DNA of 64,000 nt from the NCBI GenBank assembly GCA_009773205.1, contig WPAE01000011.1, positions 1 through 64,000 of the forward strand, given 5' to 3'. The notes beneath the pieces are model-generated. The model searched no databases and had not been told where the DNA came from. It was given only the letters and a program-made list of their open reading frames with translations. Positions 1-64,000 of the stretch are shown here, one piece after another. The position numbers and the translations under genes are program-made. Each line of letters starts with the position of its first letter. Position 1 is the first letter of the stretch. The DNA is from Ignavibacteria bacterium (GTDB lineage: Bacteria > Bacteroidota > Ignavibacteria > Ignavibacteriales > Melioribacteraceae).

Positions 1-98
1 TCATTTGACCCTGGGACTGGGGATTAATGTGATCCTACAGCTGGGGAATCATCTGGTCTTTTTTACCTTTTTGCTGGGGAATAATCTGGTCGCCGACA
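1..98 (-). mobile_element. IS21-family-like insertion sequence end (partial)
   Basis: Three diverged copies of an 18-bp motif lie at 17-34, 41-58 and 74-91 (CTGGGGAATAATCTGGTC and variants). Read on the minus strand the element begins TGTCGGCGACC at about position 98-100 and runs off the window. A TG-terminal end carrying several internal short repeats is the known architecture of IS21-family termini. It begins exactly where the repeat unit of the neighbouring propeller gene is broken. No transposase gene is visible because the window ends. The family assignment is an inference from end architecture. Confidence 0.5.
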
Positions 99-1110
99 CA
101 GAGACGGCAAATGAGGCGACTTCCGTATTTGTCAAGCCGGAATTGACCGCACTCCAACTCGTGCCGTTATTGGTGGAAAGAAAGACGCCGCTGCCACTAG
201 TCCCCGCAAAGAGATTCGTGCCCGAGACGGCAAGTGAGCCGACAGTCCTATCTGTCAAGCCGGAATTGACCTCACTCCAACTTATGCCGTTATTGGTGGA
301 AATAAAGACGCCGCTGTCCCAAGTCCCCGCAAAAAGATTCGTGCCCGAGACGGCAAGTGAGAGGACATACTTATTTGTCAAGCCGGAATTGACCTCGCTC
401 CAACTTGTGCCGTTATTGGTGGAAATAAAGACACCGCCGCCAAAAGTCCCAACAAAGAGCTTCGTACCAGAGACGGCGAGTGAGCGGACATCTGTATTTG
501 TCAAGCCGGAATTGACCTCACTCCAACTTGTGCCGTTATTGGTGGAAAGAAAGATGCCTCTCACCAAAGTCCCCGCAAAGAGATTCGCGCCCGAGACGAC
601 AAGCGAGCGGATATCCCAATCTATCAAGCCGAAATTGACCGCAGTCCAACTTGTGCCGTTATTAGTAGAAATAAAGACGCCGCCGCCCCAAGTCCCCGCA
701 AAGAGATTCGTGCCCGAGACAGCAAGTGAGCGGACATCCTTATTTGTCAAGCCGGAATTGACCTCACTCCAACTTGTGCCGTTATTTGTGGAAAGAAAGA
801 CGCCGCGGTCCCAAGTCCCCGCAAAAAGATTCGTGCCTGAGACAGCAAGTGAGTGGACATACTTAGTCCTCAAGCCGGAATTGACCTCACTCCAACTTGT
901 GCCGTTGTTTGTGGAAATAAAGACACCGCTGCCAAAAGTCCCCACAAAGAGATTCGTGCCCGAGACGGCAAAGAGCTGTACACTGCCGCCATACGGTCCA
1001 TTGGTTCGCACCCATTGGGCTAATATCGGATTGCTCGTTGTGAAGACAAGAACGACCAGCCAGACTGCGGTTTGGCGGAACAGTGCTCGAAAGCGATTGA
1101 TTAGCTTCAT
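49..1110 (-). pseudogene. Secreted repeat (BNR/propeller-like) protein, 3' end cut by an insertion
   Basis: The product starts with a signal peptide ending near residue 31 (ILAQ). It then has seven full copies and one partial copy of a 41-residue unit (core LFAGTxxxGVFxSTNNGTSW), encoded by near-identical 123-bp DNA repeats. Such units form beta-propeller-type surface proteins in T9SS bacteria. The eighth unit stops after the residues FAVS, about position 100, where IS21-like sequence starts. The last 17 or so codons are therefore foreign. Homologues of this style normally end in a T9SS sorting domain, which is missing here. An AAAGGAG ribosome site precedes the ATG at 1110. Exact function is unknown; adhesion or surface display is a guess. 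Confidence 0.7.
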
Positions 1111-1140
1111 AAAAACTGACTCCTTTCAGATGAATTTGTG

Positions 1141-1478
1141 AACAGACAATTGCACACAACATTTGCAAAAACGAATCACAACTAACCGAGAAAAAATAAA
1201 AGTGGAGTTAAAAAAACAACTCCCCAAAGTCGTAAGTTTGAGTTAGTCAAGTTTCATATATCCTCCAAGTTTGGTTATTTAACAATTATGTTTTTACTGC
1301 TGGTAAATAATGCTTTTTTTGCCGATAGGCAAATCTTGTTTGCCTATCGGAACGAGAAAAAAGCACTACGGAAAACAAATGATAAAAAGAACCAAAACAA
1401 TTAAAAACATTTGCTATTGTTAATCATAAAACAGATTTATAAACTTGCCTACATTAATTACAAGGAAAGTAGATTTCT
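1141..1478. terminator. Intergenic region with a strong bidirectional hairpin
   Basis: A perfect 12-bp inverted repeat (1322-1333 with 1339-1350, CCGATAGGCAAA) is flanked by T7 on the left and A6 on the right. It could terminate transcription in either direction, although the two flanking genes here diverge. A weaker hairpin (GGAGTT/AACTCC) lies at about 1203-1222. No gene is seen between 1141 and 1478; the region must hold the promoters of both divergent genes. Confidence 0.6.
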
Positions 1479-4334
1479 GTGAAGAGAACAATTTTTCTTT
1501 TGATGATTTTGTTTCTAATCCGAACAATTTTTGCTCAAGATATAATTCAAAAAGGGGAAGTTTATTATTTATCGAACACGTTAGTTGTAAAATATAAAAA
1601 CGGTTACACTCCTTTAACAAACACACAGTTACTTCAAAAGAAAAGTTTTTCTACATTTACAGTTTTAGAATCAAAGCAGCTTTTTCCGGAAGAATCTCTT
1701 TTAAGAAAAGGAAACAGCGCGCTTGGCAATATTTATATTATAAAATACAGTTCCAATGAAGACCCGCTTGAGCTTTCAAAAAAAATTTCCAAGAGCAAAG
1801 AAATTGAATACGCAGAACCTAAATATGTTCATCGTGTAACAGTAGTGCCGAATGATTCATTGTTTCTTAACGGACAGCAAATTAATTTGAGCAGAATTAA
1901 GGCGGTAGAAGCTTGGGATATTACTAAAGGAGATTCTTCGGTTCTTATCGCAATAATAGACACGGGCGTGGAGTACGATCACCCGGATTTGAAAGCAAAT
2001 ATTTTAAGAGACAAAAACGGCAAAGTGGTTGGTTATGATTTTGGCGGATTGAACGGAACGCCAGATGATGACCCGAATGAAGACAAAGAGCCAAGCGGAA
2101 AACTTGCTTACCATGGAACGCACGTTGCAGGAATTGCTGCCGCTGTTACAGATAACAAAATCGGGATTGCTTCGATAGGTTATAACTGTACTATTCTTCC
2201 TGTAAAAACCAGCAGAAGCGATAAAAGAGATGCTAACGGATATCCTTATGTTTATTATGGATTTGAAGGGATAAAATACGCAGCAGATAAAGGCGCAAAA
2301 ATAATTAATTGCAGTTGGGGCAGCTCTAGTTATTCTCGTTACGAACAAGAGATTATTGATTATGCAACATCGAAAGGAAGTTTGGTAATAGGCTCTGCCG
2401 GAAACAAAAATACAAACGCGCCTTTTTTCCCGGCAAACTACAAAGGAGTGCTCTCGGTTGTGTGGGGTTTGAATAGCGATATTCGTTTTTCCGATGCTAC
2501 GTATGGAACAAACACAGATATTCTTGCGCCTGGTCTTTCAATATTATCAACTTATCCAACGTTTACAAATTTGCCGTATAGACAATTAAGCGGCTCGTCT
2601 ATGTCTGCGCCTCTTGTTGCCGGAATTGCAGGATTGGTAGCAGCAAAATTTCCAAATTATTCTCCGCTTCAAATAGGAGAGCAGGTTCGCGTAACTACAG
2701 ATGAAATTTATTCTAACGGCGTAAATCCAGACAGCATTAAGTATCTTATAGGAAAAGGAAGAGCAAATGCTTTTAGAGCAGTTACTGAAATAAACGCAGT
2801 CTCTGTACGCGCAACAAATATCAAACTAACGGAGCTGAGCGGAAGTAATTTTAACGGATTGTATGAAGCGGGAGAATCTGTTGCTGTTTCTGTTTCGCTT
2901 ACAAATTTTTTAGCAAATTCTTCGGGCATTCAAATTAGTGCTGAGTGTAAAGATGCAGCAATTTCTCTTACTCAAACACCTGCAACTATAATTTCTATGC
3001 AAACGATGCAGACCTTAGAAAGCGCATTTAATTTCACATTCAAAGTAGAGCAAACAGCGCCATATAATCACGAAGTAAATATTCTTTTGAAATTTACCGG
3101 CGTAAACTACAACGATTATCAATGGATAAGCGTGCGTGTAAATCCAACTTACGATACTCACAACGCAAACAAAATTGTAATGAGCGTAACAAGCAAAGGC
3201 GCGCTTGGTTTTAATGATTATCCAATTAACACAGAAGGACAAGGTTTTAGATACGACAACGGTGATAATCTGCTGTTTGAAGGCGCATTTATGTATGGAA
3301 CATCAGAGACTACGGTTATGGATGCAGCGCGAACAGTGGGTGAACAGAGCAAGGATTTTAAAATGCTTGAGCCTATAGTCATGAAAACCAATTTAGTTGG
3401 TTATCAGAGGACGACCTCAAAATTCAATGATAGCGGAGCAGGAAACAATGCGTTAGGAATTGAAACCGGATTAGTAACTCATGCTTTTGCAGATTCGGCA
3501 AACTCAGATTATTTAATTCTTGAAAATTATCTCACGAACAAAACAGAAAAAGAAATAAGCAACTTATTTGTAGGTTATTTTTTAGATTGGGATATGAAGG
3601 CAGATGATCCAGTAAGGGATTCTACAGCTTATGATTTGAAGGATAATTTTGCTTATGCTTTTTATAAAGACAGAAATATTTTAAACACATATACCGGTTT
3701 TGCAGCAACACTTGGAGTTGGTCCTGTATCAGGATATTATCCCGTAAATAATGCTGCAACAGATGGTGATGTTAGATTATTTGATGCGGATGAGTTTTCT
3801 GATAGAGAAAAATGGATCATGCTTTCAAGCGGAATTGTAAACAAAGATGTGGGATATGCAGATGTTTCTTATGTGCTTTCGTGTGGACCTTATAAAATTG
3901 CACCGAAAGGTATTCTAAGAATTGCATACACAATTGCTGCGGGTAATAATTTTGAAGACTTGCGAAAAGCAATTGTTCGTAGTAGAAGTCAGTATAGATC
4001 AATGATTGGTTCCGTAAATGAAGAAATACAAGTTCCAACAGAATTTGCTTTGTATCAAAACTATCCAAATCCGTTTAATCCAACAACAGTTATAAGCTAC
4101 AAGCTGCAAGCAGCAAGCCACGTAACTCTAAAAGTTTACGATGTTTTAGGAAGAGAAGTTGCAACGTTAGTTGATGAATACAAACAAGCCGGAAATCACT
4201 CTACACTCTTCCTGCCTCGACTGGCGCAAGGCAAGGCGGGCGTTCTAAGTTCTTCACTCGCTTCCGGCGTTTACTTCTATAAAATTTTTGCTGATGGATT
4301 TACTGAAACAAAAAAAATGGTTCTACTTAAATAA
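1479..4334 (+). CDS. Secreted subtilisin-like serine protease (S8) with T9SS sorting domain
   Basis: A 951-residue secreted peptidase. A signal peptide covers residues 1-19. The subtilase domain spans about 130-435 with the catalytic triad Asp161 (IIDTGVEYDHPDL), His212 (HGTHVAGIAA) and Ser374 (LSGSSMSAPLVAGIAG), and the oxyanion Asn309. A long beta-rich middle follows. The C-terminal 90 residues form a type A T9SS sorting domain beginning [12 protein letters not shown], so the enzyme should be exported across the outer membrane and anchored or released. The start is GTG with AAGGAAAG upstream; no ATG gives a better signal peptide. The sorting domain carries an in-frame GC-rich insertion at about 4211-4245 (see repeats). 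Substrate is unknown. Confidence 0.93.
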   Translation: MKRTIFLLMILFLIRTIFAQDIIQKGEVYYLSNTLVVKYKNGYTPLTNTQLLQKKSFSTFTVLESKQLFPEESLLRKGNSALGNIYIIKYSSNEDPLELSKKISKSKEIEYAEPKYVHRVTVVPNDSLFLNGQQINLSRIKAVEAWDITKGDSSVLIAIIDTGVEYDHPDLKANILRDKNGKVVGYDFGGLNGTPDDDPNEDKEPSGKLAYHGTHVAGIAAAVTDNKIGIASIGYNCTILPVKTSRSDKRDANGYPYVYYGFEGIKYAADKGAKIINCSWGSSSYSRYEQEIIDYATSKGSLVIGSAGNKNTNAPFFPANYKGVLSVVWGLNSDIRFSDATYGTNTDILAPGLSILSTYPTFTNLPYRQLSGSSMSAPLVAGIAGLVAAKFPNYSPLQIGEQVRVTTDEIYSNGVNPDSIKYLIGKGRANAFRAVTEINAVSVRATNIKLTELSGSNFNGLYEAGESVAVSVSLTNFLANSSGIQISAECKDAAISLTQTPATIISMQTMQTLESAFNFTFKVEQTAPYNHEVNILLKFTGVNYNDYQWISVRVNPTYDTHNANKIVMSVTSKGALGFNDYPINTEGQGFRYDNGDNLLFEGAFMYGTSETTVMDAARTVGEQSKDFKMLEPIVMKTNLVGYQRTTSKFNDSGAGNNALGIETGLVTHAFADSANSDYLILENYLTNKTEKEISNLFVGYFLDWDMKADDPVRDSTAYDLKDNFAYAFYKDRNILNTYTGFAATLGVGPVSGYYPVNNAATDGDVRLFDADEFSDREKWIMLSSGIVNKDVGYADVSYVLSCGPYKIAPKGILRIAYTIAAGNNFEDLRKAIVRSRSQYRSMIGSVNEEIQVPTEFALYQNYPNPFNPTTVISYKLQAASHVTLKVYDVLGREVATLVDEYKQAGNHSTLFLPRLAQGKAGVLSSSLASGVYFYKIFADGFTETKKMVLLK
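4211..4245 (+). repeat. GC-rich palindromic insert inside a T9SS sorting domain
   Basis: The strand of the sorting domain that normally reads directly into SSLASGVYFYK is interrupted in frame by about ten residues (LPRLAQGKAG). They are encoded by GC-rich DNA of the same style as the dispersed palindromes elsewhere in the window (12586-12616, 40614-40650). Confidence 0.5.
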
Positions 4335-4360
4335 GGGCATTTGTCTTAATGTAAATAGAC

Positions 4361-5605
4361 CTACATCAACATTCTTGTTTTAATAGTTTCAGAAATCGCT
4401 CGAAGCTCTTTTAAAATATCATCGGAATTTTCTTTGCTGTCAATATCAATAATAACGTAGCCAATCAAAGTATCTGTTTGGAGATACTGCGACGCAATGT
4501 TCAAATTTCTCGAAGTGAAAACGTTAGTAATCTTGTTTAGCACACCGGGTTGATTTTTGTGGATATGAAGATAACGCTGGCGGTCAACGTTAGGAGTAAG
4601 CGATATTTCTACAAAATTAGTAGCGCCAATAGTAGAACCAATATCACAATACTTAATAAGCTTTTCCGAAACTTCGAGTGCTATGTTTGCCTGTGCTTCG
4701 GACGTGCTGCCTCCGATATGAGGAGTTAAAATTACATTCTGAAATTTTTGCAGCGGTGAGATAAACGGGTCGTTATTTGAATTAGGCTCTTCGGGGAAAA
4801 CATCAACCGCTGCCCCTGCAAGATGTTTTCTTTCTAACGCTGCTGCTAAATCGTCAACGTTAATAACTGCGCCTCTGGCAGCATTTATTAAGTAAGAACC
4901 CTTTTTCATCAAGCTCAATTCTTTGGCAGAAATTAAATTTTTTGTCGCCTCTGTTTCTGGAACGTGTAATGTAACTATATCCGAAACAGAAAGAAGTTCC
5001 TCTAATCTTGCAGCAACTTTAGCATTGCCAAGATTCAGTTTCTTTTCTATATCATAGAAGAAAACGTTCATTCCAAGTGCTTCGGCTAAAATAGAAACCT
5101 GCGAACCAATGTGTCCATAACCAATAATGCCTAAATTTTTTCCGCGTACTTCGTAAGAATGTGAAGCGTCTTTAACCCATTTACCGATGTGAGCAGCAAA
5201 ATTTTTTTCTGGAATTCCGCGAATTAAAAATATACACTCGCTTATAACCAATTCTGCTACAGAACGTGTGTTAGAAAATGGCGCATTAAAAACAGGTATT
5301 CCTCTTAACTTAGCTGCTTGAAGATTGACCTGGTTTGTTCCTATACTATAACAGCCAACAGCAATTAGTTTTTTGGCTTTATCTAAAATCTCTTCGGTAA
5401 GGTTTGTTTTGGAACGGATTCCAATCAGATGAGCATCTTTAATTTTCTCTACAAGGTCATTTCCTTCCAAAGAACATTTTACATATTCAATATTAGAGTA
5501 GTTGTGTTCATTAAAAAGATGAAGCGCATTTTCGTGCAAGCCTTCCAAAAGGAGTATTTTTATTTTTTCTTTAGGCAGCGAATAATTTTTTGTCTCGTCT
5601 TTCAT
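4361..5605 (-). CDS. serA: D-3-phosphoglycerate dehydrogenase
   Basis: Catalyses the first committed step of serine synthesis, oxidising 3-phosphoglycerate with NAD+. At 414 residues it matches the E. coli-type enzyme. It has a Rossmann fold with GYGHIG at 162-167, catalytic Arg244 (NAARGA), Glu273 (DVFPEEP) and His296 (TPHIGGST), and a C-terminal ACT domain from about residue 340 that usually binds serine for feedback inhibition. Its ATG overlaps the stop of the upstream flavoprotein gene by 4 bp, so the two are probably translated together. The gene converges with the protease gene, with only 26 bp between their ends. Confidence 0.95.
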   Translation of the reverse strand: MKDETKNYSLPKEKIKILLLEGLHENALHLFNEHNYSNIEYVKCSLEGNDLVEKIKDAHLIGIRSKTNLTEEILDKAKKLIAVGCYSIGTNQVNLQAAKLRGIPVFNAPFSNTRSVAELVISECIFLIRGIPEKNFAAHIGKWVKDASHSYEVRGKNLGIIGYGHIGSQVSILAEALGMNVFFYDIEKKLNLGNAKVAARLEELLSVSDIVTLHVPETEATKNLISAKELSLMKKGSYLINAARGAVINVDDLAAALERKHLAGAAVDVFPEEPNSNNDPFISPLQKFQNVILTPHIGGSTSEAQANIALEVSEKLIKYCDIGSTIGATNFVEISLTPNVDRQRYLHIHKNQPGVLNKITNVFTSRNLNIASQYLQTDTLIGYVIIDIDSKENSDDILKELRAISETIKTRMLM

Positions 5606-6597
5606 TTCTCTTCTATATCAATTTTACAATTAAGGTAATCTCTACATATTTTTTTCATAGCGGCATTTGCAGAATTAAAAGCCCAAATGATTGAACCACC
5701 TTTTGGGCCTGCAGTTAAATCTCCTGTTAAAAATAAACCTTGCACAGAAGTTTCGTAATGTTCTTTTAGAACAGGTTCAACACCGTCGAATTCAATTCCT
5801 AACATTTTCAAAAAGTTTTCTGGGGTTGAACCGCCGAGCGCATAAACTACAAAATCATAAGTTTGTTCGCCTAAAATTTCTTCTGCAAACTTGACTGCCG
5901 GCTTTTCATCTTTTTCTTCTAAAGAGGCGATTCTGCTTTCACGTAGTATTTTTACCTTATTTTCCCTTTCCAATTCAAGTAAACTATCACGATTAATATC
6001 ATTCATTCGAGTAAAGTCTTTTTTCCTATAGCTCAGAACAACTTCATTTCCGTTTTGAGCTAAGTATTGACAGTATTCGGATGCAGAATCTCCGCCGCCA
6101 ACAACAAGAACCTTAGCGTTTGTTATTTCAACTGAAGTTACATCAAACAAGGCGCGGTCTTTAAGATTGAGTGGAATTTTATAATCGGGCTTGTTTGGCT
6201 TACCCAATATTCCGATTGCTATGGTTACAATCTTTGTGTGGTATTCATTTTTGTTGGTAGAAACAATAAACGTTTTATCTTCATTCTGATGCATCTTCCA
6301 GACAGTTTCGTTATAACATACTTTAAGGTTGTTTTGCAAAATCGCCTTATCTAAGTAAGAAATTGTTTCGTGCTTCGTTAAATCTGGAATGCACATAACG
6401 CCCGTGCACTTAGCTTCAAATCCTTTGTAGTTTGCTGTAACAAGTTTGGAATCGGGATAATATTTTTTAATTGAAAAAGAATGCTCATCAGCTTTTTCGA
6501 GAACAACAATTCTACTCGAATCTATGCCGGCGTGTCGTGCTTCTACTGCCATACTTATTCCAGCGGGACCTGCTCCAATTACTAATAAATCGTACAT
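5602..6597 (-). CDS. FAD-dependent NAD(P)H oxidoreductase, YpdA/thioredoxin-reductase-like
   Basis: A 331-residue flavoprotein. The N-terminal FAD dinucleotide-binding motif is GAGPAG (residues 8-13), a second NAD(P)H site VVGGGDSASEY lies near residue 165, and a C-terminal GD motif (FLTGDLTAG) contacts FAD. There is no redox CxxC, which separates it from true thioredoxin reductase and fits the YpdA (bacillithiol disulfide reductase) group; Chlorobiota relatives are known to use bacillithiol-type thiols. An in-frame ATG exists 21 codons upstream, but the ATG at 6597 follows GAAAGAAAG and starts directly at the FAD motif. It is coupled to serA by a 4-bp overlap. The specific substrate is inferred. 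Confidence 0.8.
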   Translation of the reverse strand: MYDLLVIGAGPAGISMAVEARHAGIDSSRIVVLEKADEHSFSIKKYYPDSKLVTANYKGFEAKCTGVMCIPDLTKHETISYLDKAILQNNLKVCYNETVWKMHQNEDKTFIVSTNKNEYHTKIVTIAIGILGKPNKPDYKIPLNLKDRALFDVTSVEITNAKVLVVGGGDSASEYCQYLAQNGNEVVLSYRKKDFTRMNDINRDSLLELERENKVKILRESRIASLEEKDEKPAVKFAEEILGEQTYDFVVYALGGSTPENFLKMLGIEFDGVEPVLKEHYETSVQGLFLTGDLTAGPKGGSIIWAFNSANAAMKKICRDYLNCKIDIEEK

Positions 6598-6690
6598 ATT
6601 ATACTTTCTTTCAAATTTTCTTGCGAAGATAAGGAATCCTGAAATAAAGAATAGGTTCAATTTTTCGTAATTTAACGAAGAGGAAAATTT

Positions 6691-7179
6691 ATGAAAGAAT
6701 ACACTTATTCTATTTTTGGAAAAATTTGGTATCGTTATATAAACATAATATTAACTGCCTTTCTGCTCTTATACACGGTTAGCTCGCTTTACATGTTTTT
6801 TCAAAATTGGTATTACATTTTCTTAGCACTATTAAATGTTCTAATCGTTATTCTAATCAACAACTTTTATATAAACAGCTACAAGCATTTCCCATTTTTA
6901 GTTTTTATTGATGATAAAGGAATTTCGTGCAGCAATTTTTTTCTCAGCAGGAAAAAGATAAGAATTAATTACGAAGACATTTCCGGCATTTCCGGCGGAA
7001 TGTTTACAGGATGGAATTTAAGACCGGTTTATATTTACGATGCAAAACAAGGGATCAAAATTGGTTTTTTTACACATGGCAAGTTCAAAGAATTACTAAA
7101 GACCGTTCTTCAAAATATTAACGAAGACGTTTACAACGAATTGCTTGCAAGAATGAAAGAATTAAACAGATTAAAATAA
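6691..7179 (+). CDS. Small membrane protein with PH-like cytoplasmic domain
   Basis: The 162-residue product has two hydrophobic segments at about 15-35 and 40-62. They are followed by a beta-rich region (about 70-135: FIDDKGIS, INYEDISGIS) that resembles bacterial PH-domain proteins, and a charged C-terminus. No catalytic motif is visible. It is divergent from the ypdA-serA pair and ends just before a shared terminator. Function unknown. Confidence 0.7.
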   Translation: MKEYTYSIFGKIWYRYINIILTAFLLLYTVSSLYMFFQNWYYIFLALLNVLIVILINNFYINSYKHFPFLVFIDDKGISCSNFFLSRKKIRINYEDISGISGGMFTGWNLRPVYIYDAKQGIKIGFFTHGKFKELLKTVLQNINEDVYNELLARMKELNRLK

Positions 7180-7180
7180 A

Positions 7181-7210
7181 AACAGCCCCGATTAGAGAAT
7201 CGAGGCTGTT
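7181..7210. terminator. Bidirectional rho-independent terminator
   Basis: The inverted repeat AACAGCC(C)CGATT / AATCG(A)GGCTGTT has an AGAG loop. It lies between two convergent genes, with an A-rich left flank that becomes a T-rich tract for the minus-strand HU gene. Confidence 0.8.
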
Positions 7211-7225
7211 AATAAAGATTTAAGA

Positions 7226-7513
7226 TTATTTCTTCTTTGGTGGAGCAATAGCATCTTTAGCTTGTTTTGCAACTCTGAACTTAACAACTTTTTTAGCTGC
7301 TATTTTAATTTTTTCACCAGTTTTTGGGTTTCTGCCCATTCTTGCTTTTCTATCAACAAGAACTAATTTACCCAAACCGGGAATGACGAAACCTTTTTTA
7401 GCTTCTTTGTAGGCAAGCGTTATTAATTCATCTAAGAATTCGCCTGTAGCTTTTTTTGTTAAACCGGATTTTCCAGCTAAGTGAGTTAAGATTTGTCCTT
7501 TTGTCATTGCCAT
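7226..7513 (-). CDS. HU/IHF-family nucleoid DNA-binding protein
   Basis: The 95-residue product matches the HU fold. It has an N-terminal helix pair and the DNA-arm signature GRNPKTGEKIKI at about 59-70, followed by a Lys-rich tail (APPKKK). HU bends and compacts DNA and assists replication and recombination. The family is clear; HU versus IHF subunit cannot be decided from the sequence alone. It is monocistronic, ending at the hairpin at 7181-7210, with an AT-rich upstream region of 177 bp likely holding its promoter. Confidence 0.93.
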   Translation of the reverse strand: MAMTKGQILTHLAGKSGLTKKATGEFLDELITLAYKEAKKGFVIPGLGKLVLVDRKARMGRNPKTGEKIKIAAKKVVKFRVAKQAKDAIAPPKKK

Positions 7514-7690
7514 TGTGTTCGCCCTTTATTTTATGGTTAATAAGTTCGTGTGAAAATTAGTATTTTTTTAATATAAAACAAACAATTTTAGTCAGTTTAA
7601 TTAAACAATTGATGTAAAACAAACGCTATGATGAAGCAATAAATACACGCCGAAAGCTACTTTGATAATTCTAAGAATGTTGGAATTTTT

Positions 7691-9748
7691 ATGAATGAAC
7701 AAAAATTTTTAAGAACAATTTTTTTTACTGCCGTTATTGCCGCGGCATGCAAATTTAGTTTTGCTCAAACTAAACAGCAAAAGATTAATAAAACCGATTC
7801 AACTTATGTGTCAAAATTGTCTGAGAGCGATTCTGTTAAAACGAAAGCAGGCAAGAGCGCTGCTAAAACTTTTGCAAAAGCCTCTATGCTCGACTCAAAT
7901 TTTTCAAGTTACAAAGTTTCTCAAAATTATTTGGAAACAACAGATTATAGGTTTACAGAAGATTTTCTTGTTGGCACGCAAAGCGCGTTTATTAAAAAAC
8001 TTGGTAACCGTGGAACGCCTGTTGAAGTAAGTTTATATGGGCTTAATTCTAGCACCGTCGTTTTTCTTAATGAAGGAACTAGCATTGCAAATAGAATAAC
8101 AAATTTTTCAAATTTGCACTTTGTTCAATCGGAAAGTATTGAAGCAATTGAAGTGATTCCTCTGCCGCGTGGATTTTTGTATGGCAACTTTAACATAGCG
8201 GCAGTAAATTTTATTTCGAGAGAACCATCTACAATCAAGCCATATTCTCGTTTGCGTTACTATCAAGCACCTGAAGGCGAAGGGTTTATTGATGGAATTT
8301 TTAACATTAGTCCATTCAAAAATCTAAAAGCATTTATTGAACTTACAAATCATGGCGCTGATTCTTATTATTTAAATAGCAGGTTCTCTAACTGGCTTGC
8401 AAATATCCGTTTGAGTTATTTGCTTTCTCCAACAGAAACAATTAGAATAAATTACAAACATGTAAAGGCAAACACAGGTTTAAACGGCGGAGTTGATCTT
8501 GAGGAAACCGGTAAAAAGTATCCAAAATTTTCTTTAGATGATGTAGTTTACAATAATCTGACAGCAGCAGTTAGATTTCCGAATAGATACATAACTAATA
8601 CCAATAATTTTATTGCTGCTACATTAATTACAAAAGCCATTAAAAAGACACCTGCGGAATTCAGTTTTTATTTTAGAGAAGAGCTCGCCGAGTTTCGACA
8701 AAACATTAGCGGTGCTTTAAGCGAAAATGTTCTTCCAGTTTCTCGCGATAATAAAATACAAACTTTAGGCGCGCGATTTCGGTTTGACTATCAAAACCAG
8801 CTCATTGATCTTGTATCAGTAACTACTTTTGAAAGAGACAAATACATTGCTGATGTACTACACAAAGAAAGTTTTAACTCGTCATTAGCAAGTTCACTAA
8901 TAACAACTCTAAATTTACCCGGCAAAAAAATCATTCCTTCGGCATTTATTAAATATTTTTTAACAAGTCAAAAGTCAGATTATTTTGGTTTTGGCGGAGA
9001 CGTTTTGATCAAAATTAATCAAGATTTAGCTTTGTATGCGGGCATAGCTAATTTTAACAAGCCAATCTCATTACTAAGCAGTTTTTATACATCACCAGAC
9101 ATAGGCAAGTCTCAGCAAATCCAAACTGCCGAACTTAAAGCCAGCGCAAATTTTGGAGTGCTAAACTTATCTGGAGGATATTTCTTAATAAACAATAGCA
9201 ACGATTTAATAAGCGCATTTTATGATAGCGATAAATTGAATGATGAAGCATTTTATGTTAGCAGTTATGAATCTTCAACACAGGGTTTGTCTTTGCAGAC
9301 AAACTTCAACATCTGGAAAATTCATTTGATGGCAAATTCAACTTTGTATCTACGAGAGAAAGAGCAGCAAAGAAACGGGCTGCCAAATTTTTCTACTAAC
9401 GGCGGGCTCTATTATATAGACACATTATTCAATCAAAATTTAAAAATGAAAGCAGGCTTCAATTACTATAGCATTGGCTCGCGCTACGAGCAAAGAATAG
9501 ATTTTGAAAAAGGAATTTCTTCTTCCTACTTTTTTGAAAGAACCAGCAGCTCTCTTTCTATGATAAACAAAACAGAATTTACTCCATCATTTCGGTTGGA
9601 TTTTTTCTTTGCCGGCAGAATTCAAGACCGGGCAATAGTTTACTTCACTTGGGAAAATATTCTTAATTCAAGATTTTTTGATACGCCACTTTACCCAACA
9701 ACACCACGCTCACTTCGGTTCGGAGTAGCTTGGGAATTCCTTGATTAG
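7691..9748 (+). CDS. TonB-dependent receptor-like outer-membrane beta-barrel protein
   Basis: The 685-residue protein has a signal peptide ending near residue 26 (FSFAQ). A plug-like region at about 80-180 (VEVSLYGLNSSTVVFLNEG; IEAIEVIPLPRGFLYG) is followed by about 500 residues of alternating hydrophobic strands ending in an aromatic C-terminus (FGVAWEFLD). That layout is typical of TonB-dependent receptors or related porins. No clear TonB box or carboxypeptidase-like extension is seen, so energy coupling is uncertain. The next gene, 53 bp on, is a secreted amylase, which suggests, without proving, a role in polysaccharide or oligosaccharide uptake. A hairpin at 9745-9776 sits between them. 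Confidence 0.72.
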   Translation: MNEQKFLRTIFFTAVIAAACKFSFAQTKQQKINKTDSTYVSKLSESDSVKTKAGKSAAKTFAKASMLDSNFSSYKVSQNYLETTDYRFTEDFLVGTQSAFIKKLGNRGTPVEVSLYGLNSSTVVFLNEGTSIANRITNFSNLHFVQSESIEAIEVIPLPRGFLYGNFNIAAVNFISREPSTIKPYSRLRYYQAPEGEGFIDGIFNISPFKNLKAFIELTNHGADSYYLNSRFSNWLANIRLSYLLSPTETIRINYKHVKANTGLNGGVDLEETGKKYPKFSLDDVVYNNLTAAVRFPNRYITNTNNFIAATLITKAIKKTPAEFSFYFREELAEFRQNISGALSENVLPVSRDNKIQTLGARFRFDYQNQLIDLVSVTTFERDKYIADVLHKESFNSSLASSLITTLNLPGKKIIPSAFIKYFLTSQKSDYFGFGGDVLIKINQDLALYAGIANFNKPISLLSSFYTSPDIGKSQQIQTAELKASANFGVLNLSGGYFLINNSNDLISAFYDSDKLNDEAFYVSSYESSTQGLSLQTNFNIWKIHLMANSTLYLREKEQQRNGLPNFSTNGGLYYIDTLFNQNLKMKAGFNYYSIGSRYEQRIDFEKGISSSYFFERTSSSLSMINKTEFTPSFRLDFFFAGRIQDRAIVYFTWENILNSRFFDTPLYPTTPRSLRFGVAWEFLD

Positions 9749-9801
9749 CATAGCATAACTTACATAAGTTAGCTAAGAAAATATTTCAAATACGAGGCAC
9801 T

Positions 9802-12729
9802 ATGAAAAGCAGATTATTTGTTTTCGCACTACTTTATCCTTACTTGGTTTTTGCGCAGACCACTTTCACTACAACCCCACAGTTTCCTAAACAGACAGAT
9901 GTAATAACTATTGTGTTTGATGTTAAAAATTCAACTCACCCAAATAAACTTGCAGGTTATAGCGGAGCGGTTTATGCTCACACAGGAGTTTATATTAATA
10001 ATGATAAGGCTTCTTGGCAGAAGGTAATAGGCACATGGGGAAACAATTCTGTTCAACCATTGCTAACGAATTTAGGAAGTAATCGTTATCAACTTGTTAT
10101 AAATAATCCACGTAACTTTTATGGAGTAACCTCAGCATCCCAAAACATAACAACATTAAATTTTGTGCTGCGAAGCGCAGATGGAAGGCAGCAAACCGAA
10201 GATATTTTTGTGCCGATCTACGAATCTGGTATTTCGATAATATTTAACAAACCAACGGTTAATGTTTCCTTTGGAGATCCAATGCGCTCTCCGGTTTTTG
10301 TTAAGTCCGGCGGCACAGTTGATATTGATGTTACTGTTGCTGAGGTTGGAACTAAATCTAAATCCCTTAAACTATTTGTAAACGGCGCTGAGAAAGCGCA
10401 GACTACAGGCACTTCTCTTACTTACCAATTCGTCTCTAATAATTTTCCCAGCGGTAAAAACGAAATAAAAGTTGTTACTCAAGATGAATCGAATAAAAAA
10501 GATTCTTCTGCTTTTGTAATTATGAAAAATCCAACTGTTAAAAATTTGCCTCTTCCGGCGGGAAACCAAATTGGAATAAATAGAAGCTCGAATATAGTTG
10601 CGCTTTACGCACCGCAAAAAGAATTTGTTTATTTGTTAAGTCAGCTTAACGATTGGAAAGTTGATACTTCATATTTTATGAACAGATACGAACCCAAACC
10701 GGATAGTGTTATTTGGTGGATGAATATGCCAACCGCTCTTTCTGGCAACGGGCACGCATATCAATACTTAATTGATGGAACAATTCGTGTTGCGGATCCT
10801 TATTCGGAGCTTATTCTTGATCCCGCAAACGATCCTCATATACCATCTTCGGTTTATCCAAATCTTCCGCAATATCCTGCTGGCAAAACAACAAACGCAG
10901 TTTCGTTTTATGAATATGGCGAACAGCAATATTCTTGGAAGGTGAATAACTTTGTTCGTCCGCCAAAAGAAAAACTTATTATTTACGAATTGCTTGTCCG
11001 TGATTTCGCAGAATCGCATACATTCAAAGCTCTTAAAGACAGCATCGGTTACTTTAAGAAACTTGGTATTAATGCAATAGAGCTTATGCCGATAAATGAG
11101 TTTGAAGGAAACAATAGTTGGGGTTATAATACTTCATTCTATTTTGCTGTTGATAAATATTATGGTACAAAGAATGACCTAAAAGCATTTATAGATGAAT
11201 GCCACGCAAATGGTATTGCAGTACTTCTGGATATTGTACTCAATCACGCTTACGGTTCAAGCCCTATGGTTAGAATGTATTGGGATAACTCAACGGGCAA
11301 GCCCGCCGCTAACAATCCTTGGTTTAATCAGCAATCTAATTTTGCAAATACAGAAGCACATTGGGGGTATGATCTTAACCACGAAAGTAAAGCGACACAA
11401 TATTTTGTAGATCGTGTTCTACATTACTGGTTAACGGAGTTCAAGTTTGACGGCTTCCGTTTTGATTTTACAAAAGGATTCGGCAATAACTTTAAGTCAA
11501 TGTCGGATTCTTGGGGAAGCAATTATGATGCAGATAGAATTCGGCTGTTAAAAAGAATGGTAAATAAAGCATGGGCTTACGATCCGACTGCAATAATGAT
11601 TTTTGAACACCTTTCTGTTAACTCTGAAGAAAAAGAATTAGCCGATGCCGGAATTCTTCTTTGGGGCAACATGAACTCTGCATACAATGAAGCAACAATG
11701 GGTTTTCATGAATCAAATAAATCCAATTTCGAAGGAATATCTTATAAACTACGAGGATGGGCAAATCCAAACTTAGTTGGTTATATGGAAAGCCATGATG
11801 AAGAAAGGTTGATGTATAAAAATTTAACTTTCGGAAATGTGAGCGGAAGTTACAGTGTAAGAAATCTTCCAACCGCTTTGCAAAGAATGAAAGCAGCCGG
11901 AGCATTTTTATTTACCGTTCCCGGACCAAAAATGATTTGGCAGTTTGGCGAACTTGGCTACGATTATTCGATCAATTACAATGGAAGACTTGGTGTAAAG
12001 CCAATTCCTTTTAGTGCCTCGCTTAATTATTTAGCAAACATTGATAGAGTTAGACTATTTAAAACGTGGAGCGCATTAATAAAACTAAAGAAAGATTATC
12101 CGGCTTTTTCCAGCAGCGATTTTAGAATGAGCGCTAGCGGATACTTGAAGCGAATGTGGATTAATCATTCTTCTATGAATGTTGTTGTTGTGGGAAATTT
12201 TGGCACCGCCAAAGATACGCTGCTGCCGGAGTTTCAGAATGTTGGTAAATGGTATAATTATTTTACCGGTGAAGAACTAAATGTTAGCAACACAGATTTA
12301 CCTGTTGGACTTGAAGCCGGGGAGTTTAAAATCTTTACTACTGTAAAACTGCCAACACCAGAGCGGGGAATTCTTTCTGACATTATTTCAAACGAAAATA
12401 TTCCTACAGAATTTAAATTAGAACAGAATTATCCTAATCCGTTTAATCCAACAACAGTTATAAGGTACAAGCTGCAAGCAGCAAGCCACGTAACTCTAAA
12501 AGTTTACGATGTTTTAGGAAGAGAAGTTGCAACCTTAGTTGATGAGTTTCAGAATGCAGGTATATATAATTCTCAATTCTCAATTCCTCGCCTCGCTGGG
12601 CGCGAGTCGAAGCGAGTCAATTCTCAATTGAGTTCCGGTGTTTATTTTTATCGCCTAACCGCCAGAAATCCTTCGGCAGGCTCAGGACGTGGTTTTGTAG
12701 AAACAAAGAAGATGACTCTGATGAAATAA
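9802..12729 (+). CDS. Secreted GH13 alpha-amylase-family protein with T9SS sorting domain
   Basis: A 975-residue secreted glycoside hydrolase. The signal peptide is residues 1-19. N-terminal beta modules (about 20-240, possibly carbohydrate-binding) and an isoamylase/E-set-like domain (about 250-340, with LSQLNDWKVD) precede the GH13 barrel (about 390-780). The catalytic residues are visible: nucleophile Asp555 (GFRFDFTKG), acid/base Glu602 (MIFEHL) and Asp666 (ESHDEERL). The C-terminal 95 residues are a T9SS sorting domain (YPNPFNPTT). Two GC-rich palindrome-type inserts interrupt this domain in frame. It probably cleaves alpha-1,4-glucans outside the cell; exact linkage specificity is not determined. 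It follows an outer-membrane receptor. Confidence 0.92.
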   Translation: MKSRLFVFALLYPYLVFAQTTFTTTPQFPKQTDVITIVFDVKNSTHPNKLAGYSGAVYAHTGVYINNDKASWQKVIGTWGNNSVQPLLTNLGSNRYQLVINNPRNFYGVTSASQNITTLNFVLRSADGRQQTEDIFVPIYESGISIIFNKPTVNVSFGDPMRSPVFVKSGGTVDIDVTVAEVGTKSKSLKLFVNGAEKAQTTGTSLTYQFVSNNFPSGKNEIKVVTQDESNKKDSSAFVIMKNPTVKNLPLPAGNQIGINRSSNIVALYAPQKEFVYLLSQLNDWKVDTSYFMNRYEPKPDSVIWWMNMPTALSGNGHAYQYLIDGTIRVADPYSELILDPANDPHIPSSVYPNLPQYPAGKTTNAVSFYEYGEQQYSWKVNNFVRPPKEKLIIYELLVRDFAESHTFKALKDSIGYFKKLGINAIELMPINEFEGNNSWGYNTSFYFAVDKYYGTKNDLKAFIDECHANGIAVLLDIVLNHAYGSSPMVRMYWDNSTGKPAANNPWFNQQSNFANTEAHWGYDLNHESKATQYFVDRVLHYWLTEFKFDGFRFDFTKGFGNNFKSMSDSWGSNYDADRIRLLKRMVNKAWAYDPTAIMIFEHLSVNSEEKELADAGILLWGNMNSAYNEATMGFHESNKSNFEGISYKLRGWANPNLVGYMESHDEERLMYKNLTFGNVSGSYSVRNLPTALQRMKAAGAFLFTVPGPKMIWQFGELGYDYSINYNGRLGVKPIPFSASLNYLANIDRVRLFKTWSALIKLKKDYPAFSSSDFRMSASGYLKRMWINHSSMNVVVVGNFGTAKDTLLPEFQNVGKWYNYFTGEELNVSNTDLPVGLEAGEFKIFTTVKLPTPERGILSDIISNENIPTEFKLEQNYPNPFNPTTVIRYKLQAASHVTLKVYDVLGREVATLVDEFQNAGIYNSQFSIPRLAGRESKRVNSQLSSGVYFYRLTARNPSAGSGRGFVETKKMTLMK
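12586..12616 (+). repeat. GC-rich palindromic insert in the amylase sorting domain
   Basis: A 31-bp GC-rich segment (encoding about PRLAGRESKR) is flanked on both sides by the same 13-bp AT-rich sequence (12573-12585 and 12617-12629). It lies in the loop before SSGVYFYRL, the same place as the insert in the subtilase gene. Confidence 0.55.
12667..12692 (+). repeat. Dispersed CTTCGGCAGGCTCAGGA-type repeat
   Basis: A 26-bp segment encodes NPSAGSGRG in the last loop of the amylase sorting domain. A near-identical copy lies at 40412-40438 on the minus strand, at the corresponding loop of a T9SS remnant. This motif class is known as a dispersed palindromic repeat in many bacteria. Confidence 0.6.
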
Positions 12730-12753
12730 TTAGTATTGAGTAGTTAGACAAAA

Positions 12754-12880
12754 GCCCGCTCCATGCCTCGTCAAGGCGGGCGCTTTGCGGCTTAACGAGA
12801 AGCTGCGGCTAATATGAAAAATGAAATTTTTGAAAATATTTAACGAGACTCAAACAGCTCAAGCTTACGTCCTCGTTAAA
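12754..12880. terminator. Palindromes and probable terminator after the amylase gene
   Basis: The inverted repeat GCCCGC (12754-12759) / GCGGGC (12776-12781), with AAA and TTT outside, is followed by a second 9-bp inverted repeat TTTAACGAG (12839-12847) / CTCGTTAAA (12872-12880). Either could stop transcription between the two convergent genes. Confidence 0.5.
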
Positions 12881-12902
12881 TTGTTTTGAAGGTCATAAAA
12901 AA

Positions 12903-13226
12903 TTACCGCTGCTTGCTTTGCTTGTAGAGCAGCTGCGTTTTCACTCTCATCATCTGGCGGTCTATAATTAAATCAGCAAGCTGTTCCGGTATTGTAGTTC
13001 TGTCTTTCGAGTGAAGTATTTCTCTAACCTTCTTTTCGTTTACATCTATTCTGTAGAGACTATTTAGAAAGCGGTCGTAATCGCGAGACATTAATTCTTT
13101 TACTTTAATTACTAAGTGTTTACGAATGACTTCTAAATTATCAATCGCCGGCAAATTTTCTTTTTCCAAAGAAAAATCTTTGTGCAGTTTTTCTATAAGC
13201 GAAGGATAAATTTCTTCTTCTTTCAT
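12903..13226 (-). CDS. Conserved hypothetical small helical protein
   Basis: The 107-residue product is predicted all helical and highly charged, with no signal peptide or membrane segment. I do not recognise the family. It lacks catalytic motifs. The plausible ATG at 13226 follows an AAGAAGAAG-type purine run. It sits alone between the amylase terminator and a MITE-like element, so context gives no clue to its role. Confidence 0.6.
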   Translation of the reverse strand: MKEEEIYPSLIEKLHKDFSLEKENLPAIDNLEVIRKHLVIKVKELMSRDYDRFLNSLYRIDVNEKKVREILHSKDRTTIPEQLADLIIDRQMMRVKTQLLYKQSKQR

Positions 13227-13242
13227 ATTGTAATATACAATT

Positions 13243-13359
13243 TAATAGAACGCAGATTACGCGGATTTTTCGGATGTACGCGGATCAAATCAGTCTAAAT
13301 CCCCGCCTCTAACGACATAGTCGGGCGGGCGTTTGATCTTCGTTATCCGCGTTCTATTA
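13243..13359. repeat. 117-bp MITE-like element with a nested GC palindrome
   Basis: Perfect 11-bp terminal inverted repeats (TAATAGAACGC at 13243-13253; GCGTTCTATTA at 13349-13359) are extended by imperfect pairing. A second GC-rich palindromic segment (about 13301-13331, CCCCGCC ... GGGCGGGCG) sits inside and looks like an insertion into the element. No ORF is present. Confidence 0.75.
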
Positions 13360-13369
13360 TTAATACAAA

Positions 13370-14632
13370 TCAATATTTGTATTTAAGCCACTTAACTACT
13401 TCGCTCCATTTTGGTTTTTTACCCGTTCGCAAAATTCCAACACGGTAAATTTTGCCTGCAATTGGAAACACGAAAAATATTGCAATTATATTAACTACTA
13501 TGCTTAGCACTAATTGCCAAATTGGAACTTCGACAATAGTCATTTTTACCGGCATTACCATTATGGATGTAAATGGAAGGAGCGCAGTTATGTTGCCAAT
13601 CGGGCTGTTAGGGTTTTGCATCATTGCCATAGCTACAAAAAACGGAATCATAATTAACATCATTACAGGCCACATTCCACTTTGTGCATCTTGCGGGTTG
13701 TCGAATATCGAACCAACCATTCCAAACAAGCTAAGGAATAAAACCAAGCCTACGGCAAAATTTACCATCAAGAAAATTACTTGAACTGGTTTTATGCTTA
13801 CTACTATTTCCGGCGGCAAAGCAAAAACAGCAGAAGAGGCAACGCTAATAATTGCACCTAACCAAATACTCATTTGAATAATTGCGGTAATTGCAGAACC
13901 AATTATTTTCCCGGTCATCATTTCATTTGGACTAACAGAAGACAAAATTACTTCTACTATTCGGCTAGCCTTTTCTTCAATTACAGATTGAAGCATTAAC
14001 TGCCCTGTCATAAGCAGGCTAATGTAAAGTAAAAACGCAAAAACGTATGAAAGAATTAAACTGCCAAATCCCTCTTCTTTAATACTTTCTTCTTTAGAAA
14101 CTTTAAAGCCGCTGAAATCAACGCCTTTACGGGCAAAATCAAGTTCTTCGCCAGACAGAGCTTTGCTGCTGAAGTAAGCATTAATTAATACTTTGTTAAT
14201 TGGTCCTTCAATTTTTCGAGAGAGCGTAAAGTTATTTGGAGATTTGGAAAAATATTGAATAATCTTATTATTAAATACTGTATCGGGGACAAAAACCACA
14301 CCGGTTAATTTATCATCAAGCATCGCTTTTTTGTTTTCGTCTAAGTACTTTCTTAGTTCATTCCTATTCATCGTAAAAAAATCGAAAGTAAACTTGCCCT
14401 CTTTCATCAAATCGGACCTTAGTAATTGAGCTTGCAGCGAATCAGTTAGTGCTTTTTGTTCAGCAATTATTGTCAGTTTAGACGCGCCTTCATCCATTTG
14501 CAACACTGCTTGGATTCCTACAATAACAAACAAGAATACAGGAAACAGAACTGTAGTTAGAATGAACGATTTTGATAACAGTTTTTCTCTTAGTTCCCGC
14601 TTTATAATTCCAAGAATTCTGTAATTAAACAT
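13370..14632 (-). CDS. ABC-2 type transporter permease (NatB-like)
   Basis: A 420-residue inner-membrane permease. One N-terminal membrane segment (about 20-40) is followed by a large extracytoplasmic domain (about 45-210) and then about five membrane segments to residue 400. This is the NatB/YhaP-type ABC-2 architecture, often an exporter of ions, lipids or drugs. The ATG at 14632 has a strong GGAGG site and overlaps the end of the ATPase gene by 8 bp; a longer reading frame upstream lies inside the ATPase gene. It is the partner of the adjacent ATPase. Substrate unknown. Confidence 0.87.
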   Translation of the reverse strand: MFNYRILGIIKRELREKLLSKSFILTTVLFPVFLFVIVGIQAVLQMDEGASKLTIIAEQKALTDSLQAQLLRSDLMKEGKFTFDFFTMNRNELRKYLDENKKAMLDDKLTGVVFVPDTVFNNKIIQYFSKSPNNFTLSRKIEGPINKVLINAYFSSKALSGEELDFARKGVDFSGFKVSKEESIKEEGFGSLILSYVFAFLLYISLLMTGQLMLQSVIEEKASRIVEVILSSVSPNEMMTGKIIGSAITAIIQMSIWLGAIISVASSAVFALPPEIVVSIKPVQVIFLMVNFAVGLVLFLSLFGMVGSIFDNPQDAQSGMWPVMMLIMIPFFVAMAMMQNPNSPIGNITALLPFTSIMVMPVKMTIVEVPIWQLVLSIVVNIIAIFFVFPIAGKIYRVGILRTGKKPKWSEVVKWLKYKY

Positions 14633-15542
14633 TTGAACCTCCTTCCTCTTTTCCGGCATACTCGATAAATATTTCTTGGAGCGAAATGTCGTTGGCATCG
14701 AATTTCTTAACTATTACATTTCTTTCGACTAACATTTTAAGAAGCAGTTGTGTTTGATTTGCTTCTTTAAGCCTAATGCCTGTTGTATTTCCGTAGTCAG
14801 CCATTTTTTCAACTAATGGGTGTCCGTGCAAAAAGGAAATATCGCCGTCGTAACTTAAGCTAACATTTCTCTGCGAGTGTTTTTTCTTAATTTCATTTAA
14901 CGAGCCTTTTAAAATAATTTTGCCGTGGTCAATCATAGCAATATGATCGCACATCCTCTCGGCAAAATCCATTAAGTGGGTTGAAAAGATTATCACTTTT
15001 CCTTTGCTCTTCATTTCAAGAATTATGTCTTTAAGGAGGTTTGTGTTTACAGGGTCAAGTCCGCTAAATGGTTCATCAAGAATAATAAAATCTGGTTCGT
15101 GAAGAATTGTTCCGATGAATTGAATCTTTTGCTGGTTGCCTTTTGACAAATCTTCAATTTTGGATAAGCGGCGGTCGTACAAATCGAATCTCTTTAAATA
15201 CTCTTCGGCTTTCATTTGAATCGGTCTGCCGTTTTTACCTTTTAGTTCCGCAAAGTAAAGAAGCGTATCCATTACTTTCATTTTTTTGTAAAGCCCGCGT
15301 TCCTCTGGTAAATAACCAACGCGGTTTTTAAATTCCTGTCCAACTTTTACACCTTTCAAAACAACTTCTCCGCTATCGGGCAGATAAATACCCATCATCA
15401 TTCTAATGGTTGTTGTTTTACCTGCGCCATTTCTTCCAATCAAGCCGAATATTGAACCATCCGGAACTTCGAAAGCAGCGTTATCTACCGCAACAACTTT
15501 TTCAAATGTCTTCGTAAGATTTCTTACTTCAAGTGAATACAT
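14625..15542 (-). CDS. ABC transporter ATP-binding protein (NatA-like)
   Basis: A 305-residue ATPase. Walker A is GRNGAGKTT (36-44), the signature LSKGNQ is near 133-138, Walker B FIILDEP is 152-158 and the switch His is 189 (STHL). The extra C-terminal region of about 70 residues is typical of exporters paired with ABC-2 permeases. It is coupled to the permease by an 8-bp overlap. The gene pair most resembles NatAB-type exporters; the transported molecule cannot be read from sequence. Confidence 0.93.
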   Translation of the reverse strand: MYSLEVRNLTKTFEKVVAVDNAAFEVPDGSIFGLIGRNGAGKTTTIRMMMGIYLPDSGEVVLKGVKVGQEFKNRVGYLPEERGLYKKMKVMDTLLYFAELKGKNGRPIQMKAEEYLKRFDLYDRRLSKIEDLSKGNQQKIQFIGTILHEPDFIILDEPFSGLDPVNTNLLKDIILEMKSKGKVIIFSTHLMDFAERMCDHIAMIDHGKIILKGSLNEIKKKHSQRNVSLSYDGDISFLHGHPLVEKMADYGNTTGIRLKEANQTQLLLKMLVERNVIVKKFDANDISLQEIFIEYAGKEEGGSNV

Positions 15543-15769
15543 CTATTATCCTTTTGTGTATTTGTGTTTTCGAGTTTTAATATACGTAAATCAGATTAAG
15601 ATTATGAGCAAGGGCTTGATACTAAAACCGTACTCTTGTTAGAATCAATTACCAGCTTTTAACAATCTTGGTATCGGGCAAACACCACTTACGCGAAGCC
15701 AAAAACTGAAAAATCTTTTGCTTGATTAACATTGCTATCCAAATTTTTCAATTAAAACCTATTGCTGCT

Positions 15770-15859
15770 TTAAGCTGCTATCGTACCATTTAAAACTAGA
15801 AATGAATAAACAATTAAAAACAAAGCTGAAAGCCACCAAAGACTTCGTTTGTTTTGCAT
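15770..15859 (-). CDS. Possible 29-residue single-membrane-span peptide
   Basis: An ATG at 15859 is preceded by TTGGAG at good spacing and opens a 29-codon frame. It encodes a basic start (MQNKRS) and one hydrophobic span (WWLSALFLIVYSFLVL), ending TAA. Small membrane peptides of this kind are usually missed. It is the only supportable frame in 15543-15919. It could also be chance. Confidence 0.35.
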   Translation of the reverse strand: MQNKRSLWWLSALFLIVYSFLVLNGTIAA

Positions 15860-15919
15860 GCTAACTCCAAAAATGAATTACGTTTTGTTAAATTTAGACG
15901 GCAATTGCGGAATTTTGTT

Positions 15920-16057
15920 TTACGCTAAAATAAAACTCGATGAGCTAATAGGAAAATAAAATGTAAACTCGGTTCCGTTAGAAACCATATTATATTTTGT
16001 CTGACCAAACAAGTTTTGTGCGCTTACTGTTGCCACTAAACTGCATTCAAGCAATTC
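15920..16057 (-). pseudogene. C-terminal scrap, possibly of a sensor histidine kinase
   Basis: The minus-strand frame ending at 15920 encodes a C-terminus containing VSNGTEFTFYFPI. This resembles the last strand of GHKL-type histidine kinase ATPase domains (G-T-x-F-x-x-x-x-P). No start or catalytic part remains; the frame is closed upstream by a stop at 16058 and overlaps the integrase stub. It is weak but consistent with a rearranged region. Confidence 0.3.
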
Positions 16058-16262
16058 TTACCGAACTGTAGCACCAGTTATCATGAACATCTCTGTTTTT
16101 TAAAAATATTGCGTAATCAAACAGAAGTTTTTGAGATGGGCTGGTTTGGTTTGAAAAAGAAAAGAAAGTATTAATTGCTTTTAGATATGTATCAATTGTA
16201 CTTGGCGCATAATTTCTTACAGTTAGAACTTCCCGCAATAGATTAATTTTATTATTTTCCAT
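16047..16262 (-). pseudogene. Tyrosine recombinase/integrase, N-terminal stub
   Basis: The 71-codon frame begins with a phage-integrase N-terminal SAM-like domain (residues 1-60: YAPSTIDTYLKAINTFF, LLFDYAIFLKNRDVH). It then switches to unrelated residues and stops. The whole catalytic domain with the R-H-R-Y residues is missing, so it is dead. It points away from the restriction-modification genes that start 200 bp further on, the orientation seen for integron or island integrases. Confidence 0.65.
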
Positions 16263-16459
16263 TCACATAAGTTTATTTTTAGTTGGACTACACGCAGTAA
16301 AAATAAGAAAATCACTTAAATAAATTTTGCGGTAAATAAAGAGTTATTGCAATAAAGAATTATCGGCAACCCCAGGGCGACACTGCAAACTTGAAAGAGA
16401 CGAGCAAAAATTGAACTGACAAAAAACAACCGACAACATTTTTTACCTACATTTGAAAC

Positions 16460-17242
16460 ATGAATTACTGGACAGAACTAAGTATTGAGTATGCAAACCA
16501 GAGGAGTTATTTGGACGACCTTTTTCAGGTTTACCCAACAATTCCAGAAGGCATCAGAGATATAAACAAAGACCATTGGAGCAACATTGAGAAGGCGTTC
16601 AAGAAAAAAAACAACGAGGCGCTTATCAAGGAACTTTTAAAACTCAACTTGTTTCCAATCAAGGACAGTTACATTGCCTACTTGAAAAGAGACGCTTCAT
16701 CCATTGAATGAAATCCAAAAACCATAAACAGAATTTGCGGACGACTTTATGAAATGGGTTTGGATAAAATTTTTGAAAGATGCAGCGAACCCAAAGAAAC
16801 CAACCGACAAATCGGACCATTTTTCAGACGATGGACTAACAGCAAAGCATTTGGCCTTCAACCTGTTTCGCTTGACGACTTCACGAAAAATAGAAAAGAT
16901 GCAATCCTTAACGGCAGCGATAAACAGTTGATGGTCTTCGCTTCTGACGCACTCAATTACAAGCATCCAAAAGGACTTGACTTCATCGGAAGATTCAACG
17001 GCAAGTATGTAGTTGGTGAAGCAAAACTTCTCACCGAATTTGGCGGACATCAAAACGCACAATTCAACGATGCTATCAGCACAGTTGAAAGTAAAAATGT
17101 AAAGGCAATTAAAATTGCAATCCTTGACGGAGTGCTTTACATCAAAGGCAACAACAAGATGTATAAAGACATCACCACTCGTTACAAGGACTTGAACATA
17201 ATGAGCAGTTTAGTTTTACGAGAGTTTCTCTACCAAATTTAA
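16460..17242 (+). pseudogene. Type II restriction endonuclease gene with an in-frame nonsense codon
   Basis: One continuous frame of 260 codons is broken only by TGA at 16709-16711 (codon 84); a C-to-T change from CGA would explain it. The second part carries a PD-(D/E)xK-type core: GLDFIGRF followed by YVVGEAKLL. The gene sits 4 bp before an intact DNA methyltransferase, the usual type II layout. The style of the N-terminus resembles Tsp45I-type enzymes, but I cannot confirm specificity. The 83-codon front fragment lacks the catalytic core. An internal ATG at 16754 could in principle restart translation of the 162-residue rear part. Confidence 0.8.
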
Positions 17243-17246
17243 AATC

Positions 17247-18407
17247 ATGAAACTGCATTACGCAAATAAAAAATCAGAAACGGAAATACTTGACAGTATT
17301 CCCGATATTGATTTACAGCAACAAAACATTTCATCAAGCAAAAATCTTTTAATTAATAGCAACAATCTTGTTGCTTTGAAACAACTCATTACAGTTCACA
17401 ATCTCAAAGGAAAAATTGACTTAGTTTACATTGACCCACCGTTTGCAACCAACAACACTTTCACAATTACAAACGGCAGAGCAAACACAATCAGCAACAG
17501 CAACAACGGAACGGTTGCCTACAAAGACACTTTGAAGGGTGCAGATTTCATTGAGTTTCTTCGTGAGAGATTGGTATTGCTGAATATGTTGCTTTCTGAC
17601 AAAGGTTCAATTTATCTGCATATTGATTACAAGATTGGGCATTATGTGAAAGTAATGATGGATGAAATTTTCGGAATAGAAAACTTTCGCAACGACATCA
17701 CACGAATCAAATGCAACCCTAAAAACTTTGAACGCAAAGGATATGGCAACATCAAAGATTTGATTTTGTTTTATTCCAAGTCAGACAATTTGATTTGGCA
17801 CGAACCGAAAATAACTTACACCGAAGAAGATAAACTCAAACTATTTCCCAAGAAAGACAAAGACGGAAGACACTACACGACTATTCCACTCCATGCACCA
17901 GGCGAAACGAAAAATGGTAAATCATCACAACTATTCAAAGGCATTCCACCGCCAACAGGCAGGCATTGGAGAACAGATGTAAATACTTTGGAGCAGTGGG
18001 ACAATGACGGACTTATTGAGTGGAGTGACAATGGCAACCCACGAAAGATAATTTACTTTGACGAACAAGAAGGAAAGCGAATGCAAGATATTTGGGAATT
18101 AAAAGACCCTCAATATCCAGTTTATCCAACGGAAAAAAATCCTGACTTGTTGGACATCATCGTAAGGACATCTTCTAATGAAGGCAGTTATGTTCTTGAC
18201 TGTTTCTGCGGTAGCGGAACAACTTTGAAAGCAGCCCAAATCAACGGAAGAAAATGGATTGGCATTGACCAATCGGACGAAGCAATTAAAGCAACGACTA
18301 CAAAATTAAACAACATTGAAGGCGACTTATTTATTTCACAAGCCGACTTTCAACTCTTGACTGAAGAAAAGATTGGTGCTTCTAAAAAACAGTTGGCTAA
18401 AATTTAA
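17247..18407 (+). CDS. Type II site-specific DNA methyltransferase (N6-adenine/N4-cytosine, beta class)
   Basis: A 386-residue enzyme. Catalytic motif IV DPPF is at 63-66 and the SAM-binding motif (VLDCFCGSGTTLKAA) is near the C-terminus, about 315-330. The order IV before I defines the beta class. The target-recognition region lies between (about 130-290). It would methylate the site of the neighbouring nuclease and protect the chromosome. It is intact although the nuclease gene is broken, so it may now act as an orphan methylase. It is 4 bp downstream of the nuclease frame. Confidence 0.92.
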   Translation: MKLHYANKKSETEILDSIPDIDLQQQNISSSKNLLINSNNLVALKQLITVHNLKGKIDLVYIDPPFATNNTFTITNGRANTISNSNNGTVAYKDTLKGADFIEFLRERLVLLNMLLSDKGSIYLHIDYKIGHYVKVMMDEIFGIENFRNDITRIKCNPKNFERKGYGNIKDLILFYSKSDNLIWHEPKITYTEEDKLKLFPKKDKDGRHYTTIPLHAPGETKNGKSSQLFKGIPPPTGRHWRTDVNTLEQWDNDGLIEWSDNGNPRKIIYFDEQEGKRMQDIWELKDPQYPVYPTEKNPDLLDIIVRTSSNEGSYVLDCFCGSGTTLKAAQINGRKWIGIDQSDEAIKATTTKLNNIEGDLFISQADFQLLTEEKIGASKKQLAKI

Positions 18408-18429
18408 ATTGACGAACTCCGAATGGACA

Positions 18430-18515
18430 GCAGCACAGCGGCTAACATAAGATTAAACGAAATAAAAAAAAGAAGGGCTTTGTTCGTTAATCCCTTCTTC
18501 GTTAGCGGTAATTTT
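18430..18515 (+). repeat. Structured hairpin region, attC-like or terminator
   Basis: Nested inverted repeats are present: an outer GCTAAC/GTTAGC pair, an inner TTAAACGAA/TTCGTTAA pair, and AAGAAGGG (18470-18477) / CCCTTCTT (18492-18499). The spacing of outer and inner arms resembles an integron attC site, though the ends match the consensus only partly. A simple terminator of the methyltransferase gene is the alternative. Confidence 0.4.
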
Positions 18516-18568
18516 TCGACACCTCATTTTCAAAAGACAAACTTTTGTATATTTGAAAAAAGTTTCAA

Positions 18569-18865
18569 ATGACAACAAAGGAAAACATATTAAAAACGCT
18601 AGAATCTAATAAGCTTAAGCTTTCGGAGTTTGGTATTCGAAAAGTTGGCTTATTTGGTTCATACATCAGCAATGAACAATCAAGCGGTAGTGATATCGAT
18701 TTACTGATTGACTTTGAACCCGAAAAAGAAACCTTTGATAACTATATGGCAGTTTACGATTTATTCGAGAAAATCTTCAAGAACGAAAAAATCGAAGTTG
18801 TAACTAAAAATGGATTAAGTCCATATATTGGTCCGAAAATCTTAAAAGAAGTCCAGTATGTCTAA
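18569..18865 (+). CDS. MNT-domain nucleotidyltransferase antitoxin (MntA-like)
   Basis: A 98-residue minimal nucleotidyltransferase. The motif GS (30-31), ten residues, then DID (42-44) is the family signature. In MNT/HEPN systems this protein AMPylates and neutralises the HepT toxin. Its stop overlaps the start of the HEPN gene by 8 bp, the normal coupling of this toxin-antitoxin type. It is intact while the toxin is frameshifted. Confidence 0.85.
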   Translation: MTTKENILKTLESNKLKLSEFGIRKVGLFGSYISNEQSSGSDIDLLIDFEPEKETFDNYMAVYDLFEKIFKNEKIEVVTKNGLSPYIGPKILKEVQYV

Positions 18866-19195
18866 AGAGCCAAAAGAATATCTTAGACATATTCAAGATG
18901 AATGTTTATATCTAATTTCTGTTAGTGAAAACTTATTGTTCGATGATTTCATGGAAGGTGAAACTTTGAAGCGAGCTGTTATAAGAAGTCTTGAAATTAT
19001 TGGTGAAGCTGCAAAGAAAATTCCAGCTGATGTAAAGTAAAATGGAACACCATTCAATGGAAAAATATGACCGGAATGAGAGATAGACTGATTCACGATT
19101 ATATGGGAGTTAACTATACAATCGTTTGGGATGTTATGAAAAACAAAATTCCCGATATGAATAAACAGATCTCTGAACTCCTAACAGAAGAGTAA
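18858..19195 (+). pseudogene. HEPN-domain toxin (HepT-like), frameshifted
   Basis: The first 60 codons encode a HEPN front half (LKRAVIRSLEIIGEAAKKIP) and stop at 19038-19040. Restoring one base near 19036 joins them to a second frame, ending at 19193-19195. That frame carries the catalytic Rx4H RNase motif (RDRLIHDYMG) and the usual C-terminus. The break removes the catalytic half, so the toxin should be inactive. Programmed frameshifting is unlikely because no slippery heptamer is evident. Confidence 0.8.
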
Positions 19196-19199
19196 AAAC

Positions 19200-19250
19200 T
19201 AGCGCTAACAGCAGTTTGGCGTAAAAGAGACTAACGTGGTTCATTGAAAG
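19200..19250 (+). repeat. Possible half of an attC-like site
   Basis: Right after hepT the sequence AGCGCTAACAGCAGTTTGGCG appears, in the style of the left half of cassette recombination sites in environmental Bacteroidota/Chlorobiota integrons. No clear right half follows; the MITE at 19268 begins shortly after. Weak. Confidence 0.25.
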
Positions 19251-19267
19251 TTTGTGCTTCTATTTTC

Positions 19268-19370
19268 TTAATGGCACCTCTAAAAACTATCTTTTTAAAA
19301 AATGAACGCTGATAAAACGCCCGCCCGACTGCGTCGTTCGAGGCGGGGAAGTTATTAGAGGTGCCCTTAA
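19268..19370. repeat. 103-bp MITE-like element (GGCACCTCTAA ends) with nested palindrome
   Basis: Terminal inverted repeats GGCACCTCTAA (19273-19283) and TTAGAGGTGCC (19355-19365) are bounded by TTAA on each side. A GC-rich palindrome-type insert lies at about 19318-19349. It has the same end type as the element at 50563-50660. Confidence 0.7.
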
Positions 19371-19385
19371 ATAGTAATACCGTCT

Positions 19386-20756
19386 TTACTTCAACGCTTT
19401 CTTCCAAAATAGAATTTGCTTTTCTACTTCTACCGGAGAAGTACTTCCTTGCGAAAGTTTATTATTTACGCTGGTTTTAGATTTAAGCAAAGTAAATATC
19501 TCTTCTTCAAACTTTGTAGAGAACTGCTTGTATTGTGCAATCGAAAGCTCGTTTAGCTTTTTGTTTTGATCAACGCACACAGCAACAATTTCTCCAATTA
19601 TCTGATGTGCTTTTCTAAATGGTACCTGTTTGCCTACAAGATAATCAACAAGATCGGTTGCGAGAAGAAGATTGCCGTCAAGTTCTTTCTCGAAACGCTT
19701 TTTATCAAATCTGATTTTCTTCAAAAGTTCTGTTGCCATATTCAAACAATCTTTGGTTGTATCAACTGCTTCAAGTAAATGAACTTTATCTTCCTGCATA
19801 TCGCGGTTGTAAGCAAGCGGAAGCGATTTCATAATTGTAAGAATTGCAAACAAAGAGCCATAAACCCGTCCAACTTTTCCTCGTATCAATTCTGCAATGT
19901 CTGGATTTTTCTTTTGCGGCATTAAACTGCTGCCTGTTGCAAAGGAATCATCAATAAGTGCAAAAGAAAATTCTTGAGAGCTCCACAAAACTATTTCTTC
20001 CGAGAAGCGGCTTAAGTGCATCATTATTGTAGCGCACGCGCTAATTAATTCTATAAGAACGTCGCGGTCAGAAACAGCATCAATCGAGTTAATAATAACG
20101 CCATTCATATCAAGCAGTTTTGCGGTGTACTGGCGGTCAATAGGCAGCGAAGTTCCGGCTAACGCAGCGGCGCCTAAGGGCGAATTGTTTGCGCGCTTCT
20201 TGCAATCGTTAAGCCTATCAACATCGCGCTCCAACATTGAAACATAAGCTATAAGATGATGCGCAAACAAAAGCGGCTGCGCACGCTGCAAGTGTGTATA
20301 ACCACTGATAATAGTGTCTTTATGCTGCTGCGCTTGTTTCAAAAGCGTCCGCTGAAAAATTTTTGTTAGTTTAATAATGCTATCAACTTCTTTACGGATG
20401 TAAAGACGTTCATCAAGTGCAACTTGGTCGTTTCTGCTGCGTGCAGTGTGCAGCCTCTTGCCGCGCTCGCCAATCTTATCTACCAAACGCTCTTCAATTA
20501 TAGAATGAATATCTTCTTTCTGCCAATCTAATTTCAGCTTTCCGCTTTTTATTTCTTTTCTAATTTCTTCTAACGCTTTTAATATTGCAATTCCATCATT
20601 TGCCGAGACAATTTTCTGTTTCATCAGCATCTTTACGTGCGCTTTACTCCCATCAATATCTTCGTTGTAAAGCTTCCCATCAACAACAACCGAAGACGAA
20701 AACTTTAATGCACCTTTATCAAAACTTTTCTTAAATCTGCTGTTCCAAAGCGACAT
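19386..20756 (-). CDS. argH: Argininosuccinate lyase
   Basis: The last step of arginine synthesis: cleaves argininosuccinate to arginine and fumarate. At 456 residues it has normal length, with the fumarase/aspartase superfamily signature GSSLMPQKKNPD near residue 280 and the substrate-binding front TARSRNDQVA near 104. It is the final gene of the argCJBRGH operon, 71 bp after argG. A MITE lies just past its stop. Confidence 0.96.
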   Translation of the reverse strand: MSLWNSRFKKSFDKGALKFSSSVVVDGKLYNEDIDGSKAHVKMLMKQKIVSANDGIAILKALEEIRKEIKSGKLKLDWQKEDIHSIIEERLVDKIGERGKRLHTARSRNDQVALDERLYIRKEVDSIIKLTKIFQRTLLKQAQQHKDTIISGYTHLQRAQPLLFAHHLIAYVSMLERDVDRLNDCKKRANNSPLGAAALAGTSLPIDRQYTAKLLDMNGVIINSIDAVSDRDVLIELISACATIMMHLSRFSEEIVLWSSQEFSFALIDDSFATGSSLMPQKKNPDIAELIRGKVGRVYGSLFAILTIMKSLPLAYNRDMQEDKVHLLEAVDTTKDCLNMATELLKKIRFDKKRFEKELDGNLLLATDLVDYLVGKQVPFRKAHQIIGEIVAVCVDQNKKLNELSIAQYKQFSTKFEEEIFTLLKSKTSVNNKLSQGSTSPVEVEKQILFWKKALK

Positions 20757-20827
20757 TGCTGCTCCATTATAATCTTTTACCTAATAACTAACTGCTAACC
20801 GCTAAAAGCTAACCACTAACACCTACT

Positions 20828-22054
20828 TCAAGCTACATCTTTCTTAGCAGCGTTTGCTTTCTGCATTACTCTGTTAATTGTTTTATACGGTAACCCGTAA
20901 ATTTTTATAAATCCTTCAGATGCTTTATGATCGAACTGATCAGCAGCCGTATAGGTAGCTAATTCTGGGTCATACAAAGAGAAAGGCGAAGTTCTGCCCG
21001 AAATAATTGTATTTCCTTTGTAAAGCTTCATCTTAACTGTTCCAGTTACCCTTTCTTGTGTTTTATCTACAAACATTTGCAAAGCTTCGCGAAGCGGTGA
21101 GAACCATAAACCATTATAAATTAGATTTGCATATTCCTGCGAAATATGAGTTTTGTAATGAGCAACCGCTTTATCCAAAGTAATTCTTTCTAATTCTTTA
21201 TGGGCAGAGTGTAATATTATTCCGGCGGGTGCTTCGTAAACTTCGCGAGATTTAATTCCAACCAATCTGTTTTCAATCATGTCAATTCTGCCGATTGCAT
21301 TTCTGCCTCCAATCTTATTTAATTCCCTCACTAAAGAAACACATTCCATTGCTACACCATTTACCGCAACTGGAATTCCTTTTTCAAAATCAATTGTTAC
21401 ATATTCCGGTTCGTCTGGAGCTTCTTCTGGCGAAACAGTATGTTGATAAGCATCTTCCGGCGGCTCAACCATTGGATCTTCGAGAACACCGCACTCTATT
21501 GCTGTACCCCAAATATTTTCATCTATTGAGTATGGATTTTCTTTTGTAACCAAAACAGGAATGTTATGCTTTGCAGCGTAATCTATTTCTTCTTCGCGGC
21601 TTTTGAATTCCCATGTTCTAAGCGGAGCTAAATTTTCCAAATCCGGCGCAAGCGCACCAACAGCAACCTCAAAACGCACTTGATCGTTTCCTTTACCCGT
21701 GCAGCCGTGAGCTACCATGTTTGCGTTCTCCTTGCGGGCAATATCAACAAGTTTTTTTGCAAGGAGCGGTCTTCCAATAGAACACGCCATCGGATACGAT
21801 TCTTCATACATAGCACCTGCACGCAAAGCTGGAAAAACATAATCTTCAATAAATTCTTTGGTTAAATCAAGTATGTACGATTTAGAAGCTCCCGACTTAA
21901 GCGCTTTCTCCTCGAGACCAATAAGTTCTTTTGTTTGTCCCAAGTTTCCAGTAAATGTAATTATTTCGGCATCGTAATTATCTTTGAGCCATTTTACCAT
22001 AACCGATGTATCGAGTCCGCCGGAGTAAGCAACTACAATTTTGTTTTTTACCAT
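20828..22054 (-). CDS. argG: Argininosuccinate synthase
   Basis: Joins citrulline and aspartate using ATP to give argininosuccinate. At 408 residues the N-terminal ATP pyrophosphatase motif is [11 protein letters not shown] (8-18), with the conserved [13 protein letters not shown] near residue 117. The ATG shares one base with the argR stop (TAATG), so translation is coupled to the repressor gene upstream. Confidence 0.96.
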
Positions 22055-22515
22055 TATTTTATTCCTAAACTATTTTTAAGCTGGTTGATAGTTTTTTCAA
22101 TTGATTTTACCGAACGTGGAATAACAATTATTGTATCATCACCGGCTAACGTTCCTATACTTTCTGATATCGCGCTTTTATCCAAGAACAAAGCTACTCC
22201 TTGCGCCCTTCCCGGAAATGTTTTTACAACAACCAAGTTTTCATTCGAGTTAATAGAAACTATTTCTTCGGCAATGTGAAGTTTTAGCGCTGGCTCATTT
22301 CCGCTTGCATTAATTTTGTAAGTAGCGCCTTTTGCTGTTGGAACTCGTCCAACTCCAAGCTCTGTTAAATCGCGGGATAAGGTAGCCTGTGTAACTTTAA
22401 TTCCATTTTGTTTTAAAACCTTTACAAGTTGTGTCTGGTTGCAAATATCTTGAGAAGAAATAATTGATTTAATTACCGAATGACGTTTATAAATATCTTC
22501 CAATTTCTTGCTCAT
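22054..22515 (-). CDS. argR: Arginine repressor ArgR
   Basis: The 153-residue product has an N-terminal winged helix (about 1-70, [14 protein letters not shown]) and a C-terminal arginine-binding/hexamerisation domain (about 85-150, with [11 protein letters not shown] and [13 protein letters not shown]). It senses arginine and represses arginine biosynthesis by binding ARG boxes; two candidate boxes lie upstream of argC (25639-25672). It is unusual in sitting inside the operon, between argB and argG, so it should be autoregulated. Confidence 0.94.
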
Positions 22516-22541
22516 TTGTTCCTCTGTTTGTTTTTGAGTTT

Positions 22542-23387
22542 TTATTCGTTTACTAGTTCGGTGCCAATACCCTCTTTGGTAAATATTTCTAAAAGCAGTG
22601 CGTGTTCAATTCTACCATCAATAATGTGAACTTTTTGCACGCCAGAATCTAACGCTGAAAGCGCAGATTCCACCTTTGGAATCATTCCGCCGTTTATTGA
22701 TCCATCTGCAATAAATTTTTGCGCTTCTTCTTGTGTTAGACGAGAAGCAAGATTTCCGTTTAACTTCACGCCATCAACATCGGTTAGATAAACAAGTTTG
22801 GTTGCGCTTAGCGATGCCGCAATCTGTCCAGCGGCAATATCAGCGTTTACGTTATAGATTGTACCTTCAGCATTAACGCCAATAGGCGCAATAACGGGCA
22901 AGTAACCATCACTCAAAAGATTTCTAATGAATGATGCATTTACATCAGTTACTTTACCAACTAAACCAAGTTCTTCATCAAGTTGTTTTACGGTAACTAA
23001 GTTGGCATCAATTCCGCTAACGCCAACGGCTCTGCCGCCATGCATATTTATGCGTCTAACAATATCTTTGTTTATCAATCCGCCCAACACCATTTGCACA
23101 ACATCGCGCATGTCTTCGTCTGTGTAACGCTGCCCGTTTACAAACTTTGTTTTGATATCGAGCTTTTCTGCAAGCAAAGTAATTTCTTTTCCACCGCCAT
23201 GAACAATTACAATATCAATTCCGATTTTTCTTAATAGAGTTACATCTTGCGCAACCATCGCTTTTAAGTTTTCATCAGTCATTACAGCGCCGCCATATTT
23301 TATAACAAACGTAGTTTTCTCAAACTGTTGAATGTATGGCAGAGCTTCGATCAATACGTCTTCTTTTCGGAAAATCGGTTTCGTCAA
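22542..23387 (-). CDS. argB: Acetylglutamate kinase
   Basis: Phosphorylates N-acetylglutamate. The 281-residue amino acid kinase fold has the phosphate loop VIKYGGAVM (28-36) and the substrate loop IVIVHGGGKEI (near 58-68). It lacks the N-terminal helix found in arginine-inhibited hexameric forms, so feedback inhibition is uncertain. It overlaps the argJ stop by 4 bp. Confidence 0.95.
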   Translation of the reverse strand: MTKPIFRKEDVLIEALPYIQQFEKTTFVIKYGGAVMTDENLKAMVAQDVTLLRKIGIDIVIVHGGGKEITLLAEKLDIKTKFVNGQRYTDEDMRDVVQMVLGGLINKDIVRRINMHGGRAVGVSGIDANLVTVKQLDEELGLVGKVTDVNASFIRNLLSDGYLPVIAPIGVNAEGTIYNVNADIAAGQIAASLSATKLVYLTDVDGVKLNGNLASRLTQEEAQKFIADGSINGGMIPKVESALSALDSGVQKVHIIDGRIEHALLLEIFTKEGIGTELVNE

Positions 23388-24604
23388 GTTCTGTAGCTCC
23401 CGTTAATCTTTACATACTCTTCGGAAAAATCACACGTCCAGCAAGTTGCTTTTCCTTCGCCGAAGTGTAGTTCTAATAACAGATTAATCTTTTCTGCTTT
23501 CAGCGTTTGATTAGCTATTGCATTTGGCAGTGTAACAAAATAGTTCTGTTTCAAAATCTTCACTTCATTTATTGTTATTTCAAACTTATCTGGGTTAAAT
23601 TCAATTCCAGAGTAACCAACTGCGGCAAGAATTCTTCCCCAGTTTGCATCTTCTCCGTAAATTGCTGTTTTAACCAATGGCGATAAGGCTACAGTTCTTG
23701 CTGCTTTTTCAGCATCCGCATCGGTCAGAGCGCCATCAACTGTAATTTCGATTAGCTTAGTTGCGCCTTCGCCATCTTTTACAATATCCATCGAAAGATT
23801 TTTTAATAAGCCGAATAATTCTTCTTCGAACAAATTGTATTCTTTAGTTCCATCTTCAATTCTAATTCCACTTGCGCCATTTGCGAGCATAATAACCATG
23901 TCGTTTGTGCTTGTATCTCCATCAACTACTATTCTATTAAACGTTTTTTTGTTCGCGGAACTTAAAAGTTTTTGTAAAGTTTGTTTCTCAATAGATGCAT
24001 CTGTAGTAATAAATCCAAGCATAGTAGCCATGTTTGGGTGAATCATTCCGCTGCCTTTTGCAATTCCGCCTATGCTCACTTCAATTCCGTTCAGCATAAA
24101 AGAAGTTTGGCGCGACTTAACAAAAGTATCTGTTGTCATAATTGCTTCAGCTGCAGAAAGGAATTCGTTTTCACTTGTTTCCTTTGCTGCTTTTTTAATT
24201 CCGGCTATTACTTTATCCATTGGTAATTTTTCCCCTATAACTCCAGTTGAAGAAACGAAAACTTCTTCGGCGTTAATTCCCAAAGCATTAGCGGCTTCTT
24301 TTGCAATATTCGCCGCATCTTGATAACCCTTTTCTCCAGTGCAAGCATTAGCGTTTCCGCTATTGCACACAATTGCGCGGAATGTATCACCGTTAGTTAA
24401 ATTTTCTTTACATACAAGGACCGGCGCTGCTTGCACTTTATTCAAAGTAAATACGCCCGCTGCTGTTGCCGGAAAATCAGATACAATCAAAGCCAAATCT
24501 TTCTTGGATTTCTTAATTCCACAGTGTATTCCAACCGACTTAAAACCTTTTGGCGTTGTTATTCCTTTATTCACCTTGCTCTCAATAAGTTTTTCTTGAA
24601 ACAT
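23384..24604 (-). CDS. argJ: Glutamate N-acetyltransferase / amino-acid acetyltransferase
   Basis: The bifunctional or monofunctional ornithine acetyltransferase recycles the acetyl group in arginine synthesis. At 406 residues, the self-cleavage site and nucleophile is Thr194 in GSGMIHPNMATMLGFI; the upstream Lys/Gly-rich loop is also present. Presence of argJ means the cyclic acetyl pathway, so argE is not needed. It overlaps argC by 34 bp. Confidence 0.95.
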   Translation of the reverse strand: MFQEKLIESKVNKGITTPKGFKSVGIHCGIKKSKKDLALIVSDFPATAAGVFTLNKVQAAPVLVCKENLTNGDTFRAIVCNSGNANACTGEKGYQDAANIAKEAANALGINAEEVFVSSTGVIGEKLPMDKVIAGIKKAAKETSENEFLSAAEAIMTTDTFVKSRQTSFMLNGIEVSIGGIAKGSGMIHPNMATMLGFITTDASIEKQTLQKLLSSANKKTFNRIVVDGDTSTNDMVIMLANGASGIRIEDGTKEYNLFEEELFGLLKNLSMDIVKDGEGATKLIEITVDGALTDADAEKAARTVALSPLVKTAIYGEDANWGRILAAVGYSGIEFNPDKFEITINEVKILKQNYFVTLPNAIANQTLKAEKINLLLELHFGEGKATCWTCDFSEEYVKINGSYRT

Positions 24605-25617
24605 TTTAGTAATCCTTCCGTTTGGTCGAACCCGAACATGATGTTCATATTTTGAATTGCCTGACCGGCAGCGCCTTTTACCAAATTGTCTATAGTTGAA
24701 AAAACGACAAGCGTTTCGTTATCTATTTGCTTCCAGGCAATATCACAAAAATTAGTATGATGAACGTCTTTCAAATCCGGAATTTCCTGTGCCAATAATC
24801 TTATAAATGGTTTTTCGGCATATACATTTTGAAAAACATTACTTGCTTTAGATTCAGCAGTTGCGTTTTTTAGTTTTGCGTGGATTGTAGTATAAATACC
24901 TCTTGTGGCAGGCAAAATGTGAGGAACAAAACTAAAAGTTGTTTCTTTCGTAGAAAATTTTTGCAGATACTGTTTTATTTCCGGTATATGCTGATGATTG
25001 CCAACCTTGTAAGCTCTTACGCTTTCATTCACCTCGCTGTAAAGCATATTTTGTGATAAAGATTTACCAGCGCCACTAGCTCCGCTGTAAGAAACTATGC
25101 TCACAGAATTGCTTTCAATTACTTCAGCTTCTAACAGTGGAATTAATGGAAGAAGAATGCTTGTTGGGTAGCAGCCGGGATTAGCAATTAATTTCGCCTT
25201 AGAAATTTCTCTTTCATTCCACTCGCTCAAGCCATAAACAGCCACGCCGAGTAGATTTACTGCTGAGTGATCATGCTGGTAATACTTTGCATAATCCGTA
25301 ATATTGTTCAATCTAAAATCTCCACCTAAATCAATTATTTTAATTTCTGCTTCGTATGCATCTGCTATTACCTTTGTTGATTGTCCTGAAGGCAATGCAA
25401 CATAAACTAGATCCAATCCGGTTAAGGCTTTCTTGCTAATCTCTTCAATTTCCAACGAGATCATTCCGCGTAGCGAAGTATGCACATGTTCTATTCTACT
25501 TCCAACGGTAGAGTGACCAAACAACTTCACAATCTCCGCTTCCGGGTGATCCATTAGTAGATTTAATAACTCCAGCCCGGAGTAACCCGCAGCGCCTATT
25601 ATACCGATTTTTACCAA
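24571..25617 (-). CDS. argC: N-acetyl-gamma-glutamyl-phosphate reductase
   Basis: NADPH-dependent reduction of acetylglutamyl phosphate. The N-terminal NADP motif is GAAGYSG and the catalytic Cys lies in ANPGCYPTS (Cys149 from this start). The start is non-ATG: a TTG at 25617 has AGGG seven bases upstream and begins right before the Rossmann fold, whereas the earlier TTG at 25623 is only one base from that site. It is the first gene of the operon; argD and argF are not in this window. Confidence 0.93.
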   Translation of the reverse strand: MVKIGIIGAAGYSGLELLNLLMDHPEAEIVKLFGHSTVGSRIEHVHTSLRGMISLEIEEISKKALTGLDLVYVALPSGQSTKVIADAYEAEIKIIDLGGDFRLNNITDYAKYYQHDHSAVNLLGVAVYGLSEWNEREISKAKLIANPGCYPTSILLPLIPLLEAEVIESNSVSIVSYSGASGAGKSLSQNMLYSEVNESVRAYKVGNHQHIPEIKQYLQKFSTKETTFSFVPHILPATRGIYTTIHAKLKNATAESKASNVFQNVYAEKPFIRLLAQEIPDLKDVHHTNFCDIAWKQIDNETLVVFSTIDNLVKGAAGQAIQNMNIMFGFDQTEGLLKCFKKNLLRAR

Positions 25618-25638
25618 CCACAAGCCCTAAAAATTTTG

Positions 25639-25672
25639 AGCATAATTATACAGAATATTGCATAAATATACA
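25639..25672. promoter_or_regulatory. Tandem ARG boxes (ArgR operators)
   Basis: Two AT-rich near-palindromes, AGCATAATTATACA (25639-25652) and TGCATAAATATACA (25659-25672), lie 20 bp apart centre to centre, about two helical turns. ArgR hexamers bind paired boxes at this spacing. They lie 22-55 bp upstream of argC. Confidence 0.65.
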
Positions 25673-25811
25673 ATTATAATTTTATTGCGCTTTGATTAGT
25701 TCGATGTGTTTTTAATCTGCCCGAAAACATTTTATACAACTTGTGGTTACCAATTCAGTTAAGCTAAAAATTTCTTTTATTAACTTTAGCCCAAACATTA
25801 AGAGTTCTAAA

Positions 25812-26963
25812 ATGAAGAAAAAAAACAAATTCTATTTAACGGCAATTCTGCTTATAAACATTTTTACATTAGCCCTGAATGCACAGCCTCAATTTAGAAA
25901 CAAAATTAACTTTCCAGATATACTCGGCTACAGATCGCTCAAATGCGATTTTCATACGCACACTGTTTTTTCCGATGGTAATGTTTGGCCAACTTTTCGA
26001 GTTGAAGAAGCTTGGCGAGACGGACTTGATGTAATTGCATTAACGGATCACTTAGAATATCAACCTCATAAAGACCATATTCCTTCTAATCATAATGCGC
26101 CGTTTCAAATTGCTAAGAAACTAGCAAGCGAATTAGACATTACGCTAATTCAGGGTGCAGAGATAACCCGCAATATGCCGCCCGGACATTTGAACGCAAT
26201 TTTTGTTAAGGATGGAAACGCTCTAGTTAAAGACGATTGGAAAGAAGTTGTGCTTGAAGCAAAAAAGCAAGGCGCACTTTTGTTTTGGAATCATCCTTCA
26301 TGGGTTGCGCAGCAGCCGGATGGAATTGCAAAGTGGTACGCCGAACATGATTGGCTTTTAGAAACCGGTATTCTTTTTGGCTTGGAAGTTTACAACGCAA
26401 ATATTTATTCGCCCGAAACTCATCAGTGGTGTATAGATAAAAATCTTGCGGTACTCGGAAATTCAGATGTGCACGATCCTCTTCATTTTGAATGGGAAGC
26501 CGAGAAAGTTGCTCATAGACCCATTACACTGGTTTTTGCTAAAGACAGCTCACCAGAGTCTGTGCGCGAAGCTTTATTAGATAGAAGAACGGCAATTTGG
26601 TACGATCACAAAATAATTGGTGATAAAAAATATTTGAAAGAAATTTACAGCAAGAGTGTTTCGATAGACAAAAATAAAATCAGCGCTATTGGTAGAGATA
26701 GCAAACCATTGTTAGTAACAAACAACAGCGATGTTGATTATGACTTGAATCTTGTCAGCGCTAATCCGAACATACAATTTCCGAAAGAAATGAAGTTGAT
26801 GGCAAACAGAACTTTAAAAGTTAGTGTTCGTGCTGCAAAAGAAGATGTTTCTGTTAAAGAAAAAGTAACTGTTGTTTACGAAGTGAAAAATTTGATTACA
26901 GCACCAGGCAAAACGCTGCAAGTTACTTACGAAATAGATTTTGACATACGGCCAAAGAAGTAA
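25812..26963 (+). CDS. Secreted PHP-domain phosphoesterase-like protein
   Basis: The 383-residue product has a signal peptide (residues 1-24, ending LNAQ) and a PHP metal-dependent phosphoesterase fold. Motifs are FHTHTVFSDG, ALTDHLEY, QGAEIT, WNHPSW and GNSDVHD, all metal-ligand clusters of the family. The C-terminal 100 residues are beta-rich. The longer frame from 25743 adds a poor leader; the ATG at 25812 gives a clean signal peptide. Periplasmic PHP proteins of Bacteroidota are common but their substrate is unknown. Confidence 0.85.
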   Translation: MKKKNKFYLTAILLINIFTLALNAQPQFRNKINFPDILGYRSLKCDFHTHTVFSDGNVWPTFRVEEAWRDGLDVIALTDHLEYQPHKDHIPSNHNAPFQIAKKLASELDITLIQGAEITRNMPPGHLNAIFVKDGNALVKDDWKEVVLEAKKQGALLFWNHPSWVAQQPDGIAKWYAEHDWLLETGILFGLEVYNANIYSPETHQWCIDKNLAVLGNSDVHDPLHFEWEAEKVAHRPITLVFAKDSSPESVREALLDRRTAIWYDHKIIGDKKYLKEIYSKSVSIDKNKISAIGRDSKPLLVTNNSDVDYDLNLVSANPNIQFPKEMKLMANRTLKVSVRAAKEDVSVKEKVTVVYEVKNLITAPGKTLQVTYEIDFDIRPKK

Positions 26964-26975
26964 CAAGTTTTGTGT

Positions 26976-27024
26976 CATTCTGAACGCCCGCTTCGTATTA
27001 GCGAAGCGGGCATCGAAGAATCTG
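26976..27024. repeat. REP-like TCATTCTGAA...GAAGAATCT element with nested 10-bp palindrome
   Basis: The widespread dispersed motif GTCATTCTGAA ... CGAAGAATCT is split by a perfect GCCCGCTTCG (26986-26995) / CGAAGCGGGC (27002-27011) inverted repeat. It also lies between convergent genes and may act as a terminator. Confidence 0.6.
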
Positions 27025-27028
27025 AAAA

Positions 27029-27346
27029 CTATTCTTTAATGTATGAACAGCAATAATCCGAAACAGAATTAACCTTTAAAGAAAATTTAGAGTTAGCCGG
27101 GACGTAAAACGAATCGCCGCCGACAAACTTCTTCCATTCCGTTTCGTTTGGTAGAAGAACATCCATATCGCCGGCAAGTATTTCCATCAATTCCTTGTCC
27201 GCAGCGCCAAACTCATATTCACCGGGCATCATTATTCCCAACGTTTTCTTGCTTCCATCTGCAAACAAAACTGTTCGGCTAGTTACATTGCCGTTAAAAT
27301 AGACATTAGCTTTTTTAACAATTGTTACATTTGAAAATTCCGACAT
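27029..27346 (-). CDS. ppnP: Pyrimidine/purine nucleoside phosphorylase (PpnP, DUF1255)
   Basis: A 105-residue cupin-like protein matching YaiE/Ppn[26 protein letters not shown] and the [11 protein letters not shown] strand. PpnP splits nucleosides with phosphate into base and ribose-1-phosphate. The ATG at 27346 is chosen because AAGGAG lies five bases upstream; a GTG two codons earlier is also open. It probably forms an operon with rubrerythrin, 9 bp upstream. Confidence 0.88.
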
Positions 27347-27355
27347 AATCACTCC

Positions 27356-27856
27356 TTACTGAACTTTAACATATTTTGTTGGAAGAGCGCCGCAGACGGG
27401 GCACTTATCTTTTGGTTCGCCAAATTCAATGTGTCCGCAAATAGGGCATAAATAAATTTCGCTAACATCTAAATCTTTTCCTTGTTCGGCTGCTGCCAAC
27501 GCAATTTTGTATAAATCTGCATGAACTTTTTCTGCATCGAGCGCATACTTAAACATGCGTTGAGCTTTATGTTCTTCGGTGGCGGCTAATTCGTGCATAG
27601 GCGGATACATTTCTGCAAATTCGTAGGTTTCGCCATCTATTGCGGACTTAAGATTTTCAACTGTTGAACCGATACCATCAAGCGAGCCGAGATGTCCTTC
27701 CGCATGAATTCTTTCTGCTTCTGCTGCTGTAGCAAAAAGTTTTGCTATGTTTGGAAATCCATCCTTCTCTGCCTTCTTTGCAAAAGCGCGGTACTTTTGA
27801 TTTGCCTGGCTTTCACCTGCAAATGCTTCTTTCAAATTTTCTTTTGTTGTTGCCAT
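27356..27856 (-). CDS. Rubrerythrin
   Basis: A 166-residue non-haem iron peroxidase of anaerobes and microaerophiles that reduces hydrogen peroxide. The ferritin-like diiron domain has ExxH pairs at 48-51 and 109-112. The C-terminal rubredoxin-type iron site has Cys137, Cys140, Cys152 and Cys155. A strong AAGGAG ribosome site precedes the ATG. It suggests an anaerobic or oxygen-sensitive lifestyle. Confidence 0.95.
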   Translation of the reverse strand: MATTKENLKEAFAGESQANQKYRAFAKKAEKDGFPNIAKLFATAAEAERIHAEGHLGSLDGIGSTVENLKSAIDGETYEFAEMYPPMHELAATEEHKAQRMFKYALDAEKVHADLYKIALAAAEQGKDLDVSEIYLCPICGHIEFGEPKDKCPVCGALPTKYVKVQ

Positions 27857-28034
27857 TTTGGTTCTCCTTTTTTTAGATATATGTATATGTTACAAGCATG
27901 CTCATCTAATCGCACTTAAGAAATTTATTCACAAGACGCTTCGCAGAAGCGCCTGTTTATTTATCTTGAATTCTACTTTCAAATATAAAAGATACACAGA
28001 CAATAATTCCCCCGAGTAGTTTTCATTAGCCAAC

Positions 28035-28484
28035 TTATTTTCCCGCCTGTTCCACGTAAGTTGTGCCAGTTGGACAAAAACCTCTTATATACAATAAAAC
28101 TTCTCCCGTTTTTGCATAAGCATAATGATGTTGATTGCTTGGCTCGGTAAAGTAAGTTCCCTGCGGCATCTCATACACTTTGCTTTCGTCAAATGTAGAA
28201 CCGTAGCCATAATAAAACTTACCGGATACAACAACTACAGTTCTGGTTTCGGGATGAAAATGGGGCGGTAGTTTTAATCCATCTGGAATTATCACAAACA
28301 TTATGTAAAAGCCCGGTGTTGCAGGATCGCCGTAAAGCACGGATGTCCGAATACCATTTGCAGCCACAGTCCATTTTACATCTGCAGGAACAATTACTTT
28401 TGGTTCGAGCTTTAATTCCTGCGCAAAGTTTAACGAGGCGGCTAAAATAAGTAGTAAGCTAAAAATTTTGAAAAAGTGTTTCAT
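28035..28484 (-). CDS. Secreted cupin-domain protein
   Basis: The 149-residue product has a signal peptide (1-21, LNFAQ) and a single cupin barrel. Likely metal ligands are in PHFHPETRT and the second motif around SNQHHYAY. No enzyme activity can be named. It lies 14 bp after the gluconolactonase-like gene and probably shares its transcript, suggesting a role in sugar-acid or lactone handling, which is only inference. Confidence 0.8.
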   Translation of the reverse strand: MKHFFKIFSLLLILAASLNFAQELKLEPKVIVPADVKWTVAANGIRTSVLYGDPATPGFYIMFVIIPDGLKLPPHFHPETRTVVVVSGKFYYGYGSTFDESKVYEMPQGTYFTEPSNQHHYAYAKTGEVLLYIRGFCPTGTTYVEQAGK

Positions 28485-28498
28485 AAAGCCATCTTAGG

Positions 28499-29368
28499 TT
28501 ATTTGGCTAATCTAATTTTATAAACAGATGTCTGTGCGGTTATGTACAAAGTTTTTCTATCGGCATCGCCCCAGTTGCAGTTTGTTGGAGTTTCTGGTGT
28601 AGCAATTTTATCAAGTAATTTTCCTTCGGGAGAAATTATCCAAATACCGCCGGGGCCAGTACAATACAAATTCCCAGCGGCATCGCATTTCATCCCGTCT
28701 GCGTAACCTTTTTCCGGAATAGAATAAAAAAGTTTTTTATTTGCGAGCGTAGAATCATCAACTACATCCCAAACGTAAACTATTGCTTTGGGAGATTCAC
28801 ATACATAAAGTTTTTTCTCGTCGGGAGAAAAGCAAATGCCGTTTGGTTTGTCAAAAGTATCATCAAGTAATTTTAGCGAACCGTTTTTGCCAAGCCGGTA
28901 AATTCCTTTAATGGTTAGCTCAGCTTTTTCACCAGGTGGAATGTTAAAATCTGGATCAGTAAAGAAAATTGTTCCGCTGGATTTAACCGCAATATCGTTT
29001 GGGCTGTTAAATCTTTTTCCTTCAAATTTATTTGCTAACGATGTTTGTGTTATTCCATCTTTTTCTAAACGTGCAACGCGGCGCTTCCCTGTCTGCATTA
29101 AAATTAAGTTTCCGTCGTTATCATAAGATAAGCCGTTAGAAACGAATGATGGTTTTAGAAAAACTGTAGTTCCGTTTTCCCGGCTCCACTTGTTAATGCA
29201 GTTAGAACCCATGTCAGAAAAAAGTAATCCAACTCCATCTTTCCAAACCGGTCCTTCAACAAAAACATGTCCGGTAGAAATTTTTTCCAACTTAGCATTT
29301 AGGGGAACCGGCGTCTGTGAAAACATAAAAGAAGAAAACAAAAACACAAGTACTAAAATCTTTCTCAA
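28499..29368 (-). CDS. Secreted SMP-30/gluconolactonase-like beta-propeller
   Basis: The 289-residue product has a signal peptide (1-19) and six-bladed SMP-30/gluconolactonase features: metal ligand Glu in VEGPVW, NSPNDIAV, PNGICFSPD and YADGMKCD. Family members hydrolyse sugar lactones using a divalent metal. A GGAG-type site precedes the ATG. The cupin gene follows at 14 bp. Confidence 0.87.
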   Translation of the reverse strand: MRKILVLVFLFSSFMFSQTPVPLNAKLEKISTGHVFVEGPVWKDGVGLLFSDMGSNCINKWSRENGTTVFLKPSFVSNGLSYDNDGNLILMQTGKRRVARLEKDGITQTSLANKFEGKRFNSPNDIAVKSSGTIFFTDPDFNIPPGEKAELTIKGIYRLGKNGSLKLLDDTFDKPNGICFSPDEKKLYVCESPKAIVYVWDVVDDSTLANKKLFYSIPEKGYADGMKCDAAGNLYCTGPGGIWIISPEGKLLDKIATPETPTNCNWGDADRKTLYITAQTSVYKIRLAK

Positions 29369-29504
29369 AATAATCTCCTTTACCTTTTATTGTTTGATTA
29401 TTTGAAACACAAAGCCAACATAATTAATATGAAACAAAAGCGAAACGGTAAGGAAAATTGTTCAGCATAATCTGCACGTCGAAACTTTCAGCTACCCTTA
29501 AAAT

Positions 29505-29640
29505 GAATCTCCTCGCCGCAACCTGCCCGCCGCTTTGCTTTGGCAGGCGTGGCAGCGAGGTTTCTGAAAACAAATTTTATTTATTCGCCTCAAGAGGCGG
29601 GGAATTTGACCCTCGTCCGCCTCTGGCGGATTAAATACTG
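29505..29640. repeat. Cluster of GC-rich palindromes
   Basis: Several short GC-rich inverted repeats (CCTCGCTGCC/GGCAGCGAGG style, GCCTC/GAGGC, TCCGCC/GGCGGA) are packed in an otherwise AT-rich gap. No gene is seen in 29369-29700. They belong to the same dispersed class found inside coding genes of this window. Confidence 0.6.
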
Positions 29641-29705
29641 CAATAATAACGATGAATCAATCCGCGCTTTGCCGAAATTCGATTAGCAATGAGGACGAAT
29701 TCTAA

Positions 29706-30038
29706 ATGAAAAAATGGTTTGAGATGGAACTTGGTACATCAATTAAGATTTTGTTGGTTGAAGACGCATATACAATGAGCAAAATGGAAATTAAAACTCT
29801 TGGCTCGCTAGATTTCAAAAATGTTTTGGAAGCAACATCGGAGTTGAAGCAATAAAAATTCTAGAAATGGAAAAAGATATTGCGCTGCTATTAGTGATTG
29901 GAATATGCCAGAAACCGATGGCTTTGAATAGGGCAGAAATGAAGCAACTAAAGCGGTTCCTTTTTAATGGCAACCAAACGCTGCAAAAAAAAGAAAGTTG
30001 AGAAAGCATTAGAAGCCGGAGTTTCGGCATTTAGTTAA
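29706..30038 (+). pseudogene. CheY-like response regulator, multiply frameshifted
   Basis: The first frame encodes SIKILLVEDAYTMSKMEIK, a receiver-domain start with the acidic pocket. Later pieces in other frames give GVEAIKILEMEKDIAL, a degraded phospho-Asp region (QKPMAL), and LEAGVSAF near the Lys region. At least three frameshifts and stops break it. It was probably a chemotaxis-type single-domain regulator. No chemotaxis genes are nearby. Confidence 0.75.
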
Positions 30039-30178
30039 ATTAAACGCGTCATTCCCGAATGCTTTTCTCGATATGCAGTATTTAGCTAAGCATTTTTCTG
30101 TTTTATAAATAACCACAGTGTAAAATGAAAACAACACATTCGGGAATGATGTTAAACTTTCTTCGTTAACAAGAGAAA

Positions 30179-30550
30179 CTATTTATTAGAATGAAAGGCT
30201 ACTCTGTTTCCTTCACTGTCTATAAAAATTGCCATGTAGCCAATTTCTTCTGTAACTAATTTTTTTGGCAGAACAACATGACCGCCGGCTGCTTCAATTT
30301 TAGAAAGAGGAATTGCTAAATCTGGATTTGCGTTTAAGTAAATAATAGGACCATCGGCAGTTGGTTTGTACCATTCGCCTTTGCAAAGCGAACCGCCAAC
30401 ACTTTCGTCATCCATAGGAAAGAACGCCATATCAAGTCCTTCCATGTTGGTTTGGTACATTGATTCATATCCCATAACTTCGCAATAGAACTTTACTGCG
30501 CGTTCGATATCGGTTGCCGGAATTTCAAACCAATTTAAAACATTAGCCAT
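30179..30550 (-). CDS. VOC-family (glyoxalase/bleomycin-resistance-like) protein
   Basis: The 123-residue product has two beta-alpha-beta-beta-beta units typical of the vicinal oxygen chelate fold. The starts are NWFEIPATDIERAVKFYCEVMGY and the second-half IYLNANPDL ... EEIGYMAIFIDSEGNRVAFHS. It is similar to small uncharacterised VOC enzymes; substrate unknown. Single gene with an AAAGG-type site upstream. Confidence 0.85.
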   Translation of the reverse strand: MANVLNWFEIPATDIERAVKFYCEVMGYESMYQTNMEGLDMAFFPMDDESVGGSLCKGEWYKPTADGPIIYLNANPDLAIPLSKIEAAGGHVVLPKKLVTEEIGYMAIFIDSEGNRVAFHSNK

Positions 30551-30608
30551 AACTTTCCTTTCTTTTTGTTTGATGGTGTATTGCTTGCAACGGTAAAATA
30601 GAAATAGT

Positions 30609-31241
30609 TCAGCTATTATTTAAGCTGTTTTTATTTCTTTTAAAAATTACGTAACGGTTTCCATATTTAAGAGGCTGTGTATATTCATCAACCGCCAGCC
30701 TTTTGAGAATACGATTAATTGACTGAGGATAAAGCAGCACATCTTTTTTGCCCAAAAAACCGTTTGTTAATTCGGATGAATCGCATGAATATTTTTGGGC
30801 AAGCTCTCCAAAATCACCGCCTTTATTTAGCTTACTCAAAACTGCCAATGCCGTATCGTAAGAATCGCATAAAATATGGGAAAGAATAATGTAATGGGGC
30901 TCTTCGTACTGAAGTTTTATCTTTTGAATTAGCCAAATGTTAACAGGCTGATTATCAATACTAGCCGGTTCATATTTCCATTTTTTAATTGATAAGCAGG
31001 CAAGCGAATCCCAATAAGAGTCTCCGCTTCCGTTAATAAGCGCAGCGCGGGCTACTTTTCCTTTTTCATCTACCAGCATTTTAACAACGAGCCGAAAATC
31101 TGGATTAACAAGTTTTCTTGGTATTTGGGGAAGTTCTGAGTGTTCTAACAGTATTGGTAAGTTAGAATGCTTTTGACTTGTTTGATTAGCCGTACAACCA
31201 AAAATAAAAACTAAGCAGCAGTAAACAATTAACTTTTTCAT
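30609..31241 (-). CDS. Lipoprotein fusing a TonB C-terminal domain to a parvulin-like domain
   Basis: A 210-residue lipoprotein with signal sequence and lipobox Cys16 (FIFGCTAN). Residues about 45-112 match the TonB C-terminal domain (VKMLVDEKGKVARAALINGS; SIKKWKYEPA). Residues about 115-205 match a PpiC/parvulin peptidyl-prolyl isomerase (SHILCDSYDTALAVLSKL; DFGELAQKYSCDSS). Neither half is full length, and the active-site set of parvulin is only partly visible. The combination on one lipid anchor is unusual. It probably works in the periplasm on envelope proteins. Confidence 0.75.
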   Translation of the reverse strand: MKKLIVYCCLVFIFGCTANQTSQKHSNLPILLEHSELPQIPRKLVNPDFRLVVKMLVDEKGKVARAALINGSGDSYWDSLACLSIKKWKYEPASIDNQPVNIWLIQKIKLQYEEPHYIILSHILCDSYDTALAVLSKLNKGGDFGELAQKYSCDSSELTNGFLGKKDVLLYPQSINRILKRLAVDEYTQPLKYGNRYVIFKRNKNSLNNS

Positions 31242-31349
31242 GGCTCACTCCACCTTCTTTGAGTGAATAGAAAAAAGATTTTAAGAACTGTTTATTAGCG
31301 AATAATTTTCTGTGGCTGTAATGTAATCCGATTTTAAATCAAAAGCGAT

Positions 31350-31874
31350 TCATTTTACTTTATCGAAAGCCTCAAGAAGATGTCTTCCTCTTGCTTTAAC
31401 CGCAGGCGCTCCATTAATCATTTGTTTTTCTATCTCTTCTCGTACTCTTTTAATCAATATTTTGTCTCGTAAAGCAAAATCTGCAAGTGTTTGTATGCAC
31501 ATAACTTTTACAATTATACTGCTTTGTTCATTAAGCCATTTATGAATCTGAAATATTACTTTTTTCTTTTCTTTAGCTGTAAGCACTAACAATCCAAGCA
31601 TTGAGGCTATATGCCAGACAACCTCTTTTTGATGAAATGATTTAAGATTTTTGAGAATAATACTTTTCTTTTTTTGAATAAACACGGGAAATTTCCTAGC
31701 AGCTTTTTCTAAAGCATCTGCACAGCGCGCACGAACAATTTTGTCTTCGTGAAATATTCCGTTAAAAACTTCATCAAACAATTCTGGATCGCTTGTTACA
31801 AGCTCTATAACTTCATTTGCCCTGCCAATTGAGCGGAAATCGTTTCCCTTTAACAAATCGTAAACAGTAAGCAT
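31350..31874 (-). CDS. HEAT-repeat-like helical protein
   Basis: The 174-residue product is made of paired helices of HEAT/ARM type (VRARCADALEKAARKFP, WHIASMLGLLVLTAKEKK, MCIQTLADFALRD). Such proteins are protein-binding scaffolds. It starts 3 bp after the MOSC gene in the same direction, so it is probably the last gene of a four-gene operon. Function unknown. Confidence 0.7.
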   Translation of the reverse strand: MLTVYDLLKGNDFRSIGRANEVIELVTSDPELFDEVFNGIFHEDKIVRARCADALEKAARKFPVFIQKKKSIILKNLKSFHQKEVVWHIASMLGLLVLTAKEKKKVIFQIHKWLNEQSSIIVKVMCIQTLADFALRDKILIKRVREEIEKQMINGAPAVKARGRHLLEAFDKVK

Positions 31875-31877
31875 CTT

Positions 31878-32681
31878 TTAATCAACTTGTTTTATTTTGT
31901 CGCCTATTTTAATTATGCCGCTTCCCTTGTGAAGCAGGTTCATTCCAAAGATTACTTTACCACCAAAGTTTCTATAGCCGGAAAGAGTGCGTAACGGCTC
32001 TTCCGATTTATTACCTGTATTCTGATCTATTGTTGTAACAACACATCTGGCGCAAGGTTTAACTCCAAAAAAGGAAACTTCTCCAATCATAAAATCTTTC
32101 ATCTCATCTTCTTCAAACGGCTTTCCGCCGGTAAAAACTAAATTAGGACGAAACCTGTTGATCGGCACTTTATCAATAAGCCTGCTATTAAGCTCATCTA
32201 AAGAAGGCTGACCAATAATCAAGAAAGGATAGCCATCCGAAAGACTTGTAATTTCGTTATTAGCGGCATATTTACTATCAACTGCGCGTAAGGTTTCTTC
32301 AGGCATAAATACAAGTTTACATTTTTTATTTACCGCTTGACTAAACCATTCGTCAGCAATAGAATTAACGTGTAAGAGTTCAAGGTGATCGCTCCACACA
32401 ACGGCATTAATTTTCTTTCCTGTGGTTTCTGCAATTCCAACACTAAACTGATCTGTGGTTTTAATATTTCTAAAAAAAAGAGTGTCAAAGGAAAAATCAA
32501 CTTTTATTAATGCCATTTGTGGATGTGTTCGCTGAGTTAAAAAATTTCCGCTCGAATCAACCAGCATCCAGCGCCGATCATATTTAAACCCGCGATCGGT
32601 AACTTCAACTTCTTTAACAGAAATTCCACCAAGAGATTTTACCGGATATACATAAATTTCACTTACAATCTTTTCTTTCAT
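31878..32681 (-). CDS. MOSC-domain molybdenum-cofactor-binding protein (YcbX/mARC-like)
   Basis: The 267-residue product has an N-terminal MOSC_N beta barrel (VSEIYVYPVKSLGGI, GFKYDRRWMLVD) and a C-terminal MOSC domain. The conserved Cys is in KPCARCVVTTID, the likely molybdenum ligand. Members reduce N-hydroxylated compounds. No rubredoxin or ferredoxin domain is fused, so an external electron donor is needed. It abuts the class D beta-lactamase gene. Confidence 0.88.
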   Translation of the reverse strand: MKEKIVSEIYVYPVKSLGGISVKEVEVTDRGFKYDRRWMLVDSSGNFLTQRTHPQMALIKVDFSFDTLFFRNIKTTDQFSVGIAETTGKKINAVVWSDHLELLHVNSIADEWFSQAVNKKCKLVFMPEETLRAVDSKYAANNEITSLSDGYPFLIIGQPSLDELNSRLIDKVPINRFRPNLVFTGGKPFEEDEMKDFMIGEVSFFGVKPCARCVVTTIDQNTGNKSEEPLRTLSGYRNFGGKVIFGMNLLHKGSGIIKIGDKIKQVD

Positions 32682-33461
32682 TTATTTAATCACTTCCATT
32701 TGTTTCAAAATTTTTCTTGGAATATAATCTCGTAGTTTAGCTGCTTTTTCAAAACTTGCAGCTTCTATGTTGAAAGCAAAAAAGTAAACATTATTTTCCT
32801 TTTCAACATAACCAACAAGCCAGGCTATCCACTTACCATCTTCTTTAGTTCCAGTGCCGGTTTTAAATTTCAGAACAGAGTATTTGTATTTTTCTTCGGG
32901 TAAAATTTTCTTTACAATGTCAACCGTTCGTTTAGAAAAAGGTAGTTTATAATCATAGAATCGTTTCAAGAAAGCTATTTGTTCTTCGGCAGATATTTTG
33001 AGCGAATTATCAAGCCAATAGAAATCCACATTGTCTCCAATTCTGCAGTTTCCGTAGCCAATATCGGTTAAGTATTTTGCCGATTTTTCCTTACCAACAC
33101 GTCTTGCAAGTTCTTGATAATATGGTACGCATGAATTTTTAATTGCACTTGAAAGAGTGTTGTCTCTGTTCCACTCTTTTCTCCATCTTTTTACTCCATC
33201 CCACTTGATGGTAAAACTCTCATCGGTTATAACTCCCGATTCTAATCCAAACAGAGAGTTGGGAATTTTGAAAGTTGATGCCGGAGTAAATCTTTCTGCG
33301 GCAAGTGGTTGATTGTATCTGTAATATTTTTCTTTGGTTTTATCAAATACAACCATACTTCCTATGTTCTTCCCAAATATTTTTGCAACTTTAATAGAAT
33401 CCCACATTTGCGCGCTAATGAGAGAGTTTATAGTGAACAGTACAATTACAATTTTTTTCAT
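32682..33461 (-). CDS. Class D (OXA-type) beta-lactamase
   Basis: A 259-residue periplasmic serine hydrolase. The signal peptide is about 1-17. All class D motifs are present: S62-T-F-K65, SxV as S110-C-V112, YGN at 136-138 and KTG at 200-202; WIAWLVGY follows. Lys65 would be carboxylated. It may hydrolyse penicillins, or be a native cell-wall enzyme of that fold. Its ATG overlaps the upstream membrane-protein gene by 4 bp and the MOSC gene follows directly, so it looks chromosomal and long resident rather than recently acquired; no integron or IS flanks it. Confidence 0.9.
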   Translation of the reverse strand: MKKIVIVLFTINSLISAQMWDSIKVAKIFGKNIGSMVVFDKTKEKYYRYNQPLAAERFTPASTFKIPNSLFGLESGVITDESFTIKWDGVKRWRKEWNRDNTLSSAIKNSCVPYYQELARRVGKEKSAKYLTDIGYGNCRIGDNVDFYWLDNSLKISAEEQIAFLKRFYDYKLPFSKRTVDIVKKILPEEKYKYSVLKFKTGTGTKEDGKWIAWLVGYVEKENNVYFFAFNIEAASFEKAAKLRDYIPRKILKQMEVIK

Positions 33462-34948
33462 TTATGCTTCTCATTAAATATTGAAAAATCTTTTGGTGCT
33501 TCCATGCTCAAATATAAATCGAAATAATCACTGCTGTAAATCAAGCTGCTTTTTTCGGGTATTACAGGTTCGGAAAATGGCTTTCCAAAAGTGCCGGCTG
33601 GACCAAAAGGCGCTTTATCTTTCTTCTGAACAATGAAATATACTTTATCATACCAACGCCAGTAAACAGCCGATAATGTTTCCTGCCTTACAGCCATGTT
33701 TCTAAAAATCCATGTTGACCAAAACTCGAAACCATGTCTTGCAACTATAAGCGATCTCTCGTCCTGATGTAATACAGATTTCATATTAATCATTTCTTTA
33801 TACAGCGCACTATTCATGTTCGAGTAATTCCTTCTCACAACGCTTAACGATGTTGAAGCTACAAGCACAAACAAAATAATGACGAAAAAGTATTTCTTTC
33901 TGTTTGCAAATTTTGTTGTTACGCAAATAAACGCTAATAACGGAACTGTAGTTACGTAAGAAATAAAGTAGAGCCGTTGTGCATATTCAAGTGAAAGAAA
34001 CGGAGAAGCGAGAAATAAAGAAAGTAAAGTAATGGTTAAAATGTAAGTGCGCTGCGGTTCACTTAGTGTTTTATAATTTCTGCAATATTGAATTGCCGAA
34101 AACAAAACAACAATATTTATCATAATAATTGTAACAAAATCTATGAGCGAAATTATATGTTCTTTTTTGAAAATGTAAAACAATACCGGTTGATCAAAAA
34201 TGCTAAAAGGAATTTGAATTAGTGTTCGAAAGCGAATCGGATAGAGTAAGTAAATGAATATTAAGGCGGCGCTTACAACAACAACCATAATGGCGGCGGC
34301 TATCAAAAATCTCTTCCATGAAAAATTTAACGTAAATTGAATAATGATGCTTAAAGCAACAAGTGCAATTGCAACGCCAGTACAACCGTAATGTGTTATT
34401 GCGGTTAGGAAAAAGAAGAATGCAGCCCAAGCAATATTCTTTTTCGTTTTATATTCGTGAGTTCTTAAAAGCCAATAAATCAGCCAGTTGAGCCACAACA
34501 AGCCAAGTGCATTTTTTTGAAAATCAGAAACTATGGTGAAGAAGTAAATATATAACACAGAAACAGAAGCTATAATTAACTTAGAAACAAGTTTTTCTTC
34601 GCCGCCTAAAATACTTTTTGCAGTTAAGTATGCAGGAATAATTGAAAATACGGGAACAATTGAATCGAAAATACGGCAGGAAAAATCAACTGCCGAGTTA
34701 ATGTCCATCAGCCCAAGATTTATTATAATATACGCAAGAACAGCTTCTAAACTAAAAACTAGTGGAAAGTCAGCGTACCCCGCGCTACCTCTTTCTAAAA
34801 TATTTCTAACCGCTACAAGGTAGTATGCGCCATTTCCTCCGGGAAAGTAATCTGTGCTAAAATTAATGTGCAGTCTAACAAACACCGAGATAAGGAAAAC
34901 GATCGAAATGCCGATTATTTCATTTTTAGAAAAAGTGATTTTTCCCAT
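33458..34948 (-). CDS. Polytopic membrane protein, glycosyltransferase-39/STT3-like
   Basis: The 496-residue product has about ten to twelve membrane segments and a C-terminal soluble tail of about 100 residues. The first loop contains FSTDYFPGGNGAYYLV and a conserved acidic residue, as in lipid-linked-sugar glycosyltransferases (GT-C fold). The donor sugar is unknown. It is the first gene of an operon with the beta-lactamase, MOSC and HEAT genes. Confidence 0.65.
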   Translation of the reverse strand: MGKITFSKNEIIGISIVFLISVFVRLHINFSTDYFPGGNGAYYLVAVRNILERGSAGYADFPLVFSLEAVLAYIIINLGLMDINSAVDFSCRIFDSIVPVFSIIPAYLTAKSILGGEEKLVSKLIIASVSVLYIYFFTIVSDFQKNALGLLWLNWLIYWLLRTHEYKTKKNIAWAAFFFFLTAITHYGCTGVAIALVALSIIIQFTLNFSWKRFLIAAAIMVVVVSAALIFIYLLYPIRFRTLIQIPFSIFDQPVLFYIFKKEHIISLIDFVTIIMINIVVLFSAIQYCRNYKTLSEPQRTYILTITLLSLFLASPFLSLEYAQRLYFISYVTTVPLLAFICVTTKFANRKKYFFVIILFVLVASTSLSVVRRNYSNMNSALYKEMINMKSVLHQDERSLIVARHGFEFWSTWIFRNMAVRQETLSAVYWRWYDKVYFIVQKKDKAPFGPAGTFGKPFSEPVIPEKSSLIYSSDYFDLYLSMEAPKDFSIFNEKHK

Positions 34949-35031
34949 TGAGTTTATTTACGCAGTTTAACTTATAGATTAATACTGCTGGTGAAAATAG
35001 GAAATCTTTTGTTGATAGAATAAACGGAAGT

Positions 35032-35799
35032 TCATTTGCTCTTAAGCGACTTAAAGTTTTTCATATACTTTTTTGTGAATTCGCTAAGAACAAGCTTGCC
35101 GCTTATTTCGGCGCGTGCTTCTAAAAGGGAATCCCAATTTTCTGTTCCTTCCCAAAAAATTTTTTTCATATCTGCAATTGCTTCTGTACTGCAAACAGAA
35201 ATTTTTTTTGCAAATGTATTAATGGCTTCATCCAAATCATGTTTGTTTGCAAAAACTTTTGTGAAAAGCCCTGCTTGCTTTGCCCAAAACGCATCGTGCC
35301 AGTCTGCATCTATAGACATTGTAACAAAATTTGTTTTGCCAATTTTTCTTTCTATTGCGGGACCAACAACAAACGGACCGAGTCCCAGCGCCAAATCACC
35401 CAAGCGAATAGATGCTTCGTTGCATGCCATTGTATAATCCGAAACAGCGGCAATTCCAACTCCGCCGCCAACTGCTTTAGCATGAACACGCGCTATTATA
35501 ATCTTAGGACATTTACGCATTTCATTTAACAAGCGTGCAAAATGCATAAAAAATTCTTTGCCTGTTTTAAAATCTTTTATATCAAGCATTTCATCGAAAG
35601 AAGCGCCTGCACAAAAAGATTTTTCTCCTTCACTTCTTACTACGATTACCCTTACATTTTTATCAAGGGCTGCATTGTTAATTGAGTGGGTGAGTTCGAT
35701 GAGAAGTCTGCTTGTTAAACAGTTGCTTTGCGGATGCGAAAAACTAATTGATGCCACACTTTCTACAAGCGTAACCGAAACCTTGCCGTGCTTATCCAT
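35032..35799 (-). CDS. Enoyl-CoA hydratase/isomerase family protein
   Basis: A 255-residue crotonase fold with the oxyanion loop EKSFCAGASFDEM and the second HAKAVGGGVGIAA. At the position of the first catalytic Glu the motif reads RLGDLALGLGPFVVG, and the usual PGAGG Glu is missing. It may therefore be an isomerase or methylglutaconyl-CoA-hydratase-type enzyme rather than a classical hydratase. It has 21 bp to the downstream-oriented HAD gene, which lies before it in the same operon. Confidence 0.85.
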   Translation of the reverse strand: MDKHGKVSVTLVESVASISFSHPQSNCLTSRLLIELTHSINNAALDKNVRVIVVRSEGEKSFCAGASFDEMLDIKDFKTGKEFFMHFARLLNEMRKCPKIIIARVHAKAVGGGVGIAAVSDYTMACNEASIRLGDLALGLGPFVVGPAIERKIGKTNFVTMSIDADWHDAFWAKQAGLFTKVFANKHDLDEAINTFAKKISVCSTEAIADMKKIFWEGTENWDSLLEARAEISGKLVLSEFTKKYMKNFKSLKSK

Positions 35800-35820
35800 A
35801 GAACATTTTCCTTTAGCATT

Positions 35821-36468
35821 TTACATTCCATTAACTATATACTCTAAGTCTTCAATATTGTCAATCAAAAAATCGGGAAGCTGTTTCTCTAAAAATTCTT
35901 TCTCGCGATAACCATAAGTAACCGCGCAAGTTTTAGAACCGGCTTTTTTACCGCAGATAATATCCATCTCCGTATCGCCAACTATAATTGTTTTATGTGG
36001 TTCAACATGTAAATCTTTGCAGATTAGCAGAAGCGGTTCTGGCGAAGGTTTATGCGCAATTCCAGGTCTTCTTCCCATTACATACGAAAAGCGCTCGCGA
36101 AGTCCAAAATGTTTTAACAACAACTCTGCTTGGTCTTGCCCCTTTGTTGTTAAAAGAGCTGTAAAAATATTTTTGCTGTTCAGCAGTTTAATAATGTTGT
36201 TAACGCCGTTGTAAACAAAAGAGGAACCTAGATAAGTGAAATAGTTCGATTTGTAAATCGTTATAAATTCTTCAAAGTTAGGAACAGAAAAGCCGAAGTC
36301 ATGAAATATATCTTCAAAGTGTAAGCCGATTTTTTTGCAGAACTTATCTTCCGGAATTTCTCTATTTATACCAACTTCTTTAAGTGCGTGAAGTGTTGTT
36401 TTGTAGATTGTCTCATGCGAAGAGACAAGTGTTCCATCTAAATCGAATACAACAAGTGAAATATTCAT
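35821..36468 (-). CDS. HAD-superfamily hydrolase, phosphoglycolate-phosphatase-like
   Basis: The 215-residue product has HAD motif I (VFDLDGTLVSS), motif II (LLTTKGQ), motif III Lys in HKPSPEP and motif IV GDTEMDI. The cap is helical (C1 type), as in Gph/PGP enzymes. It hydrolyses small phosphate esters; the precise substrate is not fixed by sequence. Confidence 0.88.
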   Translation of the reverse strand: MNISLVVFDLDGTLVSSHETIYKTTLHALKEVGINREIPEDKFCKKIGLHFEDIFHDFGFSVPNFEEFITIYKSNYFTYLGSSFVYNGVNNIIKLLNSKNIFTALLTTKGQDQAELLLKHFGLRERFSYVMGRRPGIAHKPSPEPLLLICKDLHVEPHKTIIVGDTEMDIICGKKAGSKTCAVTYGYREKEFLEKQLPDFLIDNIEDLEYIVNGM

Positions 36469-36481
36469 TTTGTTTTAGAGA

Positions 36482-36889
36482 TTATTGCCATGCGCCGAGT
36501 ACTATGCCGAAAACTAAAAATATTATTAAGTGATAACCGCCGTCAACCAGAACTAACCTTAGCGACTTTCCTTCAAGTAATGCGTTAATTGTCATTGTAG
36601 TTAGTGTAAATCCAAACCAGCATAAAAAGCCTATGCGCATTCCTTCGGTTACTGTTGTTGCGTTTACGTAAATCATAATTCGAGAAAGTGAGTAAGCAAG
36701 AATTAAATATGCAATAAAAGAAATACCGTACGTTTTTATCGGCTTAATGTCTTTACGCACTTCTTCTTCTGTCTTCTCCATAGAATCCAGCCACATTTTG
36801 CCAAGCAGAAACGGACTGTACCAAAAATAGCTAATTGTCATAGCAATAATTGCACAAACAAAAACAGCTAAAAAGGTTTCTAAGGTCAT
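36482..36889 (-). CDS. DUF1761 family membrane protein
   Basis: The 135-residue product has four membrane segments. The DUF1761 pattern is present: FWYSPFLLGKMWLDSM after the first span and GFTLTTMTINALLEG in the third. No function is known for the family. It lies 13 bp upstream of the HAD gene and may be co-transcribed with it. Confidence 0.82.
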   Translation of the reverse strand: MTLETFLAVFVCAIIAMTISYFWYSPFLLGKMWLDSMEKTEEEVRKDIKPIKTYGISFIAYLILAYSLSRIMIYVNATTVTEGMRIGFLCWFGFTLTTMTINALLEGKSLRLVLVDGGYHLIIFLVFGIVLGAWQ

Positions 36890-36930
36890 TAATCACTCCA
36901 ACTTTAGTTGTGTTTAACAACCCCCGTTAA

Positions 36931-37914
36931 TTAATTTTTAAATATTTGTACAACTGGTTTGCCATCGCTTAAATGATAACCGCGGTACATTCCATCGGTA
37001 TTGAAAGGCATAGAGATGTTTCCGTTCTTATCAATTGCTATTACGCCGCCAGTTCCGCCAAGCTTTGTAAGCTTTATGTTTATTACTTCTGTTGCCGCTT
37101 GATCGAGAGAGAAATTTTTGTACTCAATTAATGAAGAAATATCTTTAGCAACACCGAGACGAATAAAATACTCTCCATGTCCTGTTGCAGAAACAGCACA
37201 AGTGCTATTGTTGGCATAAGTTCCAGCACCAATAATTGGCGCATCGCCAACGCGTCCAAATTTTTTCATCATCATTCCGCCGGTTGAAGTTCCAGCAGCG
37301 AGATTTCCATTTTTATCTAATGCAACACAGCCAACAGTACCATGCTTTTTATCTTGAGTTTCTTTTATTTTAAGATATTGCTGCCAGCGCTCTTCTGTAA
37401 TAAAATACTTGTTATCAACAAACTCATAATTATTTTGTTTAGCAAACTCTTCGGCGCCGCTGCCAATCATCATAACGTGTTTAGATTTTTCCATAACTAA
37501 ACGCGCTAAGTTGATTGGGTTTTTAATATGTTTAAGACCTGCAACAGCTCCGGCGGCTAAAGTTTTTCCATCCATAATTGATGCGTCGAGTTCTGCTTCT
37601 CCCTTTTCCGTTAGCACTGCACCCTTGCCTGCATTAAATAATGGCGAGTCTTCTAAAATGTTGATTGCCGCGTTTACTGCATCGAGAGAAGTTCCTCCGT
37701 TTTCTAAAATTTTGTATCCGGCAGATAACGCTTCGTTTAGTTTTGCTGTGTATTCGGCTTCCTTTTCTAGCGGCATATCTTTCTTCAATATAGTTCCCGC
37801 TCCGCCATGAATTACTAATCCGAACTTTGAAAATTGTGAGTAAATGTTTTCTGATGTGAAATGTAAAAAGAGCAAAAGAAGAAAAAATGTAAGATTTCTC
37901 TTAGAGACACACAC
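36931..37914 (-). CDS. Isoaspartyl peptidase / type III L-asparaginase (Ntn hydrolase)
   Basis: A 327-residue precursor of the Asparaginase_2 family. The signal peptide is about 1-27 (IYSQ), so it acts in the periplasm. Autocleavage before Thr193 (KKHGTVGCVALD) would create the nucleophile. The substrate loop GGMMMKKFGRVGDAPIIGAG and the C-terminal TGHGEYFIR are conserved. It hydrolyses isoaspartyl dipeptides and asparagine. Confidence 0.93.
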   Translation of the reverse strand: MCVSKRNLTFFLLLLFLHFTSENIYSQFSKFGLVIHGGAGTILKKDMPLEKEAEYTAKLNEALSAGYKILENGGTSLDAVNAAINILEDSPLFNAGKGAVLTEKGEAELDASIMDGKTLAAGAVAGLKHIKNPINLARLVMEKSKHVMMIGSGAEEFAKQNNYEFVDNKYFITEERWQQYLKIKETQDKKHGTVGCVALDKNGNLAAGTSTGGMMMKKFGRVGDAPIIGAGTYANNSTCAVSATGHGEYFIRLGVAKDISSLIEYKNFSLDQAATEVINIKLTKLGGTGGVIAIDKNGNISMPFNTDGMYRGYHLSDGKPVVQIFKN

Positions 37915-38133
37915 TTAACACTCCGCTAAATAATTACAAATTAAGTTATACCGAGTAAAACTAAAAAGCAATCATTCTTTTTGAGATTAGCCTATAGATT
38001 AATTGTATTTGAAAATGGGATAACAGAAACGAGGGCTAATTCTTTATAGAAGCAGCGGTTTTAGTTTCTATGCCTTTTCTTAACAATTTATATTTTATTT
38101 TTTTTGTTTTGCTCCTCAACTCTATGGCGTCTC

Positions 38134-39168
38134 TTACTTGTGTTCAGTATTTTTTTCGGCACCCGCCGCAAATGCTCTTTGTAACGAAACTCCACCTGCC
38201 GTAGATTCAATTGCTTTGAGTGCAATTGTCTGAACCTGCTGCCCTGATTCATTTACTTTTAACATAAGCTGCTTTATTTGTTCGGTTTGTTCTTTAATTT
38301 TATTCTCAAGTGATTGAACAAGCTGTTTATGTAAATTTCGTTCTCCTTCCATTTCTTTCTGGCTAAGTTCGGATTGATGTCTAAACTTAAGCTCAATTTT
38401 TTCAATTACGGATTTTTCGGTTTCTTTAACGGCATTTTCCAATTCCTTAGAAAAATTTTCAACTTTAGCCTTAAGCTCTGCGAATTCTTTTTCTTTTGAT
38501 GCAACTATTTTCTCACGTTCGGTTAATTCTTTTTCAACGGCTCCCCTTTTATCAACAAGCTCTTTTTCAAGGAACTCTTTTTGCTCAGAATATGTGTCTG
38601 AATCCTTTTTCCTCTTAAGCTGAATATTATAACTATATTCATCTTCTTCTCTTTGCCGTTCCTTTTTTAATAGAGTATCTCTTTCCTTCTTTGAATTTTC
38701 ATAATTGTCTTGTTCTAGTTTCCACTGTAATTTTTTCTGAAGCAATTCTTCTTCAAACGATGTTTTTTTATTCTCCATTTCGGTCTTAAAGTTCGCATCC
38801 TTTTCTTTCTGTGCTAAAAACATTGCCGAAAGAGTATCCGCAACAATTTTTATTTCGTAAATATCTTCAAGATATTTTTGCTCAATCTCAATTGCACTCT
38901 TTATTTCTTCTAACTTTTTAAACTCCGAGGAAAGATTATCCCCAACTTCATCCAAAGCGTTTATTATCTCAATTTTTGTCCGCCCAACACTGTTCACTAT
39001 TTTTTCAAGCGAATTCCCGGAAGCCTGCTTAACAATTTTTTGTTCTTCTTCTTTTTTCTTTTCAGATTTTCTATCCTCATGTTTCTGCTCTTTCAATTTT
39101 GCAAGAGCTTCATCATATGCTTGTAAGATTTGACTCTTCGTGCTTTTTTCTGTTACCTGTGCTAACAT
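38134..39168 (-). CDS. Long coiled-coil protein of unknown function
   Basis: The 344-residue product is almost entirely coiled coil (about 15-310), rich in Lys/Glu, with a more hydrophobic tail ending in an alanine-rich segment (VSLQRAFAAGAEKNTEHK). No signal peptide or membrane span. Similar coiled-coil proteins occur in Ignavibacteria without known function. It is a single gene on the minus strand. Confidence 0.7.
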   Translation of the reverse strand: MLAQVTEKSTKSQILQAYDEALAKLKEQKHEDRKSEKKKEEEQKIVKQASGNSLEKIVNSVGRTKIEIINALDEVGDNLSSEFKKLEEIKSAIEIEQKYLEDIYEIKIVADTLSAMFLAQKEKDANFKTEMENKKTSFEEELLQKKLQWKLEQDNYENSKKERDTLLKKERQREEDEYSYNIQLKRKKDSDTYSEQKEFLEKELVDKRGAVEKELTEREKIVASKEKEFAELKAKVENFSKELENAVKETEKSVIEKIELKFRHQSELSQKEMEGERNLHKQLVQSLENKIKEQTEQIKQLMLKVNESGQQVQTIALKAIESTAGGVSLQRAFAAGAEKNTEHK

Positions 39169-39286
39169 ATTTTACCTCTCAAAATTTTTGCAAATAAATT
39201 TACCTAAAACAGTTCCCGAATAGCAAAGAGTTTACGGCGAGAAAATGGAAACGATGGATGGGAGACTGGAGAAGTGAAAAGCATAT

Positions 39287-39362
39287 CCCGAGTTCTTTTC
39301 GAGGGATGGAAAGTGTGAAATGAAAGGTGAAAGAGCCTGTCCCGCAGATTTTTTGCGGGATG
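39287..39362. repeat. Diverged direct repeat, copy A
   Basis: About 76 bp carrying CGAGTTCTTTTCGAG and CCCGCAGATTTTTTGCGGG hairpins. It matches 40210-40293. The two copies bracket the HicB/RelE module. Confidence 0.75.
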
Positions 39363-39407
39363 AAAAGGCAAACGTGAAAGGTGAGAGTGTAATAAAAGAA
39401 TTTGAGC

Positions 39408-39665
39408 TTATTTCTTTCTGTAAATTTCTTTACGGTGACCAACGTGTAGAATAATTATTTTTTCATCGATCACATCAAAAATAACTCTATAATCACCTAC
39501 ACGAAACCGGTAGCTGCCGATATAGTAGTTTGTCAGTTTTTCCGCGTGATCAAATGGGCTTACAGAAAATAATTCAAGCGATTTTTTGATTCGAAACTTT
39601 ACGCGCTGGTCTAAGTTTTGAATATCCTTAAATGCCCTTTTTGTATAAACGAGTTCGAATTTCAC
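39408..39665 (-). CDS. RelE/ParE-family toxin
   Basis: The 85-residue product has the RelE fold: RAFKDIQNLDQRVKFRIKKSL helices and then LTNYYIGSYRFRVGDYRVIFDV, with basic residues expected for mRNA cleavage (Arg near 58 and 61, HRKEIYRKK tail). Its GTG start overlaps the antitoxin stop as GTGA. The partner antitoxin upstream appears frameshifted. Confidence 0.85.
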   Translation of the reverse strand: MKFELVYTKRAFKDIQNLDQRVKFRIKKSLELFSVSPFDHAEKLTNYYIGSYRFRVGDYRVIFDVIDEKIIILHVGHRKEIYRKK

Positions 39666-39827
39666 TTTGAGTCGAATACCTCATCGTGTGTGTAAACACG
39701 TCCTTTTTTATAATCGGTACGCGCTTCTTCAATGCTTTTAAGGTACTCCGGACTTGCTCATCCGCATTATAGCTTCAATAATCTGGGCTGGCGTGATATC
39801 TATCGCAAGAGAAAATTTACTTTCCAT
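39662..39827 (-). pseudogene. Antitoxin of the RelE module, apparently frameshifted
   Basis: From ATG at 39827 the frame encodes MESKFSLAIDITPAQIIEAI and stops after about 29 codons. A second frame, ending at the TGA that overlaps the toxin start, encodes EYLKSIEEARTDYKKGRVYT. Together they make a plausible 55-residue antitoxin. One indel near 39745 separates them. A sequencing error is possible because a missing antitoxin would be costly. Confidence 0.6.
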
Positions 39828-40056
39828 TGGTGTTTCCTTCTTTGTTTGAATTAATTGTCTCTGCTTCTTCCGTAACCACTACACTATCGCCTTTCTTTTC
39901 TTCCAACCAGAGTTCTACTAAATCTTTCGCTGCACTTTCAGCGCCTTCAATTCCTAAACCATGAGTTGTTAAATCAAGGCTTGGAATGTGAGCATAAAAA
40001 TATCCCGGCGGAAAGCTAGCGTCTTTTATTTTTTCATAAACAATTGTGTAAGTCAT
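39817..40056 (-). CDS. HicB-like antitoxin-family protein
   Basis: The 79-residue product has a HicB-type partial RNase H fold (YEKIKDASFPPGYFYAHIPSLDLTTHG, then EGAESAAKDLVELW). HicB normally partners HicA, which is absent; here its 3' end overlaps the start of a RelE-type antitoxin frame by 11 bp. The C-terminal 20 residues are low complexity. Confidence 0.75.
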   Translation of the reverse strand: MTYTIVYEKIKDASFPPGYFYAHIPSLDLTTHGLGIEGAESAAKDLVELWLEEKKGDSVVVTEEAETINSNKEGNTNGK

Positions 40057-40209
40057 TTTTGCACCCGCTATTATTCAATTACTTGAAAGATATATTACAA
40101 TAATTACTTTTTCAAATTTACTACTGCGGTAAGAAATGCATTTTTGACTTAAATAAGTATGGAAAAACGGAAGACAGGAAGGGAAAAACGGGAAACGTGA
40201 GAAGCCTGT

Positions 40210-40293
40210 CACGAGTTCTTTTCGAGGGATGAAATGTGAGAAGTGAAAGGTGAAACGAGAAAGAGCCTGTCCCGCAGATTTTTTTGCGGTATG
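40210..40293. repeat. Diverged direct repeat, copy B
   Basis: Matches copy A at 39287-39362 in the same orientation, with the same two small hairpins. The region 40057-40368 otherwise holds no gene; open frames in it on the minus strand are repeat sequence. Confidence 0.75.
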
Positions 40294-40368
40294 AGATAAG
40301 AAAAACGGAAGATAGAAATGAATTTGTATTGTTCGTTTCACCTCTCACCTTTCAAGTCTTACGTTTTA

Positions 40369-40880
40369 TTACCTCATCAATACAAATTTTTTGGTTTTAC
40401 TAAAACCTTGTCCTGAGCCAGCCGAAGGATTACCAGCTTGTAAACGGTAAAAATATATTCCGCTCGGTAAAGATGATCCGCCAGAGGCGGAATGCCTCGC
40501 CTCTACGTTAAATTTGACATTATATGTTCCGGCTTGCTGATATTCATCAACTAATATCGCAACTTCGCTTCCAAGAACACCATACACTTTAAGTGTAGCG
40601 TGTACCGAAGTCTCACCTCCCGCTCCGCCTTGCGTTGAGCGAGGCGAGTTGGGGAGATTTAGAGGGGCTATTTGGTAACTGATTGTTGTGCTTGGATTAA
40701 ACGGGTTTGGATAGTTTTGAGAAAGAGAAAAGTTTGTAGGTGTTTTCTCCTGACTTCCTTTAACCGATGTAGTTTTATCAGCACTTCTAAAAACTTCACC
40801 TTTATTAGTCCCCGCAAAAATTTGACCGCCACCATTTATTGCAAGAGAAAGTACATGTGTATTAATGAAGCTCCCCGCAG
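40369..40880 (-). pseudogene. Orphan T9SS sorting tail of a propeller-type secreted protein
   Basis: The frame contains the last part of a propeller unit ([24 protein letters not shown]), a short linker and a complete T9SS sorting domain ([14 protein letters not shown] ... KTKKFVLMR). No signal peptide or front part remains; the upstream join near 40880 is repeat DNA. The sorting domain carries three GC-rich in-frame inserts (about 40412-40438, 40480-40515, 40610-40660). Confidence 0.75.
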
Positions 40881-41098
40881 CAAGCAGCGTGGAATTCAAC
40901 CCTTAGTGATTAAATCAGGTTCGTCCATAATGTATTATCCGGATAATTTTGAACGTTTCCTTTTAAAACAAAAAAAGGACGCAACTTTCGTTACATCCTT
41001 CATAGAGGCACTGGCATGCCCAATCACAAAGACATAAGAAAGCGCGTCCATTATCTGGACGCAACCTTCTTGCATGTTCTTGTGATTTGAAAATTACC
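40880..41098. repeat. Palindromic repeat region next to the T9SS remnant
   Basis: Imperfect inverted repeat GGTTCGTCCATAAT (near 40918) / ATTATCTGGACGCAACC (near 41050-41066). The 41041-41098 part is repeated at 41771-41831. The plus-strand open frame here is not a gene. Confidence 0.55.
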
Positions 41099-41171
41099 AG
41101 TTTTCTGTTAAGAACAACGCAATAGCTGCGTTATATTATTTTAGTTTACTAAAAGCTCCTTTCAAAAAAAA

Positions 41172-41447
41172 TTATTTATAAACTTCTTTTCTATGACCAA
41201 TTTTTGTTATGACAACAATTTTATCTTTGTCATTAGTATAGTAAACCACACGATAATCGCCAACCCGTATTCTATACAAATCAGAGTTCGCTAATTTTTT
41301 GGATTTATGAGAATACGGGTTAATACCTAATGAATTAATTGGATCAACAAGAGAATGTTTTACTTCTAAACTTAGTTTTCTAAATTCCTTAGCCGCAGAA
41401 CTTAAAAATTCTATCGAATAATTAATTTGCTTTCTGTTTGGTTTCAT
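41172..41447 (-). CDS. RelE/ParE-family toxin
   Basis: The 91-residue RelE-fold product: FLSSAAKEFRKLSLEVKHSL helices, then KKLANSDLYRIRVGDYRVVYY and a basic HRKEVYK tail. It is paired with the short antitoxin gene that overlaps its start by 26 bp. It would cleave ribosome-bound mRNA. The module is bracketed by a diverged direct repeat (41041-41098 and 41771-41831). Confidence 0.87.
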   Translation of the reverse strand: MKPNRKQINYSIEFLSSAAKEFRKLSLEVKHSLVDPINSLGINPYSHKSKKLANSDLYRIRVGDYRVVYYTNDKDKIVVITKIGHRKEVYK

Positions 41448-41613
41448 GAAGTGAGTTTTTTAACACTTCCCATTTAATTCTCTTTTCATTTCTTCTGGAA
41501 TATGAAACAAGAATATCATAGATATCTTCCCATTTATCAGCATAGATATCAAGATCAAGAAGAACCGCTTTCTTCTTTCCATTTTCATCTACTATATATT
41601 GTAAACCTTTCAT
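41422..41613 (-). CDS. Small RelB/Phd-type antitoxin-like protein
   Basis: The 63-residue product begins KGLQYIVDENGKKKAVLLDL, the beta-strand front of Phd/YefM-like antitoxins, followed by a helical toxin-binding tail. ATG at 41613 is taken as start; a GTG three codons upstream is also possible. It is coupled to the toxin by overlap. Confidence 0.72.
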   Translation of the reverse strand: MKGLQYIVDENGKKKAVLLDLDIYADKWEDIYDILVSYSRRNEKRIKWEVLKNSLHETKQKAN

Positions 41614-41622
41614 ATGCCTCAC

Positions 41623-42087
41623 TTCTTCATTCTTTATTTTTTCCTTCGAAAATAAACTAACTTATTTTTCATTAAAAGCCAAGTTTAAAAAAGCTTATAA
41701 GTAGCCTTTCTTCTGCTCTATGCTTGAATAAAAATTAGGGCACTTATAAAAATATTCACAAAGGGCGACATAGTCGTCCATTCGTGCTGGGCGCAACCTT
41801 CTATCATGCTCTTGTGTACTTGTAAATTACCTGCTATCAATGAGCCTACTATAAAAAGGTATTTCGGATGAAAAAATGCTTTGATTATTGCTCAAATTCA
41901 AAGTGCAAAAACTCAATTTGAGGCTTTTTAGAGATCAAGTTCGCAAGCATTTAACCTATATACAGTTTCCATATATGCCTTTCTTAATTAGTCTATTTTC
42001 ATTTAAAGTAATTGTTTCATTTCAAAAAGCCAAACCACAAATTCTTTCTGGTTTATAGTATATTTGGCTTGAAATTATGAGGTTGTT
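41623..42087. other. Intergenic region with a repeat copy; no gene
   Basis: 465 bp, AT-rich. It contains the second copy (41771-41831) of the repeat flanking the RelE module. The divergent promoters of the antitoxin gene and purM must lie here. I see no RNA gene or convincing ORF. Confidence 0.6.
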
Positions 42088-43083
42088 TTGGTAAACACTT
42101 ACAAAGATGCCGGCGTAAATATTCAAGCAGGCGAAGAAACTGTAGAGAGAATTAAGTCACTCGCTAAATCTACATTCAACAAAAATGTTCTTTCCGGCAT
42201 TGGCCTCTTTGGCGCGTTCTACCAAGTTGATCTAGCGGCGTGGAAAAATCCTGTTCTCGTCTCTAGTGTGGATGGTGTTGGCACAAAACTGAAAATTGCC
42301 TTCGCGATGGATAAGCACGATACAATTGGTCAAGATCTGGTGAACCATTGCGTTGATGATATTGCAGTCTGCGGTGCTGTTCCTCAATATTTTATGGATT
42401 ATATGGCATTCGGGAAATTAAACCCGGACGTAGCCGAACAAATCATAAAAGGCTTTTCTATTGCTTGTAAAGAAAATGGCGTTGCTCTGATTGGGGGAGA
42501 AACTGCTGAGATGCCAGGACTTTATTCCGAAAACGAGTATGATATTTCTGGAACAATTGTTGGAATTGTTGAGCGCGACAAAGTAATTGATGGAAGAAAT
42601 GTTGCTAAAGGAAATGTACTCGTCGGATTTCGCTCAACCGGTCTTCACACAAACGGATATTCACTAGCGAGAAAAATTTTGTTAGAACAATATTCTTTGA
42701 GCGATAAACCAGATTTATTAAATCAAACTTTGGGCGAAGAACTTCTTAGCGTTCATAAATCTTATCTAAAATTGATTACCGAATTAAAAAATAAAATTAC
42801 AATCAACGCATTTTCTCATATTACCGGCGGCGGAATTATAGGTAACACAAAAAGAGTTGTTCCAAAAGATCTGTTAATTAAAATGGATTGGAGTTCGTGG
42901 GAAACGCTTCCAATCTTTAAGTTGATAAAAGAAGTAGGAAAAGTTGCCGACGAAGAAATGAGAGAAGTTTTCAATCTCGGTATTGGTTTAATTGCAATTG
43001 TAAACTCTGAAGCTGTAAACAAAGTTATTGAAGCCGCTGCAGCAATTGGCGAAAAAGGATTTGTTGTAGGAGAGATAGTTTGA
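42088..43083 (+). CDS. purM: Phosphoribosylformylglycinamidine cyclo-ligase (AIR synthetase)
   Basis: Fifth step of purine synthesis; ATP-dependent ring closure to aminoimidazole ribotide. The 331-residue product has the PurM signatures: VSSVDGVGTKLKIAF, DDIAVCGAVPQYFMDY, GGETAEMPGLY and FSHITGGGIIGN. The start is TTG at 42088 with GAGG five bases upstream; there is no in-frame ATG before the conserved region. Confidence 0.95.
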   Translation: MVNTYKDAGVNIQAGEETVERIKSLAKSTFNKNVLSGIGLFGAFYQVDLAAWKNPVLVSSVDGVGTKLKIAFAMDKHDTIGQDLVNHCVDDIAVCGAVPQYFMDYMAFGKLNPDVAEQIIKGFSIACKENGVALIGGETAEMPGLYSENEYDISGTIVGIVERDKVIDGRNVAKGNVLVGFRSTGLHTNGYSLARKILLEQYSLSDKPDLLNQTLGEELLSVHKSYLKLITELKNKITINAFSHITGGGIIGNTKRVVPKDLLIKMDWSSWETLPIFKLIKEVGKVADEEMREVFNLGIGLIAIVNSEAVNKVIEAAAAIGEKGFVVGEIV

Positions 43084-43092
43084 AAGCAGTAC

Positions 43093-43150
43093 AAGATTAT
43101 GAGCAAGAAAAGAATACTATCGTGCTCATGCTCGTAATCATAATCTTTTT
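43093..43150 (+). terminator. Terminator after purM
   Basis: AAGATTATGA (43093-43102) pairs with TCATAATCTT (43138-43147), followed by a T run. A similar AAGATTATGAGCAAG string occurs at about 15599, so the stem may be a dispersed repeat. Confidence 0.6.
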
Positions 43151-43200
43151 ATTTCACTGAGCGAATATGAATAAAGTTTTAGCATAAGTAGAAAGGTTCT

Positions 43201-44559
43201 ATGTTTATAGATACTCACGCACATCTATTTTATCCTAATTTTGAAAATGATTTAGATCAGGTGATCGAGCGCGCTAAAAATTCCGGCGTTGATTACATGA
43301 TTGTTCCCGGAACGAATTTGGCAACTTCGGAAAAAGCTGTTAAACTTGCTGAAAAATATGATTGCATTTATGCAGCAGTTGGTGTTCATCCGCACGATTC
43401 AAAAGATTGGAACGAGAATTATATTCCAAAACTCGAAGAACTAGCAAAACAAAACAAAGTTGTTGCAATTGGGGAAACAGGACTTGATTACTATTACGAT
43501 TTTTCTCCAAAGGAAAAACAGATTGCTGCTTTCAAAGATCAAATAGAATTAGCTCTCAAACTTAAGCTGCCAATTATAGTTCACAACCGCGATGCTAACG
43601 AAGACATGATGAACATTATCCGTTTTTATAAAAGCTCCGAATTGCGCGCACAGTTTCATTGTTTTGCTGGTTCGGTTGAAGACGCACGAGAGCTTGTGGA
43701 AATGCATCATTACATTTCTTTTCCGGGCAACGTTACTTTTAAAAAGATGGATAGTATCCGCAAAGTATTAAGCCGTGTTGCAATAGAAAATCTTTTGCTA
43801 GAAACCGACTCTCCATTTATGACACCAGTTCCTCACCGCGGTGAAAGAAACGAACCTGCGTTGATAAAATTCACAGCAGAAAAATTTGCCGAAGTTCATC
43901 ATCTTACAATTGAAGATGTTGGAAGAGCAACATCTGCAAACGTTCATAAACTTTTTGGCATTGGTATGAAACCAGAATTGCATTTTACTTATCAGATTGG
44001 TCAATCACTATACATTAACGTAACAAATCGTTGTAACGCAGATTGCGTTTTTTGCGATCGCAAAGGCGACGCAATAATTAACGGCTATAGTTTGAAGATG
44101 ACAAAATCTCAAGAACCCGAAGCCGATGTTTACATTAAAGAAATTGGGAATCCAACGCGCTTCAACGAAATTGTTTTTTGCGGATACGGCGAGCCCACTA
44201 TTCGCTGGGATGTTGTGAAAGAAGTTGCAGCATATATTAAAACTAATGGGGGCAAAACAAGAATGAACACTGACGGTCACGGAAATTTTATCAACAAACG
44301 AGATATAACTCCAGAGCTTAAAGACACTATTGATACTGTTTCGATAAGCTTAAACTCAGCCAATCCAGAACAATATGCAAAACTTATGCGCGTTGATGCT
44401 TCTATGCATAGCGAGATGATTGACTTTGCCAAGAAAGCTAAAAATTATACACACGTGGTTTTATCAATAGTTGGATTGAATGAAATTGATAAAGAAGCCG
44501 CCAAAAAATTTGTAACGGAAGATGTGGGTGTTGATTTTAGAGAACGCGAATATTTTTAG
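43201..44559 (+). CDS. TatD-family hydrolase fused to a TatD-associated radical SAM domain
   Basis: A 452-residue fusion. Residues 1-255 form a TatD metal-dependent nuclease (DTHAHLF, GETGLDYYYDF, HNRDA, HCFAGS, ETDSPF). Residues about 265-452 form a radical SAM domain with Cys278, Cys282 and Cys285 (CNADCVFC) for the 4Fe-4S cluster and a GYGEPT SAM site. The radical SAM protein is known as a separate gene linked to tatD in other bacteria; here both are one frame with no stop between. The chemical product is unknown; TatD trims DNA or D-Tyr-tRNA in different reports. Confidence 0.9.
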   Translation: MFIDTHAHLFYPNFENDLDQVIERAKNSGVDYMIVPGTNLATSEKAVKLAEKYDCIYAAVGVHPHDSKDWNENYIPKLEELAKQNKVVAIGETGLDYYYDFSPKEKQIAAFKDQIELALKLKLPIIVHNRDANEDMMNIIRFYKSSELRAQFHCFAGSVEDARELVEMHHYISFPGNVTFKKMDSIRKVLSRVAIENLLLETDSPFMTPVPHRGERNEPALIKFTAEKFAEVHHLTIEDVGRATSANVHKLFGIGMKPELHFTYQIGQSLYINVTNRCNADCVFCDRKGDAIINGYSLKMTKSQEPEADVYIKEIGNPTRFNEIVFCGYGEPTIRWDVVKEVAAYIKTNGGKTRMNTDGHGNFINKRDITPELKDTIDTVSISLNSANPEQYAKLMRVDASMHSEMIDFAKKAKNYTHVVLSIVGLNEIDKEAAKKFVTEDVGVDFREREYF

Positions 44560-44567
44560 AGATAAAA

Positions 44568-46001
44568 ATGCAAAATAAAACCCTCTTAATCTTGATCTTG
44601 CTCTTGACCCTGATCTTCTTCCATGGTTGTTCAACTTTTATTTCACGAGAGAAATTAGTAACGCAAAGAATAGACACCGTTTTGGTTTCTTCGCTTTTTA
44701 CAACTGCTAACGCCGGCATTTCTGTTATTGAGTTAAAATCTAAACAGCCAATTTATCAGCAAAACGAGAAAAAACTTTTCCGTCCCGCTTCTAACCAAAA
44801 ACTTTTAACAACCGCTGCAGCGTGTTTATTTCTTGGAACCGATTATAATTTCGAGACAACACTTTATCATACCGGCGAAATAATAGACTCTGTTTGCAAC
44901 GGAGATATATTTTTTGTTGGCGGATTTGATCCCGAATTTACTTCTGAAAATTTAGATTCAATGATATACGATCTGAGAAAATTTGGTATAAAAAAAATTA
45001 ATGGAAATTTATACGCTGATGTTTCTTCTATGGATTCACTTTTCTGGGGAGAAGGATGGATGTGGAATGATGATCCGGCAACGTACATTCCATATTTATC
45101 GCCTCTAACAATTAACAAGAACGCGGTAAAAGTTATTTATGAGCCGGGAGAAGTTGGGATGCCCGCAAATCTCAAACTTTTTCCCAATTCAGATTTTTTC
45201 AAAATTGAAAATGGATCAGTAACTGATACTGGAAAGACCAGCTTTGTAATTGAACGCGATTGGTTAAGAAGAAAAAACACAATTTTTGCAGGCGGAACAA
45301 TTTCTGCTGCGGCAAAGCAAGATTCAGCATCGTTTAATGTAGTTGAGCCGGCATTATATTTTTTAACACTCGCGAAAGAAGGTTTAGAAAGAAACCAAAT
45401 TGAGCTTTCAGGCAAAATTGACACACTAACTTTACCAAATAATTCAACTAAGATTTTCGCGTTCAGAAGGAACATTGTTCCTGTTATAAACCGCACAAAC
45501 AAAATTAGTGATAACCTAAACGCAGAGCTTCTACTTCGTGCGTTATCTAAAAGAATATCAAACGAAAAAGCTTCTTCAAGAACCGGTAAGAGATTAATTG
45601 ACAGTTTAATTACACTTATCGGCGCAGAACCCAAGACGTATAGAATTACAGATGGCTCCGGGTTATCATACTATAACTTAGCAGCCGCCGAGTTGTTTAC
45701 TAAAGTTTTAGTTTACATGTTTGAACAAGAGGCAAAAACCTACGATGCTTTTTTTAAATCGTTGCCAATATGCGGAGTTGACGGAACATTATCTAACCGT
45801 TGCCAAAATTCTTCTGCTAAAGGAAATGTTTTTGCAAAAACTGGAACACTTAGCGGCGTGGCGTCTCTTTCCGGTTACATAAAAACAAGAAAAGATAACT
45901 GGTTAGCATTTTCAATTTTAATTCAGAACTATGTGGGAAGCGCCGCCGAAGCAAGAAAAATTCATGATAAAATTTGTGAAATATTATTTGAAGAATTATG
46001 A
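44568..46001 (+). CDS. dacB: D-alanyl-D-alanine carboxypeptidase/endopeptidase (PBP4, S13)
   Basis: A 477-residue penicillin-binding protein that trims peptidoglycan cross-links. It carries a lipoprotein-type signal with Cys21 (FFHGCSTF), so it is probably membrane-anchored. The active-site SxxK is S75-N-Q-K78, SxN lies in SDNLNAEL and KTG in FAKTGTLSG. It overlaps prmA by 4 bp. Confidence 0.92.
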   Translation: MQNKTLLILILLLTLIFFHGCSTFISREKLVTQRIDTVLVSSLFTTANAGISVIELKSKQPIYQQNEKKLFRPASNQKLLTTAAACLFLGTDYNFETTLYHTGEIIDSVCNGDIFFVGGFDPEFTSENLDSMIYDLRKFGIKKINGNLYADVSSMDSLFWGEGWMWNDDPATYIPYLSPLTINKNAVKVIYEPGEVGMPANLKLFPNSDFFKIENGSVTDTGKTSFVIERDWLRRKNTIFAGGTISAAAKQDSASFNVVEPALYFLTLAKEGLERNQIELSGKIDTLTLPNNSTKIFAFRRNIVPVINRTNKISDNLNAELLLRALSKRISNEKASSRTGKRLIDSLITLIGAEPKTYRITDGSGLSYYNLAAAELFTKVLVYMFEQEAKTYDAFFKSLPICGVDGTLSNRCQNSSAKGNVFAKTGTLSGVASLSGYIKTRKDNWLAFSILIQNYVGSAAEARKIHDKICEILFEEL

Positions 46002-46843
46002 AAACATATAAAGAGATCAAAGTAACAACTATTCCATTTGATGCCGATATTGTAAGCGGAATGCTCTGGCAGCTTGATATTGACGGCGTAAATGAGTTTG
46101 ATGAATATTTAACTGTATTTATTACCGAAACGAAGAAGACAACCCTCAAAGACGTAGAAGAAATTTTGCAGCGCCTTGTTGATGAAAAGCTGATAGAATC
46201 ATTTCAAACGGAAGAACAAATTTTTGCAGAAAAGAATTGGAATGAAGAATATGAAAAGAAAGTTCGTGTTGTTGAAGTAACCGACCGTATTGTTATTAAG
46301 CCATCATTTAAAGAATATTTTTCCAAACCAGAACAGCTTGTACTAACTATTGATCCAAAAATGTCTTTTGGAACAGGTGAGCACGCAACAACAAAACTTG
46401 TTTTGCAGCATCTTGAAAAGCATGTACACGGCGGAGAAAAAGTTTTGGATATTGGTTCCGGAACCGGTGTTTTAGGTATTGCATCTGTAATGTTAGGAGC
46501 CTCAAATGCTATTTGCATAGATAACGATGAATGGTGTTTGTTAAACGGAATTGAAAATGTAAAAACAAATAATCTTGCTAACAAAATCGAAGTTCGCCAA
46601 TGTGAGCTAAAAGATGTTAAAGAAAATGATTTCGATTTAATTGTTGCCAACATCAATAAACATATTCTTATTGATATTGCTGAATTAATAACAAGCAAAA
46701 TAAAAAAGACCGGAACATTAATTCTTTCCGGTCTTTTAGACATAGACGAAGCTGATATTATCGGCTTATACGCTTCAAAAGGATTTAAGCTTCAAGAGCA
46801 GTCCGTTGTTGATGAGTGGATCGCTATCGTGTTAAAATCCTAA
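45998..46843 (+). CDS. prmA: Ribosomal protein L11 methyltransferase
   Basis: SAM-dependent methylation of ribosomal protein L11. The 281-residue product has an N-terminal substrate-recognition region (about 1-95) and a SAM fold with VLDIGSGTGVLGIAS and LIVANINKHIL. MSFGTGEHATT is the family signature. ATGA overlap with dacB suggests coupled translation. A close alternative would be another PrmA-like protein lysine methyltransferase. Confidence 0.93.
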   Translation: MKTYKEIKVTTIPFDADIVSGMLWQLDIDGVNEFDEYLTVFITETKKTTLKDVEEILQRLVDEKLIESFQTEEQIFAEKNWNEEYEKKVRVVEVTDRIVIKPSFKEYFSKPEQLVLTIDPKMSFGTGEHATTKLVLQHLEKHVHGGEKVLDIGSGTGVLGIASVMLGASNAICIDNDEWCLLNGIENVKTNNLANKIEVRQCELKDVKENDFDLIVANINKHILIDIAELITSKIKKTGTLILSGLLDIDEADIIGLYASKGFKLQEQSVVDEWIAIVLKS

Positions 46844-46845
46844 TG

Positions 46846-47268
46846 CTATTGTTGAAGTTTATTCAACAATCTGATTAATTCTTTTTGTTCTGCATCTGAT
46901 AAAGAACTAACCAAGGACGCCATACTTTCAGCGTATGCCGGTAATATAGACTCAACTTTTGCTCTCCCCGGCGTGGTTAAATCTGCATGTATAACACGCC
47001 TGTCTTCTTTTGAAGGAATTCTTTTTACAAATCCTTCCTTTTCAAGATTATCCACAACACATGTTATGTTGGCGCCGGTAACCATCATTTCTTCACTTAT
47101 TTTTTTAAGTGGAACCGGACCAGTTTTGTTCAAAATATCCAACACTCCAAATTGAGGTGTTGTTAGTTTGTACTCAAACATCTGTTTGGATTGTACTCTT
47201 CGGACTTTGTCGTAAGCCTTTGAAAGCTTTTCCCACAAGTCCAGGGCGGTTTGTTTCTTATCAGCCAT
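46846..47268 (-). CDS. MarR-family transcriptional regulator
   Basis: The 140-residue winged-helix regulator has a DNA-recognition helix region LKKISEEMMVTGANITCVVDNLEKEG and the wing RIPSKEDRRVIHADLT. It is divergent from menF, with a 208-bp AT-rich gap that could hold an operator; a GTTGAT/ATCAAC inverted pair lies near 47351-47387. Whether it controls the men operon is inference. It converges with prmA, with 2 bp between the stops. Confidence 0.9.
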   Translation of the reverse strand: MADKKQTALDLWEKLSKAYDKVRRVQSKQMFEYKLTTPQFGVLDILNKTGPVPLKKISEEMMVTGANITCVVDNLEKEGFVKRIPSKEDRRVIHADLTTPGRAKVESILPAYAESMASLVSSLSDAEQKELIRLLNKLQQ

Positions 47269-47476
47269 AAATGTACCCTTTCTATTGTTTGTTGTTGCCC
47301 TAATCGTAACATTAACTACAACTTCTATAAGAAAAATATGTTATTCGTTGATAAAAATAAAATTAATAATCTTTACTCATCAACCATCGAAATATATTGT
47401 ATTTAGTTGATTTTTAATTGATTTGAAACTTTTCCTCGAGAATTCGTATTATATTTACAATAAAAACTAAAACAGC

Positions 47477-48841
47477 TTGAACAAATTTTTAGCAGGAATC
47501 TTAGATTTTAGCAAACACCAAATTGTCCCAGATGACAAATTTGTTAGATTTGCTTTCCAGTACAATTTACCGAACCTAGAAACACTATTTGAATCTTTAA
47601 AAATTATTGATTGCTTGTTTTTCTTCTCTAAGCCCTCAGATGCAGGTAAGTTTTTAAGTATCGGCAGCATAAAAGATGTGAATATTGATGAATTAGTTGC
47701 TAAAATTTCGGCAGGGAATTTTGAATCTAATTTTATTATTGATGCAAACCATAGCTTACAAATTCCGAATTACATTCCTTTAGTTTTAGGCGCTGCAAAA
47801 TTTCCATCGGATAAGAATGAATGTGGCTGGAACGGTTTTTCCGACTCTAAATGGTTTATACCGCAGGTTTTACTTTACGAAGATTCAACTTCGTCATTTA
47901 TAATTTTTCACTACTTTGGAAATAAACCTCCTATAGATTTTTTTGAACGAGTAATAATTTCGATAACAAAATCCAGCACGGAAACAAAGCAAAGCAAAAC
48001 TCGCTTTGAATTATTACACTCAACCGAAATTGAGCGATGGACAAATGCTGTTAATTTTGCACTTAATGAAATACGGAACAACAACATTGAGAAAGTAGTG
48101 CTTGCCAGAAAAATTCAGCTAAAACTAAAAAGCTGTTTTTCAATATCCTTTGCATTACTTCAACTACAACACAAATATTTAGACTGTGCAACATTTGCTT
48201 ATAAAGAAAAAGATGCAACATTTTTTGGTTCTACTCCGGAAAAATTATTCTCCTTGAATGGAAAAGTGCTTGAAACTGAAGCCTTAGCCGGTTCAATCTC
48301 AAGAGGATTGAATAATGAAGAAGATTTAATCAAAGAAAAAAAATTATTGAACGACACAAAAGAAATGAACGAGCATAAAAATGTTTTGAGTTTCCTTATA
48401 GAGCGCTTGGAAAAATTTACTGAGAATGTTTCTTGCGCCCTTCAGCCTCAAATTAAAAAACTTTATAACATTCAGCATCTTCAAACACATATTACAGCTA
48501 AACTGAAAGATGAGGTTGGTATTTTAGAGCTTCAAAAGGCAATACACCCAACACCTGCCGTATGCGGGCTGCCGCAGAAAAATGCTTTGGAATTGATAAA
48601 AGAATTAGAATATTTTGAAAGAGGATTGTACGCTGGTGTTATTGGCTGGTTTAACGAAAAAAAGAGAGCTGAATTTTTTGTTGGCATCAGAAGCGCGCTA
48701 TTGAAGGAAAATATTTTAACGGCATTTGCCGGCAGTGGAATTGTTGAAGGCTCGGATCCTATTTCCGAGTATTATGAAACCGAACTAAAACTTAGACCAA
48801 TTTTGTCCTTGCTAGAAAATGAAATTATCAATCAATCGTAA
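47477..48841 (+). CDS. menF: Isochorismate synthase (menaquinone pathway)
   Basis: Converts chorismate to isochorismate. The 454-residue chorismate-binding fold ends GLYAGVIGWFNEKKRAEFFVG ... GSGIVEGSDPISEYYET, which carries catalytic and Mg-binding Glu residues. FFGSTPEKLF and ETEALAGSISRG are also present. The start is a TTG at 47477 with a weak ribosome site. It is the first of the men operon and overlaps menD by 23 bp. Confidence 0.93.
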   Translation: MNKFLAGILDFSKHQIVPDDKFVRFAFQYNLPNLETLFESLKIIDCLFFFSKPSDAGKFLSIGSIKDVNIDELVAKISAGNFESNFIIDANHSLQIPNYIPLVLGAAKFPSDKNECGWNGFSDSKWFIPQVLLYEDSTSSFIIFHYFGNKPPIDFFERVIISITKSSTETKQSKTRFELLHSTEIERWTNAVNFALNEIRNNNIEKVVLARKIQLKLKSCFSISFALLQLQHKYLDCATFAYKEKDATFFGSTPEKLFSLNGKVLETEALAGSISRGLNNEEDLIKEKKLLNDTKEMNEHKNVLSFLIERLEKFTENVSCALQPQIKKLYNIQHLQTHITAKLKDEVGILELQKAIHPTPAVCGLPQKNALELIKELEYFERGLYAGVIGWFNEKKRAEFFVGIRSALLKENILTAFAGSGIVEGSDPISEYYETELKLRPILSLLENEIINQS

Positions 48842-50627
48842 TATTATTTGGTGTGATGTTTTTACGAATCGTCTTTCTGAACTTGGTGTTAAACACGTTT
48901 GTATCTCGCCCGGCTCACGAAGCACGCCTCTCACACTATCGTTTGCTTCCACCAAGCTCTTTACAATTTATCCTATTGTAGATGAAAGAAGCTCCGCATT
49001 TTTTGCTTTAGGGCTCGCAAAGAAATACAAATCTCCTGTTGCCATTGTAACTACATCTGGAACCGCGGTTGCAGAACTGTATCCGGCAATAATTGAAGCA
49101 TTCTATCAAAGGATACCACTAATAATTTGCACTGCAGATAGACCACGAAAACTTCGCGGCAGCGGCGCAAATCAAACTATCAATCAGAACAACATTTATA
49201 AAAATCACATTAGAATGTTTGAAGATGTAGGTTTGCCAGATTTAAAAAATATTAGTGTTGTAAAAAAATATGCAGAAGAAGCTGTACGAGTTTCTTTTTT
49301 CAAAAACAGAGGTCCTGTTCACCTCAATTTTCAATTTGAAAAACCGTTCGAACCAAATTCTGCAACGGATACTGTAGATGTAACACTTCTAGAAAACATT
49401 TACGCTCCAACTTTTTTCGAACTGAAAGAGACTCAATCCACGCAAATTGATTTTGAAAGACTTGCTAAAAAGTTATTTGATAAGCGTGGTTTAATGCTAA
49501 TTGGGTTTAATAGTTATGGAGAAGGATTCGCAAAGCAAGTTATGCGCTTTTCAGAATCTTTTGGTTTTCCAGTTTACGTGGATGGTTCTTCATCGCTCCG
49601 ATTTGGCAGCCACAGAAAAGACAACATTATCGAAAACTTTACCGCAATTGTACGCGCAAAAGATTTTCAAGAAAATTATGATCCGGAATTAATAATTCAG
49701 TTTGGAAGCGCTCCAACTGCAAATGTTATACTTGAGTTTTTCAAAAACTCTAAGGCAGAAAAAATTCTTTGCAACGAGTTTGGCGATTTGAATGATCCTT
49801 CTCTTACTGCCAAAAAAATAATTAGAATGAATCCTGAGTTTTTTTGCGAATCAATATGCAACACTGTTGCACAAAAAAAATATTCACCGGAATGGCTTGA
49901 TGACTGGCGTGCGCTTAATGCGACAGCCGCAATTTTGAAAGAAGAGTTAATAGAAAATTCTTCATTCCCGTTTGAAGGAAGAATACCGAGCGAAATAGTT
50001 GCTTGCTTACCAGATAAATCTAATTTATTTGTTTCTAATTCTCTTCCAATCCGCGATTTTGATTTCTTTGCTTCAACTCATAACAAGCGCTTGAACATAT
50101 TTACCAACCGTGGCGCAAGCGGAATTGATGGGATAATTTCTACTGCGCTCGGAATTGCTAAAGCTTCTAAAGAACCAACTTTTCTGGTAACCGGAGATTT
50201 AGCTTTCTTTCACGATATGAACGGGTTACACAATTCGATAAAATTCAAAATTCCTATCACCATAATTCTTATAAATAATGGCGGCGGCGGAATTTTTGAA
50301 TCACTGCCCATTTCCGAATACCGTGAAGTGATGAAGGATAATTTTCTTACTCCGCTCAATATTAATTTTAAAAAGTTTGTTGAGGCATACGGCGGCAAAC
50401 ACGTTAAAATTAAGAGCTGGAATCATTTGCGCAAGGAACTTAAATTATCATCTATTAGTAGAAAACTTGCTGTACTCGAAGTTATAACCGACGCTAAAAA
50501 ATCTAAATTGATTAGGCAAAAATATTGGAGCGCGGTGATAAAGCAAATAAATCTATACATAAAGGGCGCTTCTAAAAACAACAATTTTCTTGGCGCTCTT
50601 TACGTTTTCTTTGCGTTCTTTGCGTGA
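48819..50627 (+). CDS. menD: SEPHCHC synthase (MenD)
   Basis: A thiamine-diphosphate enzyme that adds succinyl semialdehyde to isochorismate. Signatures are HVCISPGSRSTPL at the N-terminus and the ThDP motif GDLAFFHDMNGL near residue 450. At 602 residues it is slightly long: the last 22 or so residues (from GASKNNN) are encoded by a MITE-like palindrome (50563-50660), so the native C-terminus was probably replaced on insertion. The next gene, menH, begins 36 bp later, just past the element. Confidence 0.94.
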   Translation: MKLSINRNIIWCDVFTNRLSELGVKHVCISPGSRSTPLTLSFASTKLFTIYPIVDERSSAFFALGLAKKYKSPVAIVTTSGTAVAELYPAIIEAFYQRIPLIICTADRPRKLRGSGANQTINQNNIYKNHIRMFEDVGLPDLKNISVVKKYAEEAVRVSFFKNRGPVHLNFQFEKPFEPNSATDTVDVTLLENIYAPTFFELKETQSTQIDFERLAKKLFDKRGLMLIGFNSYGEGFAKQVMRFSESFGFPVYVDGSSSLRFGSHRKDNIIENFTAIVRAKDFQENYDPELIIQFGSAPTANVILEFFKNSKAEKILCNEFGDLNDPSLTAKKIIRMNPEFFCESICNTVAQKKYSPEWLDDWRALNATAAILKEELIENSSFPFEGRIPSEIVACLPDKSNLFVSNSLPIRDFDFFASTHNKRLNIFTNRGASGIDGIISTALGIAKASKEPTFLVTGDLAFFHDMNGLHNSIKFKIPITIILINNGGGGIFESLPISEYREVMKDNFLTPLNINFKKFVEAYGGKHVKIKSWNHLRKELKLSSISRKLAVLEVITDAKKSKLIRQKYWSAVIKQINLYIKGASKNNNFLGALYVFFAFFA

Positions 50628-50660
50628 AATTTCTTAAACAACAGTTTTTAGAAGCGCCCT
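50563..50660. repeat. 98-bp MITE-like element forming the MenD C-terminus
   Basis: Perfect 17-bp inverted repeats (50563-50579 and 50644-50660: AGGGCGCTTCTAAAAAC) bound the element. Same end type as 19268-19370. It encodes the last residues and stop of MenD and ends 2 bp before the menH ATG, so it also supplies the menH leader. Confidence 0.8.
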
Positions 50661-50662
50661 AA

Positions 50663-51508
50663 ATGAAATTAAAACTCGACGGAATCAAGTATAACGTTCT
50701 ATGCAATGAATCTAAAACTCATGCGAATAAAATTCCCATTTTATTTTTACATGGTTTTACTGGCTGCGCTTACGATTGGAATTTTATTTTAGACAAACTG
50801 CCTCACAAGTATTTTCCATTTGCTATTGATTTAATAGGACACGGAGAAACAGACTCGCCAGAAAACGAAGCTGAATATACTTGCACAGCCATTGTACGCC
50901 ATCTCAACTTAATACTAAATCACTTTGGTTTTGAAAAAACAATTATAGCCGGATATTCTATGGGCGGAAGAGCCGCTATTTCTTTTTCACTAAAAAATCC
51001 TCATAAAATTATTGCAGGTATTTTTGAAAGCGCTACTGCAGGTATTGAAGACATTCAAGCAAAGAAAGAACGTGTTGAACACGATTTTATTTTGGCAGAC
51101 AAAATACGCGATGAAGGTGTTGAACCGTTCCTTGAGTTTTGGTTTAGCTCTCCAATGTTCAGATCGTTACAAAATCTAAGTGCATTTGAAGAACTAAAAA
51201 CCAGAAGAAGCCAAAACACAATTACCGGATTAGCAAATTCTCTTTCTGCTTTTTCTACCGGACTGATGAACAGCTATTGGCAAGAACTTTACAAACTAAA
51301 ATTCCCTATACTTCTTATTTCCGGCGAACAAGACGAAAAGTACACATCACTTAACAAGAAAATGTTTTTAAAACTTAAAGACTCATCACACAAAATCATT
51401 CCACAAGCCGGGCACAATACACACTTAGAAAAACCGGAGCTTTTTACTAATTTAGTCTTGGAATTTTTAAACAAGATAGAAGGAAGTAATGAGCTTAAAA
51501 TGGTTTAA
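50663..51508 (+). CDS. menH: SHCHC synthase, alpha/beta hydrolase (MenH)
   Basis: Eliminates pyruvate from SEPHCHC to give SHCHC. The 281-residue alpha/beta hydrolase has the nucleophile elbow GYSMGGRAA, oxyanion [10 protein letters not shown] and catalytic His in GHNTHLEKP. Typical MenH size. It lacks a clear ribosome site because the MITE lies immediately upstream. It overlaps menB by 20 bp. Confidence 0.9.
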
Positions 51509-52322
51509 AGTAAAAGAATACCAAGATATTACATACGAGAAGATGGATGGAATCGCCAAGATTACTATTAACCGTCCCGAAAAAAGAAACGCATTCCGCT
51601 CCGAAACTACAAAAGAATTATACGATGCTTTTTCTGACGCACGAGAAGATTCCGAAATTGGTGTTGTTCTATTAACAGGTGCTGGTCCTGCAAAAGATGG
51701 AAAGTATGCGTTCTGCTCCGGCGGCGATCAATCTATCCGAGGAAACAAAGGTTATGTTGGCAAAGATGGCGTTCCTCGTCTCAACATTCTCGATGTACAA
51801 AAGCAAATAAGAAGCATTCCAAAACCGGTTATTGCGTTAGTTGCCGGTTACGCAATTGGCGGCGGACATGTTCTTCATGTAGTTTGTGATTTAACAATTG
51901 CGGCTGATAACGCAATCTTTGGGCAGACGGGTCCAAGAGTTGGAAGTTTCGACGGCGGTTTCGGCTCGAGTTATTTAGCAAGAATTGTTGGTCAGAAAAA
52001 AGCGCGCGAAATTTGGTATTTGTGCCGGCAATACAATGCACAAGAAGCTATGCAAATGGGATTGGTAAATAAAGTTGTGCCGGTTGAACAGCTTGAATCT
52101 GAAGGCGTTCAGTGGGCAAAAGAAATTTTGGAAATGAGTCCGCTTGCAATACGTTTACTAAAATCTGCTTTTAATGCAGAGCTTGATGGACAAGCCGGAA
52201 TACAAGAACTTGCCGGCAATGCAACTTTACTTTATTACATGAGCGATGAAGCACAAGAAGGCAAAAACGCTTACAATGAAAAACGGAAACCGAATTTTAA
52301 AAAGTTTCCAAGAGTGCCGTAA
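51489..52322 (+). CDS. menB: 1,4-dihydroxy-2-naphthoyl-CoA synthase
   Basis: A crotonase-family ring-closing enzyme. At 277 residues it has [26 protein letters not shown] and [21 protein letters not shown], all MenB signatures. Its last 70 bp (52253-52322) are duplicated at 53816-53885 beyond the first half of the inserted island. The downstream gene in the pathway cluster, menA, lies 11.4 kb away after the island. Confidence 0.95.
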
Positions 52323-52364
52323 AGATGGAGCAAAAACTAGATTTAACTTTCTTTACTAACGAGC
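52253..52364 (+). repeat. 112-bp direct repeat, left copy (menB end plus helicase start)
   Basis: It matches 53816-53927 at 111 of 112 bases. It spans the last 70 bp of menB and the first 40 bp of the helicase gene. The single difference is A/G in the AAAAACG versus AAGAACG run. Confidence 0.95.
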
Positions 52365-52443
52365 GAGCTATTTTTCGTCAGATATTTTTGGTCCAAGAGA
52401 AGTAATTTTAACTGAGTATTTAATAGGTAACCAAGATGCTTGA
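52325..52443 (+). pseudogene. Helicase gene remnant: start joined to end
   Basis: The first 40 bp (MEQKLDLTFFTNE) are identical to the intact helicase start at 53888. They are joined near 52365-52384 to about 55 bp resembling the helicase end (PREVILxEYLIGN, compare 57000-57049), in a different frame. About 3 kb of helicase is missing between. The tail differs from the intact copy at several bases, so it came from a sibling allele. Confidence 0.88.
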
Positions 52444-53152
52444 TGTAGATTATAAATTATTTTGTGACGAGAGCTGCCATCTTGAAAGAGATAATTCACC
52501 GGTAATGACAGTTGGTCATATAAAAGTACCAACTGTAAATTACGATTTATACAAGCAAGAGTTAAAAAAAATAAAATATCAGTTTCATTCGCCTTTCGAC
52601 CTTAAATGGTCTCATGTTTCAAAAGCTAAGTTGCCTTTATATAAATCTTTAATTGACTATTTCTTTTCTTCTGAGTTAGAGTTTCGCTCTGTCTTAGTTA
52701 AATACAAAGACAAACTTGATCACAGTCAATTTAACCAAGGCAGCCATGATAATTTTTATTATAAGATGGTTTACTTCTTATTATACAATCCTTTAACCAC
52801 AGCAGCAGACAAGAAATATGCGGTTTACTTAGATATTAAAGACACAAAAAGTAAAAGCAAACTCATAAAACTTGAGGACGTTTTTAATAACAAGTTCTCT
52901 GGTCAATCTCCGTTTAAACATTTTCAATCTATAAATAGCGCCGAATCTGTCTTTCTTCAGTTAGCTGATCTTTTCATTGGAGCAATCACATATAAAGCTC
53001 GCAATTTTTGCAATTCAAAGGGAAAAAGTCTCGCCAAAAATTCATTTATTGATTACCTTGAATTAAAATCCGGTTATTCATTAGACGAAGGCACCGAGCC
53101 ATGGGAAAAAAAGTTTAATATTTTTGATCATCAGCCTAAGAGAATCTTGTGA
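52436..53152 (+). CDS. DUF3800 family protein
   Basis: The 238-residue product has the DUF3800 opening (KLFCDESCH) and later acidic residues (YLDIKDTKSKS, LQLADLFIGAI) of an RNase H-like fold seen in many defence islands. It begins at the ATG overlapping the remnant helicase tail, just as the NYN gene follows the intact helicase. Its last codons overlap the next gene as GTGA. Nuclease activity is predicted from the fold only. Confidence 0.85.
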   Translation: MLDVDYKLFCDESCHLERDNSPVMTVGHIKVPTVNYDLYKQELKKIKYQFHSPFDLKWSHVSKAKLPLYKSLIDYFFSSELEFRSVLVKYKDKLDHSQFNQGSHDNFYYKMVYFLLYNPLTTAADKKYAVYLDIKDTKSKSKLIKLEDVFNNKFSGQSPFKHFQSINSAESVFLQLADLFIGAITYKARNFCNSKGKSLAKNSFIDYLELKSGYSLDEGTEPWEKKFNIFDHQPKRIL

Positions 53153-53640
53153 TTTTGCTTGATGATTTAGAACCTTATTTTGATGCTTTATTTGAGCACG
53201 AGCTCGATAAGATAAATTCCATTTACCAAATATTTTTAGATGATTTTCTGAGTAATTCTTTTTTTATCAACAATAAAAAAGTTATTATTAAAAACCATTA
53301 CTCAACCCTAAAAGGTTATGAGAAATATTTTGAAACTTTTGTTCATATCGTTACCTGGAAAAGCTCTAAGGCTGGGAAAAGAGTTTTTGACTTTCGAAGA
53401 GCCAATAGAGTTCATTGGATTAGATCAATACTTGAGCAAAGAAATGATCCGCGAATTAAATATTTTCAGTATGCTGAAGGTGACGGAGCTCTTAGAGATT
53501 ACTACTGGTTTGATGAGAAGGATTATATCGTCATTGTTGAACAAATAACAGTGGAATATCTTCTTGTAACCGGATTTGTTATTGATAATCGAAATAGAAT
53601 TCAAAAAAGATATGAGAAGTATCTGGACGGTTTAAAATAA
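53149..53640 (+). CDS. Unknown 163-residue protein, possible BECR-fold nuclease
   Basis: GTG start coupled to the DUF3800 gene. No certain family. The C-terminal half, DYIVIVEQITVEYLLVTGFVID followed by a basic helix, has the rhythm of BECR/RelE-like phage-associated nucleases (short strand, YLLxTxYxI, Lys/Arg helix). That is a tentative similarity. It could be a toxin or effector tied to DUF3800. No signal or membrane segment. Confidence 0.6.
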   Translation: MILLDDLEPYFDALFEHELDKINSIYQIFLDDFLSNSFFINNKKVIIKNHYSTLKGYEKYFETFVHIVTWKSSKAGKRVFDFRRANRVHWIRSILEQRNDPRIKYFQYAEGDGALRDYYWFDEKDYIVIVEQITVEYLLVTGFVIDNRNRIQKRYEKYLDGLK

Positions 53641-53644
53641 AAAA

Positions 53645-53664
53645 CCGCAGTTACGGTACTGCGG
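53645..53664. terminator. Hairpin after the 163-residue gene
   Basis: Perfect CCGCAGT/ACTGCGG stem with a 6-nt loop, no T run. It probably slows decay or helps termination together with the stronger one downstream at 53721-53749. Confidence 0.45.
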
Positions 53665-53720
53665 TAAACCACGTCAAACACCCTTATGGGCAATGACTAA
53701 AAAAAACACTTGAAAACAAC

Positions 53721-53749
53721 CTTGAAGTACAGAACCTTCAAGCTTTTTT
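53721..53749 (+). terminator. Rho-independent terminator before the methyltransferase start remnant
   Basis: CTTGAAG (53721-53727) / CTTCAAG (53736-53742) stem followed by T6. The corresponding spot before the intact methyltransferase gene also carries a terminator (57550-57580). Confidence 0.75.
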
Positions 53750-53807
53750 CTGTCGTGATTCTCGTATGCAAAATTAATCCATTTAACATAAAAGTCAATA
53801 ATTTTTT

Positions 53808-53885
53808 ATGAACAAACAAGAAGGCAAGAACGCTTACAATGAAAAACGGAAACCGAATTTTAAAAAGTTTCCAAGAGTGCCGTAA
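53808..53885 (+). pseudogene. Methyltransferase start fused to a menB end
   Basis: ATG AACAAACAAGAAG (MNKQE) matches the start of the intact methyltransferase gene at 57638, including about 70 bp upstream (TCGTGATTCT ... AAAAGTCAATA). At about 53816-53831 it runs into the menB 3' end copy. The join lies in 16 bp that are nearly identical in both genes (ACAAGAAGSCAAAAAC), a microhomology junction. Confidence 0.88.
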
Positions 53886-53927
53886 AGATGGAGCAAAAAC
53901 TAGATTTAACTTTCTTTACTAACGAGC
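53816..53927 (+). repeat. 112-bp direct repeat, right copy
   Basis: Second copy of menB end plus helicase start; see 52253-52364. Confidence 0.95.
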
Positions 53928-56900
53928 AAACCCTTGATACTACTAAACATTTTGATATTCTGGTCGGATATTTCCGCACAAGTGGCTTTTTCCGCTTATA
54001 CAAATCCTTTGAATCCATAGAAAAAATTAGAATTCTTGTAGGACTAAATACTGATAAGGAAACATTTGAAATAATTGAAGATTCAAAGCAAACGTCAATT
54101 GATTTTGAAACCCATCAAAATACTCGTTTGAGTTTCTCTTCAGAAGTCATTTCCGAATTGGAAAAATCAGAAGATTCCTTTGATGTCGAAATTGGTGTAA
54201 AAAAGTTTATAGAATTTCTACAATCCGGTAAACTTGAAATTCGAGCCTATCCTTCTAAAGACCTTCACGCAAAAGTGTATATAATTCGTTTTGCTGAAAA
54301 CGATAGAGACTATGGTAGAGTAATAACCGGCTCAAGTAATTTTTCAGAATCTGGCTTAGTGGCTAATCGTGAGTTTAATGTTGAACTAAAAAACTCTTCT
54401 GATGTAAAATATGCTCTTAATCAATTTGAAGAACTTTGGAGAGATGGTGTTGATATTTCCAAAGAGTACATAGATACGGTTGACACAAAAACATGGCTTA
54501 ATGATGTCATAACTCCTCACGAACTTTACTTAAAATTTCTCTACGAATATTTCAAAGAAAAAATTAGCGTTGATAAGGAAAGTCTTTCTAAAAAATACAT
54601 TCCATTAAATTTTATGGAATTAGAATACCAGAACGAGGCGGTTAAAGATGCAAAGACAAAACTTGAAGCGTATGGCGGCGTCTTTATTTCAGATGTTGTT
54701 GGTCTTGGTAAAACTTTCATTTCTGCGTTACTCGCAAATGAACTTGACGGCTATACACTTGTTATCGCTCCACCAGTTTTGTTAGATGAAGAAAATCCCG
54801 GTTCGTGGCCAAATGTCTTTTCTGATTTTAAGATTGCTGCCGACTATGAATCAACCGGTAAACTGGAAAATATTCTTAAACAGGGTGTCGAGAAATATAA
54901 AAATGTTATTATTGATGAAGCACATCGTTTTCGTTCTGAATCAAACATCACCTATGAACAGCTCGCTCAAATTTGTAGAGGTAAAAGGGTTATTCTTGTT
55001 TCTGCTACTCCACTGAATAATACTCCATCGGATATTTTAAGCCAGCTAAAACTTTTTCAAAGCAGTCGGAATAGTACAATTCCAAATGTTAAAAACCTTG
55101 AATCCTTCTTTAAGTTTTTAGAAAACAGATTGAAAGGACTTGATAGACTTACCAATAAAGATGAATACTTATTTATAGTTAGAGACAATGCAAAGCAAAT
55201 TCGCGATAAAGTTCTAAAGTATTTAATGGTTCGCAGAACCAGAAAAGAAGTTACTCGTTATTTTTATGAAGATATGATTAAACAAGGTCTCAAGTTTCCT
55301 GATGTTGAAGACCCGACACCTGTTCTTTATCAGTTCGATGAAAAAATTGACCATGCTTTTGATTATACAATAAAAGCATTAACTAATCCGGCATTTAATT
55401 ATTCGAGGTATTCTCCGCTTTTGTATTTACTCGACGATAAAGGCTTATCTCAAATCCAAAAACTATCACAAGAAAACTTAAAAAGTTTGATGAAAATTCT
55501 CATTATTAAACGTCTTGAGAGTAGTTTCTATGCATTTAAGAATACGCTTAATAATTTTATCAGATCATACGAAGCATTTATAAAAGCATTTGACGATGGT
55601 TCTGTTTATATAAGTAAAAAATATATTAACAAGATTTTTGACTATCTGGAAGATGAAGACTATAACTCTATTGACCGATTAATCGAAGAAGATAGAGCCG
55701 TGAAATATGATGCATCTTTATTTTCAGAAGATTTGCGCAAAAAACTTGTATCTGATTTGGCAACTTTGAAACAAATTCAAGCCCTTTGGATAGTTATTGA
55801 TACCGATCCTAAACTTGATGAAATGATTAATCTATTAAAAACTGAAACCATTCTAAAAGATTCTAAACTTATAATTTTTACTGAATCCAAAGACACAGCC
55901 AATTATCTTGAAAATGAACTTCAAAAAGTATTTGGTACAACTGTTTTGGCTTATACAGGTAATTCAAAAGCCGGTATAAAAGAAAAGATAATTGAAAACT
56001 TTGATGCTAAAGTTAGAAAACAAAAAAATGATATTAAAATTTTAGTTTCAACCGAAGTTCTATCTGAAGGTGTGAATCTACATCAATCTAACATTGTAAT
56101 TAATTATGATATCCCTTGGAACCCAACTCGTTTAATTCAAAGAGTAGGGAGAGTAAATCGTGTTGATACAAAGTTTAGTAAAATATTCACATACAATTTC
56201 TTCCCGACTGTAAAAAGCAATGATTTCATCAAACTCAAGGAAGCAGCAGAAGCTAAAATTCATGCTTTTATTGAAATGCTTGGTAATGATGCTCGTTTAT
56301 TAACAGAAGGTGAGGAAATTAAATCTCACGATATATTCCAGCGATTGACTTCTAAAAATACTATTACTGGCGAGGATGAAGAAGTTGAAAGTGAATTAAA
56401 ATACCTTGAAATTATTCGCAACATTCGTGATAAAGACGTAGAGCTTTTTTCTAAGATTAAGCACTTGCCAAAGAAAGCACGTACTGCTAAAAAATATTCT
56501 CTAACTAATAATTCAATAATTACCTATTTCCGTAAAGGAAAACTCAATAAGTATTTTATTACTAATAATAATGAAACTAAAGAACTCGATTTTGTCGAAA
56601 CCGCAAAAATTCTTGATTCTAAATTTGATACAAAGCGTGAAAAAATCGAAAGAGAATTTTACAATTTTTTAGAGAAAAATAAAGAAGCGTTCAAAGAATC
56701 ACTTCTAGAAAATGATCTTGAGCCTTCTTCTAAAGGCGGAAAAGACAATGCTACAAAAATATTACGCATTCTAAAATCCAAACAAATCAAAAATTATCAA
56801 GGTTTTACAGACGATGATGACCTCTATATTCAAAATGTAATTAAATTACTTCAAGAAGGTGCTTTACCAAAGCAAACTACTAAAACACTAGCAAATGCTT

Positions 56901-57049
56901 TGGAAGGAATTGAAGAGCCAATAAAAATGTTATCAAAAATTAAAACCAATATTCCCGATGAGTTCTTTAAGGAACATATTAGCCATTCATCCGCAGATAT
57001 TTATGGTCCAAGAGAAGTAATTTTATCTGAGTATTTAATAGGAAATTAG
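53888..57049 (+). CDS. PLD-nuclease/SNF2-type helicase of a defence system
   Basis: A 1053-residue protein. The N-terminal phospholipase-D-type nuclease domain has His127, Lys129 and GSSN at 148-151 (DLHAKVYII ... TGSSNFSES). The helicase core shows Walker A VGLGKT (271-276), DEAH (343-346), SATPLNN and motif VI QRVGRVNRVD. Both nuclease and motor are in one chain, as in R subunits of ATP-dependent restriction systems (compare NgoAVII/CglI, where PLD nuclease and helicase cooperate). The next two genes are a NYN protein directly abutting and an Eco57I-like methyltransferase. Its start is ATG at 53888, shared with the repeat. System name not assigned. Confidence 0.9.
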   Translation: MEQKLDLTFFTNEQTLDTTKHFDILVGYFRTSGFFRLYKSFESIEKIRILVGLNTDKETFEIIEDSKQTSIDFETHQNTRLSFSSEVISELEKSEDSFDVEIGVKKFIEFLQSGKLEIRAYPSKDLHAKVYIIRFAENDRDYGRVITGSSNFSESGLVANREFNVELKNSSDVKYALNQFEELWRDGVDISKEYIDTVDTKTWLNDVITPHELYLKFLYEYFKEKISVDKESLSKKYIPLNFMELEYQNEAVKDAKTKLEAYGGVFISDVVGLGKTFISALLANELDGYTLVIAPPVLLDEENPGSWPNVFSDFKIAADYESTGKLENILKQGVEKYKNVIIDEAHRFRSESNITYEQLAQICRGKRVILVSATPLNNTPSDILSQLKLFQSSRNSTIPNVKNLESFFKFLENRLKGLDRLTNKDEYLFIVRDNAKQIRDKVLKYLMVRRTRKEVTRYFYEDMIKQGLKFPDVEDPTPVLYQFDEKIDHAFDYTIKALTNPAFNYSRYSPLLYLLDDKGLSQIQKLSQENLKSLMKILIIKRLESSFYAFKNTLNNFIRSYEAFIKAFDDGSVYISKKYINKIFDYLEDEDYNSIDRLIEEDRAVKYDASLFSEDLRKKLVSDLATLKQIQALWIVIDTDPKLDEMINLLKTETILKDSKLIIFTESKDTANYLENELQKVFGTTVLAYTGNSKAGIKEKIIENFDAKVRKQKNDIKILVSTEVLSEGVNLHQSNIVINYDIPWNPTRLIQRVGRVNRVDTKFSKIFTYNFFPTVKSNDFIKLKEAAEAKIHAFIEMLGNDARLLTEGEEIKSHDIFQRLTSKNTITGEDEEVESELKYLEIIRNIRDKDVELFSKIKHLPKKARTAKKYSLTNNSIITYFRKGKLNKYFITNNNETKELDFVETAKILDSKFDTKREKIEREFYNFLEKNKEAFKESLLENDLEPSSKGGKDNATKILRILKSKQIKNYQGFTDDDDLYIQNVIKLLQEGALPKQTTKTLANALEGIEEPIKMLSKIKTNIPDEFFKEHISHSSADIYGPREVILSEYLIGN

Positions 57050-57544
57050 ATGCTTAAAAAAGAAAATAACTTTGCATTTATTGATGGTCAAAATCTCAAT
57101 CTCGGTATTAAAGGTTCGGGTTGGCTTTTGGATCTTAAAAAATTTCGAGTTTACCTGCGTGAAAAATACAGCGTTCAAAAAGCATATTATTTTATCGGAT
57201 ATGTTCCCGGTAATTCTGATTTATATTCTTCCCTTCAGCAATATGGATATATTTTAATATTCAAACCGACATTTAAAAACAGTGCCGGTATAATTAAAGG
57301 TAATTGCGATGCCGAACTCGTTCTACAAACGATGATAGATTTTAACCATTATGAAAGAGCTGTTATAGTTTCTGGAGACGGTGATTTTAGCTGCTTGATA
57401 AAATACTTGAAAGAAAAGGATAAACTAAAAACTGTTCTTGTACCGGATAAGAATAAATATTCTTCGCTTTTAATAAAAGCGTCAAATAATATTGCATTTA
57501 TGAATGATTTGAGAAATAAACTGGAGTTCAATGCTGAAAAATGA
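57050..57544 (+). CDS. NYN-domain (PIN-like) nuclease-fold protein
   Basis: The 164-residue product has the NYN/LabA pattern: FAFIDGQNLNLGIKG, KGNCDAELVLQTM and VIVSGDGDF, the acidic metal-binding residues. NYN proteins are often RNases. Its ATG abuts the helicase stop (TAGATG), so it is co-translated. It occupies the slot that holds DUF3800 in the deleted module copy. Confidence 0.88.
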   Translation: MLKKENNFAFIDGQNLNLGIKGSGWLLDLKKFRVYLREKYSVQKAYYFIGYVPGNSDLYSSLQQYGYILIFKPTFKNSAGIIKGNCDAELVLQTMIDFNHYERAVIVSGDGDFSCLIKYLKEKDKLKTVLVPDKNKYSSLLIKASNNIAFMNDLRNKLEFNAEK

Positions 57545-57549
57545 AAAAA

Positions 57550-57580
57550 CCCTTTAAGGACGGAACCTCAAAGGGCGTTT
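57550..57580 (+). terminator. Terminator before the methyltransferase gene
   Basis: CCCTTTAAGG (57550-57559) / CCTCAAAGGG (57566-57575), then CGTTTTC. The methyltransferase gene therefore probably has its own promoter in the 60 bp that follow. Confidence 0.7.
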
Positions 57581-57637
57581 TCTATCGTGATTCTACATAC
57601 AAAAATAACTCTTTCACACTAAAAGTCAATATTTTTT

Positions 57638-60600
57638 ATGAATAAACAAGAAGCCAAAAACCTAATTGTCAACACCTTTGAAAAACCATTCAATGAAGTT
57701 CAGTTCACTTACTTCATCAAAAACCTTCTTAATGATCTTGATGAGTCTAAACGCAAAGAATATCGTGGTCAATATGTGCCGGATTCATTCAGCGATGCAG
57801 TAAAACATTACAAACGTATCGGTCAGTATAAAGATTCTAAAAACAATGTTATTGATGTTTTAATTGTTAATCTCCATCGCGGTACATCTTTAGAAAGGGC
57901 AAGATCATTACAGCGCAATTTTATCGCCCGCTATCTTAAACAACGCACTCACGATGCTGCTCTTGTAGCATACTATACGGATGGCAATAATGATTGGCGT
58001 TTCTCTCTTGTTAAAATGGATATAAATCTAAATGATAAGAAGATTGAAACAGATTTTAGCCCCGCTCGTAGATACTCATTTCTTGTCGGCGCTAATGAAG
58101 GGAGCCACACAGCCCAAAATCAATTTGTAAAACTATTAACTGAAAAAGAAGTAAATCCAACTCTCGATAATATTGAAGATACGTTTAATATAGAAACTGT
58201 TACTAAAGAATTTTTCTTGAAGTATCGCGAATTATTTATTCATATTAAACAATCTCTTGATAAGGTAATTAAAAACGATTCAACAATTGAATTAGAGTTT
58301 AAGTCCAAAGAAATTAACTCAGTTGATTTCGCTAAAAAATTACTTGGGCAAATTGTATTTCTTTACTTCTTACAAAAAAAAGGTTGGTTTGGGGTAGAGA
58401 AAAATTCCAAATGGGGTTCTGGTTCAAAAAAATTCTTACGTGAGATTTATGAGAAGAAACATGGTAGTTATAATAACTTCTTCAATGATATTTTAGAACC
58501 ATTATTTTACGAAGCTTTAAGAAATGATAGAACACATGACGACCACTATTACAGCCGTTTCAATTGTAAAATCCCTTTCTTAAACGGCGGGCTTTTCGAT
58601 CCTATCGGCAATTATGATTGGTCTAAGACTGATATTATTCTACCAAACGATATATTTTCAAATACTCTACAAACCAAAGAAGGAGATACTGGCGATGGAA
58701 TACTTGATGTATTTGATCGCTATAATTTTACTGTAATTGAAGATGAACCGCTTGAAAAAGAAGTTGCTATTGACCCCGAACTTCTTGGTAAAACTTACGA
58801 AAAATTTAATGCCATCCGTCCAGATAACTTTGATGAATATCTAAAAATTCTCAAGAGTGGAAACAAAGGTGAGGAAAGTAAGTTTAACAAACAGTATGGC
58901 GTGTTTTATACTCCGCGAGAAATTGTTCACTATATGTGTCAGCAGAGTTTAATTAATTATCTAACAACTGGTCTTGACGGAAAAGTAAGTAAAGAATCAA
59001 TCGAGTTTCTAATACTCGAAGGTGAAAAGTTTATTGAACATCTTAGAACTGCCAAAGAGAAAAATGAAAACAATGAAGATTACACCGGTAAGTATAAAGA
59101 GAGCAATCATTTTTTAGAACTAAAAGAATATGCAAACGAAATAGATAATTTATTTACTAACTTAAAAATGTGCGATCCAGCAGTTGGCTCTGGTGCTTTT
59201 CCTGTAGGCATGATGACTGAAATTGTGAAAGCAAGAATGTTTCTTATTCTTACAAACTGTTTGGATGAAACATACATTAATCCGCATAACCAAAAAGTAA
59301 AACGTAACCCATATAATTTCAAAAGAGATTGCATTGAAAATTCCCTTTACGGCGTTGATATTGATTCCGGTGCAGTAGAAATTGCCAAACTCCGTCTCTG
59401 GCTCTCACTCGTTGTTGATGAAGATAATTTTGAAGAGATTAGACCATTACCAAATCTTGATTACAAAATCGTTTGCGGTAATTCTTTAATTGGTGTAAAA
59501 AAAGATTTATTAAACGCACATTTTTTTGATGAACTTGAAAAACTAAAACTACTTCACTTTAACGAAACCAATCCAACAAAAAAACAAAATCATAAGCGTC
59601 AGATTGATGAATTAATTCTTAAACTCTCAAACGGGCATAAAGACTTTGATTTTGAAGTTTACTTTTCTGAAGTATTTCATCAGAAGGGTGGATTTGATAT
59701 ACTCATTGCTAATCCACCTTATGTTAATATTTCTAATTTATCTAAAATACAACGCGAGCTATATAAAGAAATTTACACTGTTACAAAAAATAAAGTTGAT
59801 TTGTATGCTTATTTTATTGAGCGTGGAAATCATATTTTAAAAAAAGTTGGAATTTTAACATATATCGTCCCACATACTTGGAAGGCTACTACAAGTTTCT
59901 CAATTCTCCGCGCATTAATCTTTAAGAATTTTGAACTAAAAGTTATTTCAGAATTGAATTACGGTGCATTTGAAGCTACAGTCAAACCAGTTGTAATAAT
60001 TCTAAAAAAACATAAAGTGCAAGACTATCATATATCAGTACTTGATTCCTCTTTTGAGCCAATCAATTATGTCCATATTAAAGAAGTTCTCCAAAATGAT
60101 GATTTTACTTTTGATACTCTTTCTACTACCACAGAAAAGTTACTTTTTAAAAAAATTGAAAATGATACAATTCCACTAAAAAATATTTGCAAGTTTACTC
60201 GCGGAATTAAAACAAGCAATGATGAGAAATTCATTAAAAGAGATGTAATTGATAGCAATTGTAAAAAGGTAATAAGGGGTAGGAATATTAAGAAATATTA
60301 TTATTGCTGGGATGGCGAATATGTATGGTATCGTCCAGATAAAATGAAAGAAAAAGTCGGTAGTCTCCCCCACAATAAGAAATTGTTTGAGGTTCCAGAA
60401 AAATTGATACTTCAAAGAATAAGTAAGGGTCTAGCTGGTAGCTTTGATAATGAAAGAATTTATGCTCTTGATACTTGTTTAGTTAGTGATACTAAAACTT
60501 TAAATAACAAGTATTCACTTAAGTTTATTTTAGGTCTTATAAATTCTCGCTTATTAAATTTTTGGTATTATAAAAAATTTGCTCTACCAACAGTCTCTGG

Positions 60601-60850
60601 ATACGAACTACATCAATTACCAATAAAAATAGTTCACGATGAAATCCAGCAAATAATTATATCGTTAGTCAACAAAATCTTAACTGTTAAGCAACAAAAT
60701 CCTCAAACGGATACAAAGCAGTTAGAAAACCAAATAGACATAATGGTTTACAAACTTTACAACCTCACCTACGAAGAAGTTGAGATTATTGATCCACAAA
60801 TTGGCAACATTATCAACAAAACAGACTATATGAAATTTGAGATACAATAA
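57638..60850 (+). CDS. Eco57I-like DNA adenine methyltransferase with TaqI-like specificity domain
   Basis: A 1070-residue enzyme. The N-terminal 350 residues have the ALVAYYTD ... DWRFSLVKMD pattern of helicase-associated Eco57I-type proteins; I see no clear PD-(D/E)xK nuclease. SAM motif I is CDPAVGSGAFPVGMM (Asp513) and catalytic motif IV NPPY begins at Asn692. A TaqI-like target-recognition domain covers about 850-1020. It would mark self DNA while the PLD-helicase cuts unmarked DNA. Four extra copies or fragments of its start and end occur nearby. A type IIG enzyme is the alternative. Confidence 0.9.
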   Translation: MNKQEAKNLIVNTFEKPFNEVQFTYFIKNLLNDLDESKRKEYRGQYVPDSFSDAVKHYKRIGQYKDSKNNVIDVLIVNLHRGTSLERARSLQRNFIARYLKQRTHDAALVAYYTDGNNDWRFSLVKMDINLNDKKIETDFSPARRYSFLVGANEGSHTAQNQFVKLLTEKEVNPTLDNIEDTFNIETVTKEFFLKYRELFIHIKQSLDKVIKNDSTIELEFKSKEINSVDFAKKLLGQIVFLYFLQKKGWFGVEKNSKWGSGSKKFLREIYEKKHGSYNNFFNDILEPLFYEALRNDRTHDDHYYSRFNCKIPFLNGGLFDPIGNYDWSKTDIILPNDIFSNTLQTKEGDTGDGILDVFDRYNFTVIEDEPLEKEVAIDPELLGKTYEKFNAIRPDNFDEYLKILKSGNKGEESKFNKQYGVFYTPREIVHYMCQQSLINYLTTGLDGKVSKESIEFLILEGEKFIEHLRTAKEKNENNEDYTGKYKESNHFLELKEYANEIDNLFTNLKMCDPAVGSGAFPVGMMTEIVKARMFLILTNCLDETYINPHNQKVKRNPYNFKRDCIENSLYGVDIDSGAVEIAKLRLWLSLVVDEDNFEEIRPLPNLDYKIVCGNSLIGVKKDLLNAHFFDELEKLKLLHFNETNPTKKQNHKRQIDELILKLSNGHKDFDFEVYFSEVFHQKGGFDILIANPPYVNISNLSKIQRELYKEIYTVTKNKVDLYAYFIERGNHILKKVGILTYIVPHTWKATTSFSILRALIFKNFELKVISELNYGAFEATVKPVVIILKKHKVQDYHISVLDSSFEPINYVHIKEVLQNDDFTFDTLSTTTEKLLFKKIENDTIPLKNICKFTRGIKTSNDEKFIKRDVIDSNCKKVIRGRNIKKYYYCWDGEYVWYRPDKMKEKVGSLPHNKKLFEVPEKLILQRISKGLAGSFDNERIYALDTCLVSDTKTLNNKYSLKFILGLINSRLLNFWYYKKFALPTVSGYELHQLPIKIVHDEIQQIIISLVNKILTVKQQNPQTDTKQLENQIDIMVYKLYNLTYEEVEIIDPQIGNIINKTDYMKFEIQ

Positions 60851-60865
60851 AATAAATAAATCGAA

Positions 60866-60968
60866 ATCCCGCTTTCGCGGGATGAAGATTATAGACCCAA
60901 ACATAGAGCAGATAATAAGTAAAGAAGAATATGAGTCTAACACCAAGAATATCATAGAAATTCTTTAA
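60866..60968 (+). pseudogene. Methyltransferase tail remnant 2, preceded by a small palindrome
   Basis: The palindrome ATCCCGC/GCGGGAT (60866-60883) is directly followed by a frame encoding IIDPNIEQIISKEEYES and ending TAA at 60968. The start matches the intact methyltransferase tail (VEIIDPQIGNIIN) but the end differs, so it derives from a sibling gene. It lies right before the HipA-like gene. Confidence 0.8.
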
Positions 60969-60972
60969 GCTT

Positions 60973-61788
60973 ATGGTAATTAAACGAGTAAAGACAGAAA
61001 TATTTCAACAAGAATATGAGACGCGCGGCAGTTATCCAAGTCTCTTTGATTGCAGCGATGGAAATCGATATGTTGTAAAGCATTCTCAACAAGAAAGAAA
61101 TTACAGACATTTGATAAATGAATTCGTTGCTTCACAACTTTCACAGCTGGTAAATATTTCAACACCGGAACCGGCATTTATAGAAATAAAACAAAATATC
61201 TTACCAAACGACTATAAATATTCTTCCGGCAAGCCCTCAGGATTAGGATTTGGTTCGCAATTTTTATTTGGAACTGTTAAGTCGGTTACTAATGTTGAAT
61301 TTATTATTAACTTGACTAAGCACAAGAATGACGAAATAGTAGAGGATTTGATAAAAATATGTGCTTTTGATATTTGGCTTAGAAATGCAGATCGTGTTAT
61401 TAATAATCCTAATTTACTGGTTCAAGAAGTTGGAAAGAGAATAAGATTGTTTGCGATAGATCATTCGAGTATATTTTCAGAGCTAAATTATCTCGTTATT
61501 GAAAAAGAAATAGATGAACTTCCTTCGGTTGGTGAAAATTTAATTGATGGAGAGCTTTTTTCGCATCTTTATTATAGGTATGGTTTATTCTTTGGTAAAG
61601 TAAAGAAGGAGATCTGTAGAGCTATTTTGAATGTATCTGAAATGGATATTGAGAATATTATTGATAATATCCCTATCGAATGGAAAATAAGTATCGAGGA
61701 AAAGAAAGCTATTTCTAATTTTATTAATAAAAGAAAATCTACTGTAGAAAGTCAGTTTGAATTTTTGTTAAATGAGATAGGATTGTAA
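60973..61788 (+). CDS. HipA-like kinase-family protein
   Basis: The 271-residue HipA/PI3-4-kinase-like fold has a nucleotide-binding Lys region (NRYVVKHSQQERN), the catalytic loop FDIWLRNADRVINNPNLLV and the metal site LFAIDHSSIF. There is no HipB antitoxin next to it. Instead the DUF3037 gene follows by one base, a pair recurrent in other genomes. It might phosphorylate a translation or defence target. It is bracketed by methyltransferase tail remnants. Confidence 0.82.
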   Translation: MVIKRVKTEIFQQEYETRGSYPSLFDCSDGNRYVVKHSQQERNYRHLINEFVASQLSQLVNISTPEPAFIEIKQNILPNDYKYSSGKPSGLGFGSQFLFGTVKSVTNVEFIINLTKHKNDEIVEDLIKICAFDIWLRNADRVINNPNLLVQEVGKRIRLFAIDHSSIFSELNYLVIEKEIDELPSVGENLIDGELFSHLYYRYGLFFGKVKKEICRAILNVSEMDIENIIDNIPIEWKISIEEKKAISNFINKRKSTVESQFEFLLNEIGL

Positions 61789-61789
61789 T

Positions 61790-62653
61790 ATGAAAAACTA
61801 TCTGTCAATCGTAAAATATTATCCTGATACTAATCGTGATGAGGGGTTTGGTATAGGTTTAATTCTAATTTCGGAAGAAACTAACCAATCCATTGCTAGA
61901 ATTTCATCTGAGCGTCTAAGAAGAATTAATTCTGCATATGGTATTAAAAAGTCTGCGCTCATAGAGTTTGCCATGGATGAAATAGCTAAAAAATCATACG
62001 ACAAAAAAACTTTGGATTACAATGCGGTTTATGAAAACGGCAATATACGATATTCTAAACCTCAGATAATCGATAGTGCCGATCTATTAAAAAAATTTAA
62101 TGAGCTCTATCTGAAGTTCGTGGCAGATTATTACGAAGAGGGTTTTGAAACAACTTCTACACTCAAAAAGGAAATCCCGGAACGGTTGGGAGGAAAATTA
62201 AGAAGGAAGCTACAGTCAAATATCCTTACTAAAGAACGGCTAAATATTGGTTATGATTTCAGAGATAACTCTATAGGTAATTTTCTTATCGGAAGTTCTA
62301 AAATTGATTTTATCGGTGGTAATGGTGTCGTATACGCCGGTGAGATTATAAATCTTGATTTGAATGAAGAAACTCTTCAAAGAAATCTTTTTAAAATTAT
62401 TACTTTGTTCGAAGCTCTGGAAAAAACATATCCCAAGCGTTTCTCTCAGAGCGAATGTAAAATGCTCGTTCTGACAGAACAAGCTTTAAATCCTGAAAAA
62501 GAAATTTACATGGACAAACTGAATACATGGAATAAAAAAGCCGGCTATGATTTAGTTATTAAACAAAGCTTAGACGATTTTCAAAATAATATTGAAAACG
62601 ATGTTCAAGAAAAAAATATCGTTCGATATGATGAATGGATTAAGACAGTATAA
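61790..62653 (+). CDS. DUF3037 family protein
   Basis: The 287-residue product opens LSIVKYYPDTNRDEGFGIGLIL, the DUF3037 pattern, with a conserved region to about residue 110. The remaining C-terminal part is helical. Function unknown. It forms a two-gene unit with the HipA-like kinase (stop-to-start gap one base), suggesting a kinase-partner pair. Confidence 0.75.
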   Translation: MKNYLSIVKYYPDTNRDEGFGIGLILISEETNQSIARISSERLRRINSAYGIKKSALIEFAMDEIAKKSYDKKTLDYNAVYENGNIRYSKPQIIDSADLLKKFNELYLKFVADYYEEGFETTSTLKKEIPERLGGKLRRKLQSNILTKERLNIGYDFRDNSIGNFLIGSSKIDFIGGNGVVYAGEIINLDLNEETLQRNLFKIITLFEALEKTYPKRFSQSECKMLVLTEQALNPEKEIYMDKLNTWNKKAGYDLVIKQSLDDFQNNIENDVQEKNIVRYDEWIKTV

Positions 62654-62685
62654 ATTTCATAGTGCCCTCCAAAAGCGGTTAAAGC

Positions 62686-62820
62686 ACCACCGCACTCGAA
62701 AACGAACTGGACATAATAGTTTACAAACTCTACAACCTCACCTACGAAGAAGTTGAGATTATAGACCCGGGAATAGAAAAGATTTTCAGCCAAGAAGAGT
62801 ATCGGAGATTTTCCTTATGA
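62686..62820 (+). pseudogene. Methyltransferase tail remnant 3
   Basis: It encodes LENELDIIVYKLYNLTYEEV then EIIDPGIEKIFSQEEYRRFSL and TGA. It is about 45 codons matching the end of the intact methyltransferase (QIDIMVYKLYNLTYEEVEII) but with a different last 20 residues. Its TGA overlaps the next gene as ATGA, an operon-type join kept from the donor system. Confidence 0.9.
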
Positions 62821-63500
62821 ACTTAGATTTTTCAAATCATCTTGTTGATTTCGCTTGTTGGTTTTTGGTAATGTTCAAAGAAAACCACGAAGTCATTAAT
62901 GCAATTATTCTCTTTTCAACATTAATTGCTATAATTATTTATACAAGAGAAACATTCCTATTGCGTAAAAGAAGTGAAGAAAACGTGAACCTTCTAAAAG
63001 AACAATTAGAATTAGAGATACAAAAAAATGAACCAAACGTTATTGCTTACTTTGACTCTGGAAATTCAATAAGAAAAATATTATTAATTCTTAGCAACGA
63101 AGGAGGAGGCATTGCAAATGAAGTTAAGGCAAAAATTGAACCGCAATTATTATTTACTGAAGCCAACTTTGAAAAGTATTTTTATAAAAATGCACTTTTT
63201 AACCAAGGCATCACCATTGCACCAAGCAGCAAGTATGTAATATATGTTAGCTTTATTGATGGAGAATTGAGAAAGATGTTTGATGAAGGTAAGTTGCAAA
63301 CAGAATATACAATTAGAATACAATACAAGAATTCAAGTGGCAATTCAATTACAAGAACAATTGAACAATCAATCGCTCAATTCTTTTATAGGATTGATCC
63401 TGAGGGTGAGACACCGATTGAGAAACAATTGAAAGAAATTAATACAAAGCTGAGTGGTATTACCTCGGCAATAAATGGAACAAAAAAATCGGATGAGTAA
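62817..63500 (+). CDS. Single-span membrane protein of unknown function
   Basis: The 227-residue product has one membrane segment at about 25-42 (VINAIILFSTLIAIIIY), a coiled stretch (48-70) and a C-terminal beta-rich soluble domain. No recognised motif. The position just after a methyltransferase tail suggests an accessory of the defence system, maybe a membrane effector or sensor. The ATG overlaps the remnant TGA. Confidence 0.6.
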   Translation: MNLDFSNHLVDFACWFLVMFKENHEVINAIILFSTLIAIIIYTRETFLLRKRSEENVNLLKEQLELEIQKNEPNVIAYFDSGNSIRKILLILSNEGGGIANEVKAKIEPQLLFTEANFEKYFYKNALFNQGITIAPSSKYVIYVSFIDGELRKMFDEGKLQTEYTIRIQYKNSSGNSITRTIEQSIAQFFYRIDPEGETPIEKQLKEINTKLSGITSAINGTKKSDE

Positions 63501-63507
63501 ATATATA

Positions 63508-63623
63508 GTTTACAATCCGCCTTGGCGGACTACAGCCTTAACCAGGAAGAAGTTGAGGTTGTTGATCCACAAATTGGCAACATCATAAGCAAAATTGACT
63601 ATGATAAATATCAGATACAATAA
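63508..63623 (+). pseudogene. Methyltransferase tail remnant 4, with embedded palindrome
   Basis: After the palindrome TCCGCC/GGCGGA (63516-63529), the frame encodes LNQEEVEVVDPQIGNIISK and ends at TAA 63621-63623. It closely matches the intact tail (EEVEIIDPQIGNIINK). It is the outer edge of the island before menA. Confidence 0.85.
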
Positions 63624-63708
63624 AACAAACAACCCCCAAGAAGGTAGAGTAATTCATTCTTAGGGTGTATATCATGAGAAACACTATTATATAAAAGGAT
63701 TATGAACA

Positions 63709-64000
63709 TTGACTAATACCACTACAACCAATTCAATCACAAAATTTGATGCTTGGATGATGGCCGCAAGACCAAGAACTTTGCCCGCAGCACTCGTTCC
63801 GGTTTTGGTTGGAAGCTCGATTGCAGTTCAAGATGGAAAGTTTAAACCGCTTGCTGCAATTATTGCCCTAATATGCGCTCTGCTTATTCAAATAGGAACA
63901 AACTTTGTTAATGATCTTTACGATTTTCTTCACGGCACAGACAAGAAAGACCGTGTGGGTCCAAAGAGAGTTGTAACTGCAGGGTTAATTTCTATTACCG
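63709..64000 (+). CDS. menA: 1,4-dihydroxy-2-naphthoate polyprenyltransferase (MenA), partial
   Basis: The TTG start at 63709 has AAAAGGA upstream. The visible 97 codons include the family front MMAARPRTLPAALVPVLVG and the prenyl-diphosphate-binding region NFVNDLYDFLHGTD (aspartate-rich). It prenylates DHNA in the inner membrane. It is truncated by the window end. It should have followed menB before the island inserted. Confidence 0.92.
   Translation, partial: MTNTTTTNSITKFDAWMMAARPRTLPAALVPVLVGSSIAVQDGKFKPLAAIIALICALLIQIGTNFVNDLYDFLHGTDKKDRVGPKRVVTAGLISIT

Follow-up and report, generated by a model that had tools for sequence, protein, structure and literature searches.

The window, a stretch of 64,000 nucleotides from an Ignavibacteria bacterium, encodes a genuine and probably bifunctional fusion in which a TatD nuclease domain and a radical SAM domain follow one another in a single chain. 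The pairing of the two families is already known to NCBIfam; here we trace it as a fusion of old standing, passed on stably with occasional losses and a split. The gene is read as 452 codons from an ATG without any internal stop (Table 1). Its N-terminal part matches PF01026 (TatD_DNase; 286.3 bits, residues 3–253) and TIGR00010 (286.2 bits against a cut-off of 206, residues 2–253), and thus contains a complete TatD domain that scores above the family threshold. Its C-terminal part matches PF04055 (Radical_SAM; 70.6 bits, residues 272–434) and TIGR04038 (207.7 bits against a cut-off of 129.7, residues 262–451). The latter alignment spans model positions 2–191 of 192, and the minimal radical SAM domain is complete as well. 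The original prediction had placed both domains in one frame, with intact metal ligands and an intact CxxxCxxC motif, and the sequence bears this out. The HxH motif of group II TatD proteins is present at H6 and H8, all six positions that we take to be the metal ligands (H6, H8, E92, H128, H153 and D203) are occupied, and the CxxxCxxC motif of the radical SAM superfamily is formed by C278, C282 and C285. Likewise, the statement that the two proteins are known as partners elsewhere agrees with the family's title at NCBI: TIGR04038, a model of the kind subfamily_domain, is named 'TatD family nuclease-associated radical SAM protein', which puts the association on record. In the fusion protein, the TatD to which this name refers lies in the same frame.

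Table 1. Coordinates of the fusion gene and its parts in the window.
Feature	Position	Strand	Basis or remark
AGAAAGG, ribosome-binding-site-like	43190..43196	+	4 bases before the fusion-gene ATG; read in the sequence
TatD::radical SAM fusion gene	43201..44559	+	452 aa + TAG stop; ORF reading and family matches
TatD nuclease domain, residues 2–253, group II (HxH at H6/H8)	43204..43959	+	profile matches, conservation
D239 codon, last TatD helix	43915..43917	+	sole pre-linker TatD position tracking the fused state
Linker, residues 253–261	43957..43983	+	spacing count across fused proteins
Radical SAM domain TIGR04038 (tatD_link_rSAM), residues 262–451	43984..44553	+	profile and fold matches
C278-xxx-C282-xx-C285, [4Fe-4S] cluster motif	44032..44055	+	Cys conservation across rows

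A frame of this kind could in principle arise from a sequencing or assembly error that deleted the stop between two adjacent genes, the event that had been named as fatal to the prediction, and one relative (G014) does hold the two parts as adjacent genes with a TAA between them. We regard this explanation as having a negligible chance of being correct and reject it, since the same full-length frame recurs in tens of independent assemblies from near, phylum and class samples. These include five genomes assembled into one contig (G013, G024, G035, G037 and G038) and the record of Stygiobacter electus strain 09-Me (L034), which is not labeled as a metagenome-assembled genome. A contig search returned 19 loci, mostly from Ignavibacteria kin as judged by title, and phmmer found all 19 to be fused over their whole length, the closest being Stygiobacter sp. 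RIFOXYC2 at 90% identity and S. electus 09-Me being among them. In the comparison of fused and split forms that the original prediction proposed, long fused frames dominate, and G014 is the one split. Among 39 near genomes, 37 pass the TIGR04038 cut-off and 35 carry open frames of at least 453 residues. In G034 the TIGR04038 match lies at a contig edge with the TatD end still attached, and G003, a genome that is 75% complete, contains no strong match. In G016 (L082, 557–1982) the frame of the fused gene is broken within the radical SAM part into 409 and 90 residues and scores below the cut-off, which may reflect a pseudogene or an assembly error.

The pattern extends across the class and the phylum. 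At a match threshold of 1e-25, 86 of 395 genomes sampled from the phylum are positive, 29 of which belong to family f26 and encode stand-alone proteins. Outside f26, the frames reach at least 452 residues in 55 of the 57 positive genomes, and the matches in the other two (G034 and G390) lie at contig edges. In the class sample, the TIGR04038 part is found in 81 of 197 genomes, in 78 of them within frames of at least 425 residues, where the presence of TatD in these long frames was checked by phmmer on the fetched loci rather than on every row; the remaining three (G034, G390 and G470) run off contig ends. Counting TatD copies at 1e-30 in the 81 positive genomes gave one in 75, two in five and none in one, the last being G470 with its match at the contig edge. 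The genome of the window also has a single TatD match, namely the fusion gene. Together, these counts indicate that the fusion is usually the cell's only TatD.

Residues expected to be catalytic are kept almost without exception in the fused proteins, which yielded 77 distinct rows for TatD and 78 for the radical SAM part. E92, H128, H153 and D203 are present in 77/77 TatD rows, and H6 and H8 in 76/77, the exception (L175) being a gap where the end of a contig truncates the row. All three cysteines (C278, C282 and C285) are kept in every fused row (78/78) and in every stand-alone row (33/33). Between the two domains, exactly 12 residue steps separate F252 from Y264 in 76/76 fused proteins, and the intervening sequence varies. 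The linker thus acts like a part of the fold rather than a loose tether, and such constancy is not rare. In a control on 75 rows, 284 of 440 12-residue stretches showed no length change, as did 85 of the 192 stretches whose variability roughly equals or exceeds that of the linker. Because these 85 comparable stretches are equally constant, we do not take the constant length of the linker as proof of function.

Upon comparing fused proteins with relatives of the same clade that lack a fused radical SAM part, we noticed a single position in the TatD domain that follows the fused state. Of the 77 fused rows, 72 have an aspartate at residue 239; those without it are L002, L003, L016, L029 and L031, and the four distant f21 rows are not among them. 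The residue is never an aspartate in the ten unfused rows (nine that lost the radical SAM part and the split G014), nine of which, including G014, have a glutamate and one an alanine. Among the 78 TatD positions at which the fused consensus reaches at least 80%, residue 239 alone differs in 10/10 unfused rows; the runners-up, residues 254 and 255, differ in 7/10 and both lie within the linker. At 95% conservation, no TatD position ahead of the linker distinguishes the fused rows, D239 falling just below this mark. When mapped on the tree, four independent pairs agree in almost every random pairing (mean 3.9 of 4); D239 was picked after looking, and four pairs are too few for significance (p 0.125). 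In the AlphaFold model, residue 239 sits in the last TatD helix (residues 237–252). The pattern hints that this helix meets the radical SAM part; it is a lead rather than a proof.

In the split form of G014 (L007, minus strand, on a contig of 1.25 Mb), an in-frame TAA at 2083–2085 interrupts the linker; one codon follows, and then an ATG starts the radical SAM part. Both halves are otherwise of full length and the two genes remain adjacent, from which it follows that one chain is not strictly required.

Phylogenetic trees of the two parts are fit by a simple history: one old fusion is enough, after which the radical SAM part was lost in some places and split off once. The radical SAM tree, which carries a long-branch warning, notably for L083 (f21), L114 and L115, sets 80 rows (fused, split or truncated) apart from the 33 stand-alone ones with a support of 100/99. 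In the TatD tree, which is midpoint-rooted, the fused rows of the class fall in one clade of 83 with a support of only 87/86. Nested within this main fused clade are nine TatD-alone rows in three places (L134; L161 with L162; and six f4 rows), and their most plausible history is that the radical SAM part was lost and TatD retained, with three losses by parsimony. The fewest state changes on the 86-row tree number five. Four fused rows of f21 lie outside the main fused clade when the TatD tree is left free. A tree constrained to join all fused rows is 4.33 log units higher and is not rejected (p-AU 0.586), and for this reason we do not claim an independent second fusion in f21. Repeated independent fusion is without support, since the trees need just one event.

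Stand-alone relatives of the radical SAM part offer a view of the domain on its own. The fused forms differ from the 33 stand-alone rows (f26 and clostridial) at H360, G361, P332, T333, R287 and M396, among others; positions of the H360 type are nearly fixed in fused rows and are shared by 0–3 of the 33 stand-alone rows. In f26, no TatD lies nearby in 12 of 12 regions of 13–15 kb from 11 genomes. In one of these regions (L109, 5483–11235), the stand-alone TIGR04038 gene is clustered with genes for an ABC permease, a BcrAD/BadFG ATPase and two HGD-D dehydratases, and genes related to this cluster also occur in L107, L108 and L112. Two genomes (G172 and G227) have two copies of the radical SAM gene each. 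On a human faecal contig (L114, 1906–5702), a gene of the sister family TIGR04100 lies beside quinolinate phosphoribosyltransferase and Sir2 genes, and RtcB is encoded as well. These neighbors point to no nuclease partner. L114 is filed as phage and looks bacterial. Five stand-alone matches (L071, L073, L075, L077 and L079) contain one apparent internal TGA. We rejected selenocysteine from the reading of three of them: in L073, L077 and L079 the TGA, which follows FRVR or FRIR, is the gene's own stop and the alignment overran the end of the gene. The other two, L071 and L075, lie on the minus strand. Viral contigs returned two matches, too distant at 24% identity to be of use.

The neighborhood of the fusion gene likewise offers no functional hint. 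In the window, its neighbors are purM, PBP4, prmA and isochorismate synthase genes, all matched above cut-off, and a MarR-type regulator gene recognized by sub-threshold matches. Among 19 named loci, some of which are cut by contig ends, we counted purM in 14, PBP4 in 16, prmA in 18, the MarR-type regulator in 15, isochorismate synthase in 17, and in 16 a gene that by eye looked menD-like. Each of these six neighbors occurs in 0/15 loci from outside the order. Elsewhere in the window, a short frame on the minus strand (40369–40899) has no NCBIfam match at 1e-10; it includes a 16-residue stretch that resembles a secretion-sorting tail.

Structure prediction pointed to no particular substrate. 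The AlphaFold model of the whole chain has a pLDDT of 86 and a pTM of 0.70, and its TatD part best matches solved TatD nucleases, led by the S. aureus DNase 6l25 (TM-score by target 0.94), to which it is 44% identical in sequence. The 16 solved TatD relatives that we compared have lengths of 246–401 residues, and radical SAM appears in none of their names; the fusion protein differs from them in its C-terminal radical SAM domain. When modeled alone, the radical SAM part reached a pLDDT of 81 and a pTM of 0.80 and superimposed on the pyruvate formate-lyase activating enzyme 3c8f with a Z of 13.0 (176 residues, rmsd 3.1), with NifB, lipoyl synthase, viperin and MoaA all within about two Z units of this match. 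Ranked by Foldseek E-value, human lipoyl synthase comes first, pyruvate formate-lyase activating enzyme second and Bacillus QueE ninth. A QueE model is absent from the best 25 of 32 NCBIfam rows for the fusion protein. For the radical SAM part, the closest solved protein by sequence, 5wgg, is a weak match (E 0.0076). Beyond the protein's own two families, the best NCBIfam scores go to MoaA, viperin and a tungsten-oxidoreductase maturase (37–51 bits), far below their cut-offs; within the radical SAM sequence comparison, MoaA scores 37–51 bits, viperin 47 and PFLA 29. As modeled, the radical SAM part consists of the core alone, without any domain added to it, and its fold singles out no substrate.

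In its full-length domain, its HxH motif and its six ligand positions, the TatD part is like the TatD/YcfH proteins of group II (TIGR00010, PF01026). In the published group I/II scheme, HxH places such proteins in group II with E. coli YcfH and YjjV, and the activities given for TatD proteins are those of a 3'-5' exonuclease and an AP endonuclease (PMC10085689). With 154.3 bits against a cut-off of 262, the fusion protein is not a member of TIGR04100 (rSAM_pair_X), whose proteins are stand-alone; around the Monoglobus gene of this family, no TatD is found among 14 listed features. The Monoglobus plasmid protein and two proteins from human faecal contigs exceed the cut-offs of both TIGR04100 and TIGR04038. 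In the Qat anti-phage system, QatD is a TatD protein and QatC a QueC-like enzyme, so that here too a TatD is tied to an enzyme of nucleobase chemistry (PMC13279940, PMC13329287). The fusion protein scores 82.1 bits against the QatD model (cut-off 230) and is not a member, and no Qat gene was found among the six scanned neighbors in the window. A search of the open-access literature, including by family name, found no paper on the function of the TatD–radical SAM pairing; judged by title, none of the open-access papers that mention both radical SAM and TatD concerns it.

What might the two halves do together? The TatD half, being of group II and YcfH-like, would be expected to act as a metal-dependent 3'-5' exonuclease and AP endonuclease. 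The radical SAM half would bind a [4Fe-4S] cluster and SAM and would make a 5'-deoxyadenosyl radical. Because the radical SAM core has no added domain of its own, its target may be a bulky partner, or else a nucleic acid or nucleotide that is presented by, or released from, the TatD part. We lean, by barely more than an even chance, towards a bifunctional protein whose radical SAM half acts near the TatD half on a nucleic acid, a nucleotide or a bulky partner. Most likely, it would treat nucleotides or nucleic acid ends that are damaged or modified, and would do so in two steps. The main competitor, which we hold to be possible and rather less probable, is that the fusion only eases production of the two enzymes together: each has a substrate of its own, and they were joined once and have been inherited as one chain ever since. 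A single fusion event suffices for the trees, three losses of the radical SAM part are counted by parsimony, stand-alone forms exist without a TatD nearby, and other families of the class fuse the same TatD C-terminus to something unrelated. The losses and the stand-alone forms, which mean that neither part needs the other everywhere, are what keep this explanation strong. Against it stand the retention of the fusion in nearly every sampled member of several families, the constant spacing, the D239 pattern and the family name at NCBIfam, which ties the two proteins together in general. The claim that the fusion argues for a common substrate consequently holds in part: the 12-residue spacing, the multi-family retention, the adjacency of the G014 pair and D239 speak for it, and the sufficiency of one fusion event, the three losses, the stand-alone proteins without TatD, the commonness of constant spacing and the p of 0.125 for D239 hold it back.

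It is also conceivable, and in our judgment unlikely, that the radical SAM domain works as an activating enzyme or a peptide maturase would, with a protein or the TatD domain itself as its target. The closest solved fold by Z, pyruvate formate-lyase activating enzyme (second by Foldseek E-value), agrees with this, as does a weaker NCBIfam similarity to peptide maturases. Yet many other radical SAM cores come within about two Z units of this match, and in sequence both MoaA and viperin outscore PFLA. MoaA and viperin act on nucleotides. Returning to a radical SAM half that works beside the nuclease, a specific version, which we consider improbable as it stands, is a one-chain radical enzyme for nucleic acid repair: the radical SAM part would chemically convert a damaged or modified 3' end, an abasic site or an excised nucleotide, and TatD would do the excising. 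In such an enzyme, the last TatD helix, the site of D239, might form a fixed interface at which the lesion is held. If true, an entire lineage of bacteria would have a radical SAM repair route as part of its usual TatD. Spore photoproduct lyase is a radical SAM repair enzyme, and the route considered here would be a different one. Whichever chemistry applies, a usually single-copy fusion with constant geometry in Stygiobacter electus provides a convenient single reagent for finding the substrate, and the lineage supplies natural controls in the form of radical SAM losses, one split, and D239 changing alongside.

In class families without TIGR04038, we observed a second extension of TatD. At 15 loci (L116–L129 and L131), no stop closes the TatD frame, which continues through a hydrophobic stretch resembling a signal peptide into a barrel-like protein. 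From its sequence and from weak Pfam matches, this C-terminal part looks like an outer-membrane beta-barrel: among seven proteins, the best match was OMP_b-brl at 23.4 bits, under the cut-off of 28.7, and some proteins had no barrel match. A profile of the C-terminal part, built from 13 loci and reaching about ten residues into the TatD tail, matches 37 of 194 class genomes, once each and always in a stop-free open frame of 410–674 residues; the match in the 410-residue frame begins at base 4 of its contig. This count is a lower bound, as the profile missed G234 and G455 (f13; L122 and L123), which have similar and longer tails. The genome of the window has no match to the profile. In at least 35 of the 37 genomes the match abuts TatD in a frame of the same length, the other two, G146 and G168, lying beyond the TatD matches listed. 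Among the open-access papers listed, no title points to such a fusion. The last TatD helix of these proteins also serves as the charged beginning of the signal peptide, and all 15 loci have one or more possible internal starts upstream of the hydrophobic stretch. The product may therefore be one chain that is cut by signal peptidase, or two nested products. One would not expect a cytoplasmic nuclease to be joined to an exported barrel, and this arrangement is perhaps more surprising than the radical SAM fusion itself.
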